DNA of 34,948 nt from Acidobacteriaceae bacterium (GTDB taxonomy: Bacteria; Acidobacteriota; Terriglobia; Bryobacterales; Bryobacteraceae), in assembly GCA_020247055.1 (NCBI GenBank), contig JADCJL010000257.1:1-34948 (forward strand). Reading direction: 5' to 3'. This document shows positions 1 through 34,948 of this stretch, one piece after another (the stretch's first letter is position 1; every line of letters begins with the position of its first letter). The notes below the pieces were generated by a model. That model was given only the letters and a program-made list of their open reading frames with translations, had not been told where the DNA came from and did no database searches. The position numbers and the translations under genes were made by a program.

Positions 1-333
1 CACTCCGGTCAAGGTAGTACTCAGATTGGACGGCGGATGATAGGTGACGGTAATCAGGGAATCGTGCGTGCTACGCAGGAAACCGGCCGACGCGTTCTTC
101 ACTACCTGCCGGATGGAGGCATCCTGACACATACCGGACATCGTCTGGTAGGTGATGGCGTAACGCACACCTTCACGGACGGCGTGCTGAAAGGTGGCAC
201 GCAGAAAAATCGCCATCGAGTAGTCCGTAATGGCAAACACGATGGCCAGCAAAGGCACGATGACAAAGCTTGCCTCGAGGAAAGCGTGACCGGCCTGCCT
301 TCTCCGTCGCGTATTCACTGGGTCCTGAACCAT
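1..333 (-). CDS. TadE-like minor pilin, C-terminus cut by window edge
   Basis: The gene reads leftward from an ATG at 333-331 and runs off the window after 111 codons. A basic N-terminus (RRRRQAGHAFLEAS) leads into one hydrophobic helix at about residues 22-44, the usual layout of TadE/TadF pseudopilins of the Flp/Tad secretion system, which sit in the inner membrane with the C-terminal part outside. It is a paralogue of the gene at 2617-3114: residues 45-87 (43 residues) are identical in the two proteins, and the Glu of the TadE helix start (FLEAS / FIEAS) is kept. It lies 116 bases beyond the TadG-like gene, behind a likely terminator, so it may have its own promoter. No clear ribosome-binding site precedes the ATG, so the start is only probable. 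Confidence 0.8.
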   Translation of the reverse strand, partial: MVQDPVNTRRRRQAGHAFLEASFVIVPLLAIVFAITDYSMAIFLRATFQHAVREGVRYAITYQTMSGMCQDASIRQVVKNASAGFLRSTHDSLITVTYHPPSNLSTTLTGV

Positions 334-412
334 AGGGCGACAACGCACCTATGACTGAGGTTACACGCGAAGGCAGAAGGGAGCCATGGGCTTGGCCCCT
401 TAGCGAGGTCGG

Positions 413-437
413 AAAAACGCCCTACCGGGCGGGTAGG
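413..437 (-). terminator. Probable intrinsic terminator after the TadG-like gene
   Basis: Read on the minus strand, a 6-bp stem (CCTACC / GGTAGG, from 437-432 and 426-421) with a 5-base loop is followed by GCG and five T residues at 417-413. It lies 13 bases after the stop codon of the TadG-like gene. The short stem and short T-run make it a modest terminator; it would separate the TadE-TadE-TadG unit from the next TadE copy. Confidence 0.5.
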
Positions 438-449
438 AATGGCCGGATT

Positions 450-1964
450 CTACAGCGCTAGGCGAAGTACCTCCGAGGCGATGCGGGCGTAGGCGGCGTT
501 GATCTGGTCCACCGTAGGAGCGTAAACGTAGAGCCCGCTCACGCGGGAACTATCGTAGCTGGGTGAGGTGGGGTCGTTTGCCATGCGGCGCAGGATATCG
601 TGGTCAACCAGGGTGCCCAGACCGATGGTATAGGTGACTACCGGAAGGGTGGGGTTGTTGCGCGCCATGGCGGCGACGTTGTCCGATAGATTCATCGCCA
701 CCCGGGAGAGCGTGGTGGGATTATCAGGCCGCACCTGGCCGGCGTACGGATGGCCCGTCGGAAACCGTTCCACACCGGAATCCAGGTACCCGCTGGTACT
801 GATGCCGTTGGCGTCCTGCGCCGGGATAAAGGCGATGTCTTCGCGGACCCGCCGCTGATGCCCGGTCATGCCGCAACCAACGCGACTGGCGGTCCCAATC
901 ATGGGCTCCCCACCGGAAGGCCCCGTCGCTGTCGGATTGAGCAGTCCAAAGGTGTCGCCGGCGACCACGGCCAGATTCCCTCCGGTGAGCACCCCGAGCT
1001 TCGGCGCAAACGTGCCCCAGGAGGCGTGGCCACTCGGAAAACCGTTGTCATCCTGGCAGGGACTTCGAGGAATCAAGCATTCCACGTAAGAAGTGGCTCC
1101 GCCACAAATCCAACTGCTCGGATTATCGCGCCGGACATCGGGAATGGTGCGGATCGGAAACCGGGCGGTCAGGGTGTTGGGAATGCCATCGGTGAACAGA
1201 ATAATGACGTTCAGGGCGAGCGGTTGGTTGATCGCGACCAGTTGCTGGTAGGCGTTCCAGTAGGCGTGGGCCGTGTTCGTCTGTCCGGTGCAGACTACCT
1301 GGTCGATGGCGGCGTTTATGGAGGATACCGGATTCTTGAAATCCCGGGTGGGGGCGTAGGCGTTGAAGACGGTACCTCCGAAGGTGACCATCCCCAATCG
1401 GTCCCGGTCCTGCATGAACAGATCGGAGAAGGTTTTCGAGGCGACAATCATGGGGGTACACGCGCTCGAGACGTTCATCGATGCGGAGCGGTCGAGCACC
1501 AGCATGACGTTCACATCCCGGCGGGAGGCTCTACCCGTTGAACTTGTCAGCGTGGCGGTGGTGCCGAGCACGCGCAGGAAGTAGAGATTCGCGGTCGCCG
1601 TGGCCGAGGTGGTCACCGAGAGCGTATTCATCGCGGTCTGCTCGACGGAGATCGTGGGGGTGGCGCTGGCCGTTCCCAGATAGCCGGATGGGAAGTTGGC
1701 ATTGAAAAAGGCTGTCCCCCGGGCGGTCGCGTTCGCAATCTGGTCGGCGAGGTTCATGCCGAGATTCAGATTGCGGGCCGTGGCCAGGGCGGCGGCGTCA
1801 CAGGCCGAACTCAACCGCGCCCGGATGAGATAAAGCAGGCCGGCGTCGATAGCCAGACCGACGATAGGGATCGTGCCCACCAGCATCAGCGCGGTGAGCA
1901 TGACGGCGATGCCCCTCTGCCGGGCGGCGCGGGATGGAGATGCGGTTAATGATGACGGGTTCAC
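450..1964 (-). CDS. TadG-like pilus assembly protein with von Willebrand A domain
   Basis: A 504-residue protein. The N-terminal segment (RQRGIAVMLTALMLVG, about residues 16-45) is a TadE/TadG-type helix followed by the typical Tad motif region ACDAAALATARNL. A von Willebrand factor A domain starts near residue 152, with an intact metal-site motif DRSAS (Asp158, Ser160, Ser162), a threonine-containing loop near 226-231 and FTDG with Asp259. Such proteins are anchored in the inner membrane and belong to Flp/Tad pilus loci. The frame stays open upstream to 2300, but that part overlaps the preceding gene and reads as nonsense. The GTG at 1964 is preceded by AGGAGAG at good spacing and begins just before the hydrophobic helix, so I chose it. 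The gap to the upstream gene is 14 bases, which indicates one operon. Several Cys residues between the metal-site strands may form disulfides outside the cell (inference). Confidence 0.85.
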   Translation of the reverse strand: MNPSSLTASPSRAARQRGIAVMLTALMLVGTIPIVGLAIDAGLLYLIRARLSSACDAAALATARNLNLGMNLADQIANATARGTAFFNANFPSGYLGTASATPTISVEQTAMNTLSVTTSATATANLYFLRVLGTTATLTSSTGRASRRDVNVMLVLDRSASMNVSSACTPMIVASKTFSDLFMQDRDRLGMVTFGGTVFNAYAPTRDFKNPVSSINAAIDQVVCTGQTNTAHAYWNAYQQLVAINQPLALNVIILFTDGIPNTLTARFPIRTIPDVRRDNPSSWICGGATSYVECLIPRSPCQDDNGFPSGHASWGTFAPKLGVLTGGNLAVVAGDTFGLLNPTATGPSGGEPMIGTASRVGCGMTGHQRRVREDIAFIPAQDANGISTSGYLDSGVERFPTGHPYAGQVRPDNPTTLSRVAMNLSDNVAAMARNNPTLPVVTYTIGLGTLVDHDILRRMANDPTSPSYDSSRVSGLYVYAPTVDQINAAYARIASEVLRLAL

Positions 1965-1978
1965 AAGACTCTCCTGCT

Positions 1979-2611
1979 CTAAAACACGCTGCGCTGGTAG
2001 ACGAAAGTGCCGGTCCGCACGCCGGGCATATCCAACTGCGGTGTGATGAAGTAAGCTTCCGCGACGTAAGCAAACTCGCCGGCCCCGAGATTCATCACGG
2101 CATCGAAGGCATCTGCCCGGGCAGACGTCTCGGCCAGATAGTTGGATTGCCCGATGCTGCCGTCGGCCCCTATGATCGCCGGCGCCGGGGTACCCACACT
2201 GCTGGTGGTGAGCGCGGCGTTGCCAATGACAATTCGCTTGACGATGACGTGGCGATTGAAGTTCGGACAAGCGGTCGTCGTGGCGTACGGCGGAACGCAC
2301 TGCGCACTGCCGATCTTCATGATCTGCGTCAGAATCACGGCGCCATTTCCGCCCGTCTCCGTCATGCCCATTCCCCGGGCGATGCGCACGATCAGCCCCT
2401 TGTTGGCCGACGTGGAGAAGTCGACGTAACGCATGAACATCGCGCCGGCATCCCGCGCCACGACGGCCGCCTGTACCGACATCGTCAGGCTCATGCCGAT
2501 CGAGAAGACACCAAACAGAATCGGCACCAGGAACACGATCACGAGCGCAAACTCCACCAGAGCGTTTCCGTTTCTCGCGCGTTTTCGGATGGGGGCGGGG
2601 AAGCTCTTCAT
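1979..2611 (-). CDS. TadE-like minor pilin
   Basis: A 210-residue protein with a short basic N-terminus (MKSFPAPIRKRARNG) followed by GNALVEFALVIVFLVPILFG, the characteristic TadE signature with the conserved Glu after the glycine and a single membrane helix. The rest is a probable extracytoplasmic domain. A GTG at 2626 would extend it by five residues into the upstream gene, but the ATG at 2611 sits five bases behind GGTGA, which overlaps the upstream TGA stop, so it is the better start. The gene is the second of three on the minus strand (TadE, TadE, TadG) and is probably translationally coupled to the first. Its role in a Flp/Tad pilus is inferred from the family; no tadA, tadB, tadC or cpaA gene is visible in the window. 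Confidence 0.8.
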   Translation of the reverse strand: MKSFPAPIRKRARNGNALVEFALVIVFLVPILFGVFSIGMSLTMSVQAAVVARDAGAMFMRYVDFSTSANKGLIVRIARGMGMTETGGNGAVILTQIMKIGSAQCVPPYATTTACPNFNRHVIVKRIVIGNAALTTSSVGTPAPAIIGADGSIGQSNYLAETSARADAFDAVMNLGAGEFAYVAEAYFITPQLDMPGVRTGTFVYQRSVF

Positions 2612-2616
2612 GGCAA

Positions 2617-3114
2617 TCACCGGCACGGCGGGGTCGTCGTACCAGCCGGTAAGGACTCGGTCTTATCAGCCGCCCGCACCGTGATGTTCAGGGGCGTGTT
2701 CGTCCGCATCAGCGACGCCATCCAGCCGTAGCTGAAATCCTCGACGGAAACTTCCACAATATTCCCGGCGGCATTACTGCCCGCCCCGGTAACGGTCTGA
2801 CTCAGGTCCGCAGGCGGGTGGTAGGTAACCTTGATCAGGGAATCGTGCGAGTTGCGTAAGAAACCCGCCGAGGCATTCTTAACCACCTGCCGGATGGATG
2901 CATCCTGGCACATTCCAGACATGGTCTGGTAGGTAATCGCGTAGCGGACGCCCTCCCGCACCGCGTGCTGAAACGTGGCACGCATGAACATCGCCATCGA
3001 AAAATCGATGATAGCCAACACAATAGCCAATAACGGCACGAAGACGAAACTGGCTTCGATAAATGCGTTGCCAGACTGACGCCTCCTCCGTCTACGGGGA
3101 GTGTTTTGAGACAT
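2617..3114 (-). CDS. TadE-like minor pilin, first gene of the unit
   Basis: A 165-residue protein with a run of arginines (residues 7-12), then SGNAFIEASFVFVPLLAIVLAI, a TadE-type membrane helix with the conserved Glu. Residues 45-87 match the partial gene at the left edge of the window exactly, though the DNA differs at many silent positions. It begins 93 bases after the lgt stop codon. That gap holds no strong terminator, so read-through from the ileS-lspA-lgt group cannot be excluded. No good ribosome-binding site precedes the ATG. Together with the two following genes it looks like the minor pilin part of a Flp/Tad system. Confidence 0.8.
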   Translation of the reverse strand: MSQNTPRRRRRRQSGNAFIEASFVFVPLLAIVLAIIDFSMAMFMRATFQHAVREGVRYAITYQTMSGMCQDASIRQVVKNASAGFLRNSHDSLIKVTYHPPADLSQTVTGAGSNAAGNIVEVSVEDFSYGWMASLMRTNTPLNITVRAADKTESLPAGTTTPPCR

Positions 3115-3207
3115 TGGGCTTGGGGTGGTATTCCTAAGACTTATCTTGGGTTAGATAGTCGCCACTTCCCATCAGGCGGTGGCCTTAGGCCTCTTGCCAA
3201 AAAGACC

Positions 3208-3993
3208 TTAGCCGCGTACCTGAACCGGTTCGCGTCTCCCGCGCCACCAGTACACCGTGCCGACCAGCGCAAACCCCAGGCTCATCCACTGCGTCAGCGA
3301 CAAGCCCCCCTGCAGACTCTGCTCGTGATGCCGTACAAACTCCACCAGAAAGCGGACCGCCGAGTAGACCGTCAGGTACAGGCCGATCACCGTGCCCGGC
3401 CGCGGCATCCGCCCCGCCATCCGGTAGAGCACCGCGAAGAGCACCAACTCAGCCGCCGCCTCGTACAACTGCGTCGGATGCAGCGGCACCCCGAGCGGCG
3501 TACCGCTGATAGTAGCCGCGTCCGGGTTGGTGTAGCGCACGGCCCACGGCCGTTCGCAGTAGGCTCCGTAACAGCACCCGGCGGCGAAGCACCCCAGCCG
3601 GCCGATGGCGTGGCCCAACGCCAGCCCCGGCGCCAGAATGTCCGCCACGGGCAGAAAATCGAGCTTCTCCCGGCGGAGATGCCACCATGCGGCCACGACC
3701 GCCAGCGCCAGTCCGCCCTGAAACACCCCGGCGGCCTGCAGGGTGGCGAGGCTGAAAATCTCCCCGGGCCGCTGCGCGTAATACTCCCAATCGAACAGGA
3801 ACATGGCCAGTTTGGCGCCCAGCAGTCCGGCAAAGACGACATAGAGGACGAGGTTGGTAAGCTTCTCGGTATCCATGCCCCGGCGCCGGGCCAGCCGCGT
3901 GGAGACCAGCAGGCCGGCCAGCACCCCGGCGGCGACGAGCGCGCCGTAGGAGGGCAGGAAGAAGTCGCCGATCGAAAAGAGCTTAGGAAACAC
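3208..3993 (-). CDS. lgt: Prolipoprotein diacylglyceryl transferase
   Basis: Lgt transfers diacylglycerol from phosphatidylglycerol to the lipobox cysteine of prelipoproteins in the inner membrane. The protein is about 261 residues with several hydrophobic segments. The family signature is seen as GHAIGRLGCFAAGCCYG, with the Arg and Gly positions kept, together with HPTQLYEA and the C-terminal RFLVEFVRHHEQ. An upstream GTG at 4005 is possible. The GTG at 3993 gives the usual family N-terminus (MFPKLFSIGDF) and lies just behind GGGGAGG, so I prefer it. It then overlaps the lspA stop by 11 bases. Having lspA and lgt together places two steps of lipoprotein maturation in one operon, a sensible pairing. 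Confidence 0.95.
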   Translation of the reverse strand: MFPKLFSIGDFFLPSYGALVAAGVLAGLLVSTRLARRRGMDTEKLTNLVLYVVFAGLLGAKLAMFLFDWEYYAQRPGEIFSLATLQAAGVFQGGLALAVVAAWWHLRREKLDFLPVADILAPGLALGHAIGRLGCFAAGCCYGAYCERPWAVRYTNPDAATISGTPLGVPLHPTQLYEAAAELVLFAVLYRMAGRMPRPGTVIGLYLTVYSAVRFLVEFVRHHEQSLQGGLSLTQWMSLGFALVGTVYWWRGRREPVQVRG

Positions 3994-4486
3994 GTTCCTC
4001 CCCACGCTGCCGCCAGATGTCGATCAGCAGCAGACCCGCGCCCACGCAGATCGCGCTATCGGCCACGTTGAACACCGGCCACTGGTAGTCGCCGATGTAG
4101 ACGAGCAGGAAGTCGGTGACGTAGCCGCGCAGCACGCGGTCCCACATGTTGCCGAGCGCCCCGCTCAACACCAGCGCCAGGGCCAGCCGCACCCAGTCCG
4201 ACTGCTTGTCGTTCGGGCGGAAAGAGAGCACCAGCATCCCGGCCACCAGCAGCGTCACCACCCCGGAAAAGCCGATCAGGACAAGGGCGCGGATGTGGTC
4301 CGGCGCATCGTTCAACAGACTGAAGGCCGCACCGCGGTTTTGCGCGTGCACGATGCTGAAAAAACCGGGGATCACCGGGTAGGCGTCCCAGAAGTTGACG
4401 TGCGTCTCAATCAGGCGTTTGGTGGCCCAATCGACCGCAAACAGCAGCGGCACGGTACTGACGATGGCGGCTTGCAGACGCGTCAT
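3983..4486 (-). CDS. lspA: Lipoprotein signal peptidase (signal peptidase II)
   Basis: LspA removes the signal peptide of diacylglyceryl-modified prolipoproteins in the inner membrane. The 167-residue protein has four hydrophobic segments and the two aspartate motifs of this aspartic peptidase family: GALGNMWDRVLRGYVTDFL and WPVFNVADSAICVG. The early motif NRGAAFSLL is also present. A TTG two codons upstream is in frame, but the ATG at 4486 is preferred. It follows the ileS stop by 18 bases, repeating the common ileS-lspA gene order, and overlaps lgt. Confidence 0.95.
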   Translation of the reverse strand: MTRLQAAIVSTVPLLFAVDWATKRLIETHVNFWDAYPVIPGFFSIVHAQNRGAAFSLLNDAPDHIRALVLIGFSGVVTLLVAGMLVLSFRPNDKQSDWVRLALALVLSGALGNMWDRVLRGYVTDFLLVYIGDYQWPVFNVADSAICVGAGLLLIDIWRQRGEERVS

Positions 4487-4504
4487 AAACAATCGCGCGA
4501 CCGG

Positions 4505-7324
4505 CTAGGCGCCGCCGAACATCTCCTTGACGGCGCTCGCGCACGGAGCGCACACCGTCGGCAGGTCCGCGTCCGCGCCCAGGGCCGGAACGAATTTCCA
4601 GCACCGTTCGCACTTGCTGCCCGCGGCGCGCTCGACGGCCACGCTGAGGGCGCCGGCTCCGGCCTCGCCCTCGACAACCTCCACCGCGGAGACGATGAAC
4701 AGTGCCGCCAGATCGTCGGCGTGGGCCGCCAGCAGCGCGTGGGTCGCCTGGTCGGCCGTAATCGTGATCCTGGCTTCGAGCGGCGCGCCAATCAGATTCG
4801 CCTGCCGGGCGGCTTCAAGGGGCTTGGTGACCTCGGGGCGGAGAGCCATGAGCCGGTCCCAATCGGCCAGTTGCGCGCGCTGCGCGGCCGGGATGCCGGC
4901 CGTCAGGTCCGCGGCGGCGGGGAAGTAAGCGAGGTGGACGCTCTCGGTATGGCCGAGGCTGCGCCAGATCTCTTCGCAGGTGAAGGTCAGGATGGGCGCC
5001 AGCAGACGGACAAGGGCGTCCGTGAGCCGGTAGAGCGCCGTTTGCGCGCTGCGGCGGGCCGTCGAACGGGTGGCGGTGGTGTACAGCCGGTCTTTCAGCA
5101 CGTCGAAGTAGACGGCGCTCAGATCGGTGGTGCAGAAGGCGTAGCAGGCCTGATAGATGCGATGGAAGGCGTACTCGTCGTACCAGCCGCGGCACTTGGC
5201 CACCAGCTCTTCGGCACGCACCAGAATCCACTGATCGATCGGCGCGAGCGCGTCGGCGGGCACCGCGTCCGTGGTCGGGTTAAATCCGTGCAGGTTGCCG
5301 AGCGTGTAGCGGAAGGTGTTGCGGATCTTGCGGTAGGCATCGGTGAGCCGCTGCAGAATCTCGTCGCCCAGGCGGACGTCCTCCCAGAACTCGACCGAAC
5401 TGACCCAGAGCCGCAGAATCTCGGCGCCTGACTGTTTGATCACCTTCTCCGGCTCAATTACGTTGCCAAGCGACTTCGACATGGCCCGGCCCTTCTCATC
5501 GAGCGCCCAGCCGTTGGTGAGGCAGCCGCGGTAGGGCGCATCGCCCCGGGTGCCCACGCCCACGAGGAGCGAAGAGTGGAACCAGCCGCGGTACTGGTCG
5601 CCGCCCTCGAGGTAGAGATCGGCCGGCCACGGAAGGTTGTAGCGGTCGCATAGCACCGCCAGGTGGCTTGAGCCGCTGTCAAACCAGACGTCGAGAATGT
5701 CGTTCTCCTTCGAGAACTCGGCGCCGCCGCAGGAGGCGCAGCGGTAGCCGTGCGGCAGCAGTTCGGCCGCGGTCTTCTCGTACCACAGGTCGGCCGAGTG
5801 GGTCTTGAACTGTTCGACCACGGCGTCGAGCACCGTGCGGTCTTTGACGAGTTTCTCGCAGCCCGTGCAGGTAAAGGCGACAATGGGCACGCCCCAGGTC
5901 CGCTGGCGCGAGATGCACCAGTCGGGCCGGCCGGCGATCATGTTCGAGATCCGCTCTTCGCCCCAGGCCGGCATCCACTTCACGCGGCTGATGGCGGCAA
6001 GCGCCTCCTGCCGGAGGTTGTTCTTCTCCATGCCGATGAACCACTGCTCGGTGGCCCGGAAGATAGTGGGCTTGTGGCAGCGCCAGCAGTGCGGGTAGGA
6101 GTGTTCAATCGTCCGGTGGCCGGCCAGCGCCCCGGCGGCGGTGAGAATCTCCATCACCTTGGCGTTGGCCTGCCAGACGGTGAGGCCGACGAGCTCTTCG
6201 GGCAGATGGCCGGGCTCGTTTTCGGTATGGTAGAGCCGGCCGGCTCCATCGACCGGGCAGTAGACCGGCAGCCCGTTCTGCAGGCCGGCGATGTAGTCCT
6301 CCATGCCGTGGCCCGGCGCGGTGTGGACAATGCCGGTGCCCTGCTCGAGGGTGACGTGTTCGCCCAGAATGCCTTTGCTTACGCGCTCGGCGAAGGGGTG
6401 GGCAAAGCTGGTTCCGTCGAGTTGGGCGCCCGAGAAGCGGGCCAGCACCGTGTGGGTCTCCCACCCGAGATCCTTCGCCACCTGCGCGAGCAGGCCGTCG
6501 GCGACGATCAGCACGCCTTGCGGCGACTCCACCGCCACGTACTCAAGGCGCGGATGGAAGCAGAGGCCGAGGTTGGCGGGAATCGTCCACGGCGTTGTCG
6601 TCCAGATGAGGCCGAACAGCTCGCGGCCGGCCAGAGCCGGGTCGATGGCGGCGGCCTCGGAGGTCAACGCGAACTTCACCCAGATCGACGGGCTCTTGTG
6701 GTTCTCGTACTCGGTTTCGGCCTCGGCGAGCGCGGTGCGGCAGTTCAGGCACCAGTTCACCGGCTTGAGGCCGCGATAGATGTAGTCCTTGGCGTAGAAG
6801 TCGACGAAGGCGCCGGCGATGGCCGCCTGGTACTCCGGGGCCATGGTGAGATAGGGGTCGTCCCAGCGGCCGAACACGCCGAGGCGCTGGAAGCTGGCCG
6901 ACTGCAGGTCGACGTACTTCTGGGCGTAGGCGCGGCAGGCGCGGCGGATTTCGGCCGTCGACATCTGGGCTTTCTTGCTGCCGAGTTCGCCGTCGACTTT
7001 GATTTCAATCGGCAGGCCGTGGCAGTCCCAGCCGGGCACGTAGGGCGCATCGTAGCCGGCCATGGTCTTGGACTTGACGATGAAGTCCTTGAGCAGCTTG
7101 TTGAAGGCGTGGCCGAGATGGATGTTGCCGTTGGCGTAGGGCGGGCCGTCGTGGAGGATGAAGCGCGGCTTGCCTGCCCGGCTCTGGCGAATGTGCTCGT
7201 AGAGTTTGCCCTCGGCCCACTCGCCGAGCAGTTTGGGCTCGAGCGTAGGCAGGTTGGCCTTCATCGAAAACGCCGTTTGGGGCAGGTTGACGGTCTTTTT
7301 AAGGTCGAGCGAACTCCAATCCAT
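4505..7324 (-). CDS. ileS: Isoleucyl-tRNA synthetase
   Basis: A 939-residue class I aminoacyl-tRNA synthetase that charges tRNA-Ile and edits mischarged valine. The HIGH-type motif is HLGH at residues 69-72. The editing domain shows TTPWTIPANLGL and GIVHTAPGHG. The second catalytic motif reads AMSKS (about residues 614-618), with alanine in place of the first lysine of KMSKS. A C-terminal zinc-binding segment is seen in CERCWKF and CAPCASAV, as in long bacterial IleRS. The ATG at 7324 has GGGAAG upstream at suitable spacing. It starts 52 bases after the carbamoyltransferase stop, so it may have its own promoter or share one. Confidence 0.97.
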   Translation of the reverse strand: MDWSSLDLKKTVNLPQTAFSMKANLPTLEPKLLGEWAEGKLYEHIRQSRAGKPRFILHDGPPYANGNIHLGHAFNKLLKDFIVKSKTMAGYDAPYVPGWDCHGLPIEIKVDGELGSKKAQMSTAEIRRACRAYAQKYVDLQSASFQRLGVFGRWDDPYLTMAPEYQAAIAGAFVDFYAKDYIYRGLKPVNWCLNCRTALAEAETEYENHKSPSIWVKFALTSEAAAIDPALAGRELFGLIWTTTPWTIPANLGLCFHPRLEYVAVESPQGVLIVADGLLAQVAKDLGWETHTVLARFSGAQLDGTSFAHPFAERVSKGILGEHVTLEQGTGIVHTAPGHGMEDYIAGLQNGLPVYCPVDGAGRLYHTENEPGHLPEELVGLTVWQANAKVMEILTAAGALAGHRTIEHSYPHCWRCHKPTIFRATEQWFIGMEKNNLRQEALAAISRVKWMPAWGEERISNMIAGRPDWCISRQRTWGVPIVAFTCTGCEKLVKDRTVLDAVVEQFKTHSADLWYEKTAAELLPHGYRCASCGGAEFSKENDILDVWFDSGSSHLAVLCDRYNLPWPADLYLEGGDQYRGWFHSSLLVGVGTRGDAPYRGCLTNGWALDEKGRAMSKSLGNVIEPEKVIKQSGAEILRLWVSSVEFWEDVRLGDEILQRLTDAYRKIRNTFRYTLGNLHGFNPTTDAVPADALAPIDQWILVRAEELVAKCRGWYDEYAFHRIYQACYAFCTTDLSAVYFDVLKDRLYTTATRSTARRSAQTALYRLTDALVRLLAPILTFTCEEIWRSLGHTESVHLAYFPAAADLTAGIPAAQRAQLADWDRLMALRPEVTKPLEAARQANLIGAPLEARITITADQATHALLAAHADDLAALFIVSAVEVVEGEAGAGALSVAVERAAGSKCERCWKFVPALGADADLPTVCAPCASAVKEMFGGA

Positions 7325-7376
7325 GGGTATCTTCCCATTATCGAACAGACCCGGCCCGATCCGTTAAGCGGCCCCG

Positions 7377-9203
7377 CTAATCCGGGGCGAACGCGTCGTG
7401 ATAGCTGCGGGCGAGGGCCGGATCCTGCTCCTCCTTGCGCAGAAAGCAGCGGCCGACGGCGAGCGCTTCGATTCCGGTGCCGAGGAAACAGTGGAAGGCG
7501 TCTTCCGGGGTGCAGACGATGGGTTCGCCGCGCACGTTGAAGCTGGTGTTGACAAGAACGGGTGAACCGGTTTTTGCGTAGAAGCGACTGAGCAGGGCGT
7601 GGAAGATTGGGTTCGTTTCGTAATGGACGGTTTGCACGCGCGCCGAGTAGTCGACGTGGGTAACGGCCGGGATGGTGGACCGGGGCACGTTGAGCTTGGC
7701 GATGCCGAACAGTTGCTCTTCTTCGGCGGTCATGGGCCGGCGGAGGCCGGCGCGGACCTCGGCGACCAGCAGCATGTAGGGGCTGTCCCCGGCGAGGTCG
7801 AATAGCTCGTCCGCGTGTTCGGCCAGCACCGCCGGGGCGAAGGGCCGGAAGCTTTCGCGGTACTTCACTTTGAGATTCAGCGTCGACTGCATGCGCGGCG
7901 ACCGCGCATCGGCCAGGATCGACCGGTTGCCCAGGGCGCGCGGGCCGAACTCCATGCGGCCCTGAAACCACCCGAGCGCCTGTTCGCGGGCGAGCGCCGC
8001 GGCGGCGGTATCGAGCAGTTCTTCGGGTGAAACCACGGAAAAGACGGCGCCGGCGGCGCGCAGGCGCGCTTCGATTTCGGTCTGCGAAAACTCCGGTCCG
8101 AGATACGACCCCCGCATGCTGTCGGAGCCCGGGCGCGCAGCGGGCGGCCGGGTGCGGCTCACGGCCAGTGCCGCGCCCAGGGCGCCCCCGGCGTCGCCGG
8201 CCGCGGGTTGAATCCACAGCCCGTCAAACTGCCCATCCCGGAGGATCTTGCCATTGGCAACGCAGTTCAGCGCGACGCCGCCCGCCAAGCACAGGTTCCG
8301 GATGCCGAACTCGCGGCGGAGGCTGCGGGTGAGCCGCAGCATGATCTCATTCAGTGCGGACTGGATGGACGCGGCGACGTCCATGTGAAACTGCGTCAGC
8401 GGCTCGTCGGGCCGGCGGGCGGGCTGGCCGAAGAGGGCGTCGAAGCGCCGGTTGGTCATGGTCAGGCCGGTGCAGTAGTCGAAGTAGTCGAGGTTCAGCC
8501 GGAAGCTGCCATCGGGCTTGACGTCGATCAGGTGTTCGCAGATGAGGCTTTCAAATCGCGGTTCGCCGTAGGGGGCCAGGCCCATGAGCTTGTACTCGCC
8601 CGAGTTAACCCGGAAGCCCGTGTAATAGGTGAAGGCGGAGTAGAGCAGGCCGAGCGAGTGGGGGAAGTGGATCTCGCGGACGATCTCCAACTGGCTGCCG
8701 CGGCCGATGGCGACCGAGGTGGTGGTCCATTCCCCGGCGCCGTCGAGGGTCAGGACGACGGCCTCTTGAAAGGGGCTCGCGAAGAAGGCGCTGGCGGCGT
8801 GGGCCTGGTGGTGTTCGGTAAACCGGAGTTTACCGGAGCAGTCCACGTCCGGCGCCAACTGGCGGAGCTGCCGGAGCAGCAGGTTTTTCTGGTAGAGCTT
8901 CTCGCGCAGCCACAGCGGCAGGGCCTTTTGAAAGCTGGCCAGGCCGCGCGGGGCGAAGGCGAGGTAGGTTTCCAGCAGCCGTTCGAATTTGAGAAACGGC
9001 TTTTCGTAGAAGACGATCTGATCGATTCCCGCCAGGCCTGCGGGCACGAAGGTGAGGCAGTATTCAATGGCGTGTCGCGGGAAGCCCGCGTCGTGCTTGC
9101 GGCGAGTAAAACGCTCCTCCTGCGCGGCGGCGACGATCTCGCCGTCGACGACCAGCGCCGCGGCGCTGTCGTGATAAAAGGCCGAGATGCCGAGAACGCG
9201 CAT
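7377..9203 (-). CDS. NodU/CmcH-family O-carbamoyltransferase
   Basis: A 608-residue enzyme of the family that moves a carbamoyl group from carbamoyl phosphate to a hydroxyl of a sugar, antibiotic or toxin in an ATP-dependent reaction. The N-terminal domain begins MRVLGISAFYHDSAAAL and contains EERFTRRKHDAGFP, EHHQAHAASAFFASPF and LTLDGAGEW, which belong to the Kae1/ASKHA-like fold. The C-terminal domain shows GRMEFGPRALGNRSIL, YRESFRPFAPAVL and NTSFNVRGEPIV. Length is normal for the family. The start lies three bases after the stop of the DUF5989 gene. The acceptor is unknown; no glycosyltransferase or biosynthetic core gene is next to it. Confidence 0.93.
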   Translation of the reverse strand: MRVLGISAFYHDSAAALVVDGEIVAAAQEERFTRRKHDAGFPRHAIEYCLTFVPAGLAGIDQIVFYEKPFLKFERLLETYLAFAPRGLASFQKALPLWLREKLYQKNLLLRQLRQLAPDVDCSGKLRFTEHHQAHAASAFFASPFQEAVVLTLDGAGEWTTTSVAIGRGSQLEIVREIHFPHSLGLLYSAFTYYTGFRVNSGEYKLMGLAPYGEPRFESLICEHLIDVKPDGSFRLNLDYFDYCTGLTMTNRRFDALFGQPARRPDEPLTQFHMDVAASIQSALNEIMLRLTRSLRREFGIRNLCLAGGVALNCVANGKILRDGQFDGLWIQPAAGDAGGALGAALAVSRTRPPAARPGSDSMRGSYLGPEFSQTEIEARLRAAGAVFSVVSPEELLDTAAAALAREQALGWFQGRMEFGPRALGNRSILADARSPRMQSTLNLKVKYRESFRPFAPAVLAEHADELFDLAGDSPYMLLVAEVRAGLRRPMTAEEEQLFGIAKLNVPRSTIPAVTHVDYSARVQTVHYETNPIFHALLSRFYAKTGSPVLVNTSFNVRGEPIVCTPEDAFHCFLGTGIEALAVGRCFLRKEEQDPALARSYHDAFAPD

Positions 9204-9206
9204 GGG

Positions 9207-9356
9207 TTAGAAGAGCGTGTAGAGGAACGGCGCGATGGCCGAACTCTGCGCCAGGATCAGCAGCCCGCCCACCAGGGCCAGGGTGAGGAGGATCGGGAGC
9301 AGCCAGAACTTTTTCCGGTGGCGGATGAATGCCCAAAGCTCAACAAGGATCGACAT
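9207..9356 (-). CDS. DUF5989-like membrane mini-protein
   Basis: A 49-residue protein beginning MSILVELWAFIRHRKKFWLL, with one hydrophobic helix (about residues 17-38). It matches my recollection of DUF5989, small proteins that occur beside SxtJ-like proteins and carbamoyltransferases. It is squeezed between the SxtJ-like gene (7 bases upstream) and the carbamoyltransferase (3 bases downstream), so it is almost surely translated as part of the operon. A role as a membrane anchor or partner for the transferase is inference. Confidence 0.8.
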   Translation of the reverse strand: MSILVELWAFIRHRKKFWLLPILLTLALVGGLLILAQSSAIAPFLYTLF

Positions 9357-9363
9357 ACGGTTT

Positions 9364-9780
9364 CTAGAACTGATTGGCCAGGCCGGCCGGATCGGGGCCG
9401 GGTGGATCGCGGGGCACCCAGTAGGACGCGGCGGCCGGATCGCGTCGCAGGCGCAGCGCATCGCGGCCGGTGAGCCGGAAGAACAGCGCAAAGGGGGTGA
9501 AGACCAGATAGAACAGGAGCGCGGTGATCACCGGATTGGTCACGCGGCTGAGCAGGAGCGCGAGCCGCATCCACAGAACGTTCAGCCGGTGGGCGCGGTG
9601 CGGGGCGAGCAGGCCGAGCAGCAGGAAGGCCGCGGCCACGCCGAGCGCCCAGAGGCGGGGGCCGCCCGCCCACCCGACTATGGCGAACGCGCCGGCGAAG
9701 ACGTAGCAGAAGGACCGGTCCGACCCGATGGGCGCGGCGGCGTGTTCGACGAACGATTCATGGTGCCCGGAAGGTTTCAT
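9364..9780 (-). CDS. SxtJ-like membrane protein
   Basis: A 138-residue protein with about three hydrophobic stretches (FCYVFAGAFAIVGWAG, LWALGVAAAFLLLGLLAP and VITALLFYLVFTPFALFF) and the motif HRLNVLWMRLALLLSRVTNP, followed by FRLTGRDALRLRRDP near the C-terminus. These are features of the SxtJ family, named from the saxitoxin cluster, where it sits beside an O-carbamoyltransferase. Its ATG overlaps the stop of the SGNH gene as ATGA, so translation is coupled. The biochemical function is not known. Confidence 0.82.
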   Translation of the reverse strand: MKPSGHHESFVEHAAAPIGSDRSFCYVFAGAFAIVGWAGGPRLWALGVAAAFLLLGLLAPHRAHRLNVLWMRLALLLSRVTNPVITALLFYLVFTPFALFFRLTGRDALRLRRDPAAASYWVPRDPPGPDPAGLANQF

Positions 9781-10877
9781 GGCAGGGAGCCTCGCTGCGA
9801 GGAAGAGGATAGCAGGGAATCGGCCAGCATCTCACCTACCAGGCGGTGGCCTTCACGGTTCCAGTGGCCGTCCTCGAGAAAGTAGAGGGTCTCGCCCCGG
9901 GCGGCGCGCTCACGGAGCCGGGAGGTGGGCGAGAGCAGCGGGATGCTTTGGCGGGCGCAAACTTCGGCGAGCTTCGATGCGGGAAGATGGATGTCCCAGT
10001 TGTCATCCATGCCGTAAACTTGCTTGGTTGCGGCCCACGAGGAGTCGTAGATGGCGGCGACGGTGGGGACGTAGAAGACGGTGAGGCGATGGCCCGTGGC
10101 CTTTTGCAGGGCGGCGAGCAGGGCTTCGGTGAGTTGCCAGGCGGCGTCGATCTCCGGCGGCGCCGTGCGGCGGTAGGCAAGCAGTTCCGGCGCCAGGGCG
10201 GGCTTGCCGGCGGGGGCGACCGTGGAGCGGGCTTGGGCGAACAGTTGCAGGAGGCGCCAGGAGGGCGGGCAATCGGCGCAGGGCGCGGCCGCCGCGCGTT
10301 GGGCCGGGGGCGGGACGGGGGTGCCGGTGAGCTGGAGTCCGGTGGGGGTGAGCGCAAAGGCCGGCTTCGGCGCGCGGTGTTCTACGGTGACGGAGTTGAA
10401 CCAGACGTCGTTATCGAAAAAGAGCAGGACGACGCGTTGGGGCTGCAGTTGGCCGGCGAGCCGTTGATAGAGCAGCAGGGCCTGATCGGTGCTGTAGCCG
10501 GCTACGCCGAGATTGACCGGGGCGAAGCGGCTCTGCCGCCGGGCGAAGACGGTGGAGAAGACCTCGTCGTCGTTGACGAGGTAGCCTTCGCAGAAGGAGT
10601 CGCCGAGGAACAGAACGCGCTCCTGCGCGGCGCCCGGCTCCGGGCCGCGGCCGCCGAAGGAGTTGGTGGTTTCCACGATGCGGCTGCCCATCCAGCGGTA
10701 GGTGACGCTGGCGTTGGGGGCCTTGGTCCAGCCGATGGCGGGGTCGAAGCGCAGGAGCCGGGCGTGGCCGGCGGCGGCGTTCGGCCCCCAGCCCAGCCAG
10801 CGCAGGGCGAGTTCACAGGCGCCCAGGGTGAGCACCACGGAAACAACAACGGCGGCGAGGTTGGCAAAACGGGGCAT
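9777..10877 (-). CDS. Membrane-anchored SGNH/GDSL-family hydrolase
   Basis: A 366-residue protein with an N-terminal membrane helix (residues 6-26). An SGNH hydrolase fold is indicated by VLFLGDSFCEGY (Gly92, Asp93, nucleophile Ser94), VNLGVAGYSTDQ (the Gly block), an FFDNDVWFN block and the terminal DGHWNREGH (Asp336, His338). This family includes esterases and acyl or acetyl transfer enzymes acting on glycans outside the membrane. It is the first gene of the operon leading to the SxtJ-like, DUF5989 and carbamoyltransferase genes, so it may trim or acylate the same product. The ATG at 10877 has no clear ribosome-binding site. The frame stays open further upstream into the divergent TPR gene, but that part is not protein-like. 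Confidence 0.85.
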   Translation of the reverse strand: MPRFANLAAVVVSVVLTLGACELALRWLGWGPNAAAGHARLLRFDPAIGWTKAPNASVTYRWMGSRIVETTNSFGGRGPEPGAAQERVLFLGDSFCEGYLVNDDEVFSTVFARRQSRFAPVNLGVAGYSTDQALLLYQRLAGQLQPQRVVLLFFDNDVWFNSVTVEHRAPKPAFALTPTGLQLTGTPVPPPAQRAAAAPCADCPPSWRLLQLFAQARSTVAPAGKPALAPELLAYRRTAPPEIDAAWQLTEALLAALQKATGHRLTVFYVPTVAAIYDSSWAATKQVYGMDDNWDIHLPASKLAEVCARQSIPLLSPTSRLRERAARGETLYFLEDGHWNREGHRLVGEMLADSLLSSSSQRGSLP

Positions 10878-10904
10878 CGATAAGGATGTTCTACCATCAA
10901 TCGT

Positions 10905-11675
10905 ATGCGGGCTCTCTTGTTTCTGGTTGCCTGGGCGGCCCCGGCGCAGGTGGTGACGCTCACGGTGCTGGGTTTTGACGGCGGGAACCGGCAGATCTGT
11001 TCCGAGACCGGGCGGCTGGCGAATGAACCGGGTGTGGTGGAGACGGCGCGGGCTTGTCTGCTGCGGGCCCGGCGGGTGGTGGCGCGGACGCCGGGCGGCA
11101 GCGAACTGGCGTTGGTAGCCGTGCGGGGTGACGATGTCGGGCGGGGGCAGGTGTTGTTGGCGTTTCAACTGCCGGCCGGGGGAAAGGAGATGCTGTTTTC
11201 GCCCCAGCCCGTGCCGGTGCAGACGCGTCCGCCCCAATCGCTCGCCGCCTGGCAGCAGGGGGTGGACCCGGTGGCCGAGGGGCACCTGCGCACCGCGGCG
11301 CCGCTGCTTGACCGCGGCAGCGCGGCCGCGGCGATTCCGCCTCTGCGGCGGGCGGTGGCCAAGAAGCCCGATTTCGCCGAGGCGTGGTACTTACTTGGTC
11401 AAGCTTACGAGCGGACGGGCGCGACGGAGGACAAGATTGCCGCCTGGGCGAGGGTGTGCGCGCTGGACCCGTTTCATGTCATGGCCGCGCGGCATCTGGT
11501 GGTGGCCTACCTGAACGAAAAGCGGACGGCCGAGGCGCAGGGGCTGGTCACCGCGGTGCAGAAGACGAGCCCCTTTGTCGCCACGCAGCTGCAGAACACG
11601 ATCAATCTGTATCAGCTGGAGCAGTCGATTTCCGGCGCAGGGCTTCCCGTCCTGCTTCCAGCACCGCTGCGATAG
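10905..11675 (+). CDS. Secreted TPR-repeat protein
   Basis: A 256-residue protein with a short signal peptide ([15 protein letters not shown], cleavage probably near Ala14). The middle part is not recognised. Residues about 120-225 form tetratricopeptide-like helices ([30 protein letters not shown] continuing to [11 protein letters not shown]), which usually mediate protein contacts. It is divergent from the SGNH gene with only 27 bases between starts. Its last 74 bases overlap the 3' end of the YjhG-like gene on the other strand, so the true C-terminus of one of the two deserves a check. Function unknown. Confidence 0.75.
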
Positions 11676-13581
11676 CGTCGACATCGTAGACGCAGCCGCC
11701 CCAGGGCCCGCCGCTCACCTCCTGCAGCAGCCCCCAGAGCCGCGTGTCTTTGGGCAGCAGCGGATCGGGGGCGATGCCGGGGTGGGGTTCGCGCCCCGCG
11801 AGCAGCAGAGTGCCGGCGGCGGCGGTGCCGTCGGCGCCGAGCAGGTTGACGTGGCCTTCGAGCCGGTTGCGGTCGATGACGATTTCGATTGTGTCGCCAT
11901 CGCGCAGGCGGCCGATGGGCCCGCCGGCGAGCGCTTCCGGAGAGACGTGGCCGATGCAGGCGCCGGTGGAGACGCCGCTGAAGCGGGCGTCGGTAATCAG
12001 CGCGACGTGTTTGCCGAAGGGTAGGTGTTTGAGGGCGCTGGTGACCTGATAGGTCTCCTCCATGCCCGAGCCCATGGGGCCGCGGGACATGAGCACCATG
12101 ATGTCGCCGGCCTCGATCTTGCCGTTCTTGATGGCGGCAATGGCGGCCGGTTCACTCGTGAAGACCTTGGCCGGGCCCTGCTTGCGGTAGACGTTATCGG
12201 CGTCGATGACGGTGGGGTCGATCGAGGTGCTCTTGATGACGCTGCCATCGGGCGAGAGGTTGCCGGTGGGGAAGCAGACGGTGGAGCCGATGCCGCGGGA
12301 GCGGGCGACGTCGGCCGAGAAGATGACGTTTTCCGGGTCGACGCCGTCGCGGTCGCGGAGGATTTTGTGGAGGGCGGCGCGGCGCTCGCTCTGCTCCCAC
12401 CAGTTGAGTGAATCGTCGAGGGTGCCGCCGGCGGCGGTTTTGGCATCGAGGTGCAACAGGCCCATGCGGCGCAGGTGGAGCATGACTTCGGGCACGGCGC
12501 CGGCGAGGAAGACCTGCACGGTGGGATGATTGCGGGGGCCGTTGGGCAGGGCGTCGACCAGGCGGGGGACGAGTTTGTTGATGCGGGACCAGTCGTCGAC
12601 GGTGGGGCGGCGGAGGCCGGCCTGGTGGGCGACGGCGGGGATGTGGAGAATCAGGTTGGTGGAGCCGCCGAAGGCCGCGTGGGTGACCATGGCGTTTTCA
12701 AGCGCGGCGCTCGTGAGGATGGTGGACATGGTCCAGCCGAGCTTGCCGAGTTCGAGGACGGCGCGGCCGCTGCGGGTGGCCATGTCGAGCCAGATGGGGT
12801 GGCCGGAGGGGGCGAGCGCCGAGTGGGGCAGGCTCATGCCGAGGGCTTCGGCGACCACCTGGGCCGTGGCCGCGGTGCCGAGGAACTGGCAGCCGCCGCC
12901 GGGCGAGGCGCAGGCGCGGCAGCCCATGTCGGCGGCCTCTTCAAGGGTGATCTGGCCGTGCGAGTAGCGGGCGCCGATGGTCTGCACTTTGCCCGCGTCT
13001 TCCCCGTCTTCAGCCAGCAGGGTGACGCCGCCGGGGACGAGCACGCAGGGCATGTCGTGCTGGGCGGCGAGGGCCATCATCATGGCGGGCAGGCCCTTAT
13101 CGCAGGTGGCGACGCCGATGACGCCGCGGCGCGTGGGCAGGCTGCGGATGAGGCGGCGGAGCACCATGGAGGCGTCGTTGCGGTAGGGCAGGGAATCGAA
13201 CATGCCGGGCGTGCCCTGGCTGCGGCCGTCGCAGGGGTCGGTGCAGGCGCCGGCGAAGGGGACGGCGCCGAGGCGGCTGAGTTCCTTGGCGGCGGCTTCG
13301 ACGAGCAGGCCGACCTCCCAGTGGCCGGTGTGGTAGCCGAGGGCGACGGGCGAGCCATCGGGGCGCCGGATGCCGCCGTGGGTGGACAGCAGCAGTACCT
13401 CGCGGCCGCCGAGTTTGGCCGGATCCCAGCCCATGCCGGCGTTGAGCGTCCAGCCGAACAGGTCGCCGGAGGGGCGGGTGAGCAGCATCTCGGGGGTGAT
13501 GGGCAGCTGGCCTTTCGGGCCGGGAACTTTGGTGCGGATATCGTAGAGCGACGGGTCGCCGGAATCGAAGAGAGTGGACAT
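11602..13581 (-). CDS. YjhG/YagF-type sugar-acid dehydratase (IlvD/Edd family)
   Basis: A 659-residue protein that follows the E. coli YjhG/YagF D-xylonate dehydratases closely along its whole length, as I remember those sequences. Examples are the early NLFG/DLFGWT..NAGMGWD block, [52 protein letters not shown] and [17 protein letters not shown]. Three cysteines in DPCDG, ATCDKG and GGGCQF are the expected iron-sulfur cluster ligands of IlvD/Edd enzymes. The reaction would be loss of water from an aldonic acid such as xylonate to give a 2-keto-3-deoxy acid. The gene is divergent from the Gfo/Idh/MocA gene 43 bases away, which fits sugar catabolism. The exact substrate cannot be told from sequence. 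Confidence 0.9.
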
Positions 13582-13624
13582 GGGCTAAACCGACAGTCTA
13601 TCGTGCGAAGCGGCCGGCGGTGAT

Positions 13625-14973
13625 ATGATTTCCGCCATGTCCAGTTCCCGCCGCTTCTTCCTGGGCGCCGCCACGGCCGCCGCCGCCACCCGTGTCTGGG
13701 GGGCGAATGACCGCCTCCAGGTCGGTTTTATCGGCTATGGGCTGATTGGCGCGCAGCACGTTTTCGACTTTAAGAACCAGCGCGATGTGGACATGGCCGC
13801 GATGGCCGAGGCCTATCAGCCGCGCCTCGAAGAGGGCCTGCAGGCGATGGGCGGCAAGCCCCGGGGCTACAGCGATTTTCGCAAGCTGCTCGACGATAAA
13901 GAGCTGCAGGCCGTGGTGGTTTCAACGCCCGACCACTGGCATGCGCTGATGACCATCATGGCGTGCGGCGCCGGCAAGGACGTGTATGTCGAAAAGCCGA
14001 TGACGCTGTTTCACGCGGAGGGGCAGTGGATGATCAAGGCGGCGCGGAAGTATAACCGCGTCGTGCAGGTGGGCACGCAGCAGCGCTCCGGCCGGCACTA
14101 TCAGAAGGCCCGGGACCTGCTGCGCGAGGGCGCGATCGGCAAAATTCACCACGTGCGGATGCAGGCCACGCGGAACGTGATGCCGGGCTTTGGCACGCCG
14201 CCGGGGGGCGCGGCGCCGTCCAACTTCGACTATGACATGTGGCTGGGGCCGGCGCCCAAGAGGCCGTACTCGCCGCACCGCGGGATCTACCATTTCCGCT
14301 GGTTCTGGGACTTTTCGGGCGGCCAGATGACGAACCTGGCGGCGCACTCGCTCGACATCATGTACTTCGCGCTGGCGCCGAAGGGGCCGCAGTCGGTGGT
14401 CAGCATTGGCGGTCGCTATGCGCTCGAGGACGATGGCGAGACGCCGGACACGCAGGACGCGCTGTTTGCCTTTCCGGGCTGGTCGGCGGCGTGGCACCAC
14501 CGCGAGGCTTCGCGCGGGACGCCGCGGAGCGGGTCGCTCGAGTTCTTTGGCACCAAGGGTTCGCTGGTGATCGACCGGGGCGGCTTTCAGATTGTGCCGG
14601 ACACGAAGTCGGATCCGGCCAACAGCATTCCGCGGTTCAAAGGGACGCCCGGGGGCGGACCGCAGCGGAGCGACGCGGCGGCCGAGCCGTGGACGCAGGC
14701 GATGAAGGTGCCGGGCTCCTCCGATGAACAGTTCGACCTGCACGTGCGGAACTTCCTTGATTGCGTGAAGACGCGGCAGCGGCCGATTGCTGACGTCGCT
14801 GATGGCCACGCCGTGGCGACGGCGTGTCATCTGGCCAATATCTCGCTGCGGGTGGGGCGGAAACTGACCTGGGATGCTGAGAAAGAGACGATTGTGGGCG
14901 ATGCCGAGGCAGCGCGGATGTTGACGCGGGCCTACCGGAAGCCGTGGGATCAGGTGCTGGCCAGCTACAAGCT

Positions 14974-14977
<4 letters not shown>
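13625..14977 (+). CDS. Gfo/Idh/MocA-family oxidoreductase with Tat signal
   Basis: A 450-residue protein. The N-terminus holds a twin-arginine signal (SSRRFFLGAATAAAATRVWG), so the folded, cofactor-loaded enzyme is probably exported. A Rossmann domain follows with VGFIGYGLIG (residues 33-42, NAD(P) binding) and the family motif VEKPMTL. The C-terminal domain is of the Gfo/Idh/MocA type, with a GGQMTNLAAHSLDIMYFAL region. Such enzymes oxidise or reduce sugars and inositols; many exported ones are found in Acidobacteria and Planctomycetes. An ATG at 13637 is an alternative start. Its TAG stop interlocks with the TAA stop of the convergent thioredoxin-like gene. Confidence 0.88.
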
Positions 14978-16795
<1,818 letters not shown>

Positions 16796-16822
16796 CTAGC
16801 GCACTATGCTAACCTCGAAAGG

Positions 16823-17302
16823 ATGCAGCTTTGCGACATTTATCTGGGGCTGGGCGAGGCCACGTTCCGGGATCTGCTGAAACAAATCAGCCTGGGGAAA
16901 CTTCGGACCTACCAGTTGTTTGAACGGATGAAGTTCCGTCTTCGCGTGGCGAAACTGAACGGCGAATCGCTGATGAAGAGCGCGCCGCGGCAGTGGGCCC
17001 GCTTAGCGGAGGAGCGCGACGGCGACCTGGCGATGGACCTGGCGCAGGCCATTCTCGTCTGCCACGTCGATTCGCTGATTGTGCCGGTGCTCGATTTTCT
17101 GGGCGTGCCGCACAAGGAAGGCTTTTTTGAGAAAGACGCCAACATCGCCGCGCACCTCACCGATGGCTGGCAGCAGCGCGTCTGGGAGCGTTTCGCGGCC
17201 GAGATGCCGAAGAGTGTGCTGGTGTTCTATCTGAACCACCTGGCCATGGAGATGTCCGAGGGCGCTGTGCTGTTCGTGCCCGCCGGGCAGGAAGGCCAGT
17301 AG
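16823..17302 (+). CDS. Conserved-looking protein of unknown function upstream of pheST
   Basis: A 159-residue protein I do not recognise. It is rich in predicted helix, has no membrane segment or signal peptide, and shows LGEATFRDLLKQISLGKLRTYQ near the start and two Cys (one in MQLC, one in LVCHVDS). The coding frame ends two bases before the ankyrin gene, and codon use matches its neighbours, so it looks real. The frame extends upstream as the antisense of purA, which I take as chance. The ATG at 16823 directly abuts GAAAGG, closer than ideal for a ribosome-binding site. It appears to be the first gene of an operon leading to pheS and pheT. Confidence 0.7.
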   Translation: MQLCDIYLGLGEATFRDLLKQISLGKLRTYQLFERMKFRLRVAKLNGESLMKSAPRQWARLAEERDGDLAMDLAQAILVCHVDSLIVPVLDFLGVPHKEGFFEKDANIAAHLTDGWQQRVWERFAAEMPKSVLVFYLNHLAMEMSEGAVLFVPAGQEGQ

Positions 17303-17304
17303 GC

Positions 17305-17967
17305 ATGTCTCCGGCGCAGGCCCTGCACGCCGCGATTCAGTCCGGCGACGAGGCGCGCATTGCCGAACTGCTCGATGCTGACCCGGGGCTCGTCCACGGG
17401 GGCGGCGCGGCGGGCATGGCGCCGTTGCTGCGAGCGGCTTACAGCGGGAAGCGGGAGATTGCGGCGATGCTGATTGCGCGGGGCGCCGTGCTCGACCAGT
17501 TCGCGGCCGCGGCGCTGGGGCATGTGACGGTGCTGCGGGAGCTGTTGAGCGGGCCCGAGGCGGCGGTGAATCTGCACAGTTCGGACGGCTGGACGGCGCT
17601 GCATCTGGCGTGTTTCTTCGGCCAGTTTGATTGTGTGGAGGCGTTGCTCGAACTGGGCGCGAGCGTGAAACTGCGGAGCGCGAACACGATGGGCAACGCG
17701 CCGCTGCACGCGGCGGCGGCCGGAAGGCACCGGGAGATCTGCGCGCTGCTGCTGTCGCACAACGCCGAGGTCAACGCCGAACAGGCCGGTTTGTATACGC
17801 CGCTGCACGCGGCCGCGGCGAGCGGTGATGAAGACCTGGTCCGTCTGCTGCTGGCGCACGAGGCCAATACCAAGGCAAAATCTGAAAAAGGGGAAACGGC
17901 GCTCGATATGGCGCGCGCGCGAAACCATGCCGGGGTCGTGGCGCTGCTCGAGCGCATAGGGCAATGA
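17305..17967 (+). CDS. Ankyrin-repeat protein
   Basis: A 220-residue cytoplasmic protein built of about six ankyrin repeats. The clearest are DGWTALHLACFFGQFDCVEALLELGA, NAPLHAAAAGRHREICALLLSHNAEVN and TPLHAAAASGDEDLVRLLLAHEANT (abbreviated here by their TALHLA and PLHAAA cores at roughly residues 97-195). Ankyrin proteins bind other proteins. It starts two bases after the upstream gene and overlaps pheS by ATGA, so it is translated with the phenylalanyl-tRNA synthetase. No partner can be named. Confidence 0.85.
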   Translation: MSPAQALHAAIQSGDEARIAELLDADPGLVHGGGAAGMAPLLRAAYSGKREIAAMLIARGAVLDQFAAAALGHVTVLRELLSGPEAAVNLHSSDGWTALHLACFFGQFDCVEALLELGASVKLRSANTMGNAPLHAAAAGRHREICALLLSHNAEVNAEQAGLYTPLHAAAASGDEDLVRLLLAHEANTKAKSEKGETALDMARARNHAGVVALLERIGQ

Positions 17968-18992
17968 TCGAAACGCAGCTTTCTGAACTGGCGGCCGCGA
18001 CGGAGTCCCGCATTGCGGCCGTGACGACGGCCGAGGAACTCGAGGCCATTCGCGTCGAAGTGCTGGGCCGGAAGGGCCGGCTGGCCGAGGTGTCCAAGGA
18101 CATGGGCAAGCTGTCGCCGGAGCAGCGCGGGGTGGTCGGTAAGCTGCTGAACGCGGCCAAGCAGACGCTCGAGACGGCGCTGACGGCGCGGAAGACCGCG
18201 TTTGAACAGGCCGCGCTGGCGGCGCGGCTGGACCGGGAGTGGCTCGACCTGACGGCGCCGGCGGCGGGCGCGGGCCTCGGTAGTCTGCATCCGCTGACGC
18301 AGATTCAGGCCGAGATTGAAGACCTGTTTGTTTCGCTTGGCTTCACGGTGCTTGACGGTCCGGAGGTCGAGACTGAGTTCAACAACTTCGACGCGCTGAA
18401 CATTCCGCCCGACCATCCGGCGCGCGATATGCAGGATACGTTCTGGCTGTCGAACGGGCACCTGCTGCGGACGCACACCTCGCCCGTGCAGGTGCGCGGC
18501 ATGAAGAAGCTGGGGCCGCCGCTGCGCATGATCGCGCCCGGGCGCGTGTTCCGCAACGAAGAGGTGGACGCCTCGCACGAGCACACCTTCTATCAGCTGG
18601 AGGGCATGATGGTGGACAAGGACGTGTCCGTTGCGCACCTGATCTACTTCATGAAGACGCTGCTTTCGGCCATCTTCAAGCGGGATGTGACGGTGCGGCT
18701 GCGGCCGGGTTACTTCCCGTTCGTCGAACCGGGGTTTGAGCTCGATATCCAATGTCTGATCTGTCAGGGCGCCGGGTGCCCGGTGTGTAAGCAGTCGGGC
18801 TGGGTGGAACTGCTGCCTTGCGGTCTGGTGCACCCGAACGTGCTGCGGCTCGGGGGGATTGACCCCGAGGAGTACAGCGGATTCGCCTTTGGCCTGGGGC
18901 TGACGCGCCTGGTGATGATGCGCTACGCCATTGATGACATTCGGCAGTTGCAGGGCGGGGACCTCCGCTTTTTGACGCAATTCGCTTTTTGA
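17964..18992 (+). CDS. pheS: Phenylalanyl-tRNA synthetase alpha subunit
   Basis: The catalytic class II subunit of the alpha2-beta2 enzyme that charges tRNA-Phe. At 342 residues it has normal length. An N-terminal helical arm (about residues 1-90) is followed by the catalytic core with HPLTQIQAEIEDLF, motif 2 in PGRVFRNEEVDASHEHTFYQ, YFPFVEPGFELDI, and motif 3 in FAFGLGLTRLVMMRY. A pair of CxxC-like segments (CLICQGAGCPVCK) lies before motif 3, as in many PheS proteins of this group. It is coupled to the ankyrin gene upstream and followed by pheT after 18 bases. Confidence 0.97.
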   Translation: MIETQLSELAAATESRIAAVTTAEELEAIRVEVLGRKGRLAEVSKDMGKLSPEQRGVVGKLLNAAKQTLETALTARKTAFEQAALAARLDREWLDLTAPAAGAGLGSLHPLTQIQAEIEDLFVSLGFTVLDGPEVETEFNNFDALNIPPDHPARDMQDTFWLSNGHLLRTHTSPVQVRGMKKLGPPLRMIAPGRVFRNEEVDASHEHTFYQLEGMMVDKDVSVAHLIYFMKTLLSAIFKRDVTVRLRPGYFPFVEPGFELDIQCLICQGAGCPVCKQSGWVELLPCGLVHPNVLRLGGIDPEEYSGFAFGLGLTRLVMMRYAIDDIRQLQGGDLRFLTQFAF

Positions 18993-19010
18993 AGCACTTC
19001 GAAGGACGCC

Positions 19011-21299
19011 ATGAAGTTCTCCTACAACTGGCTCGCTGAGCACATTGACGGGTTGACCGTTCCGCCGGCCGAGATCGGCAAGCTGATTACGATGAAGACG
19101 GCCGAGTGTGAGGGCGTCGAGGCGCACGGGGCGCACTTTGAGCACGTGGTGGTGGCGCGGGTGTTGACGTCCGAGCCGATTGCCGGCACGCACCTGGCGG
19201 TGACGTCGGTGGATACGGGGCGCTATGGCGTCAAGCAGGTGGTGTGCGGGGCGCCGAACTGCCGGGCCGGGATCCTGACGGCCTACGTGCCGCCGGGGCA
19301 GCTGGGCGTGACGACGGCGAAGCTGCGCGGCGTCGATAGCGACGGGATGCTGGCTTCGGCCAAGGAGCTGGGCATTTCGGCCGAGGACGAGGGGATTATC
19401 GAGTTCGCAGCCGGGGAGCCGGGGGCGGCGATTCCCGGGTGCACAGTGGATACGATTGTCGAGATCGACAATAAGTCGCTGACGCACCGGCCGGACCTGT
19501 GGGGGCACCACGGGATGGCGCGCGAGGTGGCGGCGATTGCGGGGCGGCCGCTCAAGCCGATTGCAGTGGAGCTGCCGGCGGGTGAGCCGGCGGTGGAGAT
19601 TGAGATCCGCGATGCGAAGCTGTGTCCGCAGTTTTCGGCGCTGCGCTTTGAGAACGTCACCGTGCAGCCTTCGCCGCTTTGGCTGCAGCAGCGCCTTGAG
19701 TCGGTGGGGCTGAACCCGATCAACAACATTGTTGATGTGACGAACTACCTGATGGCGGAGTTGGCGCAGCCGATGCACGCCTACGACGCGGCGAAGCTGC
19801 AGGGCGGGAGGATTATCGTCCGGGTGGCCGAAGAGGGCGAGTTGTGCCCGGCGTTGAACGGACAGATTTATACGCTGGACGCGGGCAATCTGGTGATATC
19901 CGATGCCGGGGGGCCGGTAGGCATTGCCGGGGTGATTGGCGGCGGGCCTTCGGCGATTGGTGAAGGGACGACGACGATTCTGCTGGAGGCAGCGAACTTC
20001 CACGCGGCGTCGATTCGCCGGACCTCGACGAAGCTGAAGCTGCGGACCGATGCGTCGATGCGGTTTGAGAAGTCGCAGGATCCGGAGAACACGGTGCGGG
20101 CGCTGGCGCGGGCCAAGTGGCTGCTCGAGCAGGTGTCGCCGGGGATCCGGCTGGTGGGCGGGTTGGCGGATGTGTACTATCCGCTGCCGGCGGTGGCGCC
20201 GATCTCGTTTGACCTGGCGTGGATGCGGCGGAAGTTGGGCAAGCCGGACTTGACGGCGGCGGAGGTGACGGCGATTCTGACATCGCTCGCCTTTGGCGTC
20301 GCGGAGGCCGAGGGACGGTTTACGGTGACGGTGCCGAGTTGGCGCGCGACCAAGGATGTCTCGCTGAAGGATGACCTGGTGGAAGAGGTGGGGCGGATGA
20401 TCGGCTACGGCAACCTGACGCCGGCGCCGCCGCTGGTGCCGAGCGTGGTGCCGCCGCTGCCGCCCGAGCGGGCTTACCTGCGGGGGCTGCGGCAGCTGCT
20501 GACGGCGCAGGGCTACACCGAGGTCTACAACTACTCGTTTGTGAACGAAGCGCAGGCGGCGGAGTTGGGGCTGCCGCTTGAAGACCATGTGCGGGTGGTG
20601 AACCCGATTGCGCAGGGGCAGGAGCTGCTGCGGACGAGTTTGCTGCCGAACATCAAGCGGAATATCAACGACAACGCGCGGGAGTTTGAGTCCTTCCGGT
20701 GTTTTGAGATCGGCAAGGAGATTCACGCCCGCGGGCGGGAGCTGCCGGAGGAGATTCCGCACCTGGCGGCGGTGAGTTTTGAGCGGCACGGGGACGGGGC
20801 GGCGAACCTGTTTGAGCTGAAGCGGCTGGCGGGGACGATCGCGCCGGGGTGTACGGTGGAACCGGCCGAAGCGCGGGGGTTTGAGCATCCGAACCGGGCG
20901 GCGATAGTCATTTTGCGAAACGAACCCATTGGGCGGCTGTTCGAGTTCCACCCGTCGATGGTGGAGACGGGGCGGGCGGCGGTGCTGGACCTGGATTTGA
21001 CGAAGGTGCAGGCGCTGCGGACGGCGGCGGGCAAGTATCAGCCGCTGCGGCGGTTCCCGACGAGCGCGTTTGACGTGACGGTGCCGGTGGCGGAGCGGGA
21101 GCTGGCGGGGAACGTACTGGCGCAGCTGCGGGAGAGCGTGGGTCCGCTCGCGCTCGAAGTTCGCTATCTGTATGATTACAAAGGAGATAGCGGCAGGAGT
21201 ATGACCTTCCGGATTACGCTGGGGGCAGCGGACCGGACCTTGACGGGCGAAGAGGTGACGGCGGTGCGCAGTCAGGTGATGCGTTCGCTGGGGTTGTAG
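19011..21299 (+). CDS. pheT: Phenylalanyl-tRNA synthetase beta subunit
   Basis: A 762-residue subunit with the standard domain order: an N-terminal part beginning MKFSYNWLAEHIDG, an EMAP-II-like tRNA-binding domain (about 38-150, VVCGAPNCRAG), the B3/B4 editing domain (about 205-370), the B5 domain (about 395-470), the catalytic-like core and a C-terminal FDX-ACB anticodon-binding domain (PLRRFPTSAFDVTVPV). It forms the heterotetramer with PheS. The stop codon lies directly beside the 3' end of the convergent RNase P RNA gene. Confidence 0.97.
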   Translation: MKFSYNWLAEHIDGLTVPPAEIGKLITMKTAECEGVEAHGAHFEHVVVARVLTSEPIAGTHLAVTSVDTGRYGVKQVVCGAPNCRAGILTAYVPPGQLGVTTAKLRGVDSDGMLASAKELGISAEDEGIIEFAAGEPGAAIPGCTVDTIVEIDNKSLTHRPDLWGHHGMAREVAAIAGRPLKPIAVELPAGEPAVEIEIRDAKLCPQFSALRFENVTVQPSPLWLQQRLESVGLNPINNIVDVTNYLMAELAQPMHAYDAAKLQGGRIIVRVAEEGELCPALNGQIYTLDAGNLVISDAGGPVGIAGVIGGGPSAIGEGTTTILLEAANFHAASIRRTSTKLKLRTDASMRFEKSQDPENTVRALARAKWLLEQVSPGIRLVGGLADVYYPLPAVAPISFDLAWMRRKLGKPDLTAAEVTAILTSLAFGVAEAEGRFTVTVPSWRATKDVSLKDDLVEEVGRMIGYGNLTPAPPLVPSVVPPLPPERAYLRGLRQLLTAQGYTEVYNYSFVNEAQAAELGLPLEDHVRVVNPIAQGQELLRTSLLPNIKRNINDNAREFESFRCFEIGKEIHARGRELPEEIPHLAAVSFERHGDGAANLFELKRLAGTIAPGCTVEPAEARGFEHPNRAAIVILRNEPIGRLFEFHPSMVETGRAAVLDLDLTKVQALRTAAGKYQPLRRFPTSAFDVTVPVAERELAGNVLAQLRESVGPLALEVRYLYDYKGDSGRSMTFRITLGAADRTLTGEEVTAVRSQVMRSLGL

Positions 21300-21689
21300 G
21301 CACTGGTTGGACTATAAGCCGGTTTCTGTACTCCGTCTGGCGACGAAGTGGCAGTCATTCGTCTCGACCTGCTATTGCTAGCAGGCTCTAGCTGCCTACC
21401 CGGGGATTGTAACGGGACGGGCCGCCCCTCTCCCCCTATTTGGCATTGCTCCGCGTGGGGTTTGCCCTGCCATCGACGTTACCGCCGACGCGGTGCGCTC
21501 TTACCGCACCTTTTCACCCTTACCCGGCCAAAGGACCAGGCGGTATATTCTCTGTGGCACTTTCCGTAAAGCCGCCTTGACGCGGCCCCCCCGGCCGTTA
21601 GCCGGCACGTCACCCTGTGGAGACCGGACTTTCCTCCAGGCGATCTCTGCAAGCAGAGAAGACCCAGCGACTGCCCGTCCAACCAGTGC
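21300..21689 (-). ncRNA. rnpB: RNase P RNA, bacterial type A
   Basis: The catalytic RNA that matures the 5' ends of tRNAs. The minus strand holds the conserved GAGGAAAGTCCGG core (21636-21624) near the 5' end and ACAGAAACCGGCTTATAG (21329-21312) near the 3' end, which pair as P4. The ends form a 13-bp P1 helix (GCACTGGTTGGAC at 21689-21677 with GTCCAACCAGTGC at 21312-21300). GGGTAAGGGTGAAAAGGTGCGGTAAGAGCGCACC in the middle matches the specificity-domain loop region (only its position, about 21536-21498, matters here). Length near 390 is normal. The 3' end abuts the pheT stop. The exact ends are set by P1 and may be off by a few bases. Confidence 0.96.
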
Positions 21690-21716
21690 TTCTCTTATCA
21701 TGACACACTGAGACGA

Positions 21717-23993
21717 ATGCGGAAGTTATTGTTTGTACTCCCTTTGTTGCTGGGCGCGCAGGAGCCGATTGCGGAGGACCGGGGGGCGGCCGGGATGCGG
21801 CGGGCGCAGCTGTCGGCGAAGACGTCGATCCGGGCCATGCACATTGCGGCGCATCCGGACGATGAGGACGGGGCGACGATCACCATGCTGGCGCGGAAGT
21901 ACGGCGTGAACATGTCGATGTTGATTCTGAACCGGGGCGAGAGCGGGGCGAATCTGGTGACGAACGATTTTTTTGACGCGCTTGGGGCGCTGCGGACCGT
22001 GGAGGTGCTGAAGTCGGCCGAATATTACGGCGCGCGGGTGTTTTTCACGCGGTTTATCGACTACGGGTATTCGAAGAACGTCGGGGAGACGTTCCGGCAG
22101 TGGAAGCGGGAGGAAGTTTTGGCGGACATGGTGCGGATTATCCGGGCCGAGCGGCCGCATATTCTGATTTCGCGGTGGTCGGGGACGCCGCAGGATGGCC
22201 ACGGGAACCACGAGGCGTCGGGGATTCTGGCGCAGGAGGCGTTTGCCGCGGCGGCGGATATGCAGCGGTTTCCGGATGCGGGCCCGGGGTGGCAGCCGTT
22301 GAAGTTATACGTAGGGACGCGGAACCCGTTTGACGGGTACACGATCAAGACCGAGACGGGGGAGTACGACCCGGTGCTGGGGCGGAGCTACGCGCAGATT
22401 GCGCGGGAGGGGCTGCGGTTTCAGCGGTCGCAGGCGACGGGCGGGGCGGTGGGGCGGCCGGGGCCGCAGTCGAGTTACTACCGGCTGACGCAGTCGAAGG
22501 TGGGGATGGCGGATAAGGAGCAGAGCTTTCTGGAGCGGATTCCGGACGGGCCGAATGGGGATCCGTGGCTGGAGCCGGGGTTGACGGTGGAGGCGCGGGT
22601 GGACCCGCGGAGTCCGGCGACGGGGCCGTTTGCGGCATTTCGGCCGGCGGAGACGTTTGCGGTGGCGGTGCCGGGGCAGACGTTTCAGGCGACGGTGAAG
22701 CTGCACGGGGCGGCGGCGACGAAGATCGAGCTGCTGGCGGGGCCGGGGTATGAGATTACCGAGTACGAACCGGGGCGGTTTCGGGTGAAGGTGCCGGAGG
22801 ATGCTCCGTATACGAAGGCGTATTGGAGCCGGGCGTCGATTCGGGAGCCGAAGTATGAGCTGGCGGGGGATTTTGCGAGTCCGCTGCCGGGGCCGCCGGT
22901 GCGGGTGCGGGTGCACCATGCCAAGGGGGTAATCGAGACGACGTTGAAGACGTCGTCGGTGGATGCGACGCAGATTGAGCATCTGCATGAGTTGGCGGTG
23001 GGGCCGCCGATTGCGCTGCAGTTTCCGACCGAGGCGGGCATTCTGCCGCTGACGAAGCGAACCCATGCGGTGCAGGTGGTGGTGGGGACGAACGTGGACG
23101 GGCCGGCGGCGGGGACGGTGCGGCTGGCGCTGCCGGCGGGTTGGCGGGCCGAGCCGGCCGAGGCGCCGTTTTCGTTTGCGCGGGAGGGCGAGCAGACGAA
23201 GGTGAACTTTACGTTGACGCCGCCGGCGGGGTTGGGGGCGGGGGAGGTGGAGGTGCGGGCGGTGGCGCGGTACCGGGGCCGGGAGTACGGGGCGAGTTTT
23301 CAGCGGGTGACGTATCCGGGGCTGCGGACGGTTTATTTGTCGAAGCCGGCGGTGCACCGGGTGCGGGCGATGGATGTGCGGGTGCGGAGCGGGCTGCGGA
23401 TTGGCTATTTGATGGGGTCCGGGGATGATGTGCCGGAGGCGCTGGGGCAGTTGGGGGTGCCGTATGACCTGATTACGCCGGCGGCGGACTTCAGCAAGTA
23501 CACGACGATTCTGCTGGGGATCCGGGCGTACGCGGTGCGGCCGGAGCTGCCGGCGAACAATGCGCGGCTGCTGGAGTTTGCGCGGAACGGGGGGACGGTG
23601 ATTGTGCAGTACAACACGCCGGAGTTTGACAAGAACTACGGGCCGTATCCGTACACGATGGGGCGGAATCCGGAGGAGGTGAGCGAGGAGGATAGTCCGG
23701 TGCGGCTGCTCGAGCCGGGGGCGGCGGTGTTGCGGGAGCCGAACGCGATTACGGCGGCCGATTTTGACGGTTGGGTGGAGCAGCGGGGGAGCAAGTTTCT
23801 GACCAGTTGGGATGCGCGGTACCGGCCGCTCGTCGAGACGCAGGATACGGGGCAGAAGCCGCAGCGGGGGATCTGGCTCGAGGCCGATTACGGCAAGGGC
23901 AAGTGGATCTACTGCGCGCTGGCGTGGTACCGGCAGCTGCCGTACGCGGTGCCGGGGGCGACGCGAATTTTTGCGAACCTGATTTCGCAGTAG
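21717..23993 (+). CDS. Secreted large PIG-L/LmbE-family deacetylase
   Basis: A 758-residue protein with a signal peptide (MRKLLFVLPLLLGAQ). The catalytic LmbE domain (about residues 35-260) has the zinc motif AHPDDE (His46, Asp49) and GHGNHEASG (His165), so it is likely an active zinc deacetylase on an N-acetyl sugar outside the cytoplasm. The following 500 residues are not catalytic: a beta-rich region with LALPAGWRAEPAEAPFSF, resembling NEW3-type bacterial domains, and a C-terminal Rossmann-like segment with FARNGGTVIVQYNT, resembling class I glutamine amidotransferase-like trehalose-utilisation domains. This long form is frequent in Acidobacteria by my recollection. The substrate is unknown. 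It stands 27 bases from rnpB and transcribes away from it. Confidence 0.88.
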   Translation: MRKLLFVLPLLLGAQEPIAEDRGAAGMRRAQLSAKTSIRAMHIAAHPDDEDGATITMLARKYGVNMSMLILNRGESGANLVTNDFFDALGALRTVEVLKSAEYYGARVFFTRFIDYGYSKNVGETFRQWKREEVLADMVRIIRAERPHILISRWSGTPQDGHGNHEASGILAQEAFAAAADMQRFPDAGPGWQPLKLYVGTRNPFDGYTIKTETGEYDPVLGRSYAQIAREGLRFQRSQATGGAVGRPGPQSSYYRLTQSKVGMADKEQSFLERIPDGPNGDPWLEPGLTVEARVDPRSPATGPFAAFRPAETFAVAVPGQTFQATVKLHGAAATKIELLAGPGYEITEYEPGRFRVKVPEDAPYTKAYWSRASIREPKYELAGDFASPLPGPPVRVRVHHAKGVIETTLKTSSVDATQIEHLHELAVGPPIALQFPTEAGILPLTKRTHAVQVVVGTNVDGPAAGTVRLALPAGWRAEPAEAPFSFAREGEQTKVNFTLTPPAGLGAGEVEVRAVARYRGREYGASFQRVTYPGLRTVYLSKPAVHRVRAMDVRVRSGLRIGYLMGSGDDVPEALGQLGVPYDLITPAADFSKYTTILLGIRAYAVRPELPANNARLLEFARNGGTVIVQYNTPEFDKNYGPYPYTMGRNPEEVSEEDSPVRLLEPGAAVLREPNAITAADFDGWVEQRGSKFLTSWDARYRPLVETQDTGQKPQRGIWLEADYGKGKWIYCALAWYRQLPYAVPGATRIFANLISQ

Positions 23994-24003
23994 CGCCGGC
24001 TAT

Positions 24004-24031
24004 TTGACAGGTTTGGGTTGGCCACGATAGC
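24004..24031 (+). promoter_or_regulatory. Possible sigma-70-type promoter for the ATP-grasp gene
   Basis: A perfect TTGACA (24004-24009) is followed after 16 bases by GATAGC (24026-24031), which matches only three of six bases of the -10 consensus. It would start transcription near 24038, leaving a leader of about 36 bases before the ATG at 24075. It argues against using the in-frame TTG at 24018 as the start. No experimental support. Confidence 0.35.
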
Positions 24032-24074
24032 GTTAGAGATTCCTTCCCCGTCGAAGAGTTTGCGGCTGATTCTT

Positions 24075-25553
24075 ATGACGATGACTGGCGGGGCTGCTGA
24101 GCGGCCAACATTCCCGGCACCCTTTGCGAACTACGAGCTCGGCGCTCCGTACGATGAGATGTTTCACGCGTCCGGTTTGTCGCGGGAGCACTACCGGGAG
24201 ATCTACGATTTTCTGCAGCAGCTGCCGGCCGAGGAGCTGCGGCTGCACAAGCAGGCGGCCGACCAGACATTTCTGCACCAGGGAATTACGTTTACGGTGT
24301 ACGGCCGGGACGAGGGGACCGAGCGGATTATTCCGCATGACCTGCTGCCACGGATCATTACGGCGGGGGAGTGGGGGAAGGTGGAGGCGGGTTTAGAGCA
24401 GCGGATTCACGCGCTGAACCTGTTTTTGAGAGACATCTATCACGAAGGGCGGATTTTGGCGGACGGGGTGGTACCGCGCGAGATTATTTACAGTTGTAAA
24501 CACTTTCGGCGGGAGATGCGCGGGGTGCATGTGCCGAAGGGGAATTACCTGACGGTGGTGGGGACGGACCTGATCCGGCTGCCGGACGGGGAGTTTGTGG
24601 TGCTTGAGGACAATCTGCGGGTGCCGTCGGGGGTGAGCTATATGCTGACTTCGCGGCAGGTGTTGAAGCGGATTTTTCCGAAGCTATACCAGGCGTGCGG
24701 GGTGCGGCCGATTGATCATTACGGGCAGGCGCTGCTGGCGACGCTGCGGAATTTGAGTCCGGAGGGGCGGCCGGAGCCGACGGTGGTGCTGCTGAGTCCG
24801 GGGGTTTACAACAGCGCGTATTTTGAGCACTCGTTTCTGGCGCGGCAGATGGGGATTCAGCTGGTGGAAGGCCGGGACCTGGTGGTGCACGACAACATTG
24901 TTTATATGCGGACAACGTCGGGCTTGCGGCGGGTGGACGTGATCTACCGGCGGATTGACGATGACTTTATTGATCCGCTGTCGTTCCGCCGGGACTCGAT
25001 TTTAGGGGTGCCGGGGCTGTTCAACGCCTACCGGACGGGGAATGTGACGCTGGCGAACGCGATTGGGACGGGCGTGGCGGATGATAAAGCGCTGTATGCG
25101 TACGTGCCGAAGATCATTAAATACTATCTGGGGCAGGACCCGATTTTGCAGAACGTGGAGACGTTTTTAGCCTCTGATCCCGGGGAGCGGCGGCATATTC
25201 TGGCTAATTTGGACAAGTTTGTGGTGAAGGCGGTGGGGGAGTCGGGCGGGTACGGGATGTTGATCGGGCCGCACTCGACGCGGGAGCAGCAGGAGGAGTT
25301 TGCGCGGAAGATTGAGGAAGATCCGCGGAATTTCATTGCGCAGCCGACGATTTCGCTTTCGACGGCACCGTGTTTTGTCGAGGGGGGGAATATTGAACCG
25401 CGGCACATCGACCTGCGGCCGTACATTTTGTACCAGGGGGAGCGGTCGGTGATTGTGCCGGGGGGATTGACGCGGGTGGCGCTGCGGAAGGGCTCGCTGG
25501 TGGTGAACTCGTCGCAGGGCGGGGGCAGTAAGGACACCTGGGTGTTGAACTGA
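24075..25553 (+). CDS. Circularly permuted ATP-grasp type 2 protein
   Basis: A 492-residue protein of the COG2308 family, predicted ATP-grasp ligases that form peptide-like amide bonds. Characteristic segments are [55 protein letters not shown] and [16 protein letters not shown], plus [18 protein letters not shown] in the ATP-binding part. An in-frame TTG at 24018 would add 19 residues, but these lie inside the putative promoter, so the ATG at 24075 (or 24081) is preferred. Its TGA overlaps the ATG of the alpha-E gene by one base (TGATG). Family members occur with alpha-E and transglutaminase-like genes, exactly as here. Substrates are not established. Confidence 0.92.
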
Positions 25554-26512
25554 TGGATATGCTTTCGCGCGTTTGTGATTCGCTGTACTGGATGTCGCGG
25601 TATCTGGAGCGGGCCGAGCACACCGCCCGGGTTCTGGAGGTGCATTTAGGGCTGCAGCTGGAGTCGTTTTCGGCGGCGAGCCAGCGGCACTGGCAGCGGA
25701 TGACGGCGGCGTTGGGGCTGGAGCCGCCGGAGGGGTTGAGCGAGCAGGAGCTGGTGCAGTGGGTTTGTTTTGATCCGTCGAACCGGCTGTCGATTGTGTC
25801 GAGCATTACGTTTGCGCGGGATAACGCGCGGCAGGTGCGGGAGCACACGAGTTCGGAGATGTGGGAGCAGATCAATATTCTGTTTCACCAGGTGCGGTCG
25901 CAGGCGGTGCAGGAGGAGTGGGAGGGGGAGCCGGCGGATTTCCTGCGCAGCGTCCGGGACGGGGCGCACCTGTTTCAGGGGATTACGGATTCGACGATGA
26001 GCCACGGGCAGGGGTGGCAGTTCATTCAATTGGGCCGTTACATTGAGCGGGTGAACGCGACGGCGCTGCTGCTGGACAACCATTTTCGGCATTTTGAGGC
26101 CGAAGGGGCGGAGACGATCGACTTTGAGGAGCACTCGGAGTGGATTGGTTTGCTGAAATCGCTGACGGCGTTTGAGGCGTATTGCAAAGTGTACACGGCG
26201 GATTTGAAGCCGGCGCGGGTGGCGGAGTTTTTGTTGTTGAGCGGGGAGTTTCCGCACGCGATCCGGTTTGCGGTGGACCAGATTGACACGGTGATGCGGG
26301 CGCTGCCGGAGGCGATGCGTCCGGCGGGGAACAAGCCGGCGCGGCTGGCGGGGAAGCTGCGGGCGATGTTGAGCTACACGCAGATGGACGAGATTGGGGC
26401 GGGCGGCATGCACGAGTTTCTCGAAGACGTGCAGCGGCAGTGCATGCAGATTCATCATGCCGTGCAGCGGGTTTACATTGATTACCCGATCGATGCGGCG
26501 GTTGAGGCCTAG
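25553..26512 (+). CDS. Alpha-E domain protein
   Basis: A 319-residue, all-helical protein of the alpha-E family (COG2307). The typical start is seen as LYWMSRYLERAEHTARVL, followed by a second half with WQFIQLGRYIERVNATALLL, so the tyrosine, arginine and glutamate motif appears twice. It always travels with the permuted ATP-grasp protein in known genomes, and in some it is fused to it, so the two are probably one complex. Start overlaps the stop of the ATP-grasp gene. The biochemical role is unknown. Confidence 0.92.
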   Translation: MDMLSRVCDSLYWMSRYLERAEHTARVLEVHLGLQLESFSAASQRHWQRMTAALGLEPPEGLSEQELVQWVCFDPSNRLSIVSSITFARDNARQVREHTSSEMWEQINILFHQVRSQAVQEEWEGEPADFLRSVRDGAHLFQGITDSTMSHGQGWQFIQLGRYIERVNATALLLDNHFRHFEAEGAETIDFEEHSEWIGLLKSLTAFEAYCKVYTADLKPARVAEFLLLSGEFPHAIRFAVDQIDTVMRALPEAMRPAGNKPARLAGKLRAMLSYTQMDEIGAGGMHEFLEDVQRQCMQIHHAVQRVYIDYPIDAAVEA

Positions 26513-26524
26513 ACGAGTTCCGCC

Positions 26525-27505
26525 ATGTTTTATTCGATTCGACACGTTACGCGATTTCAGTACAGTGCGCCGGTGAGTGAGAGCGTCATGGAGGTGCGGA
26601 TGCGGCCGCGCAGCGAACTGCTGCAGCAGTGCTTGAAGTTTGCGCTGCATGTGACGCCGCGGGCGCGGGTGCAGTTTTACCGGGACTACCTGGGGAACAC
26701 GGTGCATTATTTTGATGTGCCGGGGCAGCATAACCGGTTGGCGGTGATTGCCGAGGCGGTTGTGGAGGTGGAGGCGCCGCGGGATATCCCGGAGGCGGTG
26801 CCGATGGCAGCGTGGGATGCGATTGATGCGATGAGCGCTTCCGGAGAGCTGTACGAGTTTCAGACGGCGAGCTATTTTGCGCAGCCCTCGGCGGAGCTGC
26901 GTAAGCTGATGAAGGAGTTGCGGGTGGACCGGCGGGAAAATCCGCTGACGCTGCTGCGGGGGCTGACCGAGAAGATGCACGGGGCGTTTGAGTATGCCCC
27001 GCAGTCGACGCGGGTGGATTCGCCGATTGATGAGGCGCTGGTGAGCCGGAGGGGCGTTTGCCAGGATTTTTCGCACATCATGATTGCGATGGTGCGGGAA
27101 TTGGGGATTCCGTGCCGGTATGTGAGCGGCTACCTGCATGCGCGGTCGGAGCAGGAGAGCCGGGCGATGACGCTGGCGACCCATTCGTGGGTGGAGGCGT
27201 GGATACCGGGAATTGGAGCGCAGCAGCAGGGTTTGTGGGTGGGGTTTGACCCGACGAGCAACTGTGTGTGCGGCGACCGGCATATCCGGGCGGCGATTGG
27301 CCGGGATTATGCGGATGTCCCGCCGACGAAGGGGGTGTTCAAAGGCAACGCGACGAGTGAGTTAATGGTGGCGGTGCGGGTGCTGCCAACCGATGCGCCG
27401 GCCGATGACCGGGAGGAGTTGGTGCTGGTGCCGGCGGGCAACAGCGGGTCGGCGCCCCTGGCTGATCAGCACTGGGAGCAGATGGAACAGCAACAGCAGC
27501 AGTAA
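26525..27505 (+). CDS. Transglutaminase-like cysteine protease/amidase
   Basis: A 326-residue protein with the bacterial transglutaminase N-terminal beta domain (residues 1-90, MFYSIRHVTRFQYSAPVSES) and a papain-like core. The catalytic triad is visible: Cys179 in RRGVCQDFSH, His220 in THSWVEAW and Asp242 in GFDPTSNC. In the COG2308-COG2307 gene group it is expected to cleave or transfer the peptide bond made by the ligase. The gene follows the alpha-E gene by 12 bases. The C-terminus ends in a glutamine run (EQMEQQQQQ), encoded by CAG/CAA repeats. Confidence 0.92.
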   Translation: MFYSIRHVTRFQYSAPVSESVMEVRMRPRSELLQQCLKFALHVTPRARVQFYRDYLGNTVHYFDVPGQHNRLAVIAEAVVEVEAPRDIPEAVPMAAWDAIDAMSASGELYEFQTASYFAQPSAELRKLMKELRVDRRENPLTLLRGLTEKMHGAFEYAPQSTRVDSPIDEALVSRRGVCQDFSHIMIAMVRELGIPCRYVSGYLHARSEQESRAMTLATHSWVEAWIPGIGAQQQGLWVGFDPTSNCVCGDRHIRAAIGRDYADVPPTKGVFKGNATSELMVAVRVLPTDAPADDREELVLVPAGNSGSAPLADQHWEQMEQQQQQ

Positions 27506-27511
27506 GCCAGA

Positions 27512-27539
27512 CCCGGTCGATTCCGGGAACAATTTTTTT
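27512..27539 (+). terminator. Possible intrinsic terminator between the two modules
   Basis: A 5-bp stem CCCGG / CCGGG (27512-27516, 27523-27527) with a 6-base loop is followed after five bases by seven T residues (27533-27539). The stem is short and not directly joined to the T-run, so this may only weaken read-through. It lies seven bases after the transglutaminase-like stop codon. A TATACT at 27551-27556 downstream may be part of a new promoter. Confidence 0.4.
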
Positions 27540-27575
27540 GCAGGGAGCGTTATACTTTTCACAGGTTAAAACCGA

Positions 27576-28658
27576 ATGGGAATCAACGACTTCCTCAAGA
27601 GCTCCGGCTTAAAAGACTTCGTCAAGAAGCAATTCATTGACGTACTGCAGTACGTGGAGGCGGAGGACGGCATATTGGCCCACCGTTTCCCGATGATGGA
27701 CATGGAGATCCAGAACGGGGCGTCGCTGACCGTTCGGGAGTCGCAGATGGCGGCTTTTGTTAACGAAGGCCGGATGGCGGACATTTTTGGCCCGGGGACT
27801 TATAAGGTTACGACGCAGAATATTCCGCTGCTGACGAACCTGATGAATTGGGACAAGATGTTTGAGAGCCCATTCAAGAGTGACGTGTACTTCTTTTCGA
27901 CGCGGCAGCAGTTGAATCAGAAGTGGGGGACGCCGAACCCGATTACGATCCGGGACCGGGAGTTTGGGGCGGTGCGGGTGCGGGGCAACGGCGTTTATGC
28001 CTGGCATCTGGCCGATCCGCGGACGTTTCACCAGAAGGTGAGCGGGACGCGGGAGAGCTACCGGGTGGCGGATCTTGAAGGGCAGTTGCGGGACGTGGTG
28101 ATTGGCCACATGGCGGATGCGTTTGCGCAGAGCCAGATTCCGTTTCTCGACATGATTGCCAACCAGGTGGAGCTCGGGGCGCAGATTCTGAAGGCGCTGC
28201 AGCCTTCCTTCAACGAACTGGGCTTGCAGCTCGATACATTCGTAGTGCGGGAGTTGAGCCTGCCCGAGGAGCTGCAGAAGCGGCTGGACGAGCGGATTTC
28301 GATGAACATGATCGGCGATATGGGCCGGTATACGCAGTTTCAGGTGGCGCAGTCGATTCCGATTGCGGCGGCGAATGAGGGAGGCATTGCGGGGATTGGT
28401 GCGGGGTTGAGCGCGGGATACGGGATGGCGCAGGCGATGACCGGGGCGATGGCGCAGGCGTATCAGCAGCCGCCGATGGCTCCGCCGCCTTCTGTTCCGC
28501 CGCCTTCTGTTCCGCCGCCTTCTGTTCCGCCGATAGGAGCTCCGCCGGCGGCAGCGGCGCCGGGTGGCGAGACGAAGTTTTGTTTCAACTGCGGTACGAA
28601 GATTCCTCGCGCGGCGAAGTTCTGCGGCGAGTGCGGCACGGCGCAGCCTGCGGTATAG
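27576..28658 (+). CDS. SPFH-domain (virion core-like, YdjI-type) protein with zinc ribbon
   Basis: A 360-residue protein. Residues about 20-270 form an SPFH/band-7-like domain of the virion core protein type (EDGILAHRFPMMDMEIQNGA, VRESQMAAFVNEGRMADIFGPGTY). This resembles Bacillus subtilis YdjI, which takes part in membrane recruitment of a PspA protein. Then come a Gly/Ala-rich part, a proline-rich linker with three PPPSV repeats, and a C-terminal zinc ribbon (CFNCGTKI and CGECG). The ATG has AGGTT upstream. It leads an eight-gene run with short gaps and overlaps. No PspA gene is in the window. A scaffold role at the membrane is inferred from the family. Confidence 0.88.
   Translation: MGINDFLKSSGLKDFVKKQFIDVLQYVEAEDGILAHRFPMMDMEIQNGASLTVRESQMAAFVNEGRMADIFGPGTYKVTTQNIPLLTNLMNWDKMFESPFKSDVYFFSTRQQLNQKWGTPNPITIRDREFGAVRVRGNGVYAWHLADPRTFHQKVSGTRESYRVADLEGQLRDVVIGHMADAFAQSQIPFLDMIANQVELGAQILKALQPSFNELGLQLDTFVVRELSLPEELQKRLDERISMNMIGDMGRYTQFQVAQSIPIAAANEGGIAGIGAGLSAGYGMAQAMTGAMAQAYQQPPMAPPPSVPPPSVPPPSVPPIGAPPAAAAPGGETKFCFNCGTKIPRAAKFCGECGTAQPAV
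28485..28529 (+). repeat. Three tandem 15-base repeats coding PPPSV
   Basis: Three exact copies of CCGCCTTCTGTTCCG lie in the linker of the SPFH gene and code a proline-rich hinge between its membrane domain and zinc ribbon. Exact identity suggests recent expansion by slippage; copy number may vary among strains. Confidence 0.9.
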
Positions 28659-28667
28659 TTTTGGGCT

Positions 28668-29024
28668 ATGGCAACGGCGGGGTGCGAATGGGTGATCGAG
28701 GCGCTGGGCTGCGAGGCGGAGCGCCTGAAGGATCCCGTGGCGCTGGCGGGGATGTTCACAGACCTGATTGCCGGTCTGGGGTTGCATCCGGTGGCCGAGA
28801 CGCAGTGGCACCAGTTTCCTGGTCCTGGGGGGATTACGGGGTTATGTCTGCTGGCGGAGTCGCACTTGGCGTGTCACACGTTTCCCGAGTTTGGCAGCCT
28901 TTGTTTAAACGTGTTTTGCTGTAAGCCGCGGCCGGACTGGGATTTCGGGTCGTACCTGCGCGAGGCGTTTTTCGCGCGGGAGGTGCGGGTGCGGCAACTG
29001 GAGAGGCCTTACGGCACGGTATGA
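28668..29024 (+). CDS. speD: Minimal S-adenosylmethionine decarboxylase (SpeD/SpeH type)
   Basis: A 118-residue prokaryotic AdoMet decarboxylase, which cleaves itself to form a pyruvoyl cofactor and makes decarboxylated AdoMet, the aminopropyl donor for polyamines. The key segment ESHLACHTFPEFG matches the ESHxxxHTxPE motif. Ser65 is the expected pyruvoyl precursor, and His70 and Cys85 stand at the spacing of the catalytic His68 and Cys83 of the Thermotoga enzyme, so the protein is probably active. It starts nine bases after the SPFH gene and ends in an ATGA overlap with the next gene. A spermidine-synthase-like partner lies four genes on. Confidence 0.88.
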   Translation: MATAGCEWVIEALGCEAERLKDPVALAGMFTDLIAGLGLHPVAETQWHQFPGPGGITGLCLLAESHLACHTFPEFGSLCLNVFCCKPRPDWDFGSYLREAFFAREVRVRQLERPYGTV

Positions 29025-29665
29025 GTTCGCGGAACGCTATTTGCCCGAATTGCGGGGCGGAGGTACGGTTTCGCTGGTCGGGGGCGGTGCAGACGACCTG
29101 TGAGTACTGCCAGTCGATTCTGGTGCGGAACGATCTGAACCTGGCGCTGGTGGGCAAGGCGGCGGATCTGCCGGTGGACATCTCGCCGATTCAGCTGGGG
29201 ACGGAGGGGATTTTTTCGGGCAAGGCGTTTCAGGTGATTGGACGGATTGTGTACCGCTACGATCTGGGGACGTGGAACGAGTGGCATCTGATGTTTAGCG
29301 ACGGGAGCAACGGGTGGCTGTCGGATGCGCAGGCCGAGTATGCGGTTTCGTTTGCGAACGCGTTTACGAGTGCGCCGCCGGCGCCGGGCGAACTGGCGCG
29401 GGGGATGCAGATGGAGCAGCATCGGGTGCTGTTGACGCTCACGGTGATTACCGAGGCGCTTTACGAGACGACCGAGGGCGAGCTGCCATTTACCTCCTAC
29501 GACAAAGAGAAGTGCCGTTTTGCCGATTTCCGCACACACGACGGGCGCTTTGCAACGGTGGACTATAGCGAAGAGCCGCCGCTGTTGTTTCTAGGGCAGT
29601 TTGTGGACTTTGGCAGTTTGCGGATGAAGAACCTGAAAGAGTTTGAAGGGTGGCCAACGGTATGA
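29021..29665 (+). CDS. DUF4178 protein with N-terminal zinc ribbon
   Basis: A 214-residue protein. An N-terminal zinc ribbon uses Cys8, Cys11, Cys27 and Cys30 (ICPNCGAE and TTCEYCQS). A beta-rich DUF4178-type domain follows, with FSGKAFQVIGRIVYRYDLGTWNEW continuing to LMFSDGSNGWLSDAQ. No membrane segment is seen. The function of DUF4178 is unknown. Start and end both overlap neighbouring genes by ATGA, so it is translated with SpeD and the second DUF4178 gene. Confidence 0.85.
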   Translation: MSSRNAICPNCGAEVRFRWSGAVQTTCEYCQSILVRNDLNLALVGKAADLPVDISPIQLGTEGIFSGKAFQVIGRIVYRYDLGTWNEWHLMFSDGSNGWLSDAQAEYAVSFANAFTSAPPAPGELARGMQMEQHRVLLTLTVITEALYETTEGELPFTSYDKEKCRFADFRTHDGRFATVDYSEEPPLLFLGQFVDFGSLRMKNLKEFEGWPTV

Positions 29666-30999
29666 ACCCGATGGGTTCCCGGAAGGGGGTTGTTCCGAAG
29701 GCGAAGGCGCTGAACTGCCCGAACTGCGGGTCGCAGATTCAACTGCGGGCGCTGGGAGCGGCGGCGAGCGTGATCTGCAATTACTGCAGCAGCACGATTG
29801 ACGCGAGTCATCCGCAGTTGCGGGTGATTGCGCAGTGGCAAGCGGCGATGACGGTGGAGCCGGTGATTCCGCTGGGATCGCGGGGGAAGCTGCGGGGCGT
29901 ACTGTGGGAGGCGATTGGTTTTCAGCAGCGGGGCATCAACGTCGACGGCACGAATTACTTCTGGCGCGAGTATGTGCTGTGGAATCCTTATCACGGTTTC
30001 CGGTACCTAAGTGAGTACAACAACCATTGGAACTTTGTGACGCCGCTGCGGACACTGCCGGCGGCGACGACCGTGCATGCGTTGCCGGGGATGCAGCTGG
30101 GCAAGGAGAGGTACCGGCACTTTCAAACCGCGCGGGCCTACACGTGGTTTGTGATTGGCGAGTTTCCGTGGATGGTGCAGGTGGGTGAGGCGGTAGACGC
30201 GGCCGACTATGTGGCGCCACCGAAGATGCTTTCCTCGGAGACGACGGAAAACGAGGTGACCTGGAGCGAGAGTGAGTATCTGACGGGGGCGGAGATTTGG
30301 CAGGCGTTCGGGCTGAAGACGCCGTGCCCACCGCCGGCCGGGGTGTTCGCCAATCAGCCTTCGCCGTACGCCGGCAGGGTGGCGGCGATGTGGAAGTCCT
30401 ACGGTCTCGTGTGCGCGGGGCTGATGGCGTTGATGATCTTTTTCGCGGTGACCGCGCAGCGGCAGAAGGCGCTGGACCAGAAGTTTGTTGTGAACGCGGG
30501 GCAAGCGACGGGCGAGAAGAGCTTTGTGACCGAGGTGTTCCCGCTCGACGGCAAGAGCGGGAATGTCGAGGTGAGTGTCAATGCGGACGTGGCGAACCGG
30601 TGGGTTTTCCTCAGTATGGCGTTGATCAACGAGGAGACGGGGCAGGCCTACGACTTCGGGCAGGAGGTGAGCTACTACTCGGGCCGGGACTCGGACGGGG
30701 ACTGGAGCGAGGGGAGCCGGAGCGAGGAGGTGCTGCTGCCGGGGATTCCGGGCGGGCGGTACTATCTGCGGGTGGAGCCGGAGACGGATGCGGCGCTGGC
30801 GGGCCCGATTCCGGTGCGGATTCAGGTGGTGCGCGGGGTGCCGTACTATCTGCGGTATTTTTTGGGGATGCTGTTGGTTTTGATTCCGCCGGTATGGGTG
30901 AGCATTCGCGCGTCGGTGTTTGAGGCCAAGCGTTGGAGCGAGAGCGACTACGGGGGAGGGAGTAGCTCGAGTGAGGAGGAGGAGAAGGAGGAGGAGTGA
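29662..30999 (+). CDS. Membrane-bound DUF4178 protein with zinc ribbon and acidic tail
   Basis: A 445-residue protein. An N-terminal zinc ribbon has Cys19, Cys22, Cys39 and Cys42 (NCPNCGSQ and ICNYCSST). A DUF4178-like domain contains LRGVLWEAIGFQQRG and FYWREYVLWNP-like text (NYFWREYVLWNPYHGF). A membrane helix (LVCAGLMALMIFFAVTA), a beta-rich region probably outside the membrane (VNAGQATGEKSFVTEVFPL), and a second helix (FLGMLLVLIPPVWVSI) follow. The C-terminus is SSSSEEEEKEEE, coded by a GAG/GGA repeat. A GTG four codons upstream is in frame, but the ATG at 29662 forms an ATGA overlap with the upstream stop and is preferred. It is a longer relative of the previous gene, so the pair may act together. 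Confidence 0.85.
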   Translation: MNPMGSRKGVVPKAKALNCPNCGSQIQLRALGAAASVICNYCSSTIDASHPQLRVIAQWQAAMTVEPVIPLGSRGKLRGVLWEAIGFQQRGINVDGTNYFWREYVLWNPYHGFRYLSEYNNHWNFVTPLRTLPAATTVHALPGMQLGKERYRHFQTARAYTWFVIGEFPWMVQVGEAVDAADYVAPPKMLSSETTENEVTWSESEYLTGAEIWQAFGLKTPCPPPAGVFANQPSPYAGRVAAMWKSYGLVCAGLMALMIFFAVTAQRQKALDQKFVVNAGQATGEKSFVTEVFPLDGKSGNVEVSVNADVANRWVFLSMALINEETGQAYDFGQEVSYYSGRDSDGDWSEGSRSEEVLLPGIPGGRYYLRVEPETDAALAGPIPVRIQVVRGVPYYLRYFLGMLLVLIPPVWVSIRASVFEAKRWSESDYGGGSSSSEEEEKEEE

Positions 31000-31025
31000 G
31001 GAGGAGGAGTGAGGAGTGAGGAGTG
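30971..31025 (+). repeat. Purine repeat (GAGGAG/GTGAG) spanning a stop codon and several ribosome-binding sites
   Basis: An almost pure purine tract made of GGAGGA and GAGGAGTGAG units. It codes the acidic tail of the DUF4178 protein, contains its TGA stop at 30997-30999 and continues as several overlapping GGAGG or GAGGAG sites before the ATG at 31026. It looks like a slippage-prone repeat; changes would alter the tail and the spacing of ribosome-binding sites. Confidence 0.85.
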
Positions 31026-31211
31026 ATGGGTAAACTGTACATGATTTATAGCGCACTGGTGGCCGGTGGGCTGGCCGTTTCGAGTATTACCGGATGGTCG
31101 CCGTTTGATCCGTCCGATGAAGTGAAGGGCGTGCCGAAATCCGTGCGCAACAATCCGGGAGCGTATCGCTCCCACTACTCGGGCTATAGTCGATATCTTG
31201 GGGGGAAGTAG
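31026..31211 (+). CDS. 61-residue membrane protein of the DUF4178/DUF350 group
   Basis: A small protein with one hydrophobic helix at residues 5-25 (MIYSALVAGGLAVSSITGW) and a polar, Tyr/Ser-rich C-terminus (SVRNNPGAYRSHYSGYSRY). I do not recognise a named family. The multiple purine-rich ribosome-binding sites before the ATG, the six-base gap to the next gene and the operon context support it as real. The helix near the N-terminus could also be a signal anchor. Confidence 0.75.
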   Translation: MGKLYMIYSALVAGGLAVSSITGWSPFDPSDEVKGVPKSVRNNPGAYRSHYSGYSRYLGGK

Positions 31212-31217
31212 AGAGTC

Positions 31218-31427
31218 ATGGAATTTCGCATTGATCATTTTATGAACGCGGTGGTGTATGCCGCGCTGGGAATTGTGATCTACATGCTGGCGTTTTTCGT
31301 CATCGATAAGGCGACGCCGGGCGAGCTGCGCACGGAGATTTTTGAAAAGCACAACGTGGCGGCGGCGGTGGTGGTGGGCTTTATGATGCTGGGCATCGGC
31401 ATCATCATCGCCGCCGCAGTGCACTAG
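31218..31427 (+). CDS. DUF350-family membrane protein
   Basis: A 69-residue protein with two hydrophobic helices (AVVYAALGIVIYMLAFFVID and AAAVVVGFMMLGIGIIIAAA) separated by a short polar loop with KATPGELRTEIFEKHN. This is one DUF350 unit; many family members have two. DUF350 proteins are found near PspA, SPFH and polyamine-related genes. Function unknown. Twelve bases separate it from the aminopropyltransferase start. Confidence 0.87.
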   Translation: MEFRIDHFMNAVVYAALGIVIYMLAFFVIDKATPGELRTEIFEKHNVAAAVVVGFMMLGIGIIIAAAVH

Positions 31428-31439
31428 TCGCGAGACGGC

Positions 31440-32936
31440 GTGGCGATTGTCCTCTTTATTTCGGTGTTCCTCATTGCGGCCTGCGGGCTGATCTATGAGT
31501 TGATCGCCGGCGCGCTGGCGAGCTATCTGCTGGGGGATAGCATTTTGCAGTTTTCGACCGTGATTGGCAGCTACCTGTTTGCGATGGGGATCGGGAGCTG
31601 GCTATCGCGGTACATTCGGCGCGGACTGGTGACACGGTTCGTGGCGATTGAACTGATGGTGGGGTTGGTGGGCGGCTTCTCTTCGTCGCTGCTGTTTCTG
31701 GCGTTTGCGTATACGGAGGGGTTCCGGTTTTTGCTGTACGCGTTGGTGACGGTGATTGGGGTGCTGGTGGGTTTGGAGATTCCGCTGCTGATGCGGATTC
31801 TGAAGGAGCGGTTCCAGTTCACCGAGCTGGTGGCGAATGTGTTGACGTTCGACTATCTGGGGGCGCTGGGGGCTTCGCTGCTGTTTCCGCTGGTGCTGGT
31901 GCCGCAGTTGGGGATGGTGCGGAGTGCGCTGCTGTTTGGTTTGGTGAACGCGGGGGTGGCGGTGTGGTCGCTGTACCTGTTCCGGGCGCAGATTGGGCCG
32001 GCGCCGCTGCTGCGGGCGGCGGGGGTGGTGGTGATTGTTCTGCTGGGGGCGGGGATGGGGTTCGCCGACCGGATTACGGAGACGGCGGAGAATAGTATTT
32101 ATGCCGATGAGGTGATTTTTTCGCGGACGACGCGGTATCAGCGGATCGTTTTGACGAAGTGGAAGGACGATGTGCGGCTGTTTTTGAGCTCGCATCTGCA
32201 GTTTTCTTCGCGGGATGAGTATCGTTATCACGAGGCGCTGGTGCATCCGGGGTTGGCCGCGCTGGGGGCGGCGCGGCGGGTGCTGGTGTTGGGCGGGGGG
32301 GACGGGTTGGCGGTTCGGGAGGTGTTGAAGTATCCGGGGGTGGAGAGCGTGACGCTGGTGGATCTGGATCCGGAGATGACGGGATTGTTTACGCACCATC
32401 CGCTGCTGCGGGAGATGAACGGGCGGTCGCTGGTAGACGGGCGGGTGAAGGTGATCAACGCCGATGCGTTTGTGTGGCTGGACGGGAATCAGGAGGTTTA
32501 TGACTTCGTGATCATCGATTTCCCGGATCCGACGAATTTTTCGCTGGGGAAGCTGTACACGACGGCGTTTTACCGGCTGTTGAAGCGGCATGTGGCGCGG
32601 GAGGGGCTGGTGGTGGTGCAGTCGACGAGTCCCCTGTTTGCGCGGCAGAGCTACTGGTCGATTGTGCATACGCTGCGCCAGGCGGGGTTGGGGACGTGGC
32701 CGTACCATGTGTACGTGCCAAGTTTTGGGGAATGGGGGTTTGTGCTGGCGGGCCCGGGGGGGTACCGGATGCCGGAGCGACTGCCGGAGGGGCTGCGGTT
32801 TCTGGACCGGGGAACGTTGGGACAGCTGTTTGTGTTTCCGCAGGATATGGCGGAGGTGGCGGCGGAGCCGAACCGGCTGAACGACCAGGCGCTGGTGCGG
32901 TACTACGAGAAGGAGTGGCGGGAGATTGCGCACTAG
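31440..32936 (+). CDS. Membrane-embedded spermidine-synthase-like aminopropyltransferase
   Basis: A 498-residue protein starting at GTG. The first 210 residues hold about seven membrane helices (VLFISVFLIAACGLIYELIA at the start). The C-terminal part is a spermidine-synthase-type methyltransferase-like fold with VLVLGGGDGLAVREVLKYPG (cofactor binding), VTLVDLDPEM, INADAFVWL and IIDFPDP, whose two Asp match the DxxD active-site pair of aminopropyltransferases. It would transfer the aminopropyl group of decarboxylated AdoMet, made by the SpeD four genes upstream, to an amine. Its membrane domain suggests a membrane-linked acceptor or a transport function (inference). Some relatives may be methyltransferases. 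The stop overlaps the start of the FAD gene by 11 bases. Confidence 0.9.
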   Translation: MAIVLFISVFLIAACGLIYELIAGALASYLLGDSILQFSTVIGSYLFAMGIGSWLSRYIRRGLVTRFVAIELMVGLVGGFSSSLLFLAFAYTEGFRFLLYALVTVIGVLVGLEIPLLMRILKERFQFTELVANVLTFDYLGALGASLLFPLVLVPQLGMVRSALLFGLVNAGVAVWSLYLFRAQIGPAPLLRAAGVVVIVLLGAGMGFADRITETAENSIYADEVIFSRTTRYQRIVLTKWKDDVRLFLSSHLQFSSRDEYRYHEALVHPGLAALGAARRVLVLGGGDGLAVREVLKYPGVESVTLVDLDPEMTGLFTHHPLLREMNGRSLVDGRVKVINADAFVWLDGNQEVYDFVIIDFPDPTNFSLGKLYTTAFYRLLKRHVAREGLVVVQSTSPLFARQSYWSIVHTLRQAGLGTWPYHVYVPSFGEWGFVLAGPGGYRMPERLPEGLRFLDRGTLGQLFVFPQDMAEVAAEPNRLNDQALVRYYEKEWREIAH

Positions 32937-34485
32937 GCGGGAGTTGGTGGCGGGATTGGTGGGGGCGCCGGCGCTGGTGGGATTGGAGCGCAAGACGGAG
33001 CGGCCGATTGCGGGCGGGTTTGTGTTTGAGTCGCAGGAGCGGGGGCACCGGATCCGGGACAAGGCGGGGTATGGGCGGGCGGCGGAGACGCGGCGGGTGC
33101 CGGTGGTGATTGTGGGGGGGGGGATGGCGGGGTTGTGCGCGGCGTGGTGGTTGGAGCGGTCGGGGTTTCGGGATTTCGTGCTGTTGGAGATGGAGGCGTC
33201 GGCGGGGGGGAACTCGCGATTCGGGGAGAATGCGGTGAGTGCTTATCCGTGGGGAGCGCACTATATTCCGGTGCCGAATACGGAGTCGGTGCTGGTGCGG
33301 GAGATTTTAACGGAATTTGGGGCGTTCGTTGACGGCCAGTGGGAGGAGCGGTTTTTATGCCATTCGCCGCAGGAGCGATTGTTTATTCACGGCCGGTGGC
33401 AGGAGAGAATCGAGCCGGAGGTGGGGGCGACGCGGGCCGACCACGATGAGTACCGGCGATTTACCGAGCGGGTGGCGGAGTTTCGGGCGACGGGCGCGTT
33501 TACGATTCCAATGGCGTTGGGGGAGGGGAAGTTTGGCGGACGGCTGGCGGAGTTGGACCGGATGAGCTTTGCGGCGTGGCTGGAGCGGGAGGGGTTTCGG
33601 TCCACCTATTTGCGCTGGTTCTGCGATTATTCGACGCGGGATGACTACGGGGCGGGGGGGGGGGAGACATCGGCGTGGGCGGGATTACACTATTTTGCGG
33701 CGCGGGAACATGAGGAGAAGGGGCCGCTGACGTGGCCGGAGGGGAACGGGTGGCTGCTGCGGAAGTTGACGGGGAAGTTAGGACGATACATCCGGACCGG
33801 CCAGATGGTGCGCCGGGTGGGGCGGGAGGGGACGGGTTGGCGGGTAGAGGCGGACGGGGGGGCTTGGTTGGCCGAAGCGGTGATCTTCGCGGCGCCAACG
33901 TACTTGGCACCGCACCTGATTGAGGGTTTTGCACCGCTGCCTTCCGTGCAGTATTCGCCGTGGGTGGTGTCGAATCTGACGCTGGCGGGAGTTCCCGACG
34001 GGGCGGGGGAGGTGGCTTGGGATAACGTGATCTACGGGTCGCCGAGTTTGGGGTACGTGTCGGCCACGCATCAGAGCTTGCGGACGCGGATCGAGCGGAC
34101 GGTGTGGACACATTACTGGGCGTTGGGAGGGGAGGATCCGCGTCGGGTGCGGCAGAATCTGCTGGCGAGTGGATGGGAGCAGTGGCGGGATCGGGTGTTG
34201 GGGGATCTACGGCGGGCGCATCCGCGGATTGGAGAATGGGTGGAGCGGGTAGACATCTATCGAAATGGGCATGCCATGTGCCGGCCGGGGGTGGGGATGC
34301 GCCGGAGTGACGACTTGCGCCGCCTGCGTGAAGGGTTGCCCGGGCTGCAGTTCGCCCATGCGGACCTGAGCGGGTTTTCCATTTTTGAAGAGGCGCAGTA
34401 TTGGGGAGTGCGGGCGGCGAAGCAGACTCTCGGAAGAATCGGGGGCGGGGAAAAGAAAGCTGATCGAGCGAATCAAAGAAATTGA
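32926..34485 (+). CDS. FAD-dependent amine-oxidase-like protein with Tat-type signal
   Basis: A 519-residue protein. The N-terminus MRTRRELVAGLVGAPALVGL, from a TTG start, looks like a twin-arginine signal, so export is likely. The FAD-binding motif is VIVGGGMAGLCAAWWLE (residues 62-78), followed by LLEMEASAGGNSRF and PWGAHYIPVP, as in flavin amine oxidases and phytoene-desaturase-like enzymes. The C-terminal SIFEEAQYWGVRAAKQTL is the second FAD contact region. The TTG lies inside the end of the aminopropyltransferase gene with AAGGAG ten bases before it. In this context, oxidation of a polyamine or of an aminopropyl-modified product is plausible but unproven. It is the last gene of the run. 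Confidence 0.85.
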   Translation: MRTRRELVAGLVGAPALVGLERKTERPIAGGFVFESQERGHRIRDKAGYGRAAETRRVPVVIVGGGMAGLCAAWWLERSGFRDFVLLEMEASAGGNSRFGENAVSAYPWGAHYIPVPNTESVLVREILTEFGAFVDGQWEERFLCHSPQERLFIHGRWQERIEPEVGATRADHDEYRRFTERVAEFRATGAFTIPMALGEGKFGGRLAELDRMSFAAWLEREGFRSTYLRWFCDYSTRDDYGAGGGETSAWAGLHYFAAREHEEKGPLTWPEGNGWLLRKLTGKLGRYIRTGQMVRRVGREGTGWRVEADGGAWLAEAVIFAAPTYLAPHLIEGFAPLPSVQYSPWVVSNLTLAGVPDGAGEVAWDNVIYGSPSLGYVSATHQSLRTRIERTVWTHYWALGGEDPRRVRQNLLASGWEQWRDRVLGDLRRAHPRIGEWVERVDIYRNGHAMCRPGVGMRRSDDLRRLREGLPGLQFAHADLSGFSIFEEAQYWGVRAAKQTLGRIGGGEKKADRANQRN

Positions 34486-34731
34486 TTATTCTGGTTGCGC
34501 TTCGATGAATTGATTGCTATTCTGAATTTGTTGGCGATCACAGCGGTTGCGAGCGACCTGAGGCGAAGGAAATGATGCCCTTGTCGATCGATAAAAAAGC
34601 TGATAGGCTGGCAACGTTGCTCGATCGACTTCTGTTGGAGTCGAGCAGAGCAAGAGCGTCCATCCGAAAACGCTAAGTGGTGAGAAGGTATGTGGGCAAT
34701 CGAACGCCCTGGCCAGTCTCAAAACAAGAAT

Positions 34732-34748
34732 TTACCAAGTTTTGGTAA
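34732..34748 (+). repeat. Inverted repeat TTACCAA-3-TTGGTAA
   Basis: Two perfect 7-base arms separated by three bases. The short loop and symmetry would suit a regulator-binding site or a small hairpin. No T-run follows, so it is not a terminator. No regulator is identifiable. Confidence 0.4.
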
Positions 34749-34912
34749 CCCGAATCCAGAGTGATGCGAAAGCGTCAACCTAGTTCAGGAAGCCGAAAAG
34801 CCTTTCGAGGCCGGCGATGAGCGACTTTTTTTGACTCTTAGATGGGTTGGAATCGGTTGCGGAGTTGCTCAGATCTTTGACAATCTGGTTGGATGTTCAA
34901 GTAGCAAATACG

Positions 34913-34924
34913 TCAAGTACTTGA
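34913..34924 (+). repeat. 12-base palindrome TCAAGTACTTGA
   Basis: A perfect palindrome near the window end; TCAAGTA is also present a few bases upstream (34897-34903). It could be an operator for a gene to the right of the window. It may also occur by chance in AT-rich DNA. Confidence 0.35.
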
Positions 34925-34948
34925 GTTCAGTTGAGCGGTACGTTTCCC

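Follow-up and report, generated by a model that had tools for sequence, protein, structure and literature searches.

Analysis of the window, a stretch of 34,948 nucleotides of DNA from an Acidobacteriaceae bacterium, suggests that a run of eight genes may encode a protein-tail aminopropylation system, in which a membrane-bound SpeE would act on the C-terminal lysine of a small membrane peptide. We give this reading a probability of about 0.45, slightly less than an even chance. Its direct basis is the gene content, its conservation, the lysine, the change of scaffold that carries it, the signal-like N-termini and the predicted SpeE fold, from which we infer every chemical step. The Lys-ended small protein, which we take to be the key part of the system, was absent from the reading given in the preliminary description of this DNA.

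Gene content of the run

ORF calling in the window confirmed eight intact plus-strand ORFs at 27576-34485, with three overlaps (4, 16 and 11 bases) and four gaps (6, 9, 12 and 23 bases), in agreement with the tightly packed arrangement described earlier. Pfam matches above cut-off were obtained for Band_7_1, AdoMet_dc, DUF4178 (twice), DUF350, Spermine_synth and Amino_oxidase. The features are as follows:

27576..28658, + strand: SPFH (Band_7_1) protein with C-terminal zinc ribbon, 360 aa (ORF; Pfam Band_7_1, 245.7 bits)
28668..29024, + strand: SpeD-like AdoMet decarboxylase, 118 aa (Pfam AdoMet_dc, 84.5 bits; the sole AdoMet_dc match found in the genome)
29021..29665, + strand: DUF4178 protein 1, 214 aa, with Cys-rich zinc-ribbon-like N-terminus (Pfam DUF4178, 54.4 bits)
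29650..30999, + strand: DUF4178 protein 2, 449 aa: DUF4178 domain, TM, stretch of about 130 aa, TM, acidic C-terminus (Pfam DUF4178, 66.3 bits)
31023..31211, + strand: small membrane peptide, 61-62 aa, with C-terminal Lys (ORF; profile homologues)
31218..31427, + strand: short DUF350 membrane protein, 69 aa, with two hydrophobic stretches (Pfam DUF350, 55.4 bits)
31440..32936, + strand: membrane SpeE, whole gene (ORF; Pfam Spermine_synth)
31440..32069, + strand: 7-TM domain of membrane SpeE, aa 1-210 (AlphaFold helices; conserved acids E20, E71, E113, D138)
32070..32936, + strand: aminopropyltransferase domain of membrane SpeE, aa 211-498 (DxxD motif D360/D363 intact)
32926..34485, + strand: FAD amine-oxidase-like protein, 519 aa, with Tat-like N-terminus MRTRRELVAGLVGAPALVG (Pfam Amino_oxidase, 36.8 bits against a cut-off of 19.8)

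In the SPFH protein the zinc ribbon scored 24.3 bits, just under the Pfam cut-off of 25, and the N-terminus of DUF4178 protein 1 matched zinc-ribbon models below cut-off only. Hydrophobic segments of DUF4178 protein 2 were located by hydropathy at 251 and 401. The 62-aa peptide matched no Pfam family; its last Lys codon occupies 31206-31208 and its stop codon 31209-31211, and an alternative ATG at 31026 would give 61 aa.

The SpeD-like protein lies well above the Pfam cut-off of 25 for AdoMet_dc and under that of the NCBIfam equivalog TIGR03330 (67.9 against 75.65 bits); because the latter was missed, it is named SpeD-like and not a proven AdoMet decarboxylase. An ESH motif, that of self-cleavage, is present. 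Neofunctionalised SpeD proteins exist (PMC10407285), and a role as ornithine or arginine decarboxylase is possible; it is disfavoured because the partner SpeE should need decarboxylated AdoMet (dcAdoMet) and no second SpeD was found. Besides the SpeD-like protein and membrane SpeE, no other SpeD or SpeE turned up in the genome (97.7% complete), in line with the earlier reading. The preliminary description had named a SpeD partner lying elsewhere with arginine-derived polyamine genes as a finding against that reading; half of this was seen, in that a SpeA (arginine decarboxylase) match of 893 bits lies on another contig, but no second SpeD accompanies it.

Membrane SpeE scored 693.3 bits against NCBIfam NF002956 (PRK03612, membrane polyamine aminopropyltransferase; cut-off 472). 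The predicted aminopropyltransferase fold and the DxxD catalytic motif are both present behind seven predicted TM helices (2-31, 34-58, 63-79 and 81-91, 95-122, 127-157, 159-180, 189-207 in the AlphaFold model), which bears out the earlier claim of a membrane-tethered enzyme; the VIA-align matches cover mainly the SpeE domain and, with no match listed for the 7-TM domain itself, are silent on the 7-TM fold. Judged by charges, the SpeE domain would lie outside the cytoplasm. Such fusions are common, with at least 589 confirmed matches in one scan, and we know of no agreed substrate for them. The Tat-like start proposed for the flavoenzyme was found in 32 of 39 readable N-termini. A defence role was set aside: PADLOC gave only a SpeE-mad2 match (52.5 bits, residues 273-404) and a weak FAD protein-desaturase model match.

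DUF4178 and membrane SpeE co-occur in the identical 26 of the 149 genomes sampled from the phylum, and, in a sample that did not extend to Actinobacteria, the core gene order recurs in other phyla; the run is therefore not a chance arrangement, and the expectation of a unit conserved in distant phyla was borne out. Upstream genes for ATP-grasp, Alpha-E and transglutaminase proteins were rejected as part of the module: they occur together upstream in only 1 of 100 other loci (L032), in 73 of which the sequence upstream of SpeE, 7.5 kb or more, is long enough to show them.

Clusters of this kind have been noticed before. Li et al. 2019 (Biochem J) reportedly described AdoMetDC / MFS-SpdSyn-fusion / DUF350 clusters and proposed an acceptor other than putrescine, which was left open; the present run shares with them the same enzymes and DUF350, and the Lys-ended partner is the present addition. 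Related associations, which the preliminary description surmised to be on record in comparative genomics, are indeed found in Ravi et al. 2024 (PMC11237479), which cites Li et al. 2019 and describes clusters of 7TM-spermine synthase, DUF350, DUF4178 and a lipoprotein in PspA-CesT/band-7 operons. The idea that such clusters may aminopropylate something besides putrescine is thus already in print and is not new. The run shares with these operons 7TM-SpeE, DUF350, DUF4178 and a membrane partner, whereas it has SPFH with a zinc ribbon, an FAD oxidase and a TM peptide in place of the lipoprotein and, unlike the PspA/CesT dyad operons, no Pfam match to PspA or CesT among its eight genes. The relevant passages of that article, figures and supplements aside, make no mention of a C-terminal Lys on the partner; the Lys-ended partner, which we did not find in print, is what the present analysis adds to the known clusters.

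The C-terminal lysine of the small membrane protein

The tail protein ends in Lys in all 26 sampled genomes of the phylum with membrane SpeE, a sample that overlaps with a first set of 101 loci. In this set a tail ending in GK or HK was found in 84 loci, the other 17, where SpeE is unlinked or lies close to the end of a contig, showing no tail in the stretch. In nine of these cases the tail lies elsewhere in the genome (L075, L076, L081, L087, L088, L092, L103, L109, L121); in L063 the DUF350 gene ends at the contig edge; for L094, with SpeE, FAD and SpeD on a 6.6-kb contig, no DUF350 match in the genome and no tail were found; and six (L068, L072, L079, L085, L093, L108) were left out of the follow-up. 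Where SpeE is unlinked, the Lys-ended protein adjoins the DUF350 gene in 11 of the 14 genomes followed up.

Small-peptide homologues were found by profile in 65 of the 101 loci, and all 65 end in Lys. Nine more, missed by the profile, were picked as ORFs of at most 150 aa with a Lys end and a hydrophobic stretch at or near the usual position, and are hence Lys-selected. Among the 55 distinct terminal decapeptides, counted from profile-found peptides only, the last residue is Lys in every one, while before the last two positions no residue reaches more than 30 at any one position.

A second set was chosen by SpeE alone, 20 of 25 new places being taken (G533 (two), G557, G429 and G392 were left out). 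Here 17 of 20 loci have a GK or HK end, the exceptions being L174 and L175, with GG tails beside an ATP-grasp gene, and L186, with its tail in trans. Seven of 13 matches were taken for a plasmid set, the three Burkholderia matches being passed over deliberately, as were H6, H9 and H12, which have same-genus relatives already taken; six of the seven end in Lys (one VK, L248), and in L251, where SpeE is truncated, there is no tail. Counts given are from locus maps and a recount, the automatic tally being 79 of 121 loci (hydropathy threshold and ORF-overlap filter), and refer to genomes with membrane SpeE. For comparison, GK or HK ends occur in 1 of 413 proteins of the other module families (SPFH, SpeD, DUF350, SpeE, FAD), and a background of 784 ORFs, which may include tail lipoproteins themselves, has 13 GK/HK and 55 Lys ends.

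The Lys tail sits on unrelated scaffolds: a small TM peptide, a DUF4178 protein (nine loci of betaproteobacteria and, as a separate case, L172 of the Bacteroidota) or a lipoprotein. Long tail proteins of the second set carry a lipobox-like motif (10/10), and flexible S/R/G-rich tails ending in Lys are found there on lipoprotein-like proteins; those of L176-L188 may be the 'novel lipoprotein' named in Ravi et al. 2024. As its equivalents in other loci resemble lipoproteins, the tail of the small protein probably faces outwards. It is mainly these cases that speak for this orientation, since charges after the small-peptide TM are mixed (mean 1.9 K/R against 1.6 D/E, in 64 peptides that include some picked for their end).

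A sister branch and other readings

Beside ATP-grasp genes of the peptide-spermidine-ligase type the tails end in GG (10), GS (2) or SS (1), and in Lys in none of 13; the tails of L174 and L175, where such a gene adjoins SpeE, end in YGG. The set comprised 16 ligase-sized loci, no tail being found in L213, L214 and L217. Tails were recognised by YgiB/YjfM similarity (nine) or by place and composition (L219, L223, L225, L226), which biases the number of GG ends but affects the lack of Lys ends less. E. coli YgiC and YjfC are annotated 'peptide--spermidine ligase' in RefSeq, and the tails of the YgiB-YgiC and YjfM-YjfC pairs end in ..MGG and ..WGG. As here, a lipoprotein-like partner with an S/R/G-rich tail stands beside a polyamine-attaching enzyme, and the yjf run, like related clusters, has DUF350 and a PspA family protein; unlike the present system, YgiC and YjfC are ATP-grasp enzymes, expected to act on a carboxylate, and the tails do not end in Lys. 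The comparison rests on gene neighbourhood, as we know of no proof that YgiC or YjfC acts on the neighbouring lipoprotein.

The lysine could have another use. In Braun's lipoprotein the C-terminal Lys is joined to peptidoglycan by an L,D-transpeptidase, and the flexible Lys-ended tails on lipoprotein-like proteins resemble tethers; the tail might thus serve for anchoring or recognition, linking the membrane complex with the cell wall or a partner, with SpeE modifying a lipid, glycan or small molecule instead. We regard this as unlikely, though it deserves serious weight. It leaves unexplained why Lys goes with SpeE whereas Gly or Ser goes with the ATP-grasp ligase, and why Lys-tail genes are retained in genomes where SpeE is unlinked. 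Of the features of a Braun-type tether, the C-terminal Lys stands in all 65 profile-found small homologues, and the putative outward position is read from the lipobox-like motifs of the long tails. An unusual but ordinary polyamine pathway, in which SpeE would make a soluble polyamine (spermidine or another, from putrescine or agmatine), the flavoenzyme would oxidise it and the rest would be stress machinery, keeps some standing because the genome has SpeA, and is in our view improbable. No putrescine-forming gene was found among the eight genes by Pfam, PF02784 matches lying on other contigs only; the tight link to membrane proteins and DUF4178 speaks against such a pathway, which leaves the Lys tails unexplained; and Li et al. 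2019 are said to have seen no spermidine, and such a fusion reportedly failed to complement a speE deletion.

It is more improbable still that the run is a PspA/SPFH membrane-stress module sensing polyamine level, with SpeE more a sensor or regulator than an enzyme, a reading close to one proposal in Ravi et al. 2024 (PMC11237479). The SPFH gene favours it, as does PspA (PF04012), which scores 129 to 147 bits close to SpeE in each of the seven second-set loci tested; in six of them a lipoprotein tail adjoins SpeE, and in L189 the tail lies 3 kb off. The window cluster has no PspA, however, and PspA was rejected as a partner here, its one weak match in the genome (36.9 bits) lying on another contig (C16); moreover, the catalytic DxxD is intact in 20 of 20 membrane SpeE of the second set and SpeD is kept in the genome, which suggests turnover.

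Proposed mechanism and implications

We propose that the aminopropyl group is accepted by the tail Lys, a step that would probably take place outside the cytoplasm; the conserved lysine suggests that the target of membrane SpeE may be a protein tail rather than free polyamine. Judging from its family, SpeD would make dcAdoMet, and the membrane-anchored SpeE domain would transfer the aminopropyl group of dcAdoMet onto the C-terminal Lys, at the side-chain amine. Putrescine is the usual SpeE substrate, and as the Lys side chain, -(CH2)4-NH2, resembles it, the reaction would yield a spermidine-like Ne-(3-aminopropyl)lysine at the end of a flexible tail. Since the SpeE domain, by charges, would lie outside, dcAdoMet would pass through the acid-containing 7-TM domain, although we know of no precedent for dcAdoMet outside the cytoplasm; in a less demanding version the modification would precede export of the tail. 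This branch has the Tat-like flavoenzyme, which could then trim or oxidise the aminopropyl-lysine, and SPFH, DUF4178 and DUF350 may organise the complex at the membrane.

In deoxyhypusine and hypusine on eIF5A an aminobutyl group from spermidine is placed by deoxyhypusine synthase on an internal Lys in the cytosol. The modification proposed here would likewise put an aminoalkyl group from polyamine chemistry on a Lys side chain, but as an aminopropyl group from dcAdoMet and on a C-terminal Lys.

A wider claim, that this is a widespread extracytoplasmic modification in which SpeE, fed with dcAdoMet via its own 7-TM domain, aminopropylates exported Lys tails while the sister ATP-grasp branch attaches polyamine to Gly-Gly tails, we consider doubtful. 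If true, a membrane-anchored tail would receive polyamine at its end through one of two unrelated chemistries, and its last residue would show which enzyme acts. A Lys at a fixed position on three unrelated scaffolds is a candidate substrate checkable by mass spectrometry (+57.058 Da, C3H7N, on the C-terminal peptide). Should the proposal hold, the cell envelope would have a post-translational modification of a new kind, and DUF4178, DUF350 and the tail lipoproteins would gain a role.

The gene run and its genome

As the preliminary description had claimed, the ORF map shows in the window a run of eight genes on the plus strand; three neighbouring pairs overlap and the others are separated by very short gaps. 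The features referred to below are:

24018-27505, plus strand: presumed ATP-grasp-like, Alpha-E (290.9 bits) and transglutaminase-like genes
27576-34485, plus strand: the run, namely SPFH with zinc ribbon, SpeD, two DUF4178 genes, small peptide, DUF350, membrane SpeE and FAD oxidase
31023-31211, plus strand: the fifth gene, a 62-aa membrane peptide with C-terminal Lys
31218-31427, plus strand: short DUF350 protein

Seven of the eight genes were named by Pfam; the fifth had no match in Pfam or NCBIfam. Genome-wide searches of the source genome (6.56 Mb, 358 contigs, 97.7% complete) yielded single matches for AdoMet_dc and for membrane SpeE, both inside the run. PF02784 matched three decarboxylases, all on contigs other than that of the run. 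One is a biosynthetic arginine decarboxylase (893 bits) and one a diaminopimelate decarboxylase (503 bits); the third scored below the cut-offs shown. The cell thus probably has polyamine chemistry that starts from arginine, encoded outside the run.

The three genes at 24018-27505 lie directly upstream, ending 70 bases before the SPFH gene. They were considered as part of the module, but since only one of 100 other SpeE loci, L032, showed all three, they were classed as neighbours. ORFs were also listed for positions 1-24000.

Conservation of the module

A SpeE scan of species genomes gave at least 589 confirmed relatives among at least 592 stretches. The best 80 of these relatives, 20 stretches from Acidobacteriota and the window formed a first set of 101 loci. 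Profiles built from the window genes detected SPFH in 48, SpeD in 57, DUF4178 in 83, the small peptide in 65, SpeE in 101 and FAD in 83 loci; DUF350 scored in all 101, a count that is too high since its profile also takes parts of other ORFs (e.g. at L063). The order SPFH, SpeD, DUF4178, DUF4178, small peptide, DUF350, SpeE, FAD recurs in Acidobacteria and Gemmatimonadetes records. It is kept, minus SPFH and SpeD, in two Leptospiraceae loci, and several proteobacterial and verrucomicrobial loci have SpeD after FAD.

Among 149 Acidobacteriota genomes, membrane SpeE (at least 327 bits; next genome 119.6) and DUF4178 were each found in 26, and the two genome lists are identical. In the phylum of Pedobacter rhodius, which we take to be Bacteroidota, DUF4178 occurred in 7 of 198 genomes, all inside the 12 with SpeE. 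The run is a conserved module of a known, uncharacterised kind. Operons described by Ravi et al. 2024 (PMC11237479), who cite Li et al. 2019, place a 7TM-SpeE fusion, DUF350, a lipoprotein and DUF4178 next to PspA; the authors suggest that polyamines, or the aminopropylation of other substrates, are monitored by PspA systems.

Other arrangements were also observed. At L121 (genome G077, contig C53) there are two membrane SpeE genes, one on each strand and some 6 kb from each other; FAD adjoins one of them. The short DUF350 proteins, in the window and at other loci, stop exactly where the second hydrophobic stretch ends, with ends such as AAAVH or AAAIHG; the last residue is His or Gly in 66 of the 76 proteins counted. 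An Alteromonas mediterranea plasmid (L250) carries SpeE, SpeD, a toxic-anion-resistance-type protein, DUF4178, a 510-aa lipoprotein-like protein ending SSGK, and DUF350. The truncated membrane SpeE on a plasmid of Rhodovulum sp. MB263 (L251; 41% of the query, no intact module genes around) is a remnant.

Lysine-ended tails of membrane-anchored partners

All 65 small-peptide homologues found by profile end in Lys (GK 51, HK 14). Taken alone, this could be an outcome of the profile itself. Nine loci missed by the profile, including two Leptospiraceae, an alphaproteobacterium, a verrucomicrobium and Pedobacter, have in or near the usual place a peptide of 45-57 aa that contains a hydrophobic stretch and has HK as its end; three of these peptides (L065, L077, L080) showed weak similarity (E 0.001 to 0.012), and none was listed for the other six. 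At nine further loci, including Delftia, Polaromonas, Variovorax, Curvibacter and Giesbergeria records, no small peptide was detected; the ending GGGGHK, GGSHK or similar is there carried by the DUF4178 protein, after a single hydrophobic segment; elsewhere this protein ends mostly in acidic residues or Trp. With a lipoprotein-like protein ending SSGK at L131, a tail with terminal Lys was counted at 84 of the 101 loci, and in Acidobacteriota it was seen in 26 of 26 genomes with SpeE.

As a control for chance, GK or HK ends were counted in other proteins: 1 of 413 in the SPFH, SpeD, DUF350, SpeE and FAD families, and 13 of 784 (Lys 55 of 784) among other ORFs 150 aa or longer, which may include tail lipoproteins. 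The profile-found peptides present 55 different terminal decapeptides, all 55 of which end in Lys, preceded by Gly in 41 and His in 14; at any earlier position no residue exceeds 30.

A second set was chosen by SpeE alone (20 of 25 new places, found in the Pedobacter phylum and in the class to which a gammaproteobacterial record belongs). A Lys-ended membrane protein lies near SpeE in 16 of 20, and in one more (L189, also mapped as L200) at a distance of about 3 kb, giving 17. The tails belong to small peptides (L170, L171, L173, L182), to DUF4178 proteins (L172, L181) or to proteins of 193 to 367 aa with ends such as RSRSGGFGK (L176-L180, L183-L185, L187, L188). In all ten of the last group the N-terminal region matches a permissive lipobox pattern, so their tails would lie outside the cytoplasm if the proteins are lipoproteins. 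PspA (PF04012) was present at all seven loci tested (L176, L177, L178, L185, L187, L188, L189). At L186 the tail protein is on a different contig; at L174 and L175 the tail ends YGG.

DUF350 was searched genome-wide in 14 genomes whose printed neighbourhood showed no Lys tail; in 11 a Lys-ended protein adjoins it, for instance a small peptide whose end is YHK, SHK or WHK, accompanied by SPFH and DUF4178. The exceptions are L063, with a contig end at that place, and L094 and G315 (the genome of L174, with a GG-type tail), in which DUF350 was not matched genome-wide. Of 13 plasmid matches, seven were examined; a tail with terminal Lys was seen for six (VK in one), and the seventh, L251, has no tail.

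Exchange of the last residue and the acceptor question

At L174 and L175 an ATP-grasp protein, glutathionylspermidine-synthetase-like at L174 (GSP_synth 273.5 bits) and apparently a close relative at L175, adjoins SpeD and a protein with the end STRSYGG. Two E. coli proteins, YgiC and YjfC, are annotated as peptide--spermidine ligases; their respective neighbours are YgiB, which has a lipobox and ends MGG, and YjfM, which ends WGG. PF03738 gave 23 matches in 20 of the 120 genomes of one phylum (that of G152, a gammaproteobacterial record). Sixteen are ligase-sized, and the neighbour tail, readable in 13, ends GG in 10, GS in 2, SS in 1 and Lys in none. No neighbour of this kind was seen in the 4-kb loci of six proteins of 629-646 aa (L227-L232), presumably bifunctional glutathionylspermidine enzymes.

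The group required on the substrate is a carboxylate for an ATP-grasp ligase and an amine for SpeE, and with both enzymes the last residue of the tail suits this requirement. This match, an association, is the strongest argument for the tail as substrate. The terminal Lys is a candidate aminopropyl acceptor, to which we give slightly less than even odds (about 0.45).

Searches of the open-licence literature, without supplements, for aminopropyllysine and for an aminopropyltransferase with a C-terminal lysine found no paper, which is weak evidence of novelty; nor were the Lys-ended partner, its changes of scaffold or its swap for Gly-Gly with an ATP-grasp enzyme found there. An acceptor other than putrescine was reportedly proposed by Li et al. 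in 2019. The Lys-ended partner, its movement between scaffolds and the Gly-Gly exchange make the acceptor question directly testable.
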